Shown here: piece by piece, positions 1 through 64,000 of the stretch
Numbering within the stretch: the first letter of the stretch is position 1
How the letters are laid out: each line of letters begins with the position of its first letter
Assembly (NCBI GenBank): GCA_012729505.1
Contig: JAAYDA010000072.1
Span: 1 to 64,000, forward strand
Length of the DNA stretch: 64,000 nucleotides
Reading direction: 5' to 3'
Source of the DNA: Syntrophomonadaceae bacterium
GTDB taxonomy: Bacteria > Bacillota > Syntrophomonadia > Syntrophomonadales > DTU052
The notes under the pieces: model-generated
What the model saw: the letters and a program-made list of their open reading frames with translations, nothing else
The model's database searches: none
What the model was told of the DNA's origin: nothing
Translations under genes and position numbers: made by a program

Positions 1-64
1 ATAGCCATCTGTTGGTTTTTGGTGGGCAGAGCTATCGGCTCACGCATTCCACTATCAGGAAATA

Positions 65-994
65 ATGGAAACTGGGGTGCTGGATTTATTTTCTGCCGTT
101 TGCTGTATTTTAAACTTGCCAAACACATACCTTTATACCAACGTTGTTTCAACAAGCAGAGGTTGCCCAAATCGTTGCAGTTTTTGCTATAATAGCTGTA
201 CTAACAGACTGTATGCACAACGTCCTGTTTCTAACGTAATAAACGACATTAATACTCTTGGCACTCGACATATTTTATTCATTGACGATAATTTTATAGG
301 CAACCCGAAATATACACACGAGTTACTTAGTAAGATTTCCGGCATGAACCTTATCTGGAGCGCGGCTGTAACTGCTAATATTCTAGATTTTCCTGATTTA
401 CTTGACCTTATGGCAAAGACTGGCTGCAGAAGTCTATTTATTGGTTTTGAATCAATAAATACAGCATCCTTAGAAAGTATAAATAAAGATAACAAGGTAA
501 ATCGGTATGAAGAACTTGTTGAAGCTATCCATAGCAGAGGGATTATGATTAACGCCAGTATGGTTTTTGGGCTGGATGGCGATGACAAGGATACTTTTAA
601 GCACACCCTTGACTGGCTGGTTAGAATGCGGATAGAAACGTTAACCTCTCATATCCTTACACCTTATCCCGGCACAGAATTACATCGAAGAATGGACGCG
701 GCCGGAAGGATTACTGATTACGACTTGGGAAAATACAATACCTCAAATGTGGTATTCAAGCCCCTGGGTATGACTGCGGATGAACTTTATAAAGGATACC
801 GGTGGATGTATAAACAGTTTTATTCTTTTGAAAATATTATCCGTCGTTTCCCTAAAAGCAAGGCACAAAATAGGTCTTATTTATTGTTCAATTTATTCTA
901 TCGGAAATTTGGCCGATTTACTTCGACAATAGCGCATTTCGTGCCTATGGGGGTTCTGGGAAAACTCGCGGCAAAAATTTCATACAAGGTCTGA
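65..994 (+). CDS. Radical SAM protein (B12-binding-type family), N-terminus short or eroded
   Basis: SRGCPNRCSFCYNSC (CxxxCxxC radical SAM motif); downstream MVFGLDGDD and LTPYPGTELHRRM typical of the family. Confidence 0.8.
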   Translation: METGVLDLFSAVCCILNLPNTYLYTNVVSTSRGCPNRCSFCYNSCTNRLYAQRPVSNVINDINTLGTRHILFIDDNFIGNPKYTHELLSKISGMNLIWSAAVTANILDFPDLLDLMAKTGCRSLFIGFESINTASLESINKDNKVNRYEELVEAIHSRGIMINASMVFGLDGDDKDTFKHTLDWLVRMRIETLTSHILTPYPGTELHRRMDAAGRITDYDLGKYNTSNVVFKPLGMTADELYKGYRWMYKQFYSFENIIRRFPKSKAQNRSYLLFNLFYRKFGRFTSTIAHFVPMGVLGKLAAKISYKV

Positions 995-1214
995 GTACAC
1001 TAATAATTTTCAGAGGATAATAGGCCTTGAACATAAATATAGCATCCAACAAGCAAAAAGTGATTTGCTTATTGGTGTTCGTTCTATACATATTGAAATT
1101 GAACATTTAGTGTTATTATTTAGCATATACGGGGGACGGAAAAGCTGCCCTCCGCATACTTTTTGCATATAGATTATCTCTCGTGTAAATTGCTATGCGA
1201 TTTATCGTATGAAT

Positions 1215-3002
1215 TTATTCCGGCACCTGAATCCCTACCATGTTCATTAAATACCTGGCATTGGATGTAGTGCATCGGCCAGGCCGAAGTATGTAGTCAA
1301 ACTTGATTCCGCCCTCCACATACTGTTCTTCGAAATGGCAATTCCTGAAGCTAACCTCTTGGTCCTCCTCCAAATCGCAAAGCTCAAAATCATGGGTGGA
1401 AATCAAGCCAATCGCCCCGTTCCGGCTCAACTCCCTTAATACAGTGCGAGCTCCGGCTATTCTGTCCAATGAGTTTGTCCCCCGGAATATCTCATCAATT
1501 AAATAGATCATGGGTCGGCCTTGCCGGGAATGCTTCAGGATCATTTCTATTCTGGTCAACTCCGCAAAGAAAGTGGATATGCCCCCCATCAAATCATCTC
1601 TTATCACCATAGAAGTATATATATCTAACATAGAACAGCAAAACTCACGGGCGCAAACGGATGTACCGGAGTAGGCCAAAACCAGGTTCAGGCCGACAGC
1701 CCTGAGATAAGTACTCTTCCCTGACATATTGGAGCCGGTAACGATACAGGAATACTGCCGGATTTCAATATCATTACGAACACATTTGTCCTGCTGAAGC
1801 AAGGGGTGGCCAACGTCTTGGGCCATAACTCCCATACCATGCTCCTGAATCTCTGGGAAAACCCATTCCGGATAAATGTGGAGAATAACCGAAAGACTTG
1901 ATAAAGCCTCAAATGCTCCGATTATTTCGAACCACTCTCTGACTTTCCCGCCGTTTTCATTTTTCCATCTTTCCAGTTGAAGAACACAATGAAAATCCCA
2001 CAGCAGCAATATACCCAGAATAAAATACACAATAGGCTGATAACGAAGGTCAATAGCATCCGATATTTTTTCGAGTTTTTTCATGCCCACGGAAGCCGGT
2101 GCCTTTTCACCCTGTAAGCCGGACCTTAGAACCGACAAATAATCATCTTCAAATTCTTCTGATTCAATTAACCGGAACATGTTTTTAAAGACTTCCAGCT
2201 TTTTATGAAATAAATATACCCGGTTAAGCTCAGGCTGGATTTTCCAAAAACCCAGGACAAAAATCAGCCCCTGGACCGACAAAAGCAGCATTGGGACCCA
2301 AAGGTGCATCCATCCTCCCCAACTCATAAGAAATCCCAGGCCGGTGAAGACAGGAAGAACACGAATAATGCTTATCGCTTTAGACAATAACAGGGGTTCT
2401 TCGGCGTAGTCCACCAGGGACTCCGAATCCAGCATCCCATCAGCCAACAGGCCCTGACATTGGAGCCTTTGACAAAACTCCAGGTTCGCCCCCAGCTCTT
2501 TCACCGCACTTTGCCGTTTGTTTATGGTCTCAATATCCCTGGAAGGACCGGCCAGAAGGGCTTTAAGATGATTTCTGCCCACCACGGTTTGGGCCACAGA
2601 TATCATCTGAAACAGAGACTGACGGCCAAAGACATCCAAATCATAGGTGTAGGGGTGGCTGCTATCCACGAATTCCAGACCACAATCTTCAAACCGGACC
2701 CATGTCCCATCGATCCTGCTTAAATAGCGGCGCTGAATTTCCAGCATGGCCCCGGCAATCTCCATATCCTTTTTCATTTTGGAATATTTCATAATAAGGG
2801 TAATGAAGACCGGCAGGAATAAGAGCAAAACACCTGCGGCCCAGGCAGGGCCCCCCGTAAAATATCCGTAGGCGCTGCCCGCCGCTCCGGCCAAAAATGC
2901 GATTAAACGCAGGTTGCCTAAATGGTGCAGCCTGCGCGAATACTCTTTTTCCAAACTTTCATAATATTCACTGCGGTTGATAAATACATCCTTAAAAGAC
3001 AT
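1215..3002 (-). CDS. MutS-related ATPase with N-terminal transmembrane segments
   Basis: Walker A GSNMSGKSTYLR, Walker B MIYLIDEIFRGTNSLDR, FFAELTRIEMIL; hydrophobic segments near residues 30-70 and 210-255. Confidence 0.88.
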   Translation of the reverse strand: MSFKDVFINRSEYYESLEKEYSRRLHHLGNLRLIAFLAGAAGSAYGYFTGGPAWAAGVLLLFLPVFITLIMKYSKMKKDMEIAGAMLEIQRRYLSRIDGTWVRFEDCGLEFVDSSHPYTYDLDVFGRQSLFQMISVAQTVVGRNHLKALLAGPSRDIETINKRQSAVKELGANLEFCQRLQCQGLLADGMLDSESLVDYAEEPLLLSKAISIIRVLPVFTGLGFLMSWGGWMHLWVPMLLLSVQGLIFVLGFWKIQPELNRVYLFHKKLEVFKNMFRLIESEEFEDDYLSVLRSGLQGEKAPASVGMKKLEKISDAIDLRYQPIVYFILGILLLWDFHCVLQLERWKNENGGKVREWFEIIGAFEALSSLSVILHIYPEWVFPEIQEHGMGVMAQDVGHPLLQQDKCVRNDIEIRQYSCIVTGSNMSGKSTYLRAVGLNLVLAYSGTSVCAREFCCSMLDIYTSMVIRDDLMGGISTFFAELTRIEMILKHSRQGRPMIYLIDEIFRGTNSLDRIAGARTVLRELSRNGAIGLISTHDFELCDLEEDQEVSFRNCHFEEQYVEGGIKFDYILRPGRCTTSNARYLMNMVGIQVPE

Positions 3003-3023
3003 CGAACCTCCTGGGTCATAGAT

Positions 3024-3941
3024 TCAGAACCGGCTTTCAATGAGTTTAATTTTCTCATAAAGAGCCTGGTTAACGGGTGTGGGAACACCATGTTTCTGTC
3101 CCAATCCTAAGACCGTACCCGCAAATAATTCAACTTCACTATAGCGTCCGGCCTCCAGATCCTGCCGCATTGACGGTTTGCCCTCCGGATTCAGCCGGCT
3201 CAATATTTTCAGCCAGTAGCTCAAATCCTCTTCGGTTAAAGAAATCCCTTCTTTCGCCGACAGCTCTATAACCTCTCTCATAGCCGCAATCATAGTGTCT
3301 CTGGCCGGGCCCTCCCTTTGAATTCCTCCATAATCACTTTCATAGACGGCTACCGTCTGATTTACACCGACATTGAGCATAAGCTTGCCCCACATTCTTT
3401 TCTTCATATCGGTATCAACCTCATAAGGAATCTCCATTTGCTCTAAAAAATCCGCCACCAGCCTCACTTTTGAAGAGACTTCTCCCGGCTCCTGTTCACC
3501 GATACAAAGCATTCCCATATTCTCATAGGTCATTTTATTTCCTGCTTTAACCGCATCCATCCCCTGAGCAACACAGTATACAATATTGTCCATCCCGAAA
3601 ACTCTGCCGATCATAGCCTCACTGCTGATGCCATTCAATAAAGACAGAATGATGGTTCTTTCACCCACCTGATTCTTCATCGCCTCAATGGCATCAGGCA
3701 AGTCATTATATTTCACCGCAAAGATGACCAGATCTGCAGGTTCGGCTGCTGCCTCAGGAGACACCATATGAAAGTGACAAGGTTCGCCATTACAATAGAT
3801 ATGCTCCTGCTCATATCTTCTTATTCTGTCCCGGTCCGCAATAACCCTCAGCCCCCCAGGAGGCATTCTATCAGATAAATGACGTCCAAATAATATCCCC
3901 AAGGCACCCAATCCAATGATTGAAACCGTCCTTATGCTCAT
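3024..3941 (-). CDS. panE: 2-dehydropantoate 2-reductase
   Basis: N-terminal Rossmann motif IIGLGALGILFGRHL; KMWGKLMLNVGVNQ-like motif (KRMWGKLMLNVGVNQ). Confidence 0.85.
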   Translation of the reverse strand: MSIRTVSIIGLGALGILFGRHLSDRMPPGGLRVIADRDRIRRYEQEHIYCNGEPCHFHMVSPEAAAEPADLVIFAVKYNDLPDAIEAMKNQVGERTIILSLLNGISSEAMIGRVFGMDNIVYCVAQGMDAVKAGNKMTYENMGMLCIGEQEPGEVSSKVRLVADFLEQMEIPYEVDTDMKKRMWGKLMLNVGVNQTVAVYESDYGGIQREGPARDTMIAAMREVIELSAKEGISLTEEDLSYWLKILSRLNPEGKPSMRQDLEAGRYSEVELFAGTVLGLGQKHGVPTPVNQALYEKIKLIESRF

Positions 3942-3995
3942 TATGGATCAACCCTTTCACTCCATGGCCGGCTTATACTGAAATCATAGATCATA

Positions 3996-5234
3996 TCAGA
4001 ATCCGTATTTTCTCATTCTTCGCCGCCGCAGGTTTATGAGTCTTATTATATACAGACAGCAAAAGATAATCAGCCCTGCCTTTAACCCAAATCCGGCAAC
4101 AATAACGAAACCCGATTTAATTCGAGAGAGCAGCGGGGGTTTTTCTTCCACTGAAATGCCGGCCAGCAGGTCAACAGAGCTCACTTCTTTATCATCCACG
4201 AAAACCTTGCAGACCCCCACAACCTGACCCTCCTGGATCGGAGCAGGTATCTGATCATCAGTAAAAATCCGGTAAGATAGCCGGTCTGCCTCCTGGGTGG
4301 TTACTGCCACACTCAGATCAGCTTCCGGCCGGGCCTGAAAGGTCTCGGTCAGTCCGTTCACAACCGGTATTTCTACTGACAGCAGGTCACTTCTTTCAAT
4401 AGTCTGCATACTGTAATTGGCAAAGCCATAGTCCAATATATTTTTCAGATCATCATACACACACGGTGAATTTAAAGCCACCGCAATCAGGGTCAGTGAA
4501 CCTCTTTGGGCCGACCCGACCACACAGTTCCCCGCCGCTTTAGTATAGCCGGTCTTAATTCCATTGGCATCATTATATCTCCACAGCAAGCGATTCTTAT
4601 TGATCAGCTGGCGACCAAAATCCTTCCCTGTCCAAGGGATGACCTTGGTCTTAGAGGACACCACCTGCCCAAACATTTCATGCTTCATAGCCTCCCGGCT
4701 CATCAGGGCCAGGTCATAAGCCGAAGAGTAATGATCACTGGCTTCCAATCCATGAGGATTACAAAAATGAGTATCCTCCAAGCCCAACTCCCGGGCTTTC
4801 CTGTTCATCCATTCCACAAAAACTTCTTCGGTACCGGCAATACTCTCAGCCAGAGCCACTGATGAATCATTTGCCGAATTCAGCATCAATGCATAGAGAA
4901 GCTGCTCTCGGGTCAGCTTCTCACCCGTTTCCAGCCACACGGCACTTTCGGGAGTAGTGGCGGCCTTCTCACTTACCGTTACTGTTTGATCCAGATCACC
5001 TGCTTCAACCACCAGCAAGGCCGTCATAATTTTGGTAACACTGGCAGGAGACATTCTTTGGCGGGCATTGGCCTCATACAGTACCCGGCCGGAAGCGGCA
5101 TCCACCAGTATGGCAGCCTTAGCCTGAACAGTCGGGCCAGAAGAAGCACCTTCAGCGGCAAAAACCGGAAAAAGGCCTATGAAAAAAGTTAAACACAACA
5201 AGATGACTGTAAAAAGACTTCGATGATGCATCAA
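3996..5234 (-). CDS. D-alanyl-D-alanine carboxypeptidase (DacF/PBP5-like)
   Basis: Signal peptide; SPASVTKIMTALLVVE (SxxK), SANDSS (SxN), IKTGYTKAAG (KTG); C-terminal TM anchor. Confidence 0.92.
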   Translation of the reverse strand: MMHHRSLFTVILLCLTFFIGLFPVFAAEGASSGPTVQAKAAILVDAASGRVLYEANARQRMSPASVTKIMTALLVVEAGDLDQTVTVSEKAATTPESAVWLETGEKLTREQLLYALMLNSANDSSVALAESIAGTEEVFVEWMNRKARELGLEDTHFCNPHGLEASDHYSSAYDLALMSREAMKHEMFGQVVSSKTKVIPWTGKDFGRQLINKNRLLWRYNDANGIKTGYTKAAGNCVVGSAQRGSLTLIAVALNSPCVYDDLKNILDYGFANYSMQTIERSDLLSVEIPVVNGLTETFQARPEADLSVAVTTQEADRLSYRIFTDDQIPAPIQEGQVVGVCKVFVDDKEVSSVDLLAGISVEEKPPLLSRIKSGFVIVAGFGLKAGLIIFCCLYIIRLINLRRRRMRKYGF

Positions 5235-5478
5235 ATATGCTCCTGAACAGCAAACGTATTAGCGGAAAATCGACGCCTTTTTTATAATACTTGTTTTTTG
5301 CCAAACTCTAAAGACCTTTTTCCCAATTAAATGAATAATTCCAGCGAGAGCCTAATCTCCTTACTTTCTTACGTGCCTCCATTGCACCAATCCCCCTCAC
5401 TCCTATCTCAGTATTTGAAAATAAATCAACGAATTACTCCATTACAGGAATGCTCACCCTTTACGCCTCACGCAAAAT

Positions 5479-5895
5479 TCACTCCCCGATTATCTTTACA
5501 AGAACTCGCTTGGCCCTTTTGCCGTCAAACTCTCCGTAAAAAATTTGCTCCCAGGTACCGAAATCTAACTTCCCGTCAGTTATAGCCACAACTACCTCTC
5601 TGCCCATAATGGTTCTTTTTAAATGAGCATCAGCATTATCTTCGAATCCATTATGATCATACTGATCATAGGGCTTCTCGGGAGCCAATCTTTCAAGGAA
5701 ACGCTCAAAATCGCGGTGAAGGCCGGATTCATTATCGTTTATAAAGACACTGGCCGTAATATGCATGGGATTACAAAGCAGGAGCCCCTCTTTTACCCCA
5801 CTCTCCCTAAGACATTCTTCCACCTGAGCAGTAATGTTTATAAAAGCCCGCCTGGTTTTAGTCGTAAACCATAATTCCTTCCGATAGGATTTCAA
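5479..5895 (-). CDS. YjbQ family protein (secondary thiamine-phosphate synthase enzyme family)
   Basis: Length 138 aa; [65 protein letters not shown]. Confidence 0.88.
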
Positions 5896-5970
5896 AAAAA
5901 ACGCCCCCTTCCAAGCTAATAAGATTACACTGTTATCACTTAGGATAGCATATTTAATATTGGACCAGGA

Positions 5971-6783
5971 TCAAACCAAGAGGTCTTTTCTGCGATAGCG
6001 AAAAAAAGCAAAAGATATGGAAAAAACAGTGATGAGCAGCATAAGAACAATATATTCTGGCTCGAAGGCTCCGTTGGCGGCCAGAATCGCCGAGGGCTGA
6101 ACATAATGGTAGGGGGACAGGTATTTTAACCATTCCACCTGTTGGTTAATGGCACCGATACTTCCCAAAATATATGTGACAAAAAACACTCCCAGCCCCA
6201 CCAAACTGCCGTTACTGAAACGAGTTAGCACCGTTGATAGGGCCAGACCTACGGCCAAAAATACTATTTGTGCTGCCAGCATAGCTATAAACATTGTTGT
6301 GGTCATGTTCAGATATTGATATCCCGGCTCTCGGAAGACCTCCATTAATATTACGGATACAATGAACAGAATTATGTTAAAGACCATCAGGACGGTCAGA
6401 TTTGAAAACAGCTTCATAGTAACTATTCGATCCCGGGAAACCGGCTGGCTGTAAAGGAATTCGATGGTACCTTCAATCTCTTCCTTAACCAGAGCCGAAG
6501 CACCTAAAATCGCGGCATAAACAGCGGCAGCCATGAGAATATATTGGGCAATGTAACCGAAATACTGCAGCAGATCAGCGAAATCAATCATTACACTCAT
6601 GCCGAATGCTTCAAGGAGGGCCGGAGGTATATCGTCCATCATATCTCTGGCCAAATCCGCCATTCCACTCTCAGTCATCGAGGGATAAAAGGCCATAAAG
6701 AGCACCAGCAGCAAACCCACTATGATTGACCAAGCCAGAAAGGGTCTCAGCAAACGCTTAATCTCAAAAACGTAAATATTCAT
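5971..6783 (-). CDS. ABC-2 type transporter permease
   Basis: Six-TM-like hydrophobic protein, LVKEEIEGTIEFLYSQPVSRDRI; coupled to upstream ATPase. Confidence 0.85.
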   Translation of the reverse strand: MNIYVFEIKRLLRPFLAWSIIVGLLLVLFMAFYPSMTESGMADLARDMMDDIPPALLEAFGMSVMIDFADLLQYFGYIAQYILMAAAVYAAILGASALVKEEIEGTIEFLYSQPVSRDRIVTMKLFSNLTVLMVFNIILFIVSVILMEVFREPGYQYLNMTTTMFIAMLAAQIVFLAVGLALSTVLTRFSNGSLVGLGVFFVTYILGSIGAINQQVEWLKYLSPYHYVQPSAILAANGAFEPEYIVLMLLITVFSISFAFFRYRRKDLLV

Positions 6784-7709
6784 TAGGCATTCCCTTCGCG
6801 TTGATAGTAATGCATGAACTGCTCTTCCAGGGTGGGCTCTTCAATACGCAGGTCGTCTATGAAGTGCCGGGCCAAGACTTTTATCAGCTGATCTACCGGG
6901 CCATCAAAAACAAAAACATAGATGCCATTGATTTCTTCCCAGTCCTTGACTTTCAACTCCCGGAAAGCGGAGCTCATATCATCCCCGGTCTTAAGAGTCA
7001 CTCGTCGCCGGGCAACTGCCAGCAGAGCATCAACCTTATTAACCTCAATAATCTCACCATCACGAATGATGGCCACCCGATGACAGAAACGCTGCACCTC
7101 AGTGAGATTATGGCTTGACAGGAATACGGTTGTGCCCTCCAGGTTAACCTCTGTCAACACGGAAAAGAGACGACTTTGCATAAGGGGATCAAGGCCATTG
7201 GCAGGTTCATCAAGCAAAAGCAATCGGGGTTTATTCATCATGGCCTGTACTATGGCCACCTTTTTCTTGTTGCCCAGAGACAGGCTGCCCATGCTCTTGT
7301 TGACCTCAACCTCGAAATCCTTGCAGAGCTTCTCCAGATACGGCCGGTCAACCGCTCCATGAAAGCTGGCGGCATAATTCAACAGGTCCATGACCTTTAT
7401 CTCCCGGTAATAATTAACTTCTCCAGGAACATAGCCCAGCTGTGTTTTAATCCGGGCCGTATCAGCTATACAATCCATGCCCATAATTGAGGCACTGCCG
7501 GAGGTGGGATAAATGAAATTTAACAGAGTCCGAATGGCCGTTGACTTCCCGGCTCCATTGGGACCGATAAAGCCGAAAAACTCTCCTTCCTCAACTCTCA
7601 AACCAAGACCTTTGATACCCCGGCTTTTCCCGTAATATTTAGTTAAATTCCTGGTTTCAATAATAGGTATGCCGCCACCTCCTAACCGTTTCAATATAGG
7701 TATAACCAA
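6783..7709 (-). CDS. ABC transporter ATP-binding protein
   Basis: Walker A GPNGAGKST, signature SLGNKKKVAIVQAMM, Walker B LLLLDEPANGLDP. Confidence 0.93.
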   Translation of the reverse strand: MVIPILKRLGGGGIPIIETRNLTKYYGKSRGIKGLGLRVEEGEFFGFIGPNGAGKSTAIRTLLNFIYPTSGSASIMGMDCIADTARIKTQLGYVPGEVNYYREIKVMDLLNYAASFHGAVDRPYLEKLCKDFEVEVNKSMGSLSLGNKKKVAIVQAMMNKPRLLLLDEPANGLDPLMQSRLFSVLTEVNLEGTTVFLSSHNLTEVQRFCHRVAIIRDGEIIEVNKVDALLAVARRRVTLKTGDDMSSAFRELKVKDWEEINGIYVFVFDGPVDQLIKVLARHFIDDLRIEEPTLEEQFMHYYQREGNA

Positions 7710-7776
7710 ATCAGAAGGCTTCTACTCCATGAAAACTGAACCCGCAACATCTATTTGCATAAAAACCTCATATAAA

Positions 7777-7816
7777 AACACTAAGCAACCCGGAATTTTC
7801 CAGACTGCTTAGTGTT
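7777..7816 (-). terminator. Rho-independent terminator downstream of DUF3810 gene
   Basis: AACACTAAGCA...TGCTTAGTGTT perfect 11-bp stem followed on the minus strand by a T-run. Confidence 0.75.
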
Positions 7817-7825
7817 GTGAGTGTC

Positions 7826-8893
7826 TTACCTGACGATTAAAGCCACCAACAGGTCTACTACCCCGCTGTAACTCTGAACCCCCTTGGATTGCGAATTAGC
7901 CTTCAGATAAGCATCATTGATCCGTGAAAACGCCCTGCTCCATGGTCCCTTATGCCTCTCGGAAAAGTTTCTGATCTCCTTAAAGTCCCGAATCACTCCC
8001 GGATCCAGACTATCTTTCAGGGTTTCGAATTTTTTCTCATCTCTTGCGGCCACATCATTGAGCACATAGGATAATGCGAAAATAGTCGCCGAGTACTTGA
8101 ATTCAGGGAGGGGATTGTTTATAGCGCTAAGATAAGCCACCAGATTAGCTTCCTCTTCTCGGGCCACTCCCCGCTGGTGGGCCATCTCATGACAGGTGCT
8201 AACCGGAAGCATTACCTGCGGAATGTCCACATTGATATTAGCTTCTCCGGTAAAGGGGAAGTAAAAGCCATAGATTCCGCTGTAGCTGATTAATCGCGAT
8301 AATAACAGGGGCTTGGGGCTGCCATATTTCCCACTCAGGCCGGGATAATCTTCGGTTAGCTCAGCATAGCCCGCTGCAGCCTGCCCCAATATCTTCCGGG
8401 GATTGCTGCCCAATTGCATAATTCCTTCATCATCTTCGTCAACGGCAACACGAAGCCGGTTGGCATCATATACCAAAATATCTGCTAATTTTTCTACTTC
8501 TTCGTTGGTGGTCACCCGGACATCAAGCCCTCCGGTATCAGCAAATGTCTGCCGATGGTAGTTCAGACCCCACAAGGCTTGAAATCCGAGATATATCAAT
8601 GCTGTCAGCACAATGAAACTAACCCAGCCATGCTTGGAATGCTCCGTCTTTTCCAATGACTTAGGGCTTAACCGCCTCACGATTCCTATTCCCAGCCATA
8701 CCAGCAACAGGATTATCAAGACCTCAGCCAGGGAAAAAGGGAAAATGCCTGTTAACCGGCTTATGGGTGGCAAGATCACCTTGTATAGCCAATCGGAATA
8801 TACCCTTTCCACCAGGTCTGGAGAGCGGCTAAAAAGTCGGGTCACAAATATTAATAACGCCAGAGACAATAGAGCGCCCAAGATTCTTCGCAA
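7826..8893 (-). CDS. DUF3810-type membrane protein with HExxH-like motif
   Basis: N-terminal TM helices, LPVSTCHEMAHQRGVAREEEANLVAYL. Confidence 0.8.
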   Translation of the reverse strand: MRRILGALLSLALLIFVTRLFSRSPDLVERVYSDWLYKVILPPISRLTGIFPFSLAEVLIILLLVWLGIGIVRRLSPKSLEKTEHSKHGWVSFIVLTALIYLGFQALWGLNYHRQTFADTGGLDVRVTTNEEVEKLADILVYDANRLRVAVDEDDEGIMQLGSNPRKILGQAAAGYAELTEDYPGLSGKYGSPKPLLLSRLISYSGIYGFYFPFTGEANINVDIPQVMLPVSTCHEMAHQRGVAREEEANLVAYLSAINNPLPEFKYSATIFALSYVLNDVAARDEKKFETLKDSLDPGVIRDFKEIRNFSERHKGPWSRAFSRINDAYLKANSQSKGVQSYSGVVDLLVALIVR

Positions 8894-8979
8894 TACAATT
8901 CTCCCTTTGGGAACCGCCCGGCAGAGTTGCCTTCACAAATTCTATCCGCTTCGACCTGTTTATATGTCTGGCATGTGCG

Positions 8980-10323
8980 CTATTTTATTTTACTGCTGGG
9001 CAGCCAGATCTTCATGCGATCAGCTTCTTTTATTAATTCTTCCCGGAAATCCGGATGAGCTATCGAAATCAGTCGTTCCGCCCGTTCCCAGGTAGAAGCA
9101 CCCTTTACATCCACCATGCCATACTCGGTGCAGATGCAATGAACAGACCACCGCGGCAGGGTTACGATAGTTCCTCCGCCCAGGGTTGGAACGATCCGGG
9201 ACCCTAAAGTACCATCCTTTTTCTTAAAAGTTGATGACATGGCAATAATCGATTTTCCGCCTTTGGACATGTAAGCAGCTTTGGCAAAGTCCCATTGACC
9301 GCCGGTGCCACTAATCTGGCGGCCATTAATGGACTCCGACGACACCTGACTGAACAAATCTATCTCTAAACAGCTGTTGATTGAAATAAGATTCGGGTTT
9401 TGGGAGGCTACATTGGGATTGTTGATATAAGCCGCCGGGCTAATGGCGCAAATGGGATTCATATGGATGAAATCATATAGACGCTGGGTTCCTAAAGCAA
9501 AAGTATATGATATCTTCCCTCGCTCCGTTGCTTTTCTAGTGCCGTCAATACACCCTGCTTCATACATATCCACATAAGAATCGGCTAACATCTCGGTGTG
9601 AACACCCAGGTGTCTGATGCCGGCTTCAGCGATCATCTGCCCGATCGTGTTGGGCAAACCGCCAATGCCCAGTTGAATACAGCAGCCATCGTGGATCTCT
9701 TTAATTATGTGCCGGGCAATGGCGATATCTTTTTCACTGGGAGTCGCGGGTTTAACCTCAATCAATGGAATGCCAGGGTTCTCTACTACATAATCAACCT
9801 CTGAGATATGACATATTTCATCCCTGCCGCCAAGTGCCACCGGCATGATTGGATTAACTTCAACCAAAACCTTTTTGGAATGCTTAAGAATAGTGTAAAC
9901 ACTATTGGCCTGAGGTCCAAATGAGAAGTAACCATACTTGTTCATTGGACACACCTGCATCATCCCCACATCTGGGGCTACATGCCCGGTCTCATAATAT
10001 TGGGAACGCTCATGAAATGCCACCGGATTAAAATTACACAGGTTCTTGTCATGAAGCTTACGCTCGTAGGAACTCATGTGCCAGCTGCTGTAAATGAAAT
10101 GCTCGCGCTTTTGATCCTGCTCCACACAAGCCACCTGTCTTTGACTGGAAGCACCCCGAATATGAACATCAGACAACTCTTCCTTGCGTGCTGCCAAGGC
10201 CTGGTCTAACAATACGGGCTGACCATTGAAACTGCTCCAATCAATCCGATCACCTGATTTCACTACCTTAACTGCTTCTTCCGGCGATACCAGCTTTTTG
10301 TTGTACTCATCCTGTAGAATCAC
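8980..10323 (-). CDS. Acetyl-CoA hydrolase/transferase family protein (butyryl-CoA/4-hydroxybutyrate CoA-transferase-like)
   Basis: GIGGLPNTIG, GTGGQWDFAKAAYMSKGGKSIIAM, CTEYGMVDVKGAS; GTG start at 10323 with GGAAGGAG RBS upstream. Confidence 0.9.
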   Translation of the reverse strand: MILQDEYNKKLVSPEEAVKVVKSGDRIDWSSFNGQPVLLDQALAARKEELSDVHIRGASSQRQVACVEQDQKREHFIYSSWHMSSYERKLHDKNLCNFNPVAFHERSQYYETGHVAPDVGMMQVCPMNKYGYFSFGPQANSVYTILKHSKKVLVEVNPIMPVALGGRDEICHISEVDYVVENPGIPLIEVKPATPSEKDIAIARHIIKEIHDGCCIQLGIGGLPNTIGQMIAEAGIRHLGVHTEMLADSYVDMYEAGCIDGTRKATERGKISYTFALGTQRLYDFIHMNPICAISPAAYINNPNVASQNPNLISINSCLEIDLFSQVSSESINGRQISGTGGQWDFAKAAYMSKGGKSIIAMSSTFKKKDGTLGSRIVPTLGGGTIVTLPRWSVHCICTEYGMVDVKGASTWERAERLISIAHPDFREELIKEADRMKIWLPSSKIK

Positions 10324-10708
10324 TTGTTCACACTCCTTCCTAATTATTCTCATTATACATGTCTTTATCGCCAGGGAGAATATGGCGGTTCTGCAATCAC
10401 AATTCTTATGCACTAAAACGCTCATTTATAACCCTAACTGCTAAACTGGAGGATATCCCCGTTCTATATTCTATACAACCCATAATATCTTGATTTAGAG
10501 AGCCCCACTCTCTGTAATTACGTCCCCGGGCGATGGTATCCCATTCTGGCCTCTATTGTCCTCAACGGGTCGTTGATCTGCCAAATCGAGATTAGAAGAA
10601 ATGTTAGCCGTCTTGTATAATTTAATTGTAAGGTTAAGTGGAATAATATGTGTATAACTAGTCTACAATGCTGCATTTATATAATCATTACAGATTGGAG
10701 GATATTGA

Positions 10709-11551
10709 ATGAATAATTTTCGGTTAATCATACTGATGGGTGGCCTATCAGTTATTTTGGTCATTATCGGCAACGCTATTGGAGGCAGTTCTGGAGCGAT
10801 GTTGTTTCTGGGCATCTCTCTGCTTATGAATTTGTATTCTTACTACAATAGTGACAAATTGGTAATTAAGATGACCAAATCACGTCCTTTGGAGAAGCAT
10901 GAAGCTCCGGAATTGCATAATACGGTTAAAAGACTGGCCGACAGAGCGGGTCTGCCTATGCCCCGACTCTATTTGATGCCTACCCAACAGCCTAACGCCT
11001 TTGCTACCGGCAGGAATCCGGAACACTCGGCTGTTGCCGTTACTGCCGGGCTTTTAAACTTGATGAACCAACAGGAATTAGAGGGAGTGTTGGCTCATGA
11101 ACTGGCCCATATTAAAAACCGGGATATCTTAATTGGTTCTATTGCCGCCGCTATGGCCGGTGCGATTTCGATGATCGCCAACATAATCCAATGGGGTGCC
11201 ATTTTCGGAAATTTTGGCGGTAACGATGATGAAGGCGGAGGAATACTGGGACTGCTGGCTATGGCGATCCTGGCACCGATCGCGGCAATGATTATTCAAA
11301 TGGCTATTTCCCGATCTCGGGAATATGCTGCAGATGAGACTGGAGCCCGAATTACCGGAAATCCACGGGGCTTAGCCAGTGCTCTGCTTAAGCTGGAAAA
11401 AGGAGCGGTCCAAATCCCCATGCAAGCTAACCCCTCTACGGCTCATATGTATATTATGCGGCCCTTTTCTGCCCGGGGACTGCAGGCTTTGTTCAGTACC
11501 CATCCGTCAACTAGTGACAGGGTAGAAAAACTTCAGCAATTGATTCTGTAA
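10709..11551 (+). CDS. htpX: Zinc metalloprotease HtpX
   Basis: HELAHIKNRD, QPNAFATGRNPEHSAVAVT, FSTHPSTSDRV. Confidence 0.95.
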   Translation: MNNFRLIILMGGLSVILVIIGNAIGGSSGAMLFLGISLLMNLYSYYNSDKLVIKMTKSRPLEKHEAPELHNTVKRLADRAGLPMPRLYLMPTQQPNAFATGRNPEHSAVAVTAGLLNLMNQQELEGVLAHELAHIKNRDILIGSIAAAMAGAISMIANIIQWGAIFGNFGGNDDEGGGILGLLAMAILAPIAAMIIQMAISRSREYAADETGARITGNPRGLASALLKLEKGAVQIPMQANPSTAHMYIMRPFSARGLQALFSTHPSTSDRVEKLQQLIL

Positions 11552-11569
11552 CAGATTGCAAGGAGATTA

Positions 11570-12871
11570 ATGACCATGCAGCTAAAGTACGGAATTGAGG
11601 ATAGGCCCGGACTGTTGGAACTGATGTTATTCGGACTGCAATGGCTGGCAGTCAGTATTCCATCGATTATTATTATCGGAAAGGTTATTGCCGGGCTGAA
11701 TAACTCGGCAGGCGAAGTTTTTTATCTGCAAAAACTGTTTATGATCGTGGGTATAGTCCTGCTGATTCAAATTTTCTGGGGCCATCGCCTCCCTCTGGTG
11801 CTTGGCCCGGCAACTGTTCTGCTCATCGGCCTTCTTGCCAGCCTTGACCGTTCCCAAGGAGCAATTAACAGTGCTATGCTCCTTGGGGGGCTGGCCTTAA
11901 CTTTCCTGGCCGCCACCGGCTTGTTTGCTCATATTAAGCGCTTTTTTACTCCCCGAGTGGTGGTGGTGATCATGATGCTGATTGCCTTTACCATAGCACC
12001 CACCATCATCGACCTGATCACCACTTCCGGTGAGATAAACGGGAATCTCAATCTGATGTTTGGCCTGATTCTCTTTGTGATGCTAGTTGCAGGCAACCGG
12101 CTTCTTTCGGGCCTGTGGGGAAACACTCTGGTTTTATGGGCAATACTGCTGGGCAGCGTAGTCTATTACTTGGTTTTCCCGGTGTCCCCCCAGTCGCTTT
12201 CATCCTTTGCTCTGGGTGCCTGGCCAACCTTCTTGCCCTTTGATCTGGCAATACCCGACCTGGGGCTAGTACTGGCCTTTTTGATTTGTTTTATTGCCCT
12301 TTCCATGAATGAACTCAGCTCAATCCAATCGGTGGGCATCATGCTCAATGCTGATAATATGGAAAAGAGAGTAAATCGCGGAGTGAGCGTAATAGGATTC
12401 GGCAATATCCTGGCAGCCCTGGGCGGGGTAATAGGTCCGGTAGATTTTTCTCTTGGCCCGGGGGTAATTGCCACCACCAAATGCGCCAGCCGCTTCACAC
12501 TGATTCCAACCGGAATTGCACTTTTGCTGCTGGCCTGCTCACCCATAGCAATTGCTTTAGTGGGTGCAGTCCCCTCCTCTGTAATCGGAGTTATTCTGGC
12601 TTACATCATAACCTCTCAAATCGGTGCAGCTCTGCTGCTGATTCACCAAACCCAATCAGCAACATCTTTTGATGATGGGCTGGTTATCGGGTTGCCACTA
12701 ATGCTTGGAACCATTGTCGCTTTTCTTCCGCCGGAGATTGTGACACAATTCCCTGACATTATCAGACCCGTGGCCGCTAATGGATTCGTGGCGGGAACGA
12801 TTGCAGTTCTTCTTCTGGAACACCTGGTCTACCGGCAAGACACTGTTCCCGCAAAAATAAAAACCGGATAG
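11570..12871 (+). CDS. Uracil-xanthine permease family (NCS2) transporter
   Basis: Polytopic; GNILAALGGVIGPVDFSLGPGVIATTKCASRFTLIPTG. Confidence 0.85.
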   Translation: MTMQLKYGIEDRPGLLELMLFGLQWLAVSIPSIIIIGKVIAGLNNSAGEVFYLQKLFMIVGIVLLIQIFWGHRLPLVLGPATVLLIGLLASLDRSQGAINSAMLLGGLALTFLAATGLFAHIKRFFTPRVVVVIMMLIAFTIAPTIIDLITTSGEINGNLNLMFGLILFVMLVAGNRLLSGLWGNTLVLWAILLGSVVYYLVFPVSPQSLSSFALGAWPTFLPFDLAIPDLGLVLAFLICFIALSMNELSSIQSVGIMLNADNMEKRVNRGVSVIGFGNILAALGGVIGPVDFSLGPGVIATTKCASRFTLIPTGIALLLLACSPIAIALVGAVPSSVIGVILAYIITSQIGAALLLIHQTQSATSFDDGLVIGLPLMLGTIVAFLPPEIVTQFPDIIRPVAANGFVAGTIAVLLLEHLVYRQDTVPAKIKTG

Positions 12872-12890
12872 ATATTCCCCCATCCGGTTT
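12861..12890. terminator. Bidirectional hairpin terminator between convergent genes
   Basis: AAACCGGAT...ATCCGGTTT; minus strand followed by TTTTTATTTTTG; overlaps permease stop. Confidence 0.65.
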
Positions 12891-12920
12891 CAAGCCACGA
12901 TATTCTTGCCAGTTTTTTCG

Positions 12921-13937
12921 CTAATAAGGTTTAACCAAAATTTTTACTGAACTGCCGGCAGGATCATGTAATTTTTCAAAGGCAGTTTGAAGCCCGTCCA
13001 ACCCAATCATTTCGTCTACAAATCTTTTGGTTTTCAAGACTCCCCGAGCCATGAAATCAAGGGACATTTGGAATTCCTCTGCCGTAAAACCGTAGCTGCC
13101 TCTAATATCAATCTCCCTGAGATTGACTCTCATAGTTGAAATCGGAACCAGACTGTAGTTCACACCCACCAGAACCACCGTGCCATTGTAACCCGTGGCC
13201 CCAATAGCCGCCTGAACCGCCGGTGCCGGTCCTGCACACTCAAAGGTTTTGTCAAAGCCACCATCAGTCAGGCCCAACAGTTTCTTTTGCAGCTTGGGCT
13301 CGGCAGCATCGAATACTTCATCAACATCCCCATAAGCCAGAGCTTTCTCCCGCCGGACCGGGTTCAATTCGGATAGTGCAATATATGATGCTCCACATAT
13401 GCGGGCCCATGCCGCACACAGAAGGCCAATAATGCCGGCGCCAACAATCAGAACCTTATCACCCGGGGCAACATGACCCAAACGGACTGAGTGCAGGGCA
13501 ACTGAGCTTGGTTCCACCATAGCCCCTTCATCCATACTCAGATTGTCCGGCAGCTTGTGTACTACAACCGGACTCACTGCAACATACTCGGCAAACGCCC
13601 CGGGAGTAGTGATCCCCGGTGCATCGTCGAGATTATGGACACACAGGTTGAGCAGTTGGCTTTTACAGTTTTTACACTCCATACAAGGATTCCCCGGTAT
13701 AGCAGTTACCCGATCCCCAGGCTGAAACTGCCGCGCAGAACCAGGCTCAACTATAGTACCTGAGAATTCGTGTCCCATAATCAGCCCGGCAGGAGTACCA
13801 TTTTCCCAGATATGAAGATCAGAACCGCAAATGCCTGCTCTTTCGACCTTAATCACTAACTTGGAATCAGTAGCTTGAGGTTTATCCGTATCAACCATTT
13901 TCAGCATATTTTTCGAGTCGATCACAACTGCTTTCAT
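12921..13937 (-). CDS. Zinc-dependent medium-chain alcohol dehydrogenase
   Basis: AGICGSDLHIWENG, GHEFSGTIVEPG, CMECKNCKSQLLNLC, VGAGIIGLL. Confidence 0.92.
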   Translation of the reverse strand: MKAVVIDSKNMLKMVDTDKPQATDSKLVIKVERAGICGSDLHIWENGTPAGLIMGHEFSGTIVEPGSARQFQPGDRVTAIPGNPCMECKNCKSQLLNLCVHNLDDAPGITTPGAFAEYVAVSPVVVHKLPDNLSMDEGAMVEPSSVALHSVRLGHVAPGDKVLIVGAGIIGLLCAAWARICGASYIALSELNPVRREKALAYGDVDEVFDAAEPKLQKKLLGLTDGGFDKTFECAGPAPAVQAAIGATGYNGTVVLVGVNYSLVPISTMRVNLREIDIRGSYGFTAEEFQMSLDFMARGVLKTKRFVDEMIGLDGLQTAFEKLHDPAGSSVKILVKPY

Positions 13938-13961
13938 CTCTCAGGCCTCCTCATTTATTTA

Positions 13962-14747
13962 CTATCCTATGTGAGCGTGGATACCGCCATCTACCGGTAT
14001 GGCCACACCGGTAATGTGATCAGTAGCTTTCGAACTCAGAAATACCACCAGACCCTTCATATCATATGGTCCGCCCACCTTGCGCATAGGAGTTGAACCA
14101 TAAAATGACTCTTCCCCGCCCAGGCTGGCCCAGTGTCTCTCGGTCATATGAGTCGGAAATGGTCCCGGCAGAATAGCATTTACCGCAATATTGTATCTGC
14201 CCCACTTTACCGCTAAATCCTTGGTCATATTAATTACTGCCGCTTTACTGGCATTGTAGGCAACGGTATCCTGTTCCTCAGGAAAGCTGCCACCCAGGCC
14301 GGCTATCGAAGCCACATTAACGATTTTGCCATAACCAATATCCTTCATGCTTTTCGCAGCCAAAGCAGACAGATGATATAGTCCGGTCACATTAACCTCA
14401 AAAACCCAGCGAAAACGATCTAATGGAAATTCCATTGAGTCCGCGCCCCAAGTAACCCCAGCATTATTTACCAGAATGTCTATCTTGCCAAATTCCTTAA
14501 GAGTAGTCTGAGCAAGATTCTCAATCTCCTCGTCCTTGGACATATCACAGCGAACCGGAATAGCTTTGATTCCGTATTTAACCAGCTCATTGGCAAGTGC
14601 CTCACAACGTTCAACTTTACGAGCGGCAACAACTACATTCGCTCCCGCTTCAGCCAAGGCATGGCACATCTGGCTTCCCAAACCGACCGAACCCCCTGTA
14701 ACAATAGCGGTCTTACCTGAAAGATCAAATATCTCTTTTATGTTCAC
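13962..14747 (-). CDS. SDR family oxidoreductase
   Basis: TGGSVGLGSQM, NNAG, YNASK catalytic motif. Confidence 0.93.
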   Translation of the reverse strand: MNIKEIFDLSGKTAIVTGGSVGLGSQMCHALAEAGANVVVAARKVERCEALANELVKYGIKAIPVRCDMSKDEEIENLAQTTLKEFGKIDILVNNAGVTWGADSMEFPLDRFRWVFEVNVTGLYHLSALAAKSMKDIGYGKIVNVASIAGLGGSFPEEQDTVAYNASKAAVINMTKDLAVKWGRYNIAVNAILPGPFPTHMTERHWASLGGEESFYGSTPMRKVGGPYDMKGLVVFLSSKATDHITGVAIPVDGGIHAHIG

Positions 14748-15173
14748 GTTACAACCTCCTTAATATTGATTATTATTTTGGAAATGCTTCAAAACATCTA
14801 TGAACTCATCAGCGAGGCAAGCCAAGGTTGACCCATTTATGCAGACCAATCTAGGCCTGCAAATCCTAAGTAAATTCATGAATTCTGAAGCTTCTAGACT
14901 GCTTACATTATAGATATTCCGTCCTTCAAATGCAATAAATGGACTGAATTGCCCAAATATTAATATGAAGTATTATTCACCGGCAATGCTTGGCTCTGCA
15001 TTGTTGATGAGTTCACCCCTCGGTATTCAGCACCATATAAGTACAAATTCCAAATTGCGTTCAAAGAGGGGGGTTGCCGAATTTGTGCAGAGAGCGGAGC
15101 AAATAAGGGCAAATTTGAGACAAAAATAAGAGCCTCCTGAGACAAGTCAGAAGGCCCATAAAGCCCGATATAT

Positions 15174-15262
15174 TGGTGCCGAGGACCGGGGTCGAACCGG
15201 TACGGGCGTCACCGCCCGACGGATTTTAAGTCCGTTGCGTCTGCCTATTCCGCCACCCCGGC
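15174..15262 (-). tRNA. tRNA-Leu (UAA), CCA encoded
   Basis: Reverse complement GCCGGGGTGGCGGAATAGGCAGACGCAACGGACTTAAAATCCGTCGGGCGGTGACGCCCGTACCGGTTCGACCCCGGTCCTCGGCACCA; anticodon loop CTTAAAA; long variable arm. Confidence 0.97.
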
Positions 15263-15279
15263 ACACTTGAAAATAAAAA

Positions 15280-15354
15280 TGGAGGGCGGAACCGGATTTG
15301 AACCGGTGAATGGCGGTTTTGCAGACCGCAGCGTTTCCACTTCGCCATCCGCCC
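15280..15354 (-). tRNA. tRNA-Cys (GCA), CCA encoded
   Basis: Reverse complement GGGCGGATGGCGAAGTGGAAACGCTGCGGTCTGCAAAACCGCCATTCACCGGTTCAAATCCGGTTCCGCCCTCCA; loop CTGCAAA, U73. Confidence 0.97.
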
Positions 15355-15386
15355 TCGTTTCAGCAAAATTAATTATATCCCAGATA

Positions 15387-16157
15387 CGCAGCATCGTCAA
15401 CAAGGGCGATGGTTTGAAAGTAACCCTGAACAGGCCAGTCCAAGGTAATGCAATTAACAATAACATGGTGGCCGATCTGATGGACCTGGTTACTCAGTTA
15501 AGACACGCACCGGACATCCATTATGTGGTTCTGACAGGTCAGGGGAAGTTTTTCTCCGCTGGATATGACATGGCCGATTCGGCAAAGAATTTAGAAGACA
15601 TTAGTTTAACAGAGAACCATATTCGGGCGCATCAACTGGACGGTAATGAGTTAATGCGTAAATTAGAGAATATAGAGCAAATCACTATTTGCGGCATTAA
15701 TGGAATAACAGTCGGAGGTGGCCTTACCTTAGGCATGGCGTGTGATTTTAGTGTGATGGATTCAGAAGCCTGGATATCTGTTCCTGAAGTTAATTTGGGT
15801 ATGTTTTACGCATGGGGCAGTACTCCACTATTAATCAAGTTGGTTGGTGGACCCAAGGCGAAAGAGATTATTATGATGTGTGATCGTATAGATGCGAATG
15901 AAGCATTAAATATCGGCCTGGTCAACAGAGTGGCCCCGCCGGGACAACTCAATATAGTGATAGAAGAAATATTGTCCAAACTTAGACAAAGCCCATTTCC
16001 TCCGATCAGAGTGACTAAGAAGATTGTTAATTCAATAGAAGCCACTACAATGGGAAACATTGGTGTGTTTGAATCAGAGATGCACGAACAGCTTCATTTC
16101 AGTGGATTGCCGACGAAGTGCATAGTCGATATGGTTCAAAGTCGGTTAAAGAAATAG
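15387..16157 (+). CDS. Enoyl-CoA hydratase/isomerase family protein, start unclear, possibly N-terminally truncated
   Basis: LKVTLNRPVQGNAI, GKFFSAGYDMADS, ITVGGGLTLGMACDF; the ORF runs in frame back through tRNA-Cys with no convincing start/RBS. Confidence 0.75.
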   Translation, partial: RSIVNKGDGLKVTLNRPVQGNAINNNMVADLMDLVTQLRHAPDIHYVVLTGQGKFFSAGYDMADSAKNLEDISLTENHIRAHQLDGNELMRKLENIEQITICGINGITVGGGLTLGMACDFSVMDSEAWISVPEVNLGMFYAWGSTPLLIKLVGGPKAKEIIMMCDRIDANEALNIGLVNRVAPPGQLNIVIEEILSKLRQSPFPPIRVTKKIVNSIEATTMGNIGVFESEMHEQLHFSGLPTKCIVDMVQSRLKK

Positions 16158-16222
16158 GAATATTGAAAATTGTTAGTGCTGTTTTATGAGTAAACTTCTT
16201 TTATAAAAAAGGAGGAAACCGA

Positions 16223-16645
16223 TTGGATGGAGCCTTACCACGAATAACTGGCTATCTGAAAAAGTGGGCGAACGAGATTCCTGAGCAACCGCTTTGGTTC
16301 TATCATGATGTACCCATCAGCTACCAGCAGGTCAGCAGGAATGTACAGCAGGTTGCTAAATACATGTTGAAAATGGGCGTTAAGAAGGGTGAACGGTTGG
16401 CTTATATAATGAATGGAAGACCAGAATTCTTCACCTACTACTGGGCTGCTGCATCTATAGGAGCAATTGTTGTAGGAATAAATACAAGATATACAGCTCC
16501 CGAAATAGCTTATATTCTGAACAACAGCGGGGCCACTCATTTGTTGTCACTGTATAACCTGCTGGATGTATCCTCATATCAGGACCGGATTGCGCTTGCA
16601 CTAAAGGAATGCCCGTCCGTTGAACAAGTCTGGATCTCGAGGTAA
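16223..16645 (+). pseudogene. N-terminal fragment of an AMP-dependent acyl-CoA synthetase
   Basis: TTG start with GGAGG RBS; FYHDVPISYQQVSRNVQQVAKYMLKMGVKKGERLAYIMNGRPEFFTYYWAAASIGAIVVGINTRYTAPEIAYILNNSGA then stop after 140 aa; AMP-binding motifs absent. Confidence 0.8.
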
Positions 16646-16751
16646 TGTAGGCATCTGGAGCAGCGAGACAGAGAGTGCCGTATTTACTAATTCTATGCGA
16701 CCGGATCGTATTAACAGAAACTGTCTGTTGCTTTTGATATTACCCGCTCAG

Positions 16752-17156
16752 TTAAACGCTAACCCAATTTTCGAGCTCAAGACCTTCTACTCGCTCAAAT
16801 TCGCGGACATTATTAGTAACAATGACAAGCCCTTTGGCCTTCGCATGCGCCGCAATCAGCATATCCATAGCTCCAATCGGGGTTCCTTGCCGTCGTAGCG
16901 CCGTGCAAATTTTCCCGTATTCTACAGTTGCTTCATCGTCAAATGGCAAGATTTCCAAAATGGAAAGGAATTGATTCAAAGCAAGTGCATTTCTTTCCGG
17001 ATAAGCGCTTGCTTCTACTCCATGCATGAGTTCAGCAAGTGTAATTGCGGAAATGGTAATCCCGTCGCGCATATTTGAATGGAGATTTATCAGCACATTT
17101 TCCGGCCTTTTCTTGATAAGATACACACAAATATTGGTGTCCAGCATGTATTTCAT
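16752..17156 (-). CDS. vapC: VapC-type PIN-domain ribonuclease toxin
   Basis: MLDTNICVYLI, ISAITLAELMHGVE, GAMDMLIAAHAKAKGLVIVTNN. Confidence 0.9.
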   Translation of the reverse strand: MKYMLDTNICVYLIKKRPENVLINLHSNMRDGITISAITLAELMHGVEASAYPERNALALNQFLSILEILPFDDEATVEYGKICTALRRQGTPIGAMDMLIAAHAKAKGLVIVTNNVREFERVEGLELENWVSV

Positions 17157-17225
17157 AACGTCTTCCTCGGCGCTTGAACGCCTTGATTACGGCCGTCCGC
17201 AAAAAAATCATCGGTAAAGCTGTCA
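17153..17225 (-). pseudogene. vapB: C-terminal remnant of VapB antitoxin
   Basis: Frame reads ...PNGLDSFTDDFFADGRNQGVQAPRKTL*, stop overlapping VapC start as ATGA; preceded by an in-frame TGA. Confidence 0.75.
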
Positions 17226-17228
17226 AGC

Positions 17229-17885
17229 CCATTGGGTCAACTGCCATATGGATATCTGATAGATTTCAATAACTCTAAACGCTGGATCATTGATGACGAG
17301 GCTGCCGCTGTCGTTCGCAGGATTTACAATATGACATTGTATGGCCATGGCACAGAGCAGGTCGCTGCGGCACTATCTGAAGATCACGTTTTGACGCCTA
17401 TCTACTATTGGCGAAGTAATGGAATTAACTGTGCCGGTAAAGTAACGAAGCGACCACCATATAAGTAGAGCACTTCAAGCGTGATCAAAATTCTCTCGTT
17501 GCAGGAGTATTGCGGGGACGTGATCAACTTCAAAACATACCCCAAATCCTATAAGAACAAGAAACGGATTGCTAACGACAAGGAAAATTTGGCTGTCTTT
17601 AAGGAAGTTCATGAACCGATTGTTGACCGGGCGGTATGGGAAAAAAATCCAGCATAAGCACGGTAAGGTACGCAAGCGCAAGACCAACGAGGGAGAAAAG
17701 AAAATTTTTCAGGACTTCTCGTTTGCGCGGACCGCGGACATAACCTGCATTAGCACTTAAACCAAGGTAATCCTAACATCAAGTATTTCAACTGCTCCAA
17801 CTATAAGGGCAATAGAGGAACTTGCAGCTCTACTCATTACATCCGAGTTTACTTTCTGGAACAGGTTGTGCTTAGCAAGGAGTAG
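17229..17885 (+). pseudogene. Degenerate large serine recombinase (recombinase + zinc-ribbon domains only)
   Basis: PYGYLIDFNNSKRWIIDDEAAAVVRRIYNMTLYGHGTEQVAAAL, in-frame TAG (17466-17468), then SLQEYCGDVINFKTYPKSYKNKKRIANDKENLAVFKEVHEPIVDRAVWE, KHGKVRKRKTNEGEKKIFQDF, FNCSNYKGNRGTCSSTHYIRVYFLEQVVL in shifted frames; no resolvase catalytic domain. Confidence 0.88.
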
Positions 17886-17923
17886 CCATCAGCTACTCCC
17901 CGTCACAAAAGGCCGTATAAAAT

Positions 17924-18000
17924 TGGTCGGGATGACAGGATTTGAACCTGCGAACTCTCGGTCCCGAACCGAGCGCGATACCAAACTTCGCCACATCCCG
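17924..18000 (-). tRNA. tRNA-Pro (CGG), CCA encoded
   Basis: Reverse complement CGGGATGTGGCGAAGTTTGGTATCGCGCTCGGTTCGGGACCGAGAGTTCGCAGGTTCAAATCCTGTCATCCCGACCA; loop TTCGGGA. Confidence 0.97.
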
Positions 18001-18163
18001 ATATTGATTAAGCCCTGACACGCCCCTACATTTTATCACGCAGGGATTTGTACCGCAACCTATGAAATTTTGTACACACTCAGACCAAAAAACAATAACA
18101 TAGCTTTAATATTACTTCTTCGGTATAATTAGTAATGATATAGTAGAAGGGGGAGATTGAATC

Positions 18164-18349
18164 TTGGATCAAATTGATGCTCTGGAAAAAGCCATTGAAC
18201 ATGAAAGGAACTCAATGGAAGATTATAAGAAAAAAGCCGAGTTGGCCGAAGATCCCGAAACCAGGCTATTGTTTGCTCAACTGGCCAGGGAAGAGGAGGT
18301 TCATTATCGCAAACTAGTGGAACGGCTTAAGGCCCTTCGGGCTATGTAA
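18164..18349 (+). CDS. Small two-helix ferritin-like/rubrerythrin-like protein (61 aa)
   Basis: ALEKAIEHERNSMEDYKKKAELAEDPETRLLFAQLAREEEVHYRKL; ExxH-like EEEVHY. Confidence 0.7.
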   Translation: MDQIDALEKAIEHERNSMEDYKKKAELAEDPETRLLFAQLAREEEVHYRKLVERLKALRAM

Positions 18350-18357
18350 CATTTATT

Positions 18358-19647
18358 TCACAGGAATCTGGCACCAATTATGGCTATCATGACAAAGCAG
18401 GCCACTGCCACTGCCACAATCATTTTATTCCGCAAATCCTTGTGGCCCTGGTTCAGTTCGGCAACCAGATGGGTCAAATAAACTGCATCACCTGCAAACA
18501 GGGTGACCAGAACCAAACGACCCCATTCCGGAATAACACTGAATCCCGTCGGGTCCAGGTTCTTCCACAGATTCAGTCCATAATAAGCCACGATAATAAA
18601 TTCGACTAAGCTGGCTGCCACCTGTAGGGTGAGGCTTTGGCGCTGCATGGCGTTTCCCAGTTCCATAACCTCCATCACCCTTTGCTGCAGATTCAAATTT
18701 TCATGGCTGAGCAGTATTTCAACTTTGCCACCCACCACCTCCATACCTGCTTGATAATCCTGGCGGGCATCTCTTAATTCAATTAATAAATTATCACAAA
18801 GACTGATTTCTTCCCTGATTGGGGCTAATACCAATTCCCTGCCGGGCAGGTCCAGGGACATTTCCCCTTCCCGGATCTCCTTATCCAATAAGCTAAGACT
18901 ATTGCTGAGTCTCTTTGCTCCCAATGACAGTAAACGGTGATTTGCAGTTAGTACTCCATACCCTTGGGAAAGGGCGTTCATATCTTTCTCTATGGCTTCC
19001 AGCTGTTCATTCCGGGTGGCAGGCACCAAGGTGGAAAAAAGAACCCCGGAAAGCTGTCGTTCCAGATCTTCGTGTTCCAATACAATCGTAGCTCGCTGGT
19101 CACGGCTCAACTGCCAGAAGAGCTGAGCCCTTAACCACTTCATCTCTACTCGCGGAAATTTATTAAGCAGCAATACGGTATCGGCAACCGGAAAGGCGCA
19201 CAAAGCCAGGCCATCATCCCAACCCCAGCCCTGGCGCACTACAGAAATTGAACCATACTTAAGTTCAGGGAAATGCTCCACGGTTTGATCACAGGCTAAT
19301 GCAATCTGCAGGCTTGTCAATATCTTCTGGGGGACTTCCACGCCAACAGCGGCGTAAGTACGTCCCAGCAAAAAAGTATCCGCTAAAGGGCCCGTCATTT
19401 TTTCCCAATCCCTGACCAAATCTAGAAGGCCTGCCTGATCCTGGACCGGGCATACTAAACCCAAACAGTCCAAGGGCTGGCTTTGAATCCGAAAAGTGCA
19501 AGCCCTGCTGATGGAATCCAATTGAACTGTCTGACCTTCAGGCAGTTCTATCAGATCCCTATGATAAGAACCGACCAATTCTTTTAACTTGACGGCTCCC
19601 TCCGTTTCATCTTCAGGGAAAAAATACCAGGCAAACCCCAAAACCAA
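18358..19647 (-). CDS. Uncharacterised protein with C-terminal coiled coil and TM pair
   Basis: Long ORF; coiled-coil-like middle and hydrophobic C-terminus (LRNKMIVAVAVACFVMIAIIGARFL). Confidence 0.7.
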   Translation of the reverse strand: MVLGFAWYFFPEDETEGAVKLKELVGSYHRDLIELPEGQTVQLDSISRACTFRIQSQPLDCLGLVCPVQDQAGLLDLVRDWEKMTGPLADTFLLGRTYAAVGVEVPQKILTSLQIALACDQTVEHFPELKYGSISVVRQGWGWDDGLALCAFPVADTVLLLNKFPRVEMKWLRAQLFWQLSRDQRATIVLEHEDLERQLSGVLFSTLVPATRNEQLEAIEKDMNALSQGYGVLTANHRLLSLGAKRLSNSLSLLDKEIREGEMSLDLPGRELVLAPIREEISLCDNLLIELRDARQDYQAGMEVVGGKVEILLSHENLNLQQRVMEVMELGNAMQRQSLTLQVAASLVEFIIVAYYGLNLWKNLDPTGFSVIPEWGRLVLVTLFAGDAVYLTHLVAELNQGHKDLRNKMIVAVAVACFVMIAIIGARFL

Positions 19648-19707
19648 TAATAACCTCTCCCCTAAGCTGCAGTATGGGTATTAGTGCTTTTCCGGGGTAT
19701 TCTCTAC

Positions 19708-20052
19708 TCAAGAACCTTTTTCCTCTTCCTGTTGGGGAAAAATGGCCCCAAAAATACTGGAACCCACCGGAAAAAAGCTTGTATGATCCGAAGAGGCTTT
19801 TTCCCTCCATTGCTTTTGAATCGCCTCAATTTGTGGCGCCCACTCCGCCAGCTTTTGGCGTACATCCTCGCCCCTGGCCTCGTCTACCTTTAACACCTTG
19901 TCTTCCTCCAATTGAATCCCAATCTGGAGGATGCCATCAGCTCGCGCACTGATCATAAGCCCTTCATATGACTCTTTGTCAAATACGCCGTCACTCAAAA
20001 AATCCTTCTTATCCATGATGTTATCCGAATTAATATCCATTTTGGCCTCCAA
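19708..20052 (-). CDS. Hypothetical protein, likely co-transcribed with downstream gene
   Basis: ORF of 114 aa, same strand and close spacing. Confidence 0.55.
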   Translation of the reverse strand: MEAKMDINSDNIMDKKDFLSDGVFDKESYEGLMISARADGILQIGIQLEEDKVLKVDEARGEDVRQKLAEWAPQIEAIQKQWREKASSDHTSFFPVGSSIFGAIFPQQEEEKGS

Positions 20053-20131
20053 TAATCATGTTTTGTGATTATTGTGACCAGGCTTCTCCCTAAATATGTT
20101 CCGGACTCTGCAAAGTCTGCAATCTAACCTG

Positions 20132-20776
20132 CTAATCCTTCAAAGATTGATAATGAATGACCGCAACGATCCCGCTTTCAATGTCGATGGTGGGATCTGG
20201 TGAAGTAATAATATTCGCGACGCCATATTGCCGGTGGCAAAATAACGTCTCCCTGGTAAGGGGATATTTGAATCCCTGCAGAGTAACTCCCTGCACATCT
20301 TCTCCCATGGCAATCAGTGACACCGTCTCCCCCGCATTCCCTGGAAGCTGTAAAAAGTCATCTATAATATATATAGTTTCTTCGGGCGACTCAAATCTGA
20401 CCATTATTCCCTGCGCAATAAGTGATGCGGCGTTGAACAAATTAGAAAGGGTATGGTCGATACGTGAACCGATGCCACCCCAAATTACAACTTCTGAGGC
20501 GCCCTCCCGGGCCACCAGGTCCAGGGCCAGCTGGGTATCAGTTTCATCCTTTTCGCAAGGCACGGCCACAAATTCCGTCTCCAGCCCGGCAGCATAATCC
20601 CAGGCTTCAGGGATAATTGAATCCATATCCCCCACTACCCACCGGGGAACCACACCTATGCGGGAGGCCTGATTGGCTCCCCCATCCACTAAAACAACCT
20701 GATCAAATTCATCTTTTCTGGAACGATACCAATTTATATCACCGTAATCACCGTTGGACATTATCAGAAACTTCAT
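20132..20776 (-). CDS. thiN: Thiamine diphosphokinase
   Basis: VDGGANQASRIGVVPRWVVGDMDSI, EKDETDTQLALDLV, WGGIGSRIDHTLSNLF. Confidence 0.92.
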   Translation of the reverse strand: MKFLIMSNGDYGDINWYRSRKDEFDQVVLVDGGANQASRIGVVPRWVVGDMDSIIPEAWDYAAGLETEFVAVPCEKDETDTQLALDLVAREGASEVVIWGGIGSRIDHTLSNLFNAASLIAQGIMVRFESPEETIYIIDDFLQLPGNAGETVSLIAMGEDVQGVTLQGFKYPLTRETLFCHRQYGVANIITSPDPTIDIESGIVAVIHYQSLKD

Positions 20777-20964
20777 ATCCTTCCCCCTGAACTAATCCAT
20801 AAATAAGCGGTTATATTGTTCAGAAACCCGATCATATTCCATCGTCCATGGGACAGTTCCTTCATTAAAAGCAAGAAATAAGACTTCATTTGTCAACGCT
20901 TTTTTGCTAATATATATCTTGTTATAGTAATTATCAAATCATTTGTTTTGGGGAGGGAAAAAAA

Positions 20965-21138
20965 GTGGCCCATGTTATCTCTGATGAATGTATTAGCTGC
21001 GGCTTATGTGCAGACGAATGTCCGGCTGAAGCCATAAGCGAAGGCGAGGACAAATACGTTGTGGATCCCGATAAATGCACGGATTGTGGTTCCTGCACCG
21101 AAATTTGCCCCACCGAGGCCATCACGGAAGCTGAGTAA
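20965..21138 (+). CDS. 2[4Fe-4S] ferredoxin (57 aa)
   Basis: GTG start; translation VAHVISDECISCGLCADECPAEAISEGEDKYVVDPDKCTDCGSCTEICPTEAITEAE; GGGGAGGG upstream; absent from the ORF list because short. Confidence 0.95.
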   Translation: MAHVISDECISCGLCADECPAEAISEGEDKYVVDPDKCTDCGSCTEICPTEAITEAE

Positions 21139-21152
21139 TTCATAACCAAAAG

Positions 21153-21176
21153 ACCTCGTTCCAGACGAGGTTTTTT
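21153..21176 (+). terminator. Rho-independent terminator of ferredoxin gene
   Basis: ACCTCGT TCCAG ACGAGGT followed by TTTTTT. Confidence 0.88.
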
Positions 21177-21218
21177 ACTTTTTGATGCTATTTTCCCTCA
21201 TCTCCGGTCCTGCTCAAT

Positions 21219-21677
21219 CTATCTAAGGCCTGGAAAGTTCTGCTGCCGCAAAGCTTCGTAAAGGGCCACCGCCACAGAATTCGACAAGTTTAACGAACGG
21301 CCTATATCCAGCATGGGAATACGGATATGGCATCCAGGGAACATGTCCAGAATTCCTTTTGAAAGCCCCTTCGTCTCTTTGCCGAAAACCAAAAAATCAT
21401 CGGGTCCATAAGATACTTCCGAATAACGTCTGTCAGCACCGGTTGTGGCCAGCCAATACTGACCTTCCAGGTTAGACCTTATCAATTCCTCCAGGCTATT
21501 CCATTCCACCACCTGAATATGCTCCCAATAGTCGAGCCCCGCCCGTTTAAGATAGCGATCCTCCAGGGAAAATCCCAAAGGCCGCACCAGATGCAGCACA
21601 CTACCCGTCAAGGCACACGTTCTGGCTATATTTCCTGTATTCTGCGGTATTTCCGGCTCCACCAGGACAACATTCAT
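21219..21677 (-). CDS. trmL: tRNA (cytidine(34)-2'-O)-methyltransferase
   Basis: MNVVLVEPEIPQNTGNIARTCALTGSVLHLVRPLGF, FGKETKGL, IPMLDIGRSLNLSNSVAVALYEALRQ. Confidence 0.94.
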   Translation of the reverse strand: MNVVLVEPEIPQNTGNIARTCALTGSVLHLVRPLGFSLEDRYLKRAGLDYWEHIQVVEWNSLEELIRSNLEGQYWLATTGADRRYSEVSYGPDDFLVFGKETKGLSKGILDMFPGCHIRIPMLDIGRSLNLSNSVAVALYEALRQQNFPGLR

Positions 21678-21791
21678 AACTCCAACCTCCGCTGAGAACA
21701 ACCTTACTCCATCTCTGTTCACTAGCTCATGATATCATTTTGGCAGCCCGAATAACAAACAGGAGGAGGGGAATTCTATATCCAGATATGA

Positions 21792-22781
21792 TTGGGAGTG
21801 ATGAAAATGCTGAAAGACAGTCTGCAAAACAAAAACACCTATTGGATTCTGGGAATCGTGGCGGCCTTGATCCTTCTTGGGATCATACTGGTTGCCATGC
21901 CCGGCAGAGAAACCCCACCCGCCCGTAGACCACTGGACCCCGAAGTCAGTGAAATCAAAGAAGAGCCAACAATATCAGTGTTCCGTCATGCCACCGGCAA
22001 AACCGAACATATGCCCTTGGAAAAATACCTGGAGGGAGTTGTGGCCGCTGAAATCGGACCTAAATTTCCGGCAGAAGCCCTAAAAGCACAGGCCATAGTA
22101 GCCCGCAGCATGACAATGGCCAAAATCGTACGGGGTGGAGTAAAGAATGTACACAACACAGACACCTGCGACCTCCCCGAACATTTTCAAGCCTATGATT
22201 TGGAAAAGGTAACACCGGAAATCAGCAAAGCGGTTCAGGATACCAGGGGACAAGTTCTGCTCCATAAAGGTAAGTTCGCATACCTTCTTTTTCACTCCTA
22301 TGCCGGACCAAAGACTGCTGATTTGCGGGAAAGCTTCCCTGAACTGGTGGAGATAGCCGATTCCTATATCAAAGTAGTGGACTCCCCGGGTGCCAAATAT
22401 GCCCCCGATGATGTAAAACAATGGGAAGCCTCTATTCCTCGCGGAGAACTGCAAAATATATTCGGTGCCGGTGCTGATCTTAGCGCCATCAAGATAACCA
22501 AAAAAGGACCCAGTGGCCGGGCCATAGACATAACTGCCGGCAAATCTGCCGTCAAAGGCTACGATCTGCGTTCCAGGCTGGGGGCCCAACGTCTGAAGTC
22601 AACCCTTATCTCCTCAATAGCCGTGCAGGGTAACAATGTGGTCTTTACCGGCCAGGGCTGGGGACATGGATGTGGTATGGCTCAATGGGGCGCCTATGCC
22701 ATGGCCGAAGATGGCAAAACCGCCCGTCAAATAGTATCCTATTATTTCCCCAATACCGATTTTCACAAAGCCTGGAAATGA
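21792..22781 (+). CDS. SpoIID/LytB domain protein
   Basis: MPLEKYLEGVVAAEIGPKFPAEALKAQAIVARSM, GWGHGCGMAQWGAYAMA. Confidence 0.92.
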   Translation: MGVMKMLKDSLQNKNTYWILGIVAALILLGIILVAMPGRETPPARRPLDPEVSEIKEEPTISVFRHATGKTEHMPLEKYLEGVVAAEIGPKFPAEALKAQAIVARSMTMAKIVRGGVKNVHNTDTCDLPEHFQAYDLEKVTPEISKAVQDTRGQVLLHKGKFAYLLFHSYAGPKTADLRESFPELVEIADSYIKVVDSPGAKYAPDDVKQWEASIPRGELQNIFGAGADLSAIKITKKGPSGRAIDITAGKSAVKGYDLRSRLGAQRLKSTLISSIAVQGNNVVFTGQGWGHGCGMAQWGAYAMAEDGKTARQIVSYYFPNTDFHKAWK

Positions 22782-22805
22782 CCTTCACAGACGGAGGACA
22801 TTAGC

Positions 22806-23687
22806 TTAACCCGAAAGTCCTGGGGGTTCTTCATGTGGATTTTCCCGGGTAAGAGCCAGAGAAAGGCCCATCAAGACCAGCAATCCGCCCAACAACTGAA
22901 ACCAGGCCAAATTTTCTCTGAAGACAATAAAGGCCAGCAATGCCGCCCCCACAGATTCACCCAGAATCGAAACTGACACCACGGGGGCTTTTACATATTT
23001 TAGCGCCCAGTTAAAAACAGCATGTCCGCCCAGACCCGGAATAATTGCCATCATGACAAACAACAAATAGTCCAGGTTAGAATACCCCGGCCAGGAATAG
23101 CCCTTCAGCATCAAGGCCAATCCCAGAAAGGCTGCTGCCACCCCCGAGACAATCACGGTATATGGCCATATATCCACTTCAGATCTTACTTTCCGCCCCA
23201 CCAATAGATAACCGGCAAAAAACGCCCCTCCCGCTAAAGCCAGCAAATCCCCTAAAATACGCCCATGCAGAAGGTCCCCACCCCCGATAACAAAGCTGCC
23301 CATCAGAGCAATGGCAACACCTGCGGCCACACCCGGCTTAATCCTTTCCTTTAAAAACAGGGCCGATAAGAAAATAACGAAAATAACCTGCAGGTTGGTG
23401 AAAAGCACTGAACTAGCTACAGAGGTATAGAAAAGAGAGGTGATCCATAAGCCGAAATGCAGGGCCAGAAACAGACCGGACAGGGTTACTGCACCCAAAT
23501 GTTCACGCAATCCCCGCCATGATTGACCGGTACTCCACCACAAAAGCCCTCCGAAGAAAGCTATAAGGCTCAAACGATAAAAGCCTATAGCTAAAGGCGG
23601 CGCTGTTGACAAACGGGTCAGAATCGAACCGGTGGAGACACAAGCTACCGCCAGAATCAAAACCAAAATAATACGCCCGGACCTCAC
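22806..23687 (-). CDS. EamA/DMT family transporter
   Basis: Ten-TM pattern; FLKERIKPGVAAGVAIALMGSFVIGGG repeat. Confidence 0.88.
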   Translation of the reverse strand: MRSGRIILVLILAVACVSTGSILTRLSTAPPLAIGFYRLSLIAFFGGLLWWSTGQSWRGLREHLGAVTLSGLFLALHFGLWITSLFYTSVASSVLFTNLQVIFVIFLSALFLKERIKPGVAAGVAIALMGSFVIGGGDLLHGRILGDLLALAGGAFFAGYLLVGRKVRSEVDIWPYTVIVSGVAAAFLGLALMLKGYSWPGYSNLDYLLFVMMAIIPGLGGHAVFNWALKYVKAPVVSVSILGESVGAALLAFIVFRENLAWFQLLGGLLVLMGLSLALTRENPHEEPPGLSG

Positions 23688-24451
23688 ATGTCTACTCCCA
23701 GATAAGACTGAATCACCTTTTCATCATTTTTGACGAAATCAGGAGGTCCTTCAGCTATCTTGCTTCCGTAGTTCAATACTATCATCCGGTCACAAATATT
23801 CATTACCACATTCATATCGTGTTCTACCAGCAGCACCGTTACCCCCAAATCCCGAATACGACGAATGAGGCTCAGGAGCTCCTCTTTTTCCGTAGCGTTC
23901 ATGCCCGCCGCCGGCTCATCCAGCAAGACCAGGGACGGACTAAGGGCCATGGCTCGTGCTATTTCCAAACAACGCTGCTCTCCGTAAGCCAAACTGCCGG
24001 CTAACTCCATGGTTTTATCACTCAAGCCTACCATCTCTAAAAGCTCCCGGCACTTTTCAGTCATCTGCTTTTCCTCCCGGTTGGCCCACGGAAAATGCAG
24101 AACTGAGGAAAAGAAGCCGGCCCGAGAACGGGAATGCATCCCTACCCGCACATTGTCTATGGCCGAAAGCTTCTTAAAAAGACGCACATTTTGAAAAGTG
24201 CGGCCAATACCCACCTCCGCTATTCGGTAAGGTTTCAGACCGCTGATCACCTGACCCTTAAAAAGGATCTCACCTAAAGTCGGACGGTAAATCCCGGTTA
24301 TCAGGTTAAAAAGCGTAGTTTTACCCGCCCCGTTCGGACCAATCAAACCATAGATCTCGCCTTCTTCCACTGAAAAGCTCAGCCTATCCAGAGCCAGCAA
24401 TCCTCCAAACTCCTGGCTTACATTCCTGACCTCTAAAATACCCATCATCAA
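23684..24451 (-). CDS. livG: Branched-chain amino acid ABC transporter ATP-binding protein
   Basis: GPNGAGKTTLFNLITG, LAYGEQRCLEIARAMALSPSLVLLDEPAAGMN. Confidence 0.92.
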   Translation of the reverse strand: MMMGILEVRNVSQEFGGLLALDRLSFSVEEGEIYGLIGPNGAGKTTLFNLITGIYRPTLGEILFKGQVISGLKPYRIAEVGIGRTFQNVRLFKKLSAIDNVRVGMHSRSRAGFFSSVLHFPWANREEKQMTEKCRELLEMVGLSDKTMELAGSLAYGEQRCLEIARAMALSPSLVLLDEPAAGMNATEKEELLSLIRRIRDLGVTVLLVEHDMNVVMNICDRMIVLNYGSKIAEGPPDFVKNDEKVIQSYLGVDM

Positions 24452-24460
24452 TCTCCTAAA

Positions 24461-25354
24461 TCAAGACCCTTTCTTTATCCAAGTCTTGCGCCAGCGGCTC
24501 CAGTATCTCTTCACATCATGCCAGCGCACATCGCCGAGAAGTCCATTAGGTCTGAAAATCATCAGAATTACCAGTAAAGCCCCATAGAACAACAGTCGAT
24601 ACTCCTGGACAAAACGCAACACTTCAGGAGCAATTGTCAATATTATTGTCCCTACAATAGTACCGGGAATACTGCCCATCCCACCTAAAACCACCATATT
24701 TAGAAGCTCCACCGACCTCATAAAGCCAAAATTCCCCGGATTGATATAGGTCAGATAATGAGCGTAAAGGGAGCCGCCTATTCCCGCTAAAAACGTTCCC
24801 ATGCCAAAGGCGATCACCTTATATAAGGTGGTATTTACTCCAGATGCCTCTGCAGCAATCTCATCTTCCCGAATCGAATACAAAGCCCGCCCCGGTCTTG
24901 ATTTAAGCAAGCCGGTATTAAGAAGCACAATAATTATTACCAGGCCCCACACTATTGAAAAATTGGTTTCAGCCGGTATGCCCGATAATCCCATACCACG
25001 ACCGGCAATTTCCAGGTTCAAAAAGACTACCCTGACTATTTCGGCAAAACCGATGGTAACCATAGCTAAGTAATCACCCTCCAAGCGGAGGATGGGAATT
25101 CCAATGACAACTCCCATAAAAGCCGCCATCAATCCGGCAGCCAACAAGCATACGGGAAAGGGCACTCCGAATTGCGTAGCCAGAATCGCCGATGTATATG
25201 CGCCAATGCTCATAAAACCAGCATGTCCCATGGACAACTGACCCGTTACCCCGGTAATGATATTCAGCCCCAAAGCCAGTATGATATTAATCCCAATCAG
25301 TATGACAATCTGCAAATAATATAAATCCACATACTGCTGAAGCAACGATTCCAT
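24461..25354 (-). CDS. livM: Branched-chain amino acid ABC transporter permease
   Basis: GLNIITGVTGQLSMGHAGFMSIGAYTSAILA. Confidence 0.92.
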   Translation of the reverse strand: MESLLQQYVDLYYLQIVILIGINIILALGLNIITGVTGQLSMGHAGFMSIGAYTSAILATQFGVPFPVCLLAAGLMAAFMGVVIGIPILRLEGDYLAMVTIGFAEIVRVVFLNLEIAGRGMGLSGIPAETNFSIVWGLVIIIVLLNTGLLKSRPGRALYSIREDEIAAEASGVNTTLYKVIAFGMGTFLAGIGGSLYAHYLTYINPGNFGFMRSVELLNMVVLGGMGSIPGTIVGTIILTIAPEVLRFVQEYRLLFYGALLVILMIFRPNGLLGDVRWHDVKRYWSRWRKTWIKKGS

Positions 25355-25440
25355 GTTTCACCTCTTAAACCTTGACACCAGGCTGTTTCCTTGGTGGTGT
25401 CCCGTGGGCGCCCAATAATCAGAGAACCCGTACAAAATCT

Positions 25441-26316
25441 CTAGACTTTTTTGGTGGTCGCCTTCCCTAAAAGACCTTGGGGCCGTATCAAAAGTACCAG
25501 GATCAAAATACCAAAAGCGATGGCATCTTTATACGATGACGCCAGGTAAGCTATCCCCAAATTCTCCAGAACACCCAGGAGGATTCCTCCCAGCATGGCC
25601 CCGGGAATTGATCCGATTCCGCCCAAAACGGCTGCAGCAAAAGCCTTCAATCCTGCCATGGTTCCCATGTAGGGCTGAACCGCATTATAGTATACCCCCA
25701 CCATCACTCCGCCGGCTGCCGCCAATGCCGAACCCAGAGCAAATGTAAAGGATATTGTCCTGTCCACATTGATTCCCATTAAACGCGCAGCATCCAAATC
25801 CTGAGAACAAGCCCGCATAGCCTTGCCCATTCGGGTCCGCTTAACCATTAACTCTAATCCGATCATCAAGACCGCTGCCGTCACCAAAATCATAATCTGC
25901 AGGCTGGAAAGCTCTATACTGCCGATATGATATGTCTTGATAGCCATGACTGACGAAGGATATGAAGTGCTGTTCGGCCCCCGCAGGAGAACCATAAAAG
26001 TTGACAAGAAAATTGAAACCCCGATGGCACTGATCAGGGCGGAAAGGCGGGAAGACCCTCGCAAAGGGCGATACGCTATCCGTTCTACCAGGACTCCCAT
26101 GAGCATGCAGAAAACCATGGCCCCGGCAATGGCCAGGAAAATATCAACATCGAAAGTCAATACCAGGAGAAGTCCGAAAAAAGCCCCAAACATGTAAATT
26201 TCGCCATGAGCAAAATTAATAAGCTGAACTATGCCATATACCATGGTATATCCCAAAGCGATTAAGGCGTAGGTACTGCCCAGAGTAAGGCCGTTTATTA
26301 ATTGCTGCAAAAACAT
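25441..26316 (-). CDS. livH: Branched-chain amino acid ABC transporter permease
   Basis: GLTLGSTYALIALGYTMVYGIVQLINFAHGEIYMFGAFFG. Confidence 0.93.
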   Translation of the reverse strand: MFLQQLINGLTLGSTYALIALGYTMVYGIVQLINFAHGEIYMFGAFFGLLLVLTFDVDIFLAIAGAMVFCMLMGVLVERIAYRPLRGSSRLSALISAIGVSIFLSTFMVLLRGPNSTSYPSSVMAIKTYHIGSIELSSLQIMILVTAAVLMIGLELMVKRTRMGKAMRACSQDLDAARLMGINVDRTISFTFALGSALAAAGGVMVGVYYNAVQPYMGTMAGLKAFAAAVLGGIGSIPGAMLGGILLGVLENLGIAYLASSYKDAIAFGILILVLLIRPQGLLGKATTKKV

Positions 26317-26350
26317 AAGTATCCTCCCCGGCCGGAAAACCTGCTCTTAA

Positions 26351-26404
26351 AAACCGGGTGGAAAGAAGGCCTGCCATTATATAAGGTCCTTCCCCACCCG
26401 ATTT
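26351..26404 (-). terminator. Intercistronic hairpin between livK and livH
   Basis: Minus strand CGGGTGGGGAAGGACC...GGCCTTCTTTCCACCCGGTTTTTAAG. Confidence 0.6.
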
Positions 26405-26458
26405 CTTTAGTCTCCATCAATAAAGCATCCCGCTGCAGAAATCATAAACCTGTTAAGC

Positions 26459-27664
26459 TTATACGTCAACCTTGGCCAGGAGGCTAAATTTGTTGTCATC
26501 TGCATCCTTAACCGTCAACAGATAAACCGGACTCTTAATAGGTTCCCGATCCGGTCCGAAGGTAGTGTTCCCGGAAACACCCGGGAAATCAGTAGTCTTG
26601 GCCATTTCATCCTTATATACTGAAGGATCGCTGCTTTGGGCTCTTTCCATGGCCTCGGCCACGATCATAAGAGCATCATAATACTGGGCTGCAAACATAT
26701 CCGCTTGCTTGCCATTATATTTTTCAGAGTAAGCCTCCAGGAATTTCTTTGATTCCTCCTTGGGGTCCTCAGGGGAGAAACCACAGTAAACGATACAACC
26801 CTCAACCGCCTCGCCGCCTTGTTTGTACAGTTCCTCACCCAGGCAGCCGTCGCCGGCCACAAATACCTGATCCATACCCTGTTTGCGAACTTCCTTCATA
26901 AAGATAGCCGCTTCCTGATAATAACCGGTAAAAACAATAATATCAGGATTAGTTGGCTTAATCTTGGTCACCTGAGCCGCGAAGTTAGTATCTCCACGCT
27001 GAATGCTCTCTTCAATCACTATGTTTCCACCCTGGTCGTTAAGAGCATCCTTGAAGTAACCGGACAAGCTGACACTGTAATCATCATTTATTGCCGTTAC
27101 CAAGGCATAGTCTTTGTGACCCTGTTCCATCAGGTAACTAACCGTGGCCGGACATCCGAGGGAATCCAAGAGAACATTGCGGAAACAATAATCCCCTGCA
27201 TCAATGGCCCCGGCAGCAACAGCCCCCGGCGAAATTATTACCATCTTGTTGTCTTGGGCAGTCCTGGCTGCTACCTTAGTAATCCCTGAACAAGGATCGC
27301 CAATAACGGCCTTAACCCCATCGCGGCTGATAAACTTCTGGACAATATTAATCGCCTCAGTTGTGTCGCCACGGTTGTCCGCCTCCACAATCACTACCTG
27401 CTTGCCCAGAATTCCGCCATTGGCATTGAGCTCCTCGGCAGCCATCTTCAAGCCTTCCAGACCAGGCAAACCATAACATGCCACATCACCGGTCAAAGCC
27501 CCCAAAAATCCCACCTTGATCACATCTTCATCAGAACCGCCGGTCTGCTGATTCGAACAACCGGCTACTGCTCCAACCATCAGCAGCAAACACAATACCA
27601 AACTTAATACTTTAAACCTGCGCAAATCTAGCCCTCCCCCAATTTTTTTATGTTTCCGATTCAA
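26459..27664 (-). CDS. livK: Branched-chain amino acid ABC transporter substrate-binding lipoprotein
   Basis: Lipobox AVAGCSN; IKVGFLGALTGDVACYGLPGLEGLKMAAEELNANGGILGKQV. Confidence 0.93.
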   Translation of the reverse strand: MNRKHKKIGGGLDLRRFKVLSLVLCLLLMVGAVAGCSNQQTGGSDEDVIKVGFLGALTGDVACYGLPGLEGLKMAAEELNANGGILGKQVVIVEADNRGDTTEAINIVQKFISRDGVKAVIGDPCSGITKVAARTAQDNKMVIISPGAVAAGAIDAGDYCFRNVLLDSLGCPATVSYLMEQGHKDYALVTAINDDYSVSLSGYFKDALNDQGGNIVIEESIQRGDTNFAAQVTKIKPTNPDIIVFTGYYQEAAIFMKEVRKQGMDQVFVAGDGCLGEELYKQGGEAVEGCIVYCGFSPEDPKEESKKFLEAYSEKYNGKQADMFAAQYYDALMIVAEAMERAQSSDPSVYKDEMAKTTDFPGVSGNTTFGPDREPIKSPVYLLTVKDADDNKFSLLAKVDV

Positions 27665-27678
27665 ACATACAAAAATAC

Positions 27679-27814
27679 ATAAAGTAAGACTTGATTCAGG
27701 TGGAGTTTTGACTCCATCTGAATCTTAGTCGCACGAATCCAGGGACTTAACTGCCCTTGGGCACCCGCCGCCTATAGAGGCGGGGGTCTTAGGGCAGATT
27801 AGTCATCGGATAAA
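27679..27814 (+). repeat. 136-bp two-hairpin repeat, copy 1
   Basis: ATAAAGTAAGACTTGATTCAGGTGGAGTTTTGACTCCATCTGAATCTTAGTC...GGGCAGATTAGTCATCGGATAAA; one substitution vs 35712-35847 by eye. Confidence 0.95.
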
Positions 27815-27870
27815 ATCATATATTCCGCTTGCAAAGCAAAAAATCCTGCAACCCAATATTAATATTTAGA

Positions 27871-28119
27871 GGCGGGAGGCGAAAGGCGTGAGGCGGGAGG
27901 GGAAGCAGAGACGTAAGCGGAATTCACCCGCACCAATAATATATCAGGAGAAAAACCATAGCAGATGCCAAGGCGGGAGGCGAAAGGCGGGAGGGGAGAG
28001 GCGAAGTGGGGAAACGGAGAACGTAAGCGGAATTCACCCGCACCAATAATATCAGGAGAAAGAACCGGTAGCAGATGCCAAGGCGGGAGGCGAAAGGCGT
28101 GAGGCGGGAGGGGAAGCAC
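27871..28119 (+). repeat. G-rich minisatellite, ~2.3 units of 101/110 bp
   Basis: GGCGGGAGGCGAAAGGCG at 27871, 27972 and 28082; ACGTAAGCGGAATTCACCCGCACCAATAATAT at 27911 and 28021. Confidence 0.93.
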
Positions 28120-28126
28120 AAATCTT

Positions 28127-28498
28127 CTAGGGAGTTTCGGCTCCCGCTGGAGATTTGACTTTCGCCGGAGGCTCTATATGCCAGATTTCCGTGCGCATCT
28201 CTCCCACCGGTTTGCGCCAGTCGGAGTCAACATCCAAACACTTCTTAGGACACGCCTCCACACAGGCGCCGCAAACTACACAGCTATAAGGATCAAACTT
28301 GAAGAGGCCTTCCTTGCGTTTGATCTCAAAGGCCCCGGCAGGACATCGCTTCTCACAGGCAGTACACATTATGCATTCCCGCATATCCAAAACCAGACGA
28401 CCTTTTGAGCTTCGAAAAGGCTCCCGATAACGATAGGGGTATTCCCGGGTCACCGGACGTTTGAATAAATTATTAAGGACTGTCGCAAGCATCTGCAT
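28127..28498 (-). CDS. Group-4 hydrogenase 2[4Fe-4S] ferredoxin-like subunit (EchF/NuoI-like)
   Basis: CIMCTACEKRCPAGAF, CVVCGACVEACPKKCL; last gene of hydrogenase operon. Confidence 0.9.
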   Translation of the reverse strand: MQMLATVLNNLFKRPVTREYPYRYREPFRSSKGRLVLDMRECIMCTACEKRCPAGAFEIKRKEGLFKFDPYSCVVCGACVEACPKKCLDVDSDWRKPVGEMRTEIWHIEPPAKVKSPAGAETP

Positions 28499-28548
28499 GG
28501 GGCCATATCTTCCTTTCTCTCAATGTCTTCACTCCGGTTCACACCGCC

Positions 28549-29628
28549 TTAACGCTCAGCACAGCTGATACAGGGATCGATGGACAGAACAATAACCGGT
28601 ACATCAGCCAGATCACAGCCTGGAAGCATTTTTAGAAGCGGCGGGATATTAGCAAAAGTAGGAGTACGGATACGGAAACGATCCAGGCTGCGGTTGCTGC
28701 CGGCCTTTACATAATAGAGCATTTCCCCCCGGGGCTGTTCCATCCGCTGGAATACTTCACCATTCAATTTCCCCCGGAAGTTAGTCTTGATCTCACCCTC
28801 CGGCAACCTCTCCAAAGCCTGAGTTATCAAATCCAGAGCCCGCAAAACCTCTCGCACCCGCACCTTGCCGCGGGAATGGCAATCCCCGCCGGCCTCTACC
28901 ACCGGCTCAAAATCCACTTCCCGGTATGGACCATAACCCAACAAGCGCGTATCGCCCGCCACTCCACTGGCACGGAGAACCGGCCCCACTGCTCCCAAAG
29001 ACTGGGCATCCTCTTTGGTCAACACCCCTATTCCCACAGTGCGCTTTTTAATCGAGTAATCCTCAAAAAACGGCGTCATGATTTGCTGGAAATCCCGCCG
29101 GATCTCAGCCACTTCCTTGATAAATGCCCGGCGCATGTCTTCATCCAAATCCTTCCGCATTCCGCCAATGGTACAGGTGGAAAGAATCACCCGGCCACCA
29201 CCTCCCGCCTCCTGCATATCAAGGCTGCGCTCCCTCACCCGCCAGCATTGCATAAAAAGGCTTTCAAAGCCGAAAGCATCCGCATAAAGCCCCAACCAGA
29301 GCAGATGGCTGTGAACCCTTGATAATTCAGAAAAGACCAGCCGTAAAAACTCTGCCCGAGGCGGAACCTCCACTTGCAGCAGAGTCTCTATGCAGCTGCA
29401 ATAGGTCCAGGAATGGATAAACGAACAAATCCCACATACCCGTTCCGCCAGATATATGTTTTTCACATAATCGTTTAACTCCGCACCCTTTTCCAGTCCC
29501 CGATGAACATAGCCCAGGCCCGGAATGGCCTCTACCACTTTTTCATCCTCCACCGCCAGCTTCAGCTGAATAGGCTCAGGAAATACCGGATGCTGCGGGC
29601 CAAAGGGAATAATTGTTCTAAACGACAT
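28549..29628 (-). CDS. Group-4 [NiFe] hydrogenase large subunit (EchE-like)
   Basis: AERVCGICSFIHSW and terminal DPCISCAER motifs. Confidence 0.93.
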   Translation of the reverse strand: MSFRTIIPFGPQHPVFPEPIQLKLAVEDEKVVEAIPGLGYVHRGLEKGAELNDYVKNIYLAERVCGICSFIHSWTYCSCIETLLQVEVPPRAEFLRLVFSELSRVHSHLLWLGLYADAFGFESLFMQCWRVRERSLDMQEAGGGGRVILSTCTIGGMRKDLDEDMRRAFIKEVAEIRRDFQQIMTPFFEDYSIKKRTVGIGVLTKEDAQSLGAVGPVLRASGVAGDTRLLGYGPYREVDFEPVVEAGGDCHSRGKVRVREVLRALDLITQALERLPEGEIKTNFRGKLNGEVFQRMEQPRGEMLYYVKAGSNRSLDRFRIRTPTFANIPPLLKMLPGCDLADVPVIVLSIDPCISCAER

Positions 29629-29992
29629 CCTCTTGCTTACCTCTTTCCCCCACTTTTCTTAACATCGGTGTGCGCGGCCCATCCTGGCTGAGGAGCAAAA
29701 AGCCCTTGAAATCAGGCTCCAAATTTTCAAACTTCAAGCCAAATTGATCCTGGATCTCATTTTCCACCAAAAAGCTGGCCGCATAAATCCCGCTTATACT
29801 GATGAATGGCCGGTCCTTATCTGCTTTGACCCTAAAATTAACCAGCTCCATGTTGTGGTCAAAGCTGTAAATTAAATCAAATTCATCAACCAGGTCCACA
29901 CAGGTAATAGTTACAAACCGGCTCCGATTATCCCACAGGTTCTGAACCTCATCCAGCAGCTGATCCTTCTGAACTTCATTCAAACCATTCAC
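29618..29992 (-). CDS. Hydrogenase 30-kDa subunit (EchD/NuoC-like)
   Basis: Position in operon; DLIYSFDHNMELVNFRVKADKDRPFISISGIYAASFLVENEIQDQFGLKF. Confidence 0.85.
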   Translation of the reverse strand: MNGLNEVQKDQLLDEVQNLWDNRSRFVTITCVDLVDEFDLIYSFDHNMELVNFRVKADKDRPFISISGIYAASFLVENEIQDQFGLKFENLEPDFKGFLLLSQDGPRTPMLRKVGERGKQEDVV

Positions 29993-30016
29993 CTCACATT
30001 TCTGGCACTTCTGCGC

Positions 30017-30472
30017 TTAGCCGGAAGAAGCTTCAGCCGAACCGGCCAATCCTTCCTTTCCCTTTTTTTTCAACTTCTCCACGCCCATGACGATAGCATC
30101 AATAATAGCTTCCGGTCGCGGCGGACAACCCGAAATGTAAACATCCACCGGGATAGCCTTGTCAACACCCCCCAACAAGTTGTAGCTTTGATGGAAGACT
30201 CCTCCCGAAGTGGCGCAGATGCCGATGGCTGCCACCACCTTCGGCTCAGTCATCTGCTCATAAATATTCCGCAGCACTCTCAGGGATTTGTGATTAATCG
30301 TTCCTGTAACCAGCAAAATGTCGGCATGTTTGGGACAGCCAATTGAAATCGCCCCAAACCGCTCAATATCATAAAGGGGAGTCATACACGCTACCGTTTC
30401 AATATCACACCCATTACAACTGGAAGCATCATAATGCAAAACCCAGGGTGACCGGGCCCGGGACAAGTTCAT
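30017..30472 (-). CDS. Group-4 [NiFe] hydrogenase small subunit (EchC/NuoB-like)
   Basis: SCNGCDIE, GICATSGGVF, SGCPPRPEAII. Confidence 0.93.
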   Translation of the reverse strand: MNLSRARSPWVLHYDASSCNGCDIETVACMTPLYDIERFGAISIGCPKHADILLVTGTINHKSLRVLRNIYEQMTEPKVVAAIGICATSGGVFHQSYNLLGGVDKAIPVDVYISGCPPRPEAIIDAIVMGVEKLKKKGKEGLAGSAEASSG

Positions 30473-30520
30473 TAAGGAACCGGAAATACCTTTTCTTTTC
30501 TTCGTTTTTTCTCACTCCCA

Positions 30521-31363
30521 TCACATGGTAAAATACAGAATATTGAGCAGTGACAGTCCAAAACCCCAACCCCAGGCGGTTGCCACCATCCAGCTGATCT
30601 TCAGGCGAGCGAAGATATTATCGATGACGATCTCCGCCAAATAAGCGGCCAAGGCCAGGAGTATCCCCACCCACCAAGGGTCCACCCAGAACAAAAACAC
30701 CACGAAAAGAATGATAACCAATTCAACCCAATGGGCAATTTCAGACAAGGCTAAATAACGCCCGGAAAACTCAGTGGTTACTCCCCTGACAATCTCCTGA
30801 TGAGCATGAGCAGATGAGGAAAGGTCAAAAGGCGACTTTCTCATCTTAATAGTGAGGATTAAAAGAACCGCTGCAAATATTAAAGGGAAATTTCGCAACA
30901 AAGGTTCTCCCAGCAGAAAAAGTCCTCCGGCCATAAAGCTTCCTGAAGCCAGATACAGAGCAAAGGCCAGGAACACCAATACCGGCTCTGAGGCAAGAAT
31001 TTGAAGGATTTCCCGGTTACTCCCTATGTGGCTATAGGGTGATCGAGTGGAGAAACCGGCCAAAGCCAGAGAAATCTCCGCGAATGTTAATGCGAATACA
31101 AAGACCAAAAAATCCTGGAGGGTCAGAAGAAGCAGTAAAGCCATTGCCATCCAAAGCAGATAAGCATAAATATAAAAGACCTGATGCCTGTTGGTATAAG
31201 TGGATTCTTTACCGAAAAGCTTGATTACATCATAAAAGGGCTGAATAATCGGGGGACCTTTGCGCCCCTGTAAACGCGCCGTAATTTTCCGGTCCAGACC
31301 GGCCAGTAAGCCCCCTAAAAAAGGGGCCGCCAGAATTCCGGCTACAGAAAAAGCAAAACTCAA
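30521..31363 (-). CDS. Hydrogenase membrane subunit (EchB/NuoH-like)
   Basis: LDRKITARLQGRKGPPIIQPFYDVIKLFGKE, KSPFDLSSSAHAHQEIVRGVTTEFSGRYLAL. Confidence 0.92.
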   Translation of the reverse strand: MSFAFSVAGILAAPFLGGLLAGLDRKITARLQGRKGPPIIQPFYDVIKLFGKESTYTNRHQVFYIYAYLLWMAMALLLLLTLQDFLVFVFALTFAEISLALAGFSTRSPYSHIGSNREILQILASEPVLVFLAFALYLASGSFMAGGLFLLGEPLLRNFPLIFAAVLLILTIKMRKSPFDLSSSAHAHQEIVRGVTTEFSGRYLALSEIAHWVELVIILFVVFLFWVDPWWVGILLALAAYLAEIVIDNIFARLKISWMVATAWGWGFGLSLLNILYFTM

Positions 31364-31409
31364 ATGATTTCAACTCCCATTCCTAAAGGATTCCAAATCC
31401 TGCTCAGTT

Positions 31410-33521
31410 TTACACCAAAGCAACTCCTATCATCCAGAGCAGCAAAAGAATTGCCGCCCCATTCAACCCGCGAACCAGTTTTTCACTCAAGACATTTCGA
31501 AAATAATATCCACCCAGTGAGGCTTCGGCAGGAGCTTCCAAAGGGCCCGCAAAACTCCCCTCCATCTTGCCTTCACCCTTTTCCCTCGGCGCATCCCCTG
31601 CCGGAATCATATCTGAAGTCAGGTCTTCTTCTGAATCAGCATCTTCCAGGTTCTCCCCCGCCAGATACACCCGGGAAACCCTTTCTTTTTCTGGCGAAAA
31701 GAAAAACAGAGGAATAGTTACTGTTAGCACCAACCCCAGAAACAACAATCCCACCGGGAAAAGACCCTCCGGAACCACGAAATTACCCAGAACGATCTCC
31801 GGGTTAAAGTAGCTGGCCCAGGAGAATACCGCCAGATTAAGGCCCGATACCTCCTGAATCGCCACTGCATACCAATTTTCCACCGCCGGTATAGCCAAAG
31901 CCTGTACCACCCCCGTCATTCCCAGACTCAGGCCAACTACTCCCACCGCCAATATCCCCAGAGTCGCCATGTAATAGCCTGATATAGGTGCAGGTATTAC
32001 CCTGTCCTCGGCCCCCGGGAGAGACGATAACATTCTCCCCAGATATTTTGTCCAAAACATGGCCGTCAAAGTGCTTCCCGCCACCAGCAGCCCAATAACC
32101 AGCGGCTCGCGGATAGAGGCTTCCAAAGCCGCCCACTTGCCAAACAGCATCCCAAAAGGAGGAAGGAACATACCAAAGACCCCAATGGTCATCACCACCA
32201 TCACAGCCGGCATCCGGACCACCAGTCCTTCCATATTTTCAACATTGCGTGATCCGATAGCATGTTCAATTACCCCTACTCCCATAAACAACAGGGCTTT
32301 AGTTACCCCATGAAATACGATCAGAATAACTGCCGCACTCACCGCTAAAGGAGTATTTACCCCGCAGCAAGCCACAATCAGCCCCAAATTGGCCACCGTC
32401 GAATAGGCCAGAATCCGTTTAGCATTGTCATCGGCCACCGCCAGAAGAGAAGCCGCAAAAAAGGTAAAGCCCCCCACCAATGTGATGGCACTTGAAAGCA
32501 GGACACCATGGTAAGCAGGTGCCAGGCGCAGAATCAAATATACACCGGCTTTAACCATAGTGCTGGAGTGGAGCAATGCCGAGACTGGAGTAGGGGCGAC
32601 CATGGCCCCCAGCAGCCAATTCTGGAAAGGCAGTTGAGCCGCCTTGGTAAAACCCGCCGCAACAAGAAAGGCCAGGGCCACTTGGAACGGAGTTGATATA
32701 ATCTCCAGACCACTGTCTACAACCGCGAGAAGGGACAGGATATCTCCGTCAAAACTGTTGACCAGCAGGAAGATGGCCACAACCATAGCCAGTCCGCCTA
32801 TAGAATTCAGGAATAAAGCCAGGAGTGCATTGGACTGAGATTCTTCGGTCTTCTCGTAGCCAATCAACAGAAAGGAACAAAGTGTGGTGGCTTCCCAGAA
32901 AAAATAGAGCCAGAAAATATTATTGGCAAAGATAAGCCCGTTCATAATGCCTATGAATGCCACAAACCAAAAGAAAAATCGCCCGGTATGCCCTTGATCA
33001 TGCTGGGCAGAAGCCTCCGGGCTGAGAGGTTGAAAGTGTGAGGTCTCACTTCTCAATCCATTATGCAGGCTATGCTCATCCATATAACGAAGAGCATAGA
33101 TACAAATAATCGAACCGACCAACGAAACCAAAAGAAACATTACCACGGCAAGCCTGTCGATTACCAAAGAAGAAACCTGAGTCATATCAGGACGAAGAGC
33201 AAATTCAATGTAGAGAAGGCCTGCCAACTGCAAAGCCCCAATAATCAGCAGGTAAGGATGACGTCTCTCAATGGCCACATAAGTGATATAGGCCAAAATC
33301 ATTAAGTCCCCCAGCAGGATCGGCAGGTTCATCCACGGAAAGCTGAAAGACTGCGGTTCTGCTCCCACGGAAAAATGGAGCCATAGCCCAGCGGCCCACA
33401 AAGCCACCGCCATTGAAATGATGAGTATTTTCCTGATTTGGACCGAGCGAACCACATAAACCAGCCCGGCCACCACCAGCGGCAGGACTATGGCGATCAG
33501 AAAAAATCCATTCCAAGACAA
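31410..33521 (-). CDS. Hydrogenase/complex I-like proton-translocating subunit (EchA/NuoL-like)
   Basis: LPFQNWLLGAMVAPTPVSALLHSSTMVKAGVYLILR; likely TTG start at 33521 preceded by GAGAGGGG. Confidence 0.9.
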   Translation of the reverse strand: MSWNGFFLIAIVLPLVVAGLVYVVRSVQIRKILIISMAVALWAAGLWLHFSVGAEPQSFSFPWMNLPILLGDLMILAYITYVAIERRHPYLLIIGALQLAGLLYIEFALRPDMTQVSSLVIDRLAVVMFLLVSLVGSIICIYALRYMDEHSLHNGLRSETSHFQPLSPEASAQHDQGHTGRFFFWFVAFIGIMNGLIFANNIFWLYFFWEATTLCSFLLIGYEKTEESQSNALLALFLNSIGGLAMVVAIFLLVNSFDGDILSLLAVVDSGLEIISTPFQVALAFLVAAGFTKAAQLPFQNWLLGAMVAPTPVSALLHSSTMVKAGVYLILRLAPAYHGVLLSSAITLVGGFTFFAASLLAVADDNAKRILAYSTVANLGLIVACCGVNTPLAVSAAVILIVFHGVTKALLFMGVGVIEHAIGSRNVENMEGLVVRMPAVMVVMTIGVFGMFLPPFGMLFGKWAALEASIREPLVIGLLVAGSTLTAMFWTKYLGRMLSSLPGAEDRVIPAPISGYYMATLGILAVGVVGLSLGMTGVVQALAIPAVENWYAVAIQEVSGLNLAVFSWASYFNPEIVLGNFVVPEGLFPVGLLFLGLVLTVTIPLFFFSPEKERVSRVYLAGENLEDADSEEDLTSDMIPAGDAPREKGEGKMEGSFAGPLEAPAEASLGGYYFRNVLSEKLVRGLNGAAILLLLWMIGVALV

Positions 33522-33549
33522 AGCTTTACCCCTCTCGGGGAGAAACAAA

Positions 33550-34185
33550 TCAGAGGTAAGGCATTAAACTCACCTGATGGTAGCTGTCTGCCGTGAGAAA
33601 TTCCTGCATCCCCGGATGTTGGCGGTACTCATCAATGAGCTTCAGCATGCTTCGGTCGTATCCGGTCAAACCAGTTCCGGCCATAAGCAGCCCCTCCTGC
33701 TCCAAAAAATGGTAGAGAGCCGCAATACCCGTTATGACCACAGAATAAATCATTTCCTCAGTTTCCCCCAGTAAGTCCGTACAGAGGTAAAAGCGACAAA
33801 TCAGGGAACGTTGCGGATAAATCTGACAGAGCCGGTCATTCAGAAAAACACACGGTCCATAGCGCAACCGCAATATCCCGGCATGCAGACTCGCCTGATC
33901 AAACCATCGGACCAATGACTCAGCCGATGACAACCCGGTTTCGGCACAAATGGCCTTGAAGCAAATCATATCTGGAATGACAAATGCCGAATTGCAGCAG
34001 TTGTTTAAACAGCCTTTGCAGGAATCACTTCCGGAAGCATATTTTTTTGCCACCTCCGGACTATCCGACAACGGCTCCCACACCCTGAGCAAATCAGCCA
34101 GAGTAGCATTATCATTCACCACTCTTACCCCTAGACCTAATGTGCCATTTTCAATCCTTTTATATACTTGGACTCGCTCTGTCAT
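33550..34185 (-). CDS. YkgJ-like cysteine cluster protein
   Basis: CKGCLNNCC...GPCVFLNDRLCQIYPQRSLICRFYLC. Confidence 0.78.
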   Translation of the reverse strand: MTERVQVYKRIENGTLGLGVRVVNDNATLADLLRVWEPLSDSPEVAKKYASGSDSCKGCLNNCCNSAFVIPDMICFKAICAETGLSSAESLVRWFDQASLHAGILRLRYGPCVFLNDRLCQIYPQRSLICRFYLCTDLLGETEEMIYSVVITGIAALYHFLEQEGLLMAGTGLTGYDRSMLKLIDEYRQHPGMQEFLTADSYHQVSLMPYL

Positions 34186-34240
34186 GCAATATGTCCAAGG
34201 TGGCAGACGAATGCTCGTCCCCGCCTGTAAGCCTCTCTTA

Positions 34241-34828
34241 TTATTTCCACACTACATTTTCACGGACTACATGGGCCGGGTTGCCGGCTACCATAACTCC
34301 GGGAGGAACATCCCGGGTCACTACCGCATTATTGGCAACAACAGCGCCATCACCAACCGAAACCCCCTTGAGAATTACCGCCCGGCATCCAATCCACACA
34401 TGATCTCCGATCAACACCGGTGCCACACGTATTTCAGGTTCCTCATCCCCATAGCCTATTTGGTAAGAAGAGCTGTCCATTATAAGGGTATGCCAGGATA
34501 TTGAGCAGTCCTTCCCAATGCGGACCTCTTGCTGAGAAAGGATCAAGGCGCCGTTAGCCAGATATGAATTGTCTCCGATGTAAAGACTGGAACCACGGGA
34601 CAGCCATAACTTCACGTCCCGGTCAATTATCACTCCATTACCCACAAAGATCCTGGAGTTACTATCCTTGGAAATCGCCCGATGATTACGGGCCCAAAGG
34701 CCCTCCCCACATTGATCCAACTGTCGCCGTATCATCCAAGTGGCATATCGATCATAGAGGCTCCTTCTCAACCTACTCCCCCCCAGCAGGCCATCTAAAT
34801 GACAACCAAGCACAGCTGCCCGGTTCAT
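34241..34828 (-). CDS. Acyltransferase with left-handed beta-helix (hexapeptide repeat)
   Basis: VLIGDHVWIGCRAVILKGVSVGDGAVVANNAVVTRDVPPGVMVAGNPA. Confidence 0.93.
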   Translation of the reverse strand: MNRAAVLGCHLDGLLGGSRLRRSLYDRYATWMIRRQLDQCGEGLWARNHRAISKDSNSRIFVGNGVIIDRDVKLWLSRGSSLYIGDNSYLANGALILSQQEVRIGKDCSISWHTLIMDSSSYQIGYGDEEPEIRVAPVLIGDHVWIGCRAVILKGVSVGDGAVVANNAVVTRDVPPGVMVAGNPAHVVRENVVWK

Positions 34829-35295
34829 TCCGACGAATTTTCCCGAAGATCCTTAATAGCTTGGCGCGCCAATAAGTCACAGCGCTCGTTCCATTTGACA
34901 CCCTTGTGTCCGGGAACCTTGATCATCGTCACTCGATTCAGTCCAATAAGTCTGCGCAATTCCTTCCACAGATCCTGATTGGCCACCGGCTTTTTTCCGG
35001 CAGTAATCCAGCCATTCTTACTCCAATTCTGTAACCAGCCCTTTTCCAAGGCATTAACAATATAAGCGCTGTCCGAATAAACCCGTACTTCCCAATTCTT
35101 AACCGTTAGTGCCTTCAATCCTTGTACAACCGCAGTAAGCTCCATGCGCTGATTAGTTGTATCCGGCTCCGCCCCCGAGATTTCCTTAACCTTGTCTTTG
35201 TACAGCAAGACTGCCGCCCAGCCCCCAGGCCCCGGATTTCCAGAACAAGCCCCATCCGTATATATTTCAACCTCCCGGTGTGACAAGTTACTCAT
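34825..35295 (-). CDS. rnhA: Ribonuclease HI
   Basis: VEIYTDGACSGNPGPGGWAAVL, NQRMELTAVVQGL, VPGHKGVKWNERCDLLA. Confidence 0.95.
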   Translation of the reverse strand: MSNLSHREVEIYTDGACSGNPGPGGWAAVLLYKDKVKEISGAEPDTTNQRMELTAVVQGLKALTVKNWEVRVYSDSAYIVNALEKGWLQNWSKNGWITAGKKPVANQDLWKELRRLIGLNRVTMIKVPGHKGVKWNERCDLLARQAIKDLRENSSE

Positions 35296-35557
35296 GCCGG
35301 GGCTGCCTGCTAACCCGCTCAACCGCCAGAGTCAAAGCAGTAATTACATCCAGAGAATATTGAGTCTCCAGACACTGTGCCTTTGATATTATCTCACCTT
35401 TATGAGTGGTTGCGTATTTAGGTTTTAATTGATTCAGAGCAAAAGCCGCAATATCATCCCGGCACTTTTCACATTGACAGGAATCAGGGTATTCCCTCAA
35501 CACCCGCTCAATACTATCAGACACCATCTTCTCCATAACATTAAAAACCCCCATCAA
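35288..35557 (-). CDS. Late competence development ComFB family protein
   Basis: CQCEKCRDDIAAFALNQLKPKY. Confidence 0.85.
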   Translation of the reverse strand: MMGVFNVMEKMVSDSIERVLREYPDSCQCEKCRDDIAAFALNQLKPKYATTHKGEIISKAQCLETQYSLDVITALTLAVERVSRQPRHE

Positions 35558-35711
35558 GCTCCCCCCTTTGAGAAATACGGTTCAAATACTAACAAGCAAC
35601 ACCCCCACAGGTTAGAACTCTAGTGAACCCGAATCATTACTCAAACAGTATTTTTTCATTCCTTCGATAATACAGGACCGTATCCCTTTAAATCCGGTAA
35701 CTCTTCGCCTG

Positions 35712-35847
35712 ATAAAGTAAGACTTGATTCAGGTGGAGTTTTGACTCCATCTGAATCTTAGTCGCACGGATCCAGGGACTTAACTGCCCTTGGGCACCCG
35801 CCGCCTATAGAGGCGGGGGTCTTAGGGCAGATTAGTCATCGGATAAA
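35712..35847 (+). repeat. 136-bp two-hairpin repeat, copy 2
   Basis: Matches 27679-27814 except GCACGGATCC versus GCACGAATCC. Confidence 0.95.
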
Positions 35848-35897
35848 TAAAGGGAGACTCGAAGCCCTATTTTTCTGCTGCTTCTTGTCTCCCTTTA
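35848..35897 (-). terminator. Hairpin terminator downstream of the FmdB-like gene
   Basis: TAAAGGGAGAC...GTCTCCCTTTA. Confidence 0.6.
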
Positions 35898-35912
35898 TTA
35901 TTAGTCCTGATT

Positions 35913-36215
35913 CTATAGCCCTTCGGCAATCTTGGCGTCAGTTTTTTCTGACTCTCCAACGAATGAGGCAATATCACCATCTGCCAAAGCCTGACCTTCT
36001 GCCTGGCGTTCTTTGTTGATTTTACGAGCTATATCCTTCTGTTTGTTGTCGGTGGAATAGAAGCCGCTGCCTTTAAAGATGATAGCTACATTTTTGCTGA
36101 TCAGCCTATTAACCGGACCGCCGCATTCCGGACATGCTTCGAGAGGTGGATCCGAGATTTTCTGAAATTTATCAAACCGTCCGCAATTTTTACATTCATA
36201 ATCATAAGTAGGCAT
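35913..36215 (-). CDS. FmdB family zinc ribbon protein
   Basis: MPTYDYECKNCGRFDKFQKISDPPLEACPECGGPVNRLISKNVAIIFKGSGFYSTD. Confidence 0.95.
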   Translation of the reverse strand: MPTYDYECKNCGRFDKFQKISDPPLEACPECGGPVNRLISKNVAIIFKGSGFYSTDNKQKDIARKINKERQAEGQALADGDIASFVGESEKTDAKIAEGL

Positions 36216-36407
36216 ATATTACATCTCCTCTTTTAAAAGAACTGTGAAAAAACCCGGTTGATCTTCAGGCACTTTCACAGCCCTTTTGCAGTAAACTCAT
36301 CTATTAATTTTCAAACCATTGCCCATTGCTGTCAAGTCTTTTCTTGCAGCGGAAGCCAAATCTCTGCTAAAGTATGTGTGCCTCCCGCCCAGTCACAAAA
36401 TGCACTG

Positions 36408-37115
36408 TCATCCCAAATACACGATCAGGGCCATGACACCATTCCAAACTCCATGTGCCAGCCAGGGAGCATATATATTACCAGTGCGCTCATAAATGTA
36501 GGTCAGCCCCATTCCCCCCAGGGCCAGAGGAATCATGCGCCAAAGATCCCAGTGGAGCATTCCAAAAAACAGGCCTGCAAATACTATACCCCAGGTCACC
36601 CCCAATTGTTTTCGTATGACCGGGTAAACCATGCCACGAAAAAACACCTCCTCCACCAGAGGTGCCAAAACAGAGCCAAGCACCAGCAAAGCCACCAAAT
36701 CACCCATATTAACAATTTCACGAATAGCAGTCTCGAAAGGTTGAGGCTCCAGCTCGGGAACGAAAAACTGCACAATAACCCCCACTGCTATCACAATCCC
36801 TAATAAACCAAGCCCACCCCCAACTCCCCAGGCCAAAACAGATTTAATCCGCCCGGCTCTGAATCCAACCTGAGCAAATCCCGATCGGGTCATTAACAAT
36901 ACTACGCCAATGGCGGCAAAAAAAATAAAGAAATACACGACATAATTTATCACGAACGAAGCCACCCAACCGGAAGGTGCTGCTCCCAGATAAACCAGAT
37001 ATGCGAAAAGATCCGAGCCATAGCCGGCAGTGAGTGCTTGCAATCCCATCACTGCCAGCGGAATCAATAATATATGAGGCCAACCCCAGCGAGGATTTTC
37101 ACCCGGAAACTCCAA
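36408..37115 (-). CDS. CPBP family intramembrane glutamic endopeptidase
   Basis: LVEEVFFRGMVYPVIRK, FGMLHWD motifs. Confidence 0.92.
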   Translation of the reverse strand: MEFPGENPRWGWPHILLIPLAVMGLQALTAGYGSDLFAYLVYLGAAPSGWVASFVINYVVYFFIFFAAIGVVLLMTRSGFAQVGFRAGRIKSVLAWGVGGGLGLLGIVIAVGVIVQFFVPELEPQPFETAIREIVNMGDLVALLVLGSVLAPLVEEVFFRGMVYPVIRKQLGVTWGIVFAGLFFGMLHWDLWRMIPLALGGMGLTYIYERTGNIYAPWLAHGVWNGVMALIVYLG

Positions 37116-37263
37116 ACCATCCGCCCCCTTGCCAGCCAGGCTGCTTCAATACTCTATGTCAATTCAGATTAACAGATTCGGATTTGGTTAGGTAGTCTAA
37201 AAATTACCTGCTCATTCCCATCCTCCCTGAATGATCACCGTTTTGCCAACTGCATAAATTAAT

Positions 37264-38523
37264 TTAATCATTCATGAATACTATTATGCCATTGGCAATG
37301 CCTGATGCTGCACGGTCGATAAAATCTTGGTCTTGCAATAGGGCTTCTTCTGTGGGATTGCTTATAAAAGCTACCTCGACTAACGCCGAAGGCATCAACG
37401 TATTTCGCAATACTGATAAGTTTTTTTCCTTCACTCCACGGTTATTGCTTAACAGGGCGGAAACCAGTTCTGTCTGTATGGCGTTAGCTAACTTAGCCCT
37501 TTCACCACGTTGAGCAAACAGATCCGGATTACTTGCCGGAGCATAGAAATAGGTTTCAATTCCAGATACAGAGGATAGTTCACTGGCATTATTATGTATT
37601 GATACAAAAAGGCCGGCATTTAACCTGTTAGCAATCTTGCTGCGTTCTTCAAGGCTCAGAAAAATATCATCTGTACGGGTAAAGACCGCCGTAATGCCTT
37701 GTTGCTTAAGTAATTCGCCCACCCGCCGGGTTATTTCCAGGTTAACATCTTTTTCCTTAAGGATTTTTCCGCACGCACCCGGGTCAAGTCCTCCGTGTCC
37801 CGCATCCAGAACCACTATTCTTTCCTGGGGTTGAGGCTCGGGCTCAGGTGTATCCTCCTCAGAACCTGCTGCAACCAGCCACGCTGCCAGCCAGCCCGTT
37901 CGGCCCCCACGGCTAACCTGAAACCAGCCATCCTGCTCTGCCAGGACTTCAAATATTTCACCTGCGCCGGCACAATCTATGATTGCTGTAAGCGTGGAAG
38001 GTCCATTACGAATATTAACCCGGTTAACATTTACTTTTACCTCAGCCGGCTTGTCAACTGAAGCGTTGTCTATATGTATCGTCTTGGTTGTGTCGTTCCA
38101 GCTGACTCTGCCACCAAAAGCTTCACCAACAAAACGCAACGGCGCTAACGTTCGATTATTTACTATTTTAGAAGGGACATCCAGATAATACGGATTGCCA
38201 TTTACTATGGCCGTACTGGAATCAACGGGCAAAATAACTGTAATAGCTCCTTTGCTGGCAGTAACCACACGGCTGGTATCATCCCAGTAAACATCTGCTC
38301 CCATAGCTTCAAATATACTCCGCAATGGAACCATGGTACGGGAATTTTCAATAATCGGTGAGACTTCAAAATCCAGTTTATTACCATTGAGGAAAACCCG
38401 GGGGGAGCCTGACCCGGTAGCCGCGGAAGCAGTAAACAACCCCGGTCCAATAAATAAGGATAAAATTATCAGTAAAATGAGGAATCGGTGTTGGTTGATA
38501 GATAAGCTGCTAATGTTATTCAT
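37264..38523 (-). CDS. N-acetylmuramoyl-L-alanine amidase with copper-amine-oxidase-like N-domain and SH3b
   Basis: PLRSIFEAMGADVYWDD; VNRVNIRNGPS; VVLDAGHGGLDPGACG, SIHNNA. Confidence 0.94.
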   Translation of the reverse strand: MNNISSLSINQHRFLILLIILSLFIGPGLFTASAATGSGSPRVFLNGNKLDFEVSPIIENSRTMVPLRSIFEAMGADVYWDDTSRVVTASKGAITVILPVDSSTAIVNGNPYYLDVPSKIVNNRTLAPLRFVGEAFGGRVSWNDTTKTIHIDNASVDKPAEVKVNVNRVNIRNGPSTLTAIIDCAGAGEIFEVLAEQDGWFQVSRGGRTGWLAAWLVAAGSEEDTPEPEPQPQERIVVLDAGHGGLDPGACGKILKEKDVNLEITRRVGELLKQQGITAVFTRTDDIFLSLEERSKIANRLNAGLFVSIHNNASELSSVSGIETYFYAPASNPDLFAQRGERAKLANAIQTELVSALLSNNRGVKEKNLSVLRNTLMPSALVEVAFISNPTEEALLQDQDFIDRAASGIANGIIVFMND

Positions 38524-38684
38524 AACTTTCCTTAATATGTAGCAAATACGTTATTCTTCGCTTATTCGGCAAAAAATAGCTGTGTCCTGCCTTGAGAAAT
38601 GTGGTAATTCAAGGAAAAGACCAGGAGTACCCGGTTTAAAGGCCAACCCCAGAAGCCTCAGATTCGCACAAATAATAGTGGGCA

Positions 38685-40646
38685 TCAACTGAGATTAACC
38701 GATTCACATTTGGCCAGGTAGTCTAATACTACCTTCACATAGGTGGAATGAGACCAGGTTAGGGGACAGACCGAAAGGGCATCTCCGGAATAAGGATTGA
38801 GCTGCTCAGGCAAAAGGTTGCCCGGTCTGGCATGACCGGCAACCCAATCAATCAAGTAATATGCTCTCGCCAGGTTTTCAGCACCACCTAGGGCGATATG
38901 CCAATCAGCCAGCCACAGAGTAGTAATTATCCAAGGATTGCCTGGAACGTTTTCAATGTCATCACTCACCCGGTAGTAATAATCCCCAATGTAGCGGGCC
39001 AACCCGCCCACTTCCGTCCTGCACCAGAGATGGGCTTCAATCGCCTGCATAGTACGGCAGATTCGCACATCATTGGCCGAGAAAGCTCCAAAGGCGAACA
39101 GACCATACATACTGGCATCAAGAACCGAATCCTGTACCAGCTTCCCTCTTTCGTCCCAAAACAGTCCCCGTACAAACCGCCCCAAGCCGGGATGATAAAG
39201 GTGACGAACCATCCCTTCCCGGATCTCAGCCGCCACATTTTCACACAGAAGTGCCATTTCCTCATCCCGGGCGGTTCGAGCCATATCCGCACCGAGAATT
39301 AAGGCTCCATACACAGCACCACAGGTAAAGGCCGTAATGCCCCGTCTTTCCTCCCATAAATCCCAGCTGGGCCCTACCAGGCCAGTCTCCTGGTCCAGAT
39401 ACCCGGTCATAAAATTGAGAGCGGGCCGAATCAGCTGTCTGTACAGCTCTCTCACCAATTCTGCATCATTATATAATTGGTAATGCCGCCCCAAGGCCCA
39501 CAACACCAGCGCTGTCTCATCTTCCTGAATCGGGACAATCTCCTCCCCTTCAATAACCATGGGATGCCAAGTACAGCCCGGGCTCCCATCCGGATTATAA
39601 CGCTGGAGAAAATACCCCTCTTCACTTATAACTTTCGCACAAAAAGAATAAATCCGCCGTGCTTCCTCAGGATAACCGGCCATGTCCAGGCCATGAGCTA
39701 CCATAGCACCATCCCGCGGCCAAAAATACATATAGTGGTCCCGGGCCACCAGGAAATTATCAGCATCCGAACTGGCCATTACAGCTCCACTGCGATCCAT
39801 ACTACTCCGCATCGTAAAAAGACTGCTTTTGTAAAGCCCCACCTGTCGCGGCGAAAGATTGCCAAAATCCCGGCGAGCCCGCATAATCCAGGAACGATAA
39901 TGGCGGATCCTTCTCTCCAGCCACTCTTCCGGATCTTTAGTCAAAAAGCGACGATTAGCCTCACGAACCTCAGTCAGCCCAAAGCCGGCAGTGAGCCAGA
40001 AGTAGACTTCACTTTCCCCCAATGCCCCCAATTCCAGAGGCAGACCAATAGCGCTGTCTACTGATCCGTCTGCAATTGGGTTCAAAGAAAGGCAGCCATC
40101 CTCCGCATCCTTGAATGTTCCTTCCCTGCCCTTATAACGCTTAATCCCGGTAGAATATTGGTCAACACCTCCGAATTTAGTCCTGCAGTTAACCAAAAGA
40201 TAACATCCTTTTTTATAATGACAAACTCCCCCGGTCCTGGGATCATAGAAGGCCGAATCCCCCGCCTCGATACCCCGGATAGAAAAATCCTGATAAAAAA
40301 TAATCTGAAGATTACGGGCATATGGGCGCAGATTGCGAACCACAATCTTTTTTAAGTACAGATCTTCAGCTGAATGCAGGGCATCATTTATTATTACTTC
40401 CAACCCCAATTCATTATTGACGGCCCGATTACGGGTTACGGAAGTATCAGGTACATAATCCAGTTTCTTTTCCCAATCGGGAGAAAATATCCAGCTCATT
40501 CGCTGATCCGCAAAAAAGCCAAAATTAGTATGATTGGCATCACCATGGTTTTCGAAGCCGCCATAAGGCCAGTAAAGGTCCCGAAGACTCAGATTCTCAT
40601 CAAAATTTAATAACATAACACCATTGCCCAAAATAATATCTCTCAT
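38685..40646 (-). CDS. Glycoside hydrolase family 15 protein (glucoamylase-like)
   Basis: YMYFWPRDGAMVAHGLDMAGYPEEARRIY, GLVGPSWDLWEERRGITAFTCGAVYGAL, NPWIITTLWLADW. Confidence 0.93.
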   Translation of the reverse strand: MRDIILGNGVMLLNFDENLSLRDLYWPYGGFENHGDANHTNFGFFADQRMSWIFSPDWEKKLDYVPDTSVTRNRAVNNELGLEVIINDALHSAEDLYLKKIVVRNLRPYARNLQIIFYQDFSIRGIEAGDSAFYDPRTGGVCHYKKGCYLLVNCRTKFGGVDQYSTGIKRYKGREGTFKDAEDGCLSLNPIADGSVDSAIGLPLELGALGESEVYFWLTAGFGLTEVREANRRFLTKDPEEWLERRIRHYRSWIMRARRDFGNLSPRQVGLYKSSLFTMRSSMDRSGAVMASSDADNFLVARDHYMYFWPRDGAMVAHGLDMAGYPEEARRIYSFCAKVISEEGYFLQRYNPDGSPGCTWHPMVIEGEEIVPIQEDETALVLWALGRHYQLYNDAELVRELYRQLIRPALNFMTGYLDQETGLVGPSWDLWEERRGITAFTCGAVYGALILGADMARTARDEEMALLCENVAAEIREGMVRHLYHPGLGRFVRGLFWDERGKLVQDSVLDASMYGLFAFGAFSANDVRICRTMQAIEAHLWCRTEVGGLARYIGDYYYRVSDDIENVPGNPWIITTLWLADWHIALGGAENLARAYYLIDWVAGHARPGNLLPEQLNPYSGDALSVCPLTWSHSTYVKVVLDYLAKCESVNLS

Positions 40647-40745
40647 TGTTGGCTCCTCGCAAATTAATCTTCAGATTGGGGAATAATATCCGCGGAATCA
40701 TTATTCCACGTTCAACTCTGTTTTATCAGCATAAAGGAGGAAACC

Positions 40746-41369
40746 ATGATCATTATGTTGTACATCGCCGCATTAATTTTGGGGCTGGTATTCCTGGCAA
40801 TACTATACTGGAAGGACATATTCAGCACAAAGAATCCGATTCCCCGTAAAATTTTAGACTTCGAAACCGCCGAGGAAATTATGCCCCCGGAATTCAACCC
40901 TCCAAAGCAGGGTCCTCCCCAGCTGCCTGATTGTTACGAAGAAACTCGATTGGTTCTTTTAGTTCGTGATCCGGAATGGCTATTCGCCTACTGGGATATC
41001 GATGGGAATCACTGGCATCAATTGACTGCCGGCCTGGGAGAAAACATCTCTCCCGACAACCTCACCCTTCGAGTTTACGAAATAGCCAATAATATGGACT
41101 ATTTCGATATCAAAGTAGGAGGCCTCAGCCGGGACTGGCATATTCGGGTGGGTAAAAGCAATACCCCTTTTTACTGCCAACTGGGCATCAAGACTTGTGA
41201 CCGCTTTATTCCGATTGCCATTTCTAATACGGTGGTAACTCCCCGGAATCAGATATCAGCCTCTTCCGACGAAGAATGGATGCTGGTCAGCGATAATGAA
41301 CAACGACTTCTGAAACGAATCGGCCAATTTCCTCTTGATCTTAGTTCTCCGCTTAACTGGGGTGAATAA
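40746..41369 (+). CDS. DUF4912 domain protein
   Basis: LVLLVRDPEWLFAYWDI; N-terminal TM; RBS AAAGGAGG. Confidence 0.88.
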   Translation: MIIMLYIAALILGLVFLAILYWKDIFSTKNPIPRKILDFETAEEIMPPEFNPPKQGPPQLPDCYEETRLVLLVRDPEWLFAYWDIDGNHWHQLTAGLGENISPDNLTLRVYEIANNMDYFDIKVGGLSRDWHIRVGKSNTPFYCQLGIKTCDRFIPIAISNTVVTPRNQISASSDEEWMLVSDNEQRLLKRIGQFPLDLSSPLNWGE

Positions 41370-41418
41370 TTCAGAAGGATATTTACTGAAATAAAGCATT
41401 TACAAAAAAGCAAAGGAG

Positions 41419-43011
41419 TTGGGAAGGAATTTGGAAAAAGGATTAATGTGTCTGGTACTCCATGCTCATCTTCCCTTCGTACGCCATCCGGCTGGAGAAG
41501 AAATGCTGGAGGAAAGATGGCTCTACGAAGGAATCACCGAAACCTATGTGCCCCTGCTGCAAATGATGGAGGGATTACTGACAGATAATGTTGACTTTCG
41601 AGTCACCATATCCCTCAGCCCTCCGCTGATCAGTATGCTGCAGGATAAACTTATAATGGAAAAATACCAAAGACACCTGGATAACCTCATATCTCTGTCA
41701 AACCTTGAAGTCATGCGTACTGAAGCAATGCCGGAATTTAATTACACCGCCGGTCTCTACCGAAATCGCTTTCGTTCGATTAATGAATTCGTATTCAAGA
41801 AATACGGCGGCAATATACTGCCGGCATTCCGGCAACTGGCTGACAGCGGCAAAATTCAGCTCATAACCAGTATGGCCACTCACGGTTTCCTGCCTTTGAT
41901 CAGTCATCAGGAAGAAATCATTCGAGCCCAGGTCTCAGTGGCGGTTAACCTTTTCCAGCAAGTATTCGGGCGGAAGCCACCCGGCATATGGCTTCCCGAA
42001 TGCGGCTATAAACCAGGCATCGATTATATCCTGAAGGAATTTGGATTACGTTACTTCTTCACCGATACTCACGGAATCATGTATGCCTCACGACGGCCCA
42101 AATACGGGATCTACGCCCCTATCTACTGTCCCTCCGGAGTAGCCGCATTCGGCCGGGACACCGAAACCTCCCGTCAGGTCTGGAGCTCCCAGGAAGGATA
42201 TCCCGGCGATCCGGATTACCGCGAATTCTACCGTGACATCGGATATGACCTGGAATACGACTACATCAAAGATTATCTGCCCCAGGGAATCCGGGTGGAT
42301 ACCGGACTCAAATACCATCGCATCACCGGTCCCACAGGAGAAAAGGCTCCTTATCAGCCCGAGTGGGCCCGTGAGAAGGCCATTCTCCACGCCGGCAACT
42401 TCATGTTTAACCGTCAAAGCCAATTGGAATACCTGGCTGAATATATGGACCGAAAACCCCTCATTGTAGCCCCCTATGATGCCGAGTTATTCGGCCATTG
42501 GTGGTTTGAAGGCCCGGATTTCCTCAACTATTTTTTCCGCAAATCCGCCTTTGACCAAGACACTTTTCGTCTTATTCATCCCAGTCAATATCTGGAGATG
42601 TATCCAGTTAACCAGGTAGCAGTCCCCAATGCATCCAGCTGGGGCCACAAAGGCTACAATGAAGTCTGGTTGGAAGAATCCAACGAATGGATATACCGTC
42701 ATCTGCACCTTGCCGGGCAACGAATGATCCAACTGGCCAGTAATAATCACCATATCCCCAGTATAAAAAGCCGGGCCCTTAATCAAGCCGCTCGTGAACT
42801 TCTCCTGGCCCAATCTTCAGACTGGGCTTTCATAATGAGATCCGGGACCATGGTGGACTACGCCGTGCGCAGGACTAAAGAACACCTGCACAACTTTACC
42901 CGGCTTTTCTACGCCATAAATGAAGACCTTTACGATGAAGCCTGGCTGCAAAATCTCGAAAAAGATCATAACATTTTTCCCAACATGGACTACCGCTGCT
43001 TCGCCCGGTAA
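41419..43011 (+). CDS. GH57 family 1,4-alpha-glucan branching enzyme-like protein (start may be TTG at 41431)
   Basis: CLVLHAHLPFVRHP, PGIWLPECGYKPGIDYILKEFGLRYFFTDTHG, YDAELFGHWWFEGPDFL. Confidence 0.93.
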   Translation: MGRNLEKGLMCLVLHAHLPFVRHPAGEEMLEERWLYEGITETYVPLLQMMEGLLTDNVDFRVTISLSPPLISMLQDKLIMEKYQRHLDNLISLSNLEVMRTEAMPEFNYTAGLYRNRFRSINEFVFKKYGGNILPAFRQLADSGKIQLITSMATHGFLPLISHQEEIIRAQVSVAVNLFQQVFGRKPPGIWLPECGYKPGIDYILKEFGLRYFFTDTHGIMYASRRPKYGIYAPIYCPSGVAAFGRDTETSRQVWSSQEGYPGDPDYREFYRDIGYDLEYDYIKDYLPQGIRVDTGLKYHRITGPTGEKAPYQPEWAREKAILHAGNFMFNRQSQLEYLAEYMDRKPLIVAPYDAELFGHWWFEGPDFLNYFFRKSAFDQDTFRLIHPSQYLEMYPVNQVAVPNASSWGHKGYNEVWLEESNEWIYRHLHLAGQRMIQLASNNHHIPSIKSRALNQAARELLLAQSSDWAFIMRSGTMVDYAVRRTKEHLHNFTRLFYAINEDLYDEAWLQNLEKDHNIFPNMDYRCFAR

Positions 43012-43099
43012 TTTCCAGCGATGTTTCTGATAAAAAACTGTTCCGGCGTCAGATAAATAGGATTTTCAAACTTGGGGGAATACTAAATTCGGGTGATGA

Positions 43100-43915
43100 T
43101 TGATTATGAATAAGAAAATAAGCTGCCTGATAGCAGGGATATTAATAATCATATTGGCATTTAGTACAGTGGGTTGTGGAAACAAGGAACTGGAAAAAAA
43201 GCCGGACAACTCTGCTTCCGCTCAGACCCCCCCTGCCGATTTGGAAAAAATGAGAAAGGGACTGCTGGAGTTAGGGGTTATGCTGGAAAAACGCCGGAAC
43301 GTTAATAGCGGAGCCGACAACTCTGAACAACAGGAAAAGATTGACCTCCCATCTCAAGATACCGCCGGGGACAAATCATCCTCTGGAACATCAGAATGGA
43401 AAGAAGAAATGGATAAAGTCCGCAGTCTGCATCGCCATTGGAACGGACTGGAACCTGAAGCAGTGGCAAAAGGACTGAGCGCAACGGTACAGTCCAATCT
43501 GGAAGAGAGCTTGGCCCTCCTGACTTCCAGTGTTGAAAATCGGCGGCCTCTGGAAGCAGAACTGGCAGCTAATCAGACTTTTCGCAATTATATTGAAGTC
43601 GCCCGTCTGTTCAAGACCAACATTCCAGCCAACCTGGAAAGAGTGCGCTACCATATAGTGGAATCCCGGCTGCAAAGCAATATGGGCAGCTGGGATAAGG
43701 CAGAAGAGGAAGCCCGGCAATCTCTTACAATCTGGCAGCGAACAGCTTACTCCCTGGAGAAAATCCAACGAGCCCAAATTAGCCAGATGGAGCATTCCTT
43801 AACCGACCTGGTGGAGGCAGTCCAAAAAAAGAGTTCTATTCTGACTGAGATAAAAAGCGAAATAGCCTTGGATAATTTAGAGCAGCTGGAGAAAAAAATA
43901 AAGGCTTTGTTTTGA
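43100..43915 (+). CDS. Hypothetical lipoprotein
   Basis: Signal peptide with lipobox AFSTVGCGN. Confidence 0.7.
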   Translation: MIMNKKISCLIAGILIIILAFSTVGCGNKELEKKPDNSASAQTPPADLEKMRKGLLELGVMLEKRRNVNSGADNSEQQEKIDLPSQDTAGDKSSSGTSEWKEEMDKVRSLHRHWNGLEPEAVAKGLSATVQSNLEESLALLTSSVENRRPLEAELAANQTFRNYIEVARLFKTNIPANLERVRYHIVESRLQSNMGSWDKAEEEARQSLTIWQRTAYSLEKIQRAQISQMEHSLTDLVEAVQKKSSILTEIKSEIALDNLEQLEKKIKALF

Positions 43916-43934
43916 ATCCCCATTTCTTACATCC

Positions 43935-45635
43935 CTAATCTTCAATTTTCTGGCCGGTAGCAGCGGGAATAAAAATTTCAAAGATGGTCCCCTGTCCGGG
44001 AGTCGAATTCACATCAATAAATCCTTCGTGGTTCTTAATTATTGAATAAGCAGTAGCCAGCCCCAAACCATTGCCGGCTGCTCTGGTACTGAAGTAAGGA
44101 TCGAAAATCTTTGTTTGATTCTCCCGGGGAATTCCCACACCACTATCCTGTATCGTAACTCGGACATATTCCATTAAAAGCTGCAGAGCCGGCTCCTGAT
44201 TTTCCTGGGTGAAGTTCTCTATTTTTACTTGGATAGTGCCGCCATCGGGCATGGCCTGCATGGCATTGATAAAAAGGTTGCTGAAAACCTGATTCATTCC
44301 GCCTTCATCTGCTTCAATAAGCCACAAGCCTTCTTCACAGGTTATTTCTGCTCTGACATTGGAACCGCTCAATGCAAACCCGGCCGCTTCTTTTACAATT
44401 GGAAAAAGGGACAGCATAGTCTTCACCGGCTTTCCCCCACGGGCAAAGGTTAGCAACTGGTGAGTCAGATGACGGGCCTGGCAAGTAGCTTTTTCGGCCT
44501 CCGCCAGCATAGGTCCGGCTTCATGTTCTTCACTCAAAAGCATTCTGGTCAGAGTAACATTACCCATAACTACAGTCATCAAATTGTTAAAGTCGTGAGC
44601 TATTCCTCCTGCCAAAACCTCCAGAGACTCCAGCTTGCTGGCTCGAATCATTTCTTCCTCTATCTTAAGCTCCGCATTGGTATCCCTCGCAACAATAACC
44701 ACTCCCATTGATTTGCCTTGCTGATCGTGGATGGCATTACCGGTTACTGTTACTATTGTTGCCGAACCGTCCTTGCGAATCAAACGATGATTATTTAAGA
44801 CAACAGGGACATCGGCCCTCATGACTATCTGCACCAATCTGGATCTGGCTCTGGTGGTGGACGGCTCCAGGAGAAAAAATACTTCGTCAAGACTTCTGTT
44901 AACCGTCTCGCCATAGGTCCAGCCAGTGATTTCCTCAGCTATCTGGTTCATCAGAATAATGCGGCCATCCTCATCGGCGGCGATTACCCCTTCTCCAATG
45001 CTGTTTAGAGTCACTCCCAATCGTTCTTTACCCTCGGCCAGATTTTTTTCCAACTGCTTATATCTGGTAACATCCCTTCCGCAGAATGAAATTCCCAACA
45101 TATTGCCCCTTGTATCCCGGAACGGATAGCCCTGGGCATCCAACCACACATAATGTCCATTGCTGTGCTTGAAGCGAAATTCGATCCTCTCCCATTGGCA
45201 ATGTTCTAATCCCATATAAAAGTTATTTTTGGCACTTTCCCGATCATCATGATGAATAAACTCCAAGGGATTCCTTCCAAAATGCTTCTTCGGATCATAG
45301 CCCAGAATGTTTTGGGCGGAGGCGCTGATAAAACGCATCAGACCTCGCCGATCAGTTACAATAATAATGTCCAACAGATTTTCGATTATCTGGCTCAGAT
45401 ATTCGAAATGCTCCTGACATTCCTTGCTAAAGTAAGTGTTGAATTCCCATTTGGGGTCAAAAGGCTCCCTAATTATCTCAGCATCGTTTGCCACCATGCT
45501 TTTTGTCATGGGAGTAACTCCACTCTTAAAGGGAACTGAAAAATTCGATTTAGGGGGAGAGGGAGCGCGATAGACCGGATAGGACCTCTTCGCGTCTTTC
45601 AACACTTTGAGGCGTTTATGTTGTGGGTCAACCAT
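43935..45635 (-). CDS. PAS-domain sensor histidine kinase
   Basis: Two PAS domains; LEVLAGGIAHDFNNLMTVVMGN (H box), NLFINAMQAMPDGG, DSGVGIPRE, GLGLATAYSII. Confidence 0.94.
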   Translation of the reverse strand: MVDPQHKRLKVLKDAKRSYPVYRAPSPPKSNFSVPFKSGVTPMTKSMVANDAEIIREPFDPKWEFNTYFSKECQEHFEYLSQIIENLLDIIIVTDRRGLMRFISASAQNILGYDPKKHFGRNPLEFIHHDDRESAKNNFYMGLEHCQWERIEFRFKHSNGHYVWLDAQGYPFRDTRGNMLGISFCGRDVTRYKQLEKNLAEGKERLGVTLNSIGEGVIAADEDGRIILMNQIAEEITGWTYGETVNRSLDEVFFLLEPSTTRARSRLVQIVMRADVPVVLNNHRLIRKDGSATIVTVTGNAIHDQQGKSMGVVIVARDTNAELKIEEEMIRASKLESLEVLAGGIAHDFNNLMTVVMGNVTLTRMLLSEEHEAGPMLAEAEKATCQARHLTHQLLTFARGGKPVKTMLSLFPIVKEAAGFALSGSNVRAEITCEEGLWLIEADEGGMNQVFSNLFINAMQAMPDGGTIQVKIENFTQENQEPALQLLMEYVRVTIQDSGVGIPRENQTKIFDPYFSTRAAGNGLGLATAYSIIKNHEGFIDVNSTPGQGTIFEIFIPAATGQKIED

Positions 45636-45863
45636 TATTGCTATCCTCCAATTTATTCAGCGGTTCAGGCTAGTTGTTATGTACTTTCTGAAAGGTTTCT
45701 TCTGCATTCTTTTCCAATTTCCTGCAAATAATAGAAAAAATATTTCGACAACCGGATCCTGTACAATCTGATTCGAAAGAAAGCTTCAAAATGATCTTTA
45801 AAGTAGGCCGATTCATAAATAAGCACTGGCTTTCTCCAAAACAACAATATATAAGACTCTTCA

Positions 45864-46373
45864 ATGTTGCAGCAACAGATGCCAACTGTTATCCTGAAAA
45901 CAGAAGAGATGGGGAATTATCTGCCGAATTCAGAAATGGAGCAAGATGCAATGCAGGTCATTTTTGTTGTTTTAGCGATTTTAATATTATTACTTTATTC
46001 TCCCTATTTATTAGCCATTTTTCGGGGACGTGGAGAAGCTTTTGAGAATCTTCTCCAAGCAGAAATGAGCGAGGCTCTTGCTGTGCTGCTGGAAAACCCG
46101 TGGCGGACTCTGCTGCCAATCCTGGCGGCAGCACTGATTTTTGAGGCCGGGTATTTTATCTCCGCCTGGATATCCGTAAATCTGTGGGGCTTTCGTCTCT
46201 TTACTAGCGGCTTTATTCTATTTGAGTTATTCCATGTGTGCTTATTGATAGTTAGCCTCTTCCGGTACATAAGGGGACAGCAGGAAATAGAAAGCATGAT
46301 AAAATGGAAATTGGAACGCTTTTGCGCTCTTATGTTCTCAGCTCACGCCATCCTGGGCCTGCTTTTTCTGTAA
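45864..46373 (+). CDS. Hypothetical membrane protein
   Basis: Hydrophobic ORF with several TM stretches. Confidence 0.5.
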   Translation: MLQQQMPTVILKTEEMGNYLPNSEMEQDAMQVIFVVLAILILLLYSPYLLAIFRGRGEAFENLLQAEMSEALAVLLENPWRTLLPILAAALIFEAGYFISAWISVNLWGFRLFTSGFILFELFHVCLLIVSLFRYIRGQQEIESMIKWKLERFCALMFSAHAILGLLFL

Positions 46374-47468
46374 TCCCTGCAGCTCCAAGTAATCACCATT
46401 GATTACCGATTCGGTGCCCAGTCGGCGAGTTTGATTCTGCACCTTTTCTAAAAGCTGTTGCGCGGCCTGCCCTTCTAATAGATAGGGCTGACTCTCTTCG
46501 ATAAATACTGGCCGCACCCGAATTTCCCCCAACCCTCCAGGGATCAGATTGACTTCCAGAATAAGACCTTCCCGGGTATAGACGTGCTGGTTCTGGTCAA
46601 AAATGAAATTGCCCAGGCTGTAGGCGATGAGCCCGTTTTTATACTGCTCAAATCCCTGGATAATATGGGGATGATGCCCGATAATAAGATGGGCGCCACC
46701 GTCGATCAAAGCCTTTGCCATCACTTGTTGTGATTTATCCGGAACAGGGCTGTATTCGGTTCCCCAGTGAAGAGACACTATTACCACATCCACATAGGGT
46801 TTAAGCTCCGCTAAATCTTCCAGGATCATATCTTCCCGCAAGGGTGCTACCCCGCTGCGCTCATCTGTGGCCTCAAAAGAACGGCGATAGCTATAATCGA
46901 AATAAATATCAGCGAAATCAGTATAAGCCAGGATACCGACTTTAAGGCCATTTTTTTCAACGATCACCGGACGGCGGGCTTCGGTGAGATCCTGTCCTCC
47001 CCCTACCGTCAAGACTCCCGCCTCACGGAGCAGCTCAATTGTGTCCAAAAATGCAGGTGCATCGTAATCCAGAGCATGGTTGTTGGCCACACTTAGCACA
47101 TCAAATCCGGATTCCCGCAGGGTATTGGCCAATTGAGGCCGCCCACGAAATTGAATACCCTTGCCGGGTAAAGGAGTACCCCGGTCTGACAAAGGAGACT
47201 CAAGATTGCCAAAGGTAAGATCAGCCTTTTTTAAGTGAGAGGATATCTTAATGAAGGGATAGGAATCTCCATTGGCTTGCATAAGTCTTTCTACTTTGCG
47301 CGCCAGCATCACATCCCCTACTGCCAGGAAAGATATTTCCAAGGATGGTTCTTTCATCGGGGCCTCAATCTCAGGCGGAACCGGTTCTCTTCCTTCCTGA
47401 TAGCCCCATCCCAACCCTACTACCAGTGCCAAAAAAATCGTACCAATCAATATTTTCTTTATTGGCAT
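46338..47468 (-). CDS. CapA family (poly-gamma-glutamate synthesis-like) protein
   Basis: FLAVGDVMLARKVERLM, FGNLESPLSDRGTP, SVANNHALDY, GHHPHIIQGFE. Confidence 0.94.
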   Translation of the reverse strand: MPIKKILIGTIFLALVVGLGWGYQEGREPVPPEIEAPMKEPSLEISFLAVGDVMLARKVERLMQANGDSYPFIKISSHLKKADLTFGNLESPLSDRGTPLPGKGIQFRGRPQLANTLRESGFDVLSVANNHALDYDAPAFLDTIELLREAGVLTVGGGQDLTEARRPVIVEKNGLKVGILAYTDFADIYFDYSYRRSFEATDERSGVAPLREDMILEDLAELKPYVDVVIVSLHWGTEYSPVPDKSQQVMAKALIDGGAHLIIGHHPHIIQGFEQYKNGLIAYSLGNFIFDQNQHVYTREGLILEVNLIPGGLGEIRVRPVFIEESQPYLLEGQAAQQLLEKVQNQTRRLGTESVINGDYLELQGLQKKQAQDGVS

Positions 47469-47552
47469 CTTTTTCTCCCCTTTCTCTCCCTATACCATCA
47501 GCAGGGGTAGTCTCTTTAATTTTATTGTTAGTGACCATGAAAAGAAAGACCC

Positions 47553-48074
47553 TTATAAGCCCTTTCGGGTTTGACAGGCAAAGGCCAGGATCACCATAAA
47601 CAGGATAATAACCGGAGACAGCAGATAGAGGCTCAGGAATGAAACCGCAAATCCTTCCAGAGTCCATGATGGAAGAAGTGATAAAAAAGGTACCCATGGA
47701 GTGTGCCACATTTGCAGTACGAAATCATAGTTGGAGGTAAAGGGGCCGAAATGAATCCAGTTCCAAATAGCAAGACCCTCCGCTACCAGGCCGGGGCTTT
47801 GGCCGATGATGCTAATGGCGATAATGCTAAGGCTTCTTTGACAATCAGACTTTTCCGCAGTCAGTAGGTGATCTGAAATATCGTTCTCCTTGGATATTTC
47901 CTCAGGAATAAAATTCATCCTTCCCAGACAGCGGCTGAACCAAACCAAAATGAAAACAAAGGCGAGGGAAGCCAGAAGGTCAAGACCAGGAAAATACATG
48001 GTCAGCCAAACCAGAATGGCAAATAGAAGATTAAATGCGATCAGCCACCCTCCATATCTGAAAATCATCACCAT
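47553..48074 (-). CDS. Hypothetical membrane protein
   Basis: Multiple TM stretches; overlaps upstream gene by 7 bp. Confidence 0.6.
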   Translation of the reverse strand: MVMIFRYGGWLIAFNLLFAILVWLTMYFPGLDLLASLAFVFILVWFSRCLGRMNFIPEEISKENDISDHLLTAEKSDCQRSLSIIAISIIGQSPGLVAEGLAIWNWIHFGPFTSNYDFVLQMWHTPWVPFLSLLPSWTLEGFAVSFLSLYLLSPVIILFMVILAFACQTRKGL

Positions 48075-48727
48075 ATCTCGCCATCCTCAGCAATGATCTC
48101 CACCAGAGAGCTTCTGTAAATTGAGTCGGGAGTCACCCATATATCTTGAAAACTATCCAGATCGAGCCCCAGCTTAAAAAACGGCAGCCATATAATCTTG
48201 GAGCAGTTCCAAATGCGTTCACCGGATTTGAAGGGCAGCGGGAAAAACAATTGCCCCTGATGGCTTTCCACTTCACGAAGCACCGTTTCTCGCTGATCAG
48301 GTGTGGCAGCAACTCGAAGTATGCAGGCTCGGTCGTAGTCTCTGAATTTAACGGCATCTACTTTACTTATACCCAAGGTGAGCCAGCCCTGCCAGGCCTG
48401 ACCCTCCCCGGCATAAAGGGCCGCATGGGTAAAACCCCCATAGGTTGAACCCCGGTTGCCTCCCAGCAAAATATCGCCGGGCATAAGATTCTCAAGTGCC
48501 AGCTGATTGCCGCGTCCCGAGGGGGTTCCAGAACCTGTGTGGCCTTGGCTTATGGCTTTAATCCCCTGCCCTACCACCATCGTCGGCGCCGAGTGCCGGT
48601 TGTAACCATTCAGACCTAAAATCAGGAGCGCCAAAAGCACGTCCACAACCAGCAGAGCCAGAAGCAGATTAAGTCCGGGCTTTCTAATTTTGGGAAGAGG
48701 CTGACGCATTAAGAGGGCCCCTCTCAT
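48068..48727 (-). CDS. YiiX-like permuted papain-like cysteine hydrolase
   Basis: LMPGDILLGGNRGSTYGGFTHAALYAGEGQ and WNCSKIIWLPF. Confidence 0.7.
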   Translation of the reverse strand: MRGALLMRQPLPKIRKPGLNLLLALLVVDVLLALLILGLNGYNRHSAPTMVVGQGIKAISQGHTGSGTPSGRGNQLALENLMPGDILLGGNRGSTYGGFTHAALYAGEGQAWQGWLTLGISKVDAVKFRDYDRACILRVAATPDQRETVLREVESHQGQLFFPLPFKSGERIWNCSKIIWLPFFKLGLDLDSFQDIWVTPDSIYRSSLVEIIAEDGEIW

Positions 48728-48757
48728 TGTCAGTATCCAGGAAGACTCCTTGCTCTG

Positions 48758-49954
48758 TCATTTGCGGGCCCGGAGCTTTTTAACCGCCATATCCAGGCCT
48801 TCAACGGTTAGCTCAAACATGGGGAATATCTCCTTTATTATATGGATAGTCTCCGCTCCTTCAGTCAACCCCCAGTAGCGGGCCGGAATGGGATTCAACC
48901 ATACCGATGCTTCAAAGTGCCGCTTCAGCTTCTTCAGCCATTCAACCCCAGGCTCTTCGTTAAACATGCTCCAGTTGATTATGCCCCCCTGAGCCAGCAG
49001 CTCCGTAGGGGCCATGCTGGCATCACCCACCAGGATTACTCTATACTCCCCATCCAGGTTCTTCAGAACGTGGTTAGTTTCTACTGATTGGCTGGCACGG
49101 CAGCGAGGATCCAAGTATAACAAATCATAAATGGTGTTATGAAAATAGTAGACCTGCAGATCTTTAAAATGTTTGGACTTGTTGGCGGCAGCAAATAGCT
49201 GGTTAGACAGCCGCATATAAGGATACATGGAACCGCCCGAATCCATGAGCAGCAGGACCTTGATAGTGTTTTCCCGGGGTCGGTCCCATACTATCTCCAG
49301 TCTTCCGGCATTTTTGCTGGTGGCTTGTACCGTACCCTCTACATCCAGCTCCGTTCGGGCCCCTTCCAATCTGGTGCTGAACTGACGCAGCTTACGCAAG
49401 GCCAGCTGGAACTGGCGAGTGTCCAGGACCGTATCATTCCTGAAATCGCGAAACTGCCTGTCTCCCGCCACTTTAACTGCTGATCGGTTTCTTGACTCTC
49501 CACCAATGCGGATACCACCCGGGTGATATCCCGAATGACCGAAAGGCGATGTTCCTCCGGTTCCAACCCAGTAGTTGCCCCCGTGGTGTTCTTCAGTTTG
49601 CTCAGCTAATCTCTCTTCCAGCATCTTCTTCAGGGTCTCCAGATCCATTTTCTGGTGTGCCCGCCGCATCTCTTCGGTGATATCCATAGCAGGCAGGTTT
49701 TTATCAAGCCAATCCCAGATACTGTATGGCAAATCCTCCGGAGTCTCAATTCCTTCGAAATACTGGGCAAAGGCCAAATCAAAACGATCATAGTGAGCCT
49801 CAGTCTTAACCAGGATTGCCCGGGCCAAGTGATAAAAGCCGGTTAAGCTGGCACCGGCCAGCCCAATTTCCAGGGCATCCAGCAGGGAGTACCACTCATT
49901 CATGGACACCGGTACCCCTTTAGCTTTTAATGTATAATAAAATTCCGTAAACAC
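48758..49954 (-). CDS. VWA domain-containing CoxE-like protein
   Basis: MIDAS-like LLMDSGGSMYPYM; pairs with MoxR ATPase. Confidence 0.85.
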   Translation of the reverse strand: MFTEFYYTLKAKGVPVSMNEWYSLLDALEIGLAGASLTGFYHLARAILVKTEAHYDRFDLAFAQYFEGIETPEDLPYSIWDWLDKNLPAMDITEEMRRAHQKMDLETLKKMLEERLAEQTEEHHGGNYWVGTGGTSPFGHSGYHPGGIRIGGESRNRSAVKVAGDRQFRDFRNDTVLDTRQFQLALRKLRQFSTRLEGARTELDVEGTVQATSKNAGRLEIVWDRPRENTIKVLLLMDSGGSMYPYMRLSNQLFAAANKSKHFKDLQVYYFHNTIYDLLYLDPRCRASQSVETNHVLKNLDGEYRVILVGDASMAPTELLAQGGIINWSMFNEEPGVEWLKKLKRHFEASVWLNPIPARYWGLTEGAETIHIIKEIFPMFELTVEGLDMAVKKLRARK

Positions 49955-50055
49955 TTGATTAATGGTGCCGTCGCCCTTACATTATTCAGGAGAAAAAACG
50001 GCACTTTCCTTTCAAACTATTTTGGTCTTATGCTCCAAGCCGTCCCATTTGTATA

Positions 50056-50925
50056 CTACCCGATCTTAAAGGCTTGGCGGTGCGCAATTCGAGATTGGGG
50101 GCGGTTGTTTAGATGCCACAGCAACACATCCAGATCCTGATTTTTCTTTAACAGGACTCCCATGAAAGGCAGTTCATCAGCAATGCGCTGGGGATTTATT
50201 CCGCCCACCACCAGAGCCTGCAGCCAATCAAGAAGCTCGCTGGTGCTAGGCTTTTTCTGCAAATCCGGAATGGTACGCAGCCAGTAGAAGGCTTCCATAC
50301 ACTGTTCCAACAGCTTCTTTTTCAGATCCGGATAATGGACATCAACGATAGCCGTCATGGCCGCCGGGTCCGGGAAAGCAATATAATGGAAGATGCAGCG
50401 CCGCAGGAATGCATCCGGCAGTTCCTTCTCGGCATTGCTGGTAATAATAACTATCGGCCTGTGCTTCGCTGTTATTGTCTCCTTGGTCTCGGGAATATAA
50501 AAGCTCATCTGGTCCAGCTCCCACAACAAATCGTTGGGGAACTCCAGGTCCGCCTTGTCAATCTCATCGATAAGCAGAACCACCTGCTCATCTGAGTCAA
50601 AAGACTCTCCCAGCTTGCCCAGCTTGATATACTGAGAGATGTTGCTGACATCTTGCTCTCCAAACTGACTGTCATAAAGACGCTGCACGGTGTCATAAAC
50701 ATACAGCCCTTCCTGAGCCTTGGTGGTGGACTTGATATTCCAGACCAGCAATTCTTTGCCCAAACCATCGGCAATACTCTGGGCCAGCATAGTCTTGCCG
50801 GTTCCCGGTTCCCCTTTTATCAAAAGAGGCTTTTGAAGTGCAATGGCTATATTTACAGTATTGCGGAGCTCGTCCGAGACTATGTAGTCAGCCGATCCCC
50901 TATAGCCGGTTGTGTTCATGTTCAT
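50056..50925 (-). CDS. MoxR-type AAA+ ATPase
   Basis: LLIKGEPGTGKTMLAQSIA, VVLLIDEIDKAD, IITSNAEKELPDAFLRR; ATG at 50925 with GAGGG RBS. Confidence 0.92.
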   Translation of the reverse strand: MNMNTTGYRGSADYIVSDELRNTVNIAIALQKPLLIKGEPGTGKTMLAQSIADGLGKELLVWNIKSTTKAQEGLYVYDTVQRLYDSQFGEQDVSNISQYIKLGKLGESFDSDEQVVLLIDEIDKADLEFPNDLLWELDQMSFYIPETKETITAKHRPIVIITSNAEKELPDAFLRRCIFHYIAFPDPAAMTAIVDVHYPDLKKKLLEQCMEAFYWLRTIPDLQKKPSTSELLDWLQALVVGGINPQRIADELPFMGVLLKKNQDLDVLLWHLNNRPQSRIAHRQAFKIG

Positions 50926-51127
50926 TCTCTCAATCCCTCGATTCTTTCTTGCCGTATTCGTATTTTCCGTCAACAAACAGATTATCAAATCTAATCATGT
51001 GAAGTCAATGACAACTGCCGATTTCGATTATTCACATCATTTTCTATTAACTATAACGAAGGATTTCTCCTCTAGATGTCGAATTCTGTCATGTCATTAG
51101 GTATGTTCAATTAAGGAGGATTCTTTA

Positions 51128-52069
51128 GTGAAGAAACAAGTCAGAACCAGTTTTTTGACCGCTATTATAGTTGGAATCATAGGTCTGTCTTTCCTGGCGG
51201 CAGGATGCGGCTCAGATATTTTTAGCAAGGGTTTAGCCGGAGATTCTCCGGGAAATCAATCTGAGCAACCAGGTGAAACTCCTTCACCATCCCCTCCGAT
51301 TGAGCAGCCGTCTGAGCCGGCGAAAGATCCGGAATCTCCCGGAGAGAAACCGAATCCTCCGGCAAATACGCCAGATTACTCAACTGAGGTAAGCAACAAA
51401 AAGCTCAGCTGGTACTTTATAGCCAACAGTGAACACCAGACTCCCGGCATCCCCGATTCCGCCAAATTCATCACCAAATATGGCGGAATGTATGTTGGTG
51501 ATCCTTCCGGCCAAACCATATATTTGACCTTTGATTGCGGCTATGAAAACGGCTATACCCCGCCTATTCTGGATGCCTTAAAGGCCAATGGAGTAAAGGC
51601 GGCCTTTTTTGTTACCAAAAGCTATATAGACAGAAACCCGGAGCTGGTTCGACGGATGGTAGCTGAAGGACATCAGGTTTGTAGTCATACCGCTACTCAC
51701 CCCTCATTACCTGATGTATCCGATGCTCGTATTGAAAATGAGCTGACCTCAACCGCTGATGCTTTCCGGGATGTTACCGGTCAGGAAATGTCTCGGCATA
51801 TGCGCCCTCCCAGTGGAGAATATAGTCAGCGGACTGTGCGGCTTACCCAGCAATACGGCTATGCTACTGTGTTTTGGAGCATGGCCTACCGGGACTGGGA
51901 AGTGGATAACCAGCAAGGAGCGGAATTCGCCTACAATTATGTAATGAAATACATTCACCCGGGCGCTGTTATCCTGCTGCATGCGGTGTCCTCCAGTAAT
52001 GCTGAAGCCATGGACCGCATTCTTAAAGGACTCCAGGAACAGGGTTACCAGTTCTCCCTTTTGCCATAA
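51128..52069 (+). CDS. Polysaccharide deacetylase (PdaA-like), lipoprotein
   Basis: Lipobox LAAGCGS; IYLTFDCGYENGYTPPILDALKANGVKAAFFVT, QVCSHTATHPSLP. Confidence 0.93.
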   Translation: MKKQVRTSFLTAIIVGIIGLSFLAAGCGSDIFSKGLAGDSPGNQSEQPGETPSPSPPIEQPSEPAKDPESPGEKPNPPANTPDYSTEVSNKKLSWYFIANSEHQTPGIPDSAKFITKYGGMYVGDPSGQTIYLTFDCGYENGYTPPILDALKANGVKAAFFVTKSYIDRNPELVRRMVAEGHQVCSHTATHPSLPDVSDARIENELTSTADAFRDVTGQEMSRHMRPPSGEYSQRTVRLTQQYGYATVFWSMAYRDWEVDNQQGAEFAYNYVMKYIHPGAVILLHAVSSSNAEAMDRILKGLQEQGYQFSLLP

Positions 52070-52143
52070 AATAGCCAAGCATGGACCCAGGTGAAGGTTG
52101 CTTAATATTTCACAAATGTTATAATAAGCCTATACAAAGGACT

Positions 52144-52167
52144 GCCGGACAGATATTTCTGTCCGGC
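52144..52167 (+). other. Strong hairpin (possible terminator stem, no T-run)
   Basis: GCCGGACAG ATATTT CTGTCCGGC. Confidence 0.5.
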
Positions 52168-52194
52168 GGCTGGAAATTAACCCCTTTTAGGCCA

Positions 52195-52229
52195 AAGAAA
52201 CCCGCTCCTCCCCCTGGAGCGGGTTTCTT
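52195..52229 (+). terminator. Terminator hairpin, 14-bp perfect stem
   Basis: AAGAAACCCGCTCC TCCCCCT GGAGCGGGTTTCTT. Confidence 0.85.
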
Positions 52230-52329
52230 ATTGGTGCCTCCTCACCAGATGCCCATATTCATTCTTGACATCTAAGCGTGTCACCTGTACTATTGTTAGT
52301 AATACGGTTGGATTGTAAGGGGGGATAAG

Positions 52330-52716
52330 GTGTTTGCACTTGATTTCCGAAGCAGAGTTCCCATTTATGAACAGTTGGTAGAAAAATTTAAAGATCTGAT
52401 CATCAGCGGAGTCTTGATGCCTGACGAGCAACTGCCCTCGGTGCGTATTTTGGCGGGACAGGTGACGGTTAATCCCAATACCATTCAAAAGGCTTACCGG
52501 GAGCTTGAGCAACAGGGTTATATCTATTCCCTGCCTGGCAAAGGGCATTTTGTTAAGCCGATAAGTCCGGAAAAATATGCAGGGCGGCGGGAAACACTGA
52601 CAACAGAGCTGGCCCGAATTGTGGCGGAAATGCTTTATCTGGGCATTGAGCCTCAAGACATTATTGAGATAATTCACCAACTTACTTCAGGGGAGAGGAG
52701 GACAACACAGGGATGA
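52330..52716 (+). CDS. GntR family transcriptional regulator (YtrA-like)
   Basis: SRVPIYEQLVEKFKDLIISGVLMPDEQLPSVRILAGQVTVNPNTIQKAYRELEQQGYIYS. Confidence 0.94.
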   Translation: MFALDFRSRVPIYEQLVEKFKDLIISGVLMPDEQLPSVRILAGQVTVNPNTIQKAYRELEQQGYIYSLPGKGHFVKPISPEKYAGRRETLTTELARIVAEMLYLGIEPQDIIEIIHQLTSGERRTTQG

Positions 52717-53612
52717 TTGAAATAGCCTATGTAAGCAAACGTTTTGCAGATCTGGAAGCTTTGCGAGATGTCAGCTTATCAGTACATAAAGGTTCTGTTT
52801 ACGGTTTGGTCGGCTCTAATGGAGCAGGTAAAACTACTCTTTTAAAGCTCTTGGCCGGAATATATTGGCCTGATAATGGAATAGTGAAGATTGATGAGAC
52901 TCCGGTTTTTGAAAATGTGGCCATTAAAGAGCGCACCGTTTTTATCCCGGACCATATTTATTATTTTGGCAATTACACTATTGCGGATATGGCCCGATTC
53001 TATCAACAGATTTATCCCCTCTGGAATGAAGAGCGCTTTTCCTTTTTAGCCCAGGTCTTTGAAATTGATGTTAATCGGCGGGTAAGGACCCTTTCCAAAG
53101 GAATGCAGCGCCAGGTGGCTTTTTGGCTGGCTTTCGCCATCATGCCGGATGTGATGATCCTGGACGAACCCCTGGACGGGCTGGACCCGGTCATGCGGCA
53201 GAAGGTCAAAAATCTCATTGTCCAGGAAGTGGCCCAACGAGAAATGACTGTGATTATCTCTTCTCACAACTTGTTCGAGATGGAAGATATCTGTGACTAT
53301 ATAGGTATATTACATGAGGGCCGGATGCTGATCCAGCGAGATCTGGATGACCTGAAGGCTGATGTTCATAAGCTCCAGGCAGCCTTCGCCAATGGGATGC
53401 CGGCTGAATTCCTGGCCACTATGGAACCACTCAGCTATGAGCAAAGAGGCAGCATTCATATTTTGATCATGCGGGGCAATCATCAGGAGATAATGAATCG
53501 CCTGCAAAGCTTCAAACCCCTGATTGTTGACATCTTGCCCCTTACTCTGGAAGAAATCTTTATTCACGAAATGGGGGATAAGGGCTATGCCATCAAAAAC
53601 ATCATTTATTAA
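52713..53612 (+). CDS. ABC transporter ATP-binding protein
   Basis: GSNGAGKTTLLKLLAGIYWPD, LSKGMQRQVAFWLAFAIMPDVMILDEPLDGLD. Confidence 0.94.
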   Translation: MIEIAYVSKRFADLEALRDVSLSVHKGSVYGLVGSNGAGKTTLLKLLAGIYWPDNGIVKIDETPVFENVAIKERTVFIPDHIYYFGNYTIADMARFYQQIYPLWNEERFSFLAQVFEIDVNRRVRTLSKGMQRQVAFWLAFAIMPDVMILDEPLDGLDPVMRQKVKNLIVQEVAQREMTVIISSHNLFEMEDICDYIGILHEGRMLIQRDLDDLKADVHKLQAAFANGMPAEFLATMEPLSYEQRGSIHILIMRGNHQEIMNRLQSFKPLIVDILPLTLEEIFIHEMGDKGYAIKNIIY

Positions 53613-55647
53613 GGCTGGAATAAATGGGGGGATCCTGCGGAATGACATTAAGAGCTTTGGCTGGCTGGGCGCCGCTTACCTCCTGGCCTTGCTCCTTAGC
53701 TTTCCTTTGACAATTTTAATGATCTACAGCCAAGAGCAGCAACGGGTAAACGCTAATGATCTATTGAATCAAGGCCTTCAACTGGCCGACCATTATCTGC
53801 CCTTATTTCAGTTTAATTCGGAACTGCAGCTGATTTTGTTCTTAACAGTTCCCATCTTAACCGGGCTGCTCTTATTCCGTTATCTTCAGTCCAGAAAAGC
53901 GGCCGATATGATTCATTCTCTGCCGGTCAGACGCGAAACCCTGTACAATACCCATATTCTTGCCGGGATCATTCTGTTATTCGTTCCTATCATCATAACT
54001 GCTCTGACTTCGTGGGCGCTGGTTCTCGGACTGGGTATAGAAGGAGTACCTTTTAAAGCAATGATGATGTGGCTGGGGGTTGCCTTGTTGTTTAACCTTT
54101 TGCTATTCATCTGTACTGTGGCGGTGGGAGTCTTGACCGGTATATCAACGGTACAGGGGGCTCTGACCTACATACTGCTCCTGTTTCCTACCGGGTTTAT
54201 GGTACTATTGCTGGATAACCTGAATACTTGGCTCTTTGGTTTTCCATCTGGTTTTTACGAGCAGAGCCTGAATTTTTCACCCTTAACCCGTCTGGTGGAG
54301 ATATACAGCAATCCTCTCAGTGGAACAGAGGTCGCAGTTTATCTGCTGATCATTGCGGCGATATATTTGCTGGGGATATGGTTCTACAGGAGACGGCGCA
54401 TTGAAATGACCGGAAATGCTATTGCCTTTGAAGCACTCCATCCGGTGTTTAAATACGGGGTGGCTTTTTGCACCATGCTCCTGGGCGGCAGCTATTTCTC
54501 AAGTCAGTATAGTCTGGGCTGGACTTATTTCGGGTACTTTCTGGGGGCATTCCTGGGTTATTACTTGAGCGTCATTTTGATCAACAAAACCTGGCAGGTC
54601 TTTAACCGGCAGGTTGCCCGGGGCTTTGCAGCCTATGTGCTGATTATTGTCGTAGCACTGGTAGGTCTGAATTATGATGTGCTGGGTTATGAAAAGAGAA
54701 TCCCCTCTTTAGCCAATGTGGAGACGGTTTATATGGACTACTCCTTTCATCGGCTGATTAATGACCCTGAGCAGCAGGATTATTATAGTGACCAATACCG
54801 GCGCACACCTAAAATGATTTACATGGGTCCGGACAATATCGGACGTATACACCAACTCCATCAAGCTATTATCGCCAACAGGGCCCTTGAGAAAAAGCAG
54901 AACTCAACTAATAACACCTACAATAACAGATATGTTTGTCTGGCATACCAGCTGAAAAACGGCAATGTAGTCTATCGCTCATACTATATTCCCCAAGATC
55001 AGTATGCGGCCTGGTTCAAGCCGATTTATGAATCCCAGGAACACAAGCGGTTGCTTTATGACATCCTGAATATTGCCCCCGAGCAGGCGGACTTCATTCA
55101 GATCAACGCTAATTTCGTCGGACGTAATGTAAAAATCGGCAGCCCCGCTCTGGTCAAGGAAGCTGTTCAAGCCTTGCAAAGAGATGCGCAGACCCGGACT
55201 TATGAGGAAATAACCAATGATTCCTCCTGGGCCGATATAGAAATTCTTTTGAGCAGCGGGAAACGAATAAGCTTGGCATGGAATAAAGGTGATACTGTTT
55301 TTGAGGACTATCTCAGAAGGATAAATCAACTAAACAACAGCCGGATTATGGTGGAGGACATCACTTCTGCCCTGGTGGGCAAAACGGCCACACCATCGAC
55401 ACCCGCCACCAGAGTCATAACTACCAAGGAGGATGGGACCCAGTATCGGGAGATGGAAGAAAGCGGGGAATACCTGAAAATAACCGATCCTCAACAGTTG
55501 GAAATATGTCTGAAAGTCTCTACTTTTAGTTACTGGCAAGAGCCGATCTATACAATAATGTTCCTTTTGAATAATGGTAATGTTGTCAGCGGAGCATTCA
55601 CCTCGGAGACCATACCGGAATTCGTGAAGGCTCACTTCGGCCAATAG
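53587..55647 (+). CDS. ABC transporter permease with large C-terminal soluble domain
   Basis: N-terminal polytopic membrane half followed by ~320-aa non-membrane region; overlaps ATPase. Confidence 0.85.
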   Translation: MPSKTSFIKAGINGGILRNDIKSFGWLGAAYLLALLLSFPLTILMIYSQEQQRVNANDLLNQGLQLADHYLPLFQFNSELQLILFLTVPILTGLLLFRYLQSRKAADMIHSLPVRRETLYNTHILAGIILLFVPIIITALTSWALVLGLGIEGVPFKAMMMWLGVALLFNLLLFICTVAVGVLTGISTVQGALTYILLLFPTGFMVLLLDNLNTWLFGFPSGFYEQSLNFSPLTRLVEIYSNPLSGTEVAVYLLIIAAIYLLGIWFYRRRRIEMTGNAIAFEALHPVFKYGVAFCTMLLGGSYFSSQYSLGWTYFGYFLGAFLGYYLSVILINKTWQVFNRQVARGFAAYVLIIVVALVGLNYDVLGYEKRIPSLANVETVYMDYSFHRLINDPEQQDYYSDQYRRTPKMIYMGPDNIGRIHQLHQAIIANRALEKKQNSTNNTYNNRYVCLAYQLKNGNVVYRSYYIPQDQYAAWFKPIYESQEHKRLLYDILNIAPEQADFIQINANFVGRNVKIGSPALVKEAVQALQRDAQTRTYEEITNDSSWADIEILLSSGKRISLAWNKGDTVFEDYLRRINQLNNSRIMVEDITSALVGKTATPSTPATRVITTKEDGTQYREMEESGEYLKITDPQQLEICLKVSTFSYWQEPIYTIMFLLNNGNVVSGAFTSETIPEFVKAHFGQ

Positions 55648-55663
55648 TTTACAACTGGCCAGG

Positions 55664-55777
55664 CCGGCGACGGGAGCGAAGATCAAGGCGTTCGGGAAGT
55701 CCGCGATTGAGGCGTACATACGGTACGTTGATTGAGCGGGCTTACCTAACAACGCAGAGATTCGCTTTTGTCGTCGG
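55664..55777. repeat. Long imperfect palindrome, candidate dispersed structured element
   Basis: Pairing blocks CCGGCGAC/GTCGTCGG, GCGAA/TTCGC, GCGTT/AACGC, GGAAGTCCGC/GCGGGCTTACC, GCGTAC/GTACGT. Confidence 0.75.
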
Positions 55778-56951
55778 TCTGGACCAGGTTGGTGGCCTGT
55801 AGGGTATCCCAAACTTTCACTGCTATAAACAGGTTAACCCGGCTATCCATGCTGGAAAAATCTATCCCCAGCAATTCTTCTATTTTGCTTACTCTGTAGT
55901 AAAGGGTATTTACATGAATGAACAGGCTGTCGGCAGTGCTCTTCATGTTGACGTTAGAATCCAGAAGCTTGCGCAGGGTCGGCATTAATTCCCCCTCGGT
56001 CTTTTCATCATACTCAATTACTCTCCCCAGGGTCTCCCGGCAAAAACTTTTAATATTTTTTAGGTTCTGGCGAAATATGGGATAATAAATACCCAGGTCG
56101 GGAAACTTCTGCACATAATGGTCCTTGCCCAATAGCCTGGGCAGAGTCAAAGCAATCCGGGCTTCGTAAAAGCTTTTTCGCAGTTTATCCAGAGGATAAA
56201 CCTGGCCGATTCCCTGGGATAATGATAAGCCAAACTTTTTCTCCAGAGCCGTTTGGCAGCTTATCATAGTCGGCCAGCTCAGAGTTTCAACGGCTCCGTC
56301 ACCATTGGAACGAGCCGGGATTATCATAGCCAGGGTATTCGACCAAGTGATAGGAACGGTTTCAAATTTTTCTTTTTTAAAGTATTCAAAGAGATAAGAA
56401 CGGACCATCTGCATACTGGTTTCCACGACGGTCTCTTCGGCCTCTATCAAGGTAACATAATAAGTCCGGTCCGTTTCCAGACGCTTTTCGCTTTGTCTCG
56501 CAATATCCCGAATATCGGCATTGCTGTTGTAAAAAAGATATTCAGCCAGCTCATTTTCAAAATGCTCGCTTCCCTGCCGCAGTTTTGTAAAATAGCATTT
56601 GACCGCCAGCCTGGTTTCCATCAATACTGACAGAGCCTGTGATATCTGCTCTACCGGAACTCCCTGGGCGATAATATAAGCACTGTGATCGTTATGAAGT
56701 ACCCGGTAATGCAGATGGCCGGGCCCCGGCTGGTAGTAATAATCTCTCCCGGCAATTTCAGCAGGCAGAGGATAAAAAGCATCATCCACCACAGGGGAAC
56801 AACCGGACTCCATAGGATAATGTATGCGACCGGTTTGGTCAGTAATCACCAACGGATGTCTGAGATTTTTTTCGACATAGTCGGCAATGTAAGGCAACCC
56901 CTCATCAAGCACTCCATCTATTAAATGATACACGGAGTTCATCATTGTCAT
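55746..56951 (-). CDS. PucR family transcriptional regulator
   Basis: C-terminal helix-turn-helix LLDSNVNMKSTADSLFIHVNTLYYRVSKIEELLGID; ATG at 56951 with GAGGTG RBS. Confidence 0.88.
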   Translation of the reverse strand: MTMMNSVYHLIDGVLDEGLPYIADYVEKNLRHPLVITDQTGRIHYPMESGCSPVVDDAFYPLPAEIAGRDYYYQPGPGHLHYRVLHNDHSAYIIAQGVPVEQISQALSVLMETRLAVKCYFTKLRQGSEHFENELAEYLFYNSNADIRDIARQSEKRLETDRTYYVTLIEAEETVVETSMQMVRSYLFEYFKKEKFETVPITWSNTLAMIIPARSNGDGAVETLSWPTMISCQTALEKKFGLSLSQGIGQVYPLDKLRKSFYEARIALTLPRLLGKDHYVQKFPDLGIYYPIFRQNLKNIKSFCRETLGRVIEYDEKTEGELMPTLRKLLDSNVNMKSTADSLFIHVNTLYYRVSKIEELLGIDFSSMDSRVNLFIAVKVWDTLQATNLVQTDDKSESLRC

Positions 56952-57196
56952 ACGCCTCACCTCTTTATACCATAGTGGTAGTGTACCCACATAATTGCAA
57001 AAATCGTGCCAACACCGTCTGAGGTAACCGGGCAAGCCGATACATGACATCAGGCGCCTATTATCAATAACCGAAATTGTTTCATTCTGATACACGATTC
57101 GTAAACCCAATGCAAATATTTGTGCTAAAATAAGAATATATGGTTGTCGTATCGGTAAGAGAAGTAAGCCTTTGCGAGGAAGAGAGGTGTTCAATA

Positions 57197-59248
57197 TTGA
57201 ATCCTGTCGAAAACCCGCTCAGTCCCATGACTCAAAACCGTCCGGATACGCAGCCCATGGACAAAAATGACCTGGTTCTCATGGAAGAAATCCGCCGGCA
57301 TAAGGATGCCCTGGTCAATCAGCGTATCCAGGTGCAAAAGACGGATCTGGTCAGAACAGATGTAATCAATTCCTGGATGCGCTCTTTCAAACACGGTATG
57401 AATCCTAATCTCTATAGTTATGGACCTATATTGGACAAACACGATCTCCAGGATCGAGTTCGAAAAAAGGATCTGTTGCTTTTGGCTGCCGATCCTTATA
57501 TCTGCCAATTGGAAGCTATGCTGTCCGATGCCATAATTCTGCTGTCAGATGAGGATGGTGCCATGCTGCGGGTAATCGAAGGCAACGACGCACTGAGAAG
57601 GCAGAACGAACGCTTTAACCTGATTCCCGGGGCGGTTTGGAATGAATCCACCGTGGGTACCTGCGCTCACTGCATAAGCCTGATTCAAGGCAGCCCCATG
57701 CAGATATGCGGGCCTGAGCATTACTTTGAAAAATATGAGAAGATATCCTGCTCATCAGCCCCTATTTTTGACGTCAACTACAATATGGCCGGTTCTTTAT
57801 GTGTTGTCACTTCCAGCTTCAGCAAACAGAGTGCCCAGTCCCTGGGGCTGGTGGTTTCCATGGCCTGGGCGATTCAAAATCAGTTTCAACTGGCTCTGAA
57901 TAACGAGTTTTTTAATTTGACCCTGCAGACAACCGCAGAAGCCCTTATCGTACTCAATAAAAACGGGATTATTACCAAAGCCAATCCGACCGCTCAACGG
58001 ATGTTTCATCCGATCATTTAGAATATAGCCGGGAACCGTATCGAGCTTCTCCTGGGGGAACAACCTTTAATCAGGTCGGCCATTGAATCAGGCAGACCCG
58101 TTCATGATATTGAGATTAAAACCGACCATCTTGACCGGAAGCTTTTAATCAGTTCCCTGCAGCCCCTTAATGACCGCTCCGGTAACAACTTTGGCTGCAT
58201 TATCACGCTAAAGAAAACTGATCGGGTTGACCGGGAAAATATCGTTAAAAACTATCCTAAAGCCCCGGAAACGAAATTCAGCTTCGATGAAATAAAAGGA
58301 AGCTCCCCCCAACTGCAAAAGGCCATTGAAGCAGCCCGCAAATTTGCGAAATTGGACGCCAATATCCTGCTCCAGGGAGAAAGCGGCACCGGAAAAGAGC
58401 TATTTGCCCAGGCTATACACAATTATAGCCGGGCGGACGGTCCCCTGGTGGCAGTAAACTGTGCGGCTATCCCCGCGAATTTGATTGAAAGTGAATTATT
58501 CGGATATGAAGGAGGCTCCTTTACCGGAGCGGAACGTCAGGGCCGCGCCGGTAAGCTGGAGCTGGCCGGCGGAGGGACTTTGTTTCTGGACGAAATCGCC
58601 GATATGCCCTTACCGCTGCAGCCGGTACTGCTCCGGGCATTGGAGGATAAAAAGATAATGCGGGTAGGCGGATCCCGCCACATTCCGGTGAACTTCAGGC
58701 TAATAGCTGCAACCAACCAGGATCTGCATGATCTCATGGAGAAAGGCCAATTCCGCCCGGATCTGTATTACCGCCTCAAAGTTTTAGAAGTTCATATACC
58801 CGCCCTGCGGGATCGGGTTTCTGACATCGTTGAACTGGCTCAATACTTTATCAACGATATAGCCGGCGAACAGCGGAGCCCCCGGCCTGTCTTGAGCGAC
58901 AGAGCGGCTTTGTGTCTGCTGAGCTACCACTGGCCAGGCAATATAAGAGAGTTAAAAAACGCTTTCTTATATGCGATCAACGTCTGTGAAGGCGGGGTGA
59001 TCCACCCCCGGGATCTCCCGGTTGAAATCGTCTCTGCAGTTGACTCGGCTTTGCTGGAACGGGACGAGGCTAAGCCAGCCCCGGCACAACTGACTTCCAA
59101 CCTTTCCATGAAGGAAGTTGAACGGATAATGATATCACAAACTCTGGAACAAAAGAATTACAATATCTCCGAAACGGCTGCCCTTTTAGGCATGAGCCGC
59201 TCCACCCTCTATCGTAAAATAAAAGAATACCGGCTCCTTCAAAACTGA
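57197..59248 (+). pseudogene. Sigma-54-dependent transcriptional regulator (GAF/PAS-AAA-Fis) interrupted by in-frame TAG at 58019-58021
   Basis: Same frame before and after TAG; PAS ...ANPTAQRMFHPII*NIAGNRIELLLGE; AAA LLQGESGTGKELFAQAIHN, GSFTGAERQGRAGKLELAGGGTLFLDEIADMPL; Fis NISETAALLGMSRSTLYRKIKEY. Confidence 0.88.
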
Positions 59249-59281
59249 ATTAGCGGGCCGTAAATCGGCCCGCTAATTCAG
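59245..59281. terminator. Bidirectional terminator hairpin overlapping the regulator stop codon
   Basis: CTGAATTAGCGGGCCG TAAAT CGGCCCGCTAATTCAG, 16-bp perfect stem. Confidence 0.75.
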
Positions 59282-59304
59282 AAAGGATATTTCATTAAGT
59301 TGAA

Positions 59305-61020
59305 TTAACCGAGCTTGACTATATTCTTTCCGGCCAGATAACCGAAAGTAAAAGCGCGGCCATGGCTGTTGCCGGGCAGATTGACACTGTAGTCATTGGC
59401 ATAATAGCTTCCGGAAGCATTACCGGCCGCATACAGGCCCGGTATTACTTGTTGTTCTTCATCCAACACCTGCAGATTCTCATTGATCTTCAGCCCCCCC
59501 AGAGTTACCAGCAAGGCAGTTCCCAGCGGCGAAGCATAGAAGGTGGGTTTTTCAATGGTAGTCAGGCAGGCAGCCCTCTTACCAAAATCTTCGTCTACAC
59601 CCTTCCCGGCCAAATCGTTGTAACGCTTTACGGTAGCCAGGAAAGCATCTTTGGGCACTTCCATCTTTGCGGCTAATTCTTCAAGGGTTTGCGCGCTTCT
59701 GATGAAACCTTTTTCGATATACTGGTTGACATTATCCGGATTATGGAAGTTGGTCCGCATATCTTTGCAGGCTACTACCTTGAAGGACGGGGCTTCCTGG
59801 GGCCACTTCGCATCCCAGACGGTCCACCGGGCGTTACCCGGCTGCTGGCGCTGGGCGTTGCTGAGATAGGCGTAGGGCAACTCCTCATTGTGGTAGCGCA
59901 GGCCGCGTTCATTGACACTTAACCAGGGCTGACGCATGAGAGCATCGGCCAGAATAGGCGCGCCCGGAACGGCAAAATCAAAATACATAGGAGCATGGGG
60001 AAATTCGTCGATAGAAGCTCCTATCCACATACCCATTTTGTGTCCGTCACCGGTACAGATGGGGCCGTTTACCATTTCATACATATTGGCGTGAATATAC
60101 TTGGTTGAAGGTATATAATACTCGCGCATTTCTTTGTCGGCATTATAATCACCCGAACATACTATAATTCCTTTGGTCCCGACAAATTTCTTGTAGGCAT
60201 CTTTTTCTCCCGCTATTACGGCAGTTACCCGACCGGTTTTGTCGCCTTCCCGCACCAGTTGAACCGCAGGAGTCTTATAACGGATGTCCACTCCGGCATC
60301 GGCACAGCCTTGTTTCAAGGCATAGCGCATAGATGCGGTCCAAGGGTCGGTACCTGCAGGAGCATCGTTCTGAGCCGCTGCACTGGGATCCATTCTGAAG
60401 CTCAGGGTTGGAAAACCGGGAATAGTAGTTCCAGGTGTTACAGTTTCATCAAGGGGTACCGGTTTGGGTGTGCAGCCATATTTCTCAGCCTTAGCCATAA
60501 TCCAGTCGGCCACACTACCGCTGTTGTTGGCCCATAGCGCCACAACCTTCTGGTTGCCTTTATAGGCATTGTAGCGCATGATTTCCTGCACCGCTCCCAT
60601 TTTATTGACCCGGTTGTTGATCCGCAGCTGCATTTTAGTGTCTATGGCGCCATAGTCATTGCCCCGGAAGTTTACCTGTTCGGTCTTCTCCAGCAGGATT
60701 ACCCTGGCACCCTCCTCAGCCGCGGACATGGCGGCACATAACCCGGACATTCCGCCGCCGATAACGATTACGTCAGCGGTAACCGTCTCGGTAATCTGAG
60801 AATCCGGAATAGCCGCCGGCTGCTTCAGGAAGCTGGGAAGTTCGGCAGCAGCATCGGTCCCGTTTCCTGCACCGTTGGGCTCTTCCTTCCCGCATCCGGT
60901 CAGAAATCCGGTGGCGGCCACTCCTGCCGTTCCTATGGCCGCACCTTTGATAAACGTCCTCCTGGTAAAGCCTTTTTCCTGTCTTTCTTCACTGCTCATC
61001 ATATCTACTCCTTTCAGCAC
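59305..61020 (-). CDS. Tat-exported FAD-binding reductase (fumarate/urocanate reductase-like flavoprotein), predicted lipoprotein
   Basis: FTRRTFIKGAAIG Tat motif, LTGC lipobox, VIVIGGGMSGLCAAMSAAEEGARVILLEK, GLYAAGNASGSYYANDYSVNLPGNSHGRAFTFGYLAG. Confidence 0.9.
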   Translation of the reverse strand: MLKGVDMMSSEERQEKGFTRRTFIKGAAIGTAGVAATGFLTGCGKEEPNGAGNGTDAAAELPSFLKQPAAIPDSQITETVTADVIVIGGGMSGLCAAMSAAEEGARVILLEKTEQVNFRGNDYGAIDTKMQLRINNRVNKMGAVQEIMRYNAYKGNQKVVALWANNSGSVADWIMAKAEKYGCTPKPVPLDETVTPGTTIPGFPTLSFRMDPSAAAQNDAPAGTDPWTASMRYALKQGCADAGVDIRYKTPAVQLVREGDKTGRVTAVIAGEKDAYKKFVGTKGIIVCSGDYNADKEMREYYIPSTKYIHANMYEMVNGPICTGDGHKMGMWIGASIDEFPHAPMYFDFAVPGAPILADALMRQPWLSVNERGLRYHNEELPYAYLSNAQRQQPGNARWTVWDAKWPQEAPSFKVVACKDMRTNFHNPDNVNQYIEKGFIRSAQTLEELAAKMEVPKDAFLATVKRYNDLAGKGVDEDFGKRAACLTTIEKPTFYASPLGTALLVTLGGLKINENLQVLDEEQQVIPGLYAAGNASGSYYANDYSVNLPGNSHGRAFTFGYLAGKNIVKLG

Positions 61021-61344
61021 TAATTACCTTTTCACTGCTCAAGGCTGAAACTACTAAAAAACCAGAACAATTTATACTTGTACAGATTTCAAGACCAGTG
61101 TAGCATGCCGGAAAATAACATACATCGTAAGGAATTACGAACCTTTGGACAAAACACTGTATGATATTCCAATGAAAAAAGGCACAAACAGCAATATAAC
61201 CATTGGACATCATCACGATACATGAGCTGAAACACTGGAGGGGGATACAATGACATGAAATTTTTATTAATGTAGAATATAACCGAAGGTATGGTGTGTC
61301 CTGTTGATCCCCCTAATGTGAGGAGAAAATCAGGAGGTTTTCTT

Positions 61345-61902
61345 ATGGAAGAAAAGAAGAGTTTTCGAGAAAAGTTTTTCAATAAACGGGGCATTCTTAT
61401 TGTAATAGCAGCCTTAATATTAATTGGCTCCGGAACTGCCGCGGGATTGCTGAAAGCCAGCGAAAACCCGTCATTCTGCGCCAGCTGCCATATCGTTAAG
61501 CCATATTATTTATCCTGGAATGACAGCAATCTGCTGGACCATAAACACGCCAAGGAAGATGTGACCTGTCAGGAATGCCATCAAAGGAGCATCCCTGAAA
61601 AAGCCATGGAAGGTGTAAATTATATAATCGGGAATTACGAAATACCTTTAGAGGGTGGTCCTGAAGAGTCCCGGGATTTCTGTCTGGAATGTCACGTTGA
61701 AGGCGGAGAGGGCATCAGCTGGGAAGAAATAAAAGCTGCTACCAACTTTGAAGAATCAAATCCTCATGATTCCCACAACGGCCTGCAGGAATGCAACGTC
61801 TGCCACAATATGCATGAACCTTCTTATGTATTTTGCTCCGAATGCCATATCTTTAACTGGATAGACGATTTGGACCAGGAGGTCTGGACCAAGGCCTGGT
61901 AA
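61345..61902 (+). CDS. NapC/NirT/NrfH-like membrane c-type cytochrome, five CxxCH motifs
   Basis: CASCH, CQECH, CLECH, CNVCH, CSECH; N-terminal TM; ATG at 61345 with AGGAGG RBS. Confidence 0.92.
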   Translation: MEEKKSFREKFFNKRGILIVIAALILIGSGTAAGLLKASENPSFCASCHIVKPYYLSWNDSNLLDHKHAKEDVTCQECHQRSIPEKAMEGVNYIIGNYEIPLEGGPEESRDFCLECHVEGGEGISWEEIKAATNFEESNPHDSHNGLQECNVCHNMHEPSYVFCSECHIFNWIDDLDQEVWTKAW

Positions 61903-62009
61903 ACGATCTTTATAACTTAAATCAGACAGGCAATGATTAAGGGGGTGTATGCTCCCTTAATTATTTATCATTGGTAAAAAGTGATTTTCAATGCAGGAAG
62001 GTCGGGGCC

Positions 62010-63008
62010 ATGCAAGCTATGCACAGAATATTCAACTTCATTTCTTCTATGAAAACCGGATTGGTCTTATTGCTCCTGATTGGATTAGCAGCGGCGGCAG
62101 GCAGTTCTTTTCTGCCCCGGACTTTCTATCAGATTCCGGCTTTTAAGCTCCTGCTGCTCCTGCTGCTGTTGAATATGTCTCTCTGCACGGTAAAGCGCTT
62201 CAGACAGACTTCACGAATCCTGCTATCCAAGACGGGCAGCAGGGTTTGGTTTCGCAATCTGGGGAGCCTGCTGCTCCATCTGGGTATCCTGCTGGTTCTG
62301 ATCGGCGGTATTATTTATAGCATCCACGGTCAGCAGGAAAGAATTCATCTGCTGCCGGGTCAGCAGGTGGATATATCCCGGGTGCTGAACATTGAAAACC
62401 CTTTCACCCTCAGGCTGGAGGAGTTCAGAATAGAGTTCAATGAGGATGGTTCCACTTCCCAGTATATTTCAGAGGTTACCATCCTGGAACAGGGGAAGAA
62501 GACGGGCCAGGCTGCGATCAGTGTAAACCATCCCCTGAACTATCAGGGAGTTAAGGCCTACCAGACCAGCTTTGGTTACCGGGTTCATGCCGAATATACC
62601 GAGAACGGCGAAAAAAAATCCTCCGGTTTCTTAGAAGGTGCCTGGCTGAATCCAGACGGTACAGACCGAAGGGTGAAGATTTACAAATATATTCCTGACT
62701 TCGATCCGGAGCGCGGTATGAACTCGGTTACCCTGCGCCCTGACAACCCGCAGGTGATTTTTTCGGTCTATGAAGACGATAATGTCCTGGGGATCGGAGC
62801 GGCCAAGTTTAACGATCCGGTCCGGATCGACGAAAATGTTTATGTTTCCTTCACCGGAGTTGAATCTTATACGATACTGGACGTTAAATACGATCCGGGG
62901 CTGCCTCTGGCCCTGGCCGGCGGTATGCTGCTGGCCTTGGGAATATGTCTGGTGGTATTGGCCGCTCCCAGCCCGAAAAATCTGCGGGAACTTAAGCCTC
63001 AGCCATAA
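62010..63008 (+). CDS. resB: Cytochrome c biogenesis protein ResB
   Basis: FISSMKTGLVLLLLIGLAAAAGSSFLPR, GSLLLHLGILLVLIGGI, NHPLNYQGVKAYQTSFG. Confidence 0.92.
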   Translation: MQAMHRIFNFISSMKTGLVLLLLIGLAAAAGSSFLPRTFYQIPAFKLLLLLLLLNMSLCTVKRFRQTSRILLSKTGSRVWFRNLGSLLLHLGILLVLIGGIIYSIHGQQERIHLLPGQQVDISRVLNIENPFTLRLEEFRIEFNEDGSTSQYISEVTILEQGKKTGQAAISVNHPLNYQGVKAYQTSFGYRVHAEYTENGEKKSSGFLEGAWLNPDGTDRRVKIYKYIPDFDPERGMNSVTLRPDNPQVIFSVYEDDNVLGIGAAKFNDPVRIDENVYVSFTGVESYTILDVKYDPGLPLALAGGMLLALGICLVVLAAPSPKNLRELKPQP

Positions 63009-63034
63009 GTCACGGTTTTGATAGGAGTGACATC

Positions 63035-63823
63035 ATGGGAATCATAATGACGTTTATCGTATATGGAGTACTGGTTATTTACTTGGCAGCCGGTGTGCTG
63101 TATCTGGCGGGGAACCGAACCGGCCGGGAAGCTGTCCATAAATACGCGCTGATAGCGGCGGCTGCAGGGTGTGTGCTTCACTTTGCGGTTCTGTCCATGA
63201 GAACTGCTTTGACGGGAATGTTGCCTTTAACCAACGGGCTGGATTTCCTGTTGACTTTTTCCTGGATTACGGTTGTGACGTTCCTGCTATTATCTCATCG
63301 CTTCCGGATAAAAGCTGCCGGTGGTATAGTTATGCTTATGTCGGCTTCGATGGTACTGGTGCTGATTATATTGATGAAGGGCCGTCTTGATGCCGTGTCC
63401 CCGCTGATGCCGGCTTTAAAGAGTCCTTGGCTGACAACCCATGTCATTACCGCCGCCATATCTTATGCCACCTTTACCCTGGCTGCCGGGCTGGCGATCA
63501 TGCAATTTTTCCCCGCCGGCCGGGCCATAAAAGACGACTACGTCAACCTCCTGGTAAGAGGTGCTTTCGCCCTGCTTTCCTTATCCATTGTCATTGGAGC
63601 CATCTGGGCGGAGCAGGCTTGGGGCCGGTACTGGTCCTGGGATCCGAAAGAGACCTGGGCACTGATAACCTGGCTCATCTACGCTATCTACCTGCATCTT
63701 TACAACCGGCGGGGGTGGAGCGGCAGTTATGCCCGATGGATAGTGATCGGCGGTTTTCTGCTGGTGCTGTTTACGTTTTTTGGGGTCAATTATTTGCTGC
63801 CGGGATTGCACAGCTATGTATAA
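63035..63823 (+). CDS. ccsA: Cytochrome c biogenesis protein CcsA/ResC
   Basis: WAEQAWGRYWSWDPKETWALITWLIYAIYLH (WWD-type haem handling motif). Confidence 0.95.
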   Translation: MGIIMTFIVYGVLVIYLAAGVLYLAGNRTGREAVHKYALIAAAAGCVLHFAVLSMRTALTGMLPLTNGLDFLLTFSWITVVTFLLLSHRFRIKAAGGIVMLMSASMVLVLIILMKGRLDAVSPLMPALKSPWLTTHVITAAISYATFTLAAGLAIMQFFPAGRAIKDDYVNLLVRGAFALLSLSIVIGAIWAEQAWGRYWSWDPKETWALITWLIYAIYLHLYNRRGWSGSYARWIVIGGFLLVLFTFFGVNYLLPGLHSYV

Positions 63824-63859
63824 GACGTGTTACACTGTAGAGTAAAGGAGGGATGTCTG

Positions 63860-64000
63860 GTGTTTGGTCTAATTGGAAGCCTTGGCCCCTGGGAATTGGT
63901 TCTCATTATGGCTATCGTGCTGATTATATTTGGTCCGGGCAAACTCCCGCAGTTGGCTGAGTCCATGGGCAAAGCGGTCAGGAACTTCAGGAAAGCCCAG
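63860..64000 (+). CDS. tatA: TatA/TatE-like twin-arginine translocase subunit (truncated by window end)
   Basis: GTG start after AAAGGAGGG; VFGLIGSLGPWELVLIMAIVLIIFGPGKLPQLAESMGKAVRNFRKAQ. Confidence 0.93.
   Translation, partial: MFGLIGSLGPWELVLIMAIVLIIFGPGKLPQLAESMGKAVRNFRKAQ

Follow-up and report, generated by a model that had tools for sequence, protein, structure and literature searches.

Two copies of a two-hairpin element in the window

The window analysed here is a stretch of 64,000 nucleotides from a Syntrophomonadaceae bacterium (assembly GCA_012729505.1, contig JAAYDA010000072.1, positions 1 to 64,000), and it carries two copies of a non-coding element of 131-136 bases. Copy 1 (positions 27679-27814, + strand) sits just upstream of a periplasmic-binding-protein gene, and copy 2 (35712-35847, + strand) has a gene for RNase H on one side and a zinc-ribbon gene on the other. 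Nothing in the surroundings of either copy points to a local function. An earlier note on this DNA had described two 136-bp copies that differ by one base, both bounded by ATAAA and both containing two modules closed by GACTT and TTAGTC, and our alignment agrees with this description. The copies are identical at 135/136 positions, with a sole A/G difference in the linker at position 27736. A 19-mer search yielded 2 matches where 0.04 are expected by chance. A GC-rich tandem repeat with a 110-bp unit (2.3 copies, 27869-28116) lies immediately beside copy 1.

As written in copy 1, the element begins with ATAAA (27679-27683, +), a pentamer that alignment and empty sites identify as the element's own end and that is near-invariant among copies. 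Hairpin 1 follows (27688-27730, +; foot GACTT/TTAGTC), then a linker (27731-27743, +) and hairpin 2 (27744-27804, +; foot GACTTA/ATTAGTC), where both hairpins are defined by fold and covariation and are arranged in direct rather than inverted orientation. The linker bases ATCC (27737-27740) pair with GGAT (27808-27811) near the right end. The copy closes with a second ATAAA (27810-27814, +), which is target-derived and variable among copies. When the copies of the host genome are aligned, the unit starts with ATAAAGTAAGACTT and finishes with TTAGTCATCGGAT plus 3 further bases. The complement of the written strand is the proposed active strand, on which the left pentamer becomes a TTTAT 3ʹ end and the right pentamer becomes the 5ʹ flank. 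The order on this strand is TTTAT, CCGAT, hairpin 2, linker, hairpin 1 and TTACTTTAT, with boundaries after TTTAT and after TTACTTTAT.

A conserved fold with covarying hairpins

Compared with shuffled sequences, the element folds with z-scores of -8.9 (RNA) and -8.4 (DNA). The alignment of 99 distinct sequences was fitted to the model, which biases it in favour of the structure, and a few of its sequences are antisense; in it, double-sided changes occur in 28 of the 34 base pairs. The same analysis counts 209 double-change cells versus 66.5 in shuffles, and slid controls are far lower. These covarying pairs bear out the prediction of a structured element. No Rfam family scored above its gathering threshold, and a search of open-licence papers gave no description of the element, so neither source offers the exact match to a described family that would have made the element a known one.

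In relatives the linker sequence is TTATCC (GGATAA on the active strand). The base that follows the left ATAAA and the base that precedes this motif form a covarying pair beyond those of the model, complementary in 57 of 58 cases (G:C in 39, T:A in 18). The linker in relatives is therefore able to pair with both ends. In the host genome, all that is left of this arrangement is the 4-bp ATCC/GGAT pairing and a short left pairing.

About fifty copies in the host genome

The host genome is a draft of 2.45 Mb in 80 contigs, and it holds about 50 dispersed copies of the element with unrelated flanks. A DNA search recovers ~41 full-length copies, the exact 13-base core of the right end occurs 46 times, and a covariance model gives 53 matches at E<=1e-6; about half of the covariance-model matches in each genome are antisense readings of the palindromes, and these were left out of copy counts. 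Numbering the two copies as a pair, as the earlier note did, is thus correct for the window and incorrect for the genome, and the outcome that would have spoken against a genuine element, namely only two copies and no covariation, is not what the genome presents. The copies are mostly intergenic and form two subfamilies that are distinguished by compensated changes in hairpin 2. Where copies stand in tandem, they have one ATAAA in common. Divergent tandem copies are found at the ends of host contigs C30 and C70 (loci L107 and L116), and tandem arrays likely broke the assembly at these ends.

Single-hairpin derivatives that keep both terminal regions are present at L033:3666-3726 and L271:2711-2783; a deletion between repeats of the foot sequence, GACTT or TTAGTC, apparently gave rise to them. 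All exact right-end cores in the host genome were located, and those not already accounted for proved on reading to be only decayed, cut-off or single-hairpin copies, so an autonomous version in this genome was rejected.

Patchy distribution across bacterial classes

Multicopy relatives with the same two-hairpin plan were found in Syntrophomonas, Sporomusa, Pectinatus, Pelosinus, Massilibacillus and Desulfosporosinus. When 84,980 species genomes were scanned for the pattern, the matches listed included those six genera and several metagenome-assembled genomes (MAGs), and nearly all of these matches carry the same two hairpins. Syntrophomonas genomes hold about 6-11 copies apiece, which are 79-85% identical to copy 1. 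For Desulfosporosinus sp. PR, roughly half of the 150 matches listed are antisense, which leaves at least about 75 copies. Presence is otherwise sporadic. Four genomes from another genus of the host's family have no copies, 8 of the 63 genomes searched in the host's class have the element, and an evenly drawn sample of the host's phylum has it in 4 of 399 genomes, a figure that includes the host genome and two Syntrophomonas genomes. The family is therefore patchy rather than general. The phages, plasmids and viral contigs searched gave no match.

In a tree of the elements, which has 133 columns, limited resolution and only moderately supported deeper forks, the sampled host copies form one clade (100/100) that groups with the copies of a Negativicutes MAG. 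The Syntrophomonas copies group with those of Sporomusa, even though Syntrophomonas belongs to the same order as the host. The conflict between the element tree and the host tree, together with the patchiness, suggests horizontal spread, as far as comparison of sequences can indicate.

Insertion at a pentamer without target-site duplication

Empty sites were sought by comparing the flanks of Syntrophomonas copies with sister genomes, and five clean pairs of filled and empty alleles were obtained. In every pair the target is a single pentamer (ATAAA in four, ATGAA in one), or TTTAT and once TTCAT when read on the complement. At the four ATAAA sites, the pentamer stands once in the empty allele and twice in the filled one, and the junction is otherwise unchanged. 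The fifth site is informative about polarity. In its filled allele, ATGAA is retained on the right and the left end reads ATAAA, which excludes a target-site duplication and fixes the polarity of insertion: the pentamer on the right comes from the target, and the one on the left is carried by the element.

The end pentamers of other copies follow the same asymmetry. Across all genera the right pentamer is more variable than the left, and the two are often unequal, which again implies that no target site is duplicated. Right and left variants number 15 and 6 in the host genome (n=42, where the right-hand count includes two stray matches), 10 and 2 in the Negativicutes MAG (n=20), and 8 and 2 in Sporomusa (n=23). 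Outside the terminal pentamers the information in the flanks is close to background, with a slight preference one base outside, and the element has no terminal inverted repeats. A miniature inverted-repeat element (MITE) of the type that duplicates its target is ruled out by the ATGAA site and the unequal pentamers, and a long target of the bridge-RNA type (IS110) is ruled out by flanks that are nearly uninformative beyond the pentamer.

Judged by comparison of genomes, the element is a non-autonomous mobile element. This possibility had been raised from the two copies in the window, and the genome-wide count and the empty-site comparison that were suggested for it yield about 50 dispersed copies, the five filled/empty pairs and a spread across classes.

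Orientation relative to replication

For 37 of 45 copies in the host genome, the written strand lies on the strand of negative GC skew (p=1.5e-5). This places the proposed active strand on the G-rich strand, which is the lagging-strand template. The same bias holds for 14 of 17 copies in divergent or convergent gene contexts (p=0.013), and its presence where neighbouring genes point in different ways speaks against transcription direction as its sole cause. Syntrophomonas copies have a similar bias (9/11). Copies in Sporomusa, Desulfosporosinus and the MAGs are divided about in half, with no strand bias, and we therefore regard the bias as supporting rather than decisive.

Comparison with known elements and the search for a helper enzyme

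IS200/IS605 elements have neither terminal inverted repeats nor target-site duplications, and their insertion point lies 3ʹ of a tetra- or pentanucleotide (PMC7290912). The transposase of such elements binds to subterminal hairpins and acts on the lagging-strand template while it is single-stranded, and a guide leads it to the cleavage site (PMC6006769). The element shares several of these features with PATEs, the ends-only derivatives of IS200/IS605 elements (autonomous types IS608 and ISDra2). It is non-coding, lacks terminal inverted repeats and target-site duplication, inserts 3ʹ of a pentanucleotide that matches its own end, and has imperfect subterminal hairpins at both ends. However, its hairpins fill the whole length and are served by one common linker, the order at its left end would be site-hairpin-guide rather than site-guide-hairpin, and inspection of the alignment did not recognise a guide of the canonical IS608 kind, in which a tetranucleotide immediately 5ʹ of each foot pairs with the cleavage site. 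By analogy, the element would work like a non-autonomous IS200/IS605 element (PATE). We do not file it as a member of that family because common ends with a TnpA, the one feature that could establish membership, were looked for and not found in the genomes compared.

The search for such an enzyme covered the host genome and its relatives. Domain searches of the host genome revealed no Y1_Tnp, no Y2 HUH transposase and no TnpB domain; since this genome is a draft, an enzyme gene may have been lost among unassembled repeats. In Desulfosporosinus sp. PR, for all its copies, the Y1 search turned up no more than a fragment. A Y1 match is present in 15 of 18 element-bearing genomes, and many of these are of RAYT-like length. 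At the loci read, most Y1 genes of relatives encode 250-300 aa and are bounded by other ends, and no clear element match stands beside them (best E 0.057). Some RAYT-like Y1 genes in relatives are bounded by repeated sequences of the GGGACGGTTCTG/GGGACAGG type, a different kind of end (L119-L124, L232, L234, L236). Among the genes listed as adjoining elements, no transposase recurs, and among the genomes compared and the Y1 loci read, no TnpA- or TnpB-encoding element has ends in common with the one described here. The IS200/IS605 link entertained in the earlier note is supported by features of the mechanism, namely the absence of duplication and inverted repeats, a pentanucleotide target at one end and hairpins at both; as no TnpA with the same ends was found, it is, as in that note, possible but unproven.

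Classical MITEs (RUP, Correia and ERIC-like elements) are likewise short, non-autonomous, dispersed repeats that fold. Compared from general knowledge, the element is not one of them, because it lacks both terminal inverted repeats and target-site duplication. REP, BIME and REPIN sequences resemble the element in being small, palindromic, intergenic, high in copy number and arranged in tandem arrays. However, the element is not a REPIN or BIME, as its hairpins are direct, it has no GTAG or CGTC tag, and it has no RAYT neighbour. In kind the element is PATE/REPIN-like, and it is unusual in the conservation of its sequence across bacterial classes. It keeps both sequence and fold across these classes and is abundant in several genomes, unlike REPs, which are described as species-specific (PMC6006769).

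Proposed mechanism and rival explanations

We consider it somewhat probable that this is a non-autonomous, single-strand ('peel-and-paste') element that is mobilised in trans by a putative IS200/IS605-like enzyme. As the filled and empty alleles show, insertion occurs at a TTTAT-like pentamer that becomes the 5ʹ flank, and the element supplies its own TTTAT as the 3ʹ end. During replication or repair, the single strand may fold into two hairpins, and a Y1 HUH transposase resembling the TnpA of IS200/IS605 may then bind both by their common GACT and AGTC feet. The excised strand would form a circle and be joined 3ʹ of another TTTAT, with the linker between the hairpins (GGATAA on the active strand in relatives) guiding both ends. 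A single acquisition, probably a horizontal one, presumably brought the element to the host, which then multiplied it to about 50 copies. The helper enzyme may since have been lost, may lie in unassembled sequence, or may never have been a Y1 enzyme. A tentative extension of the last option, doubtful but worth stating, is that this two-hairpin family, shared across classes of Firmicutes-type bacteria, owes its mobility to an enzyme outside the known Y1 HUH transposases, and that its one central linker guides both ends as well as the choice of target.

The main rival, which we regard as rather unlikely, is a site-specific tyrosine or serine recombinase, or another non-HUH enzyme, that would use the hairpins as binding sites and join a circle to its target through a shared ATAAA (or AT^AAA). 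The lack of Y1 and Y2 HUH transposases in the host genome suits this proposal, as does the distribution of pentamer changes, which fall at positions 3-5 on the right and mostly at 1 and 3 on the left (all genera) and are compatible with a cut inside ATAAA. However, the conserved fold is one of single-stranded hairpins that have their feet in common, targets are alike over only 5 bp in otherwise random flanks, and no recombinase recurs among the genes listed beside elements. A structured RNA, an RNA-level regulatory element or a terminator kept by function, with copies spread passively, would account for the very strong fold and covariation, the mostly intergenic placement, and the lower divergence of orthologous Syntrophomonas copies (1.9%) relative to their flanks (6.4%, inflated by a few misaligned flanks). 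Yet this is improbable given the exact insertions at empty sites, the patchy presence in the class, the absence of an Rfam family above threshold, and the lack of any orientation preference relative to genes outside the host genome and Syntrophomonas; moreover, a protein that reads the hairpins would be expected to cause covariation just as well. Mobilisation as a REPIN or BIME by a RAYT (TnpA_REP) seems more improbable still. Two hairpins, high copy number, intergenic tandem arrays and the frequent RAYT-length Y1 matches favour it, but the direct hairpins carry no GT[AG]G guide at their feet in the alignment, the host lacks Y1, and conservation across classes is at odds with species-specific REPs. 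The RAYT/REP reading was set aside because the element does not adjoin RAYT genes, whose own ends are of the GGGACGGTTCTG type.

The clean empty sites, the defined target and the covarying end pairings make both the identity of the mover and the way the element crosses between species directly testable with a 131-base substrate.

Variant forms and a neighbouring repeat

Several elements carry an extra hairpin at the tip of hairpin 2 (L186:38-187, L211:256-392, L153:6534-6681, L169:2355-2477 and L198:7846-7990). Across genera, these extra hairpins share a TGTGCCCTTTGGGTATA-like motif, as though tips had been exchanged between hairpins or had received insertions. A sequence that resembles hairpin 1 and lacks hairpin 2 is found at L129:1701-1740, L130:1924-1959 and L049:1501-1536. 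In S. wolfei and a relative, it stands upstream of a gene that encodes a small proline-rich protein; its surroundings are conserved, and it is perhaps a domesticated or decayed copy. Finally, a second dispersed repeat of ~130 bp stands beside one element copy (right flank of L044, query positions 1304-1433), and three Syntrophomonas genomes each contain it at dozens of positions.
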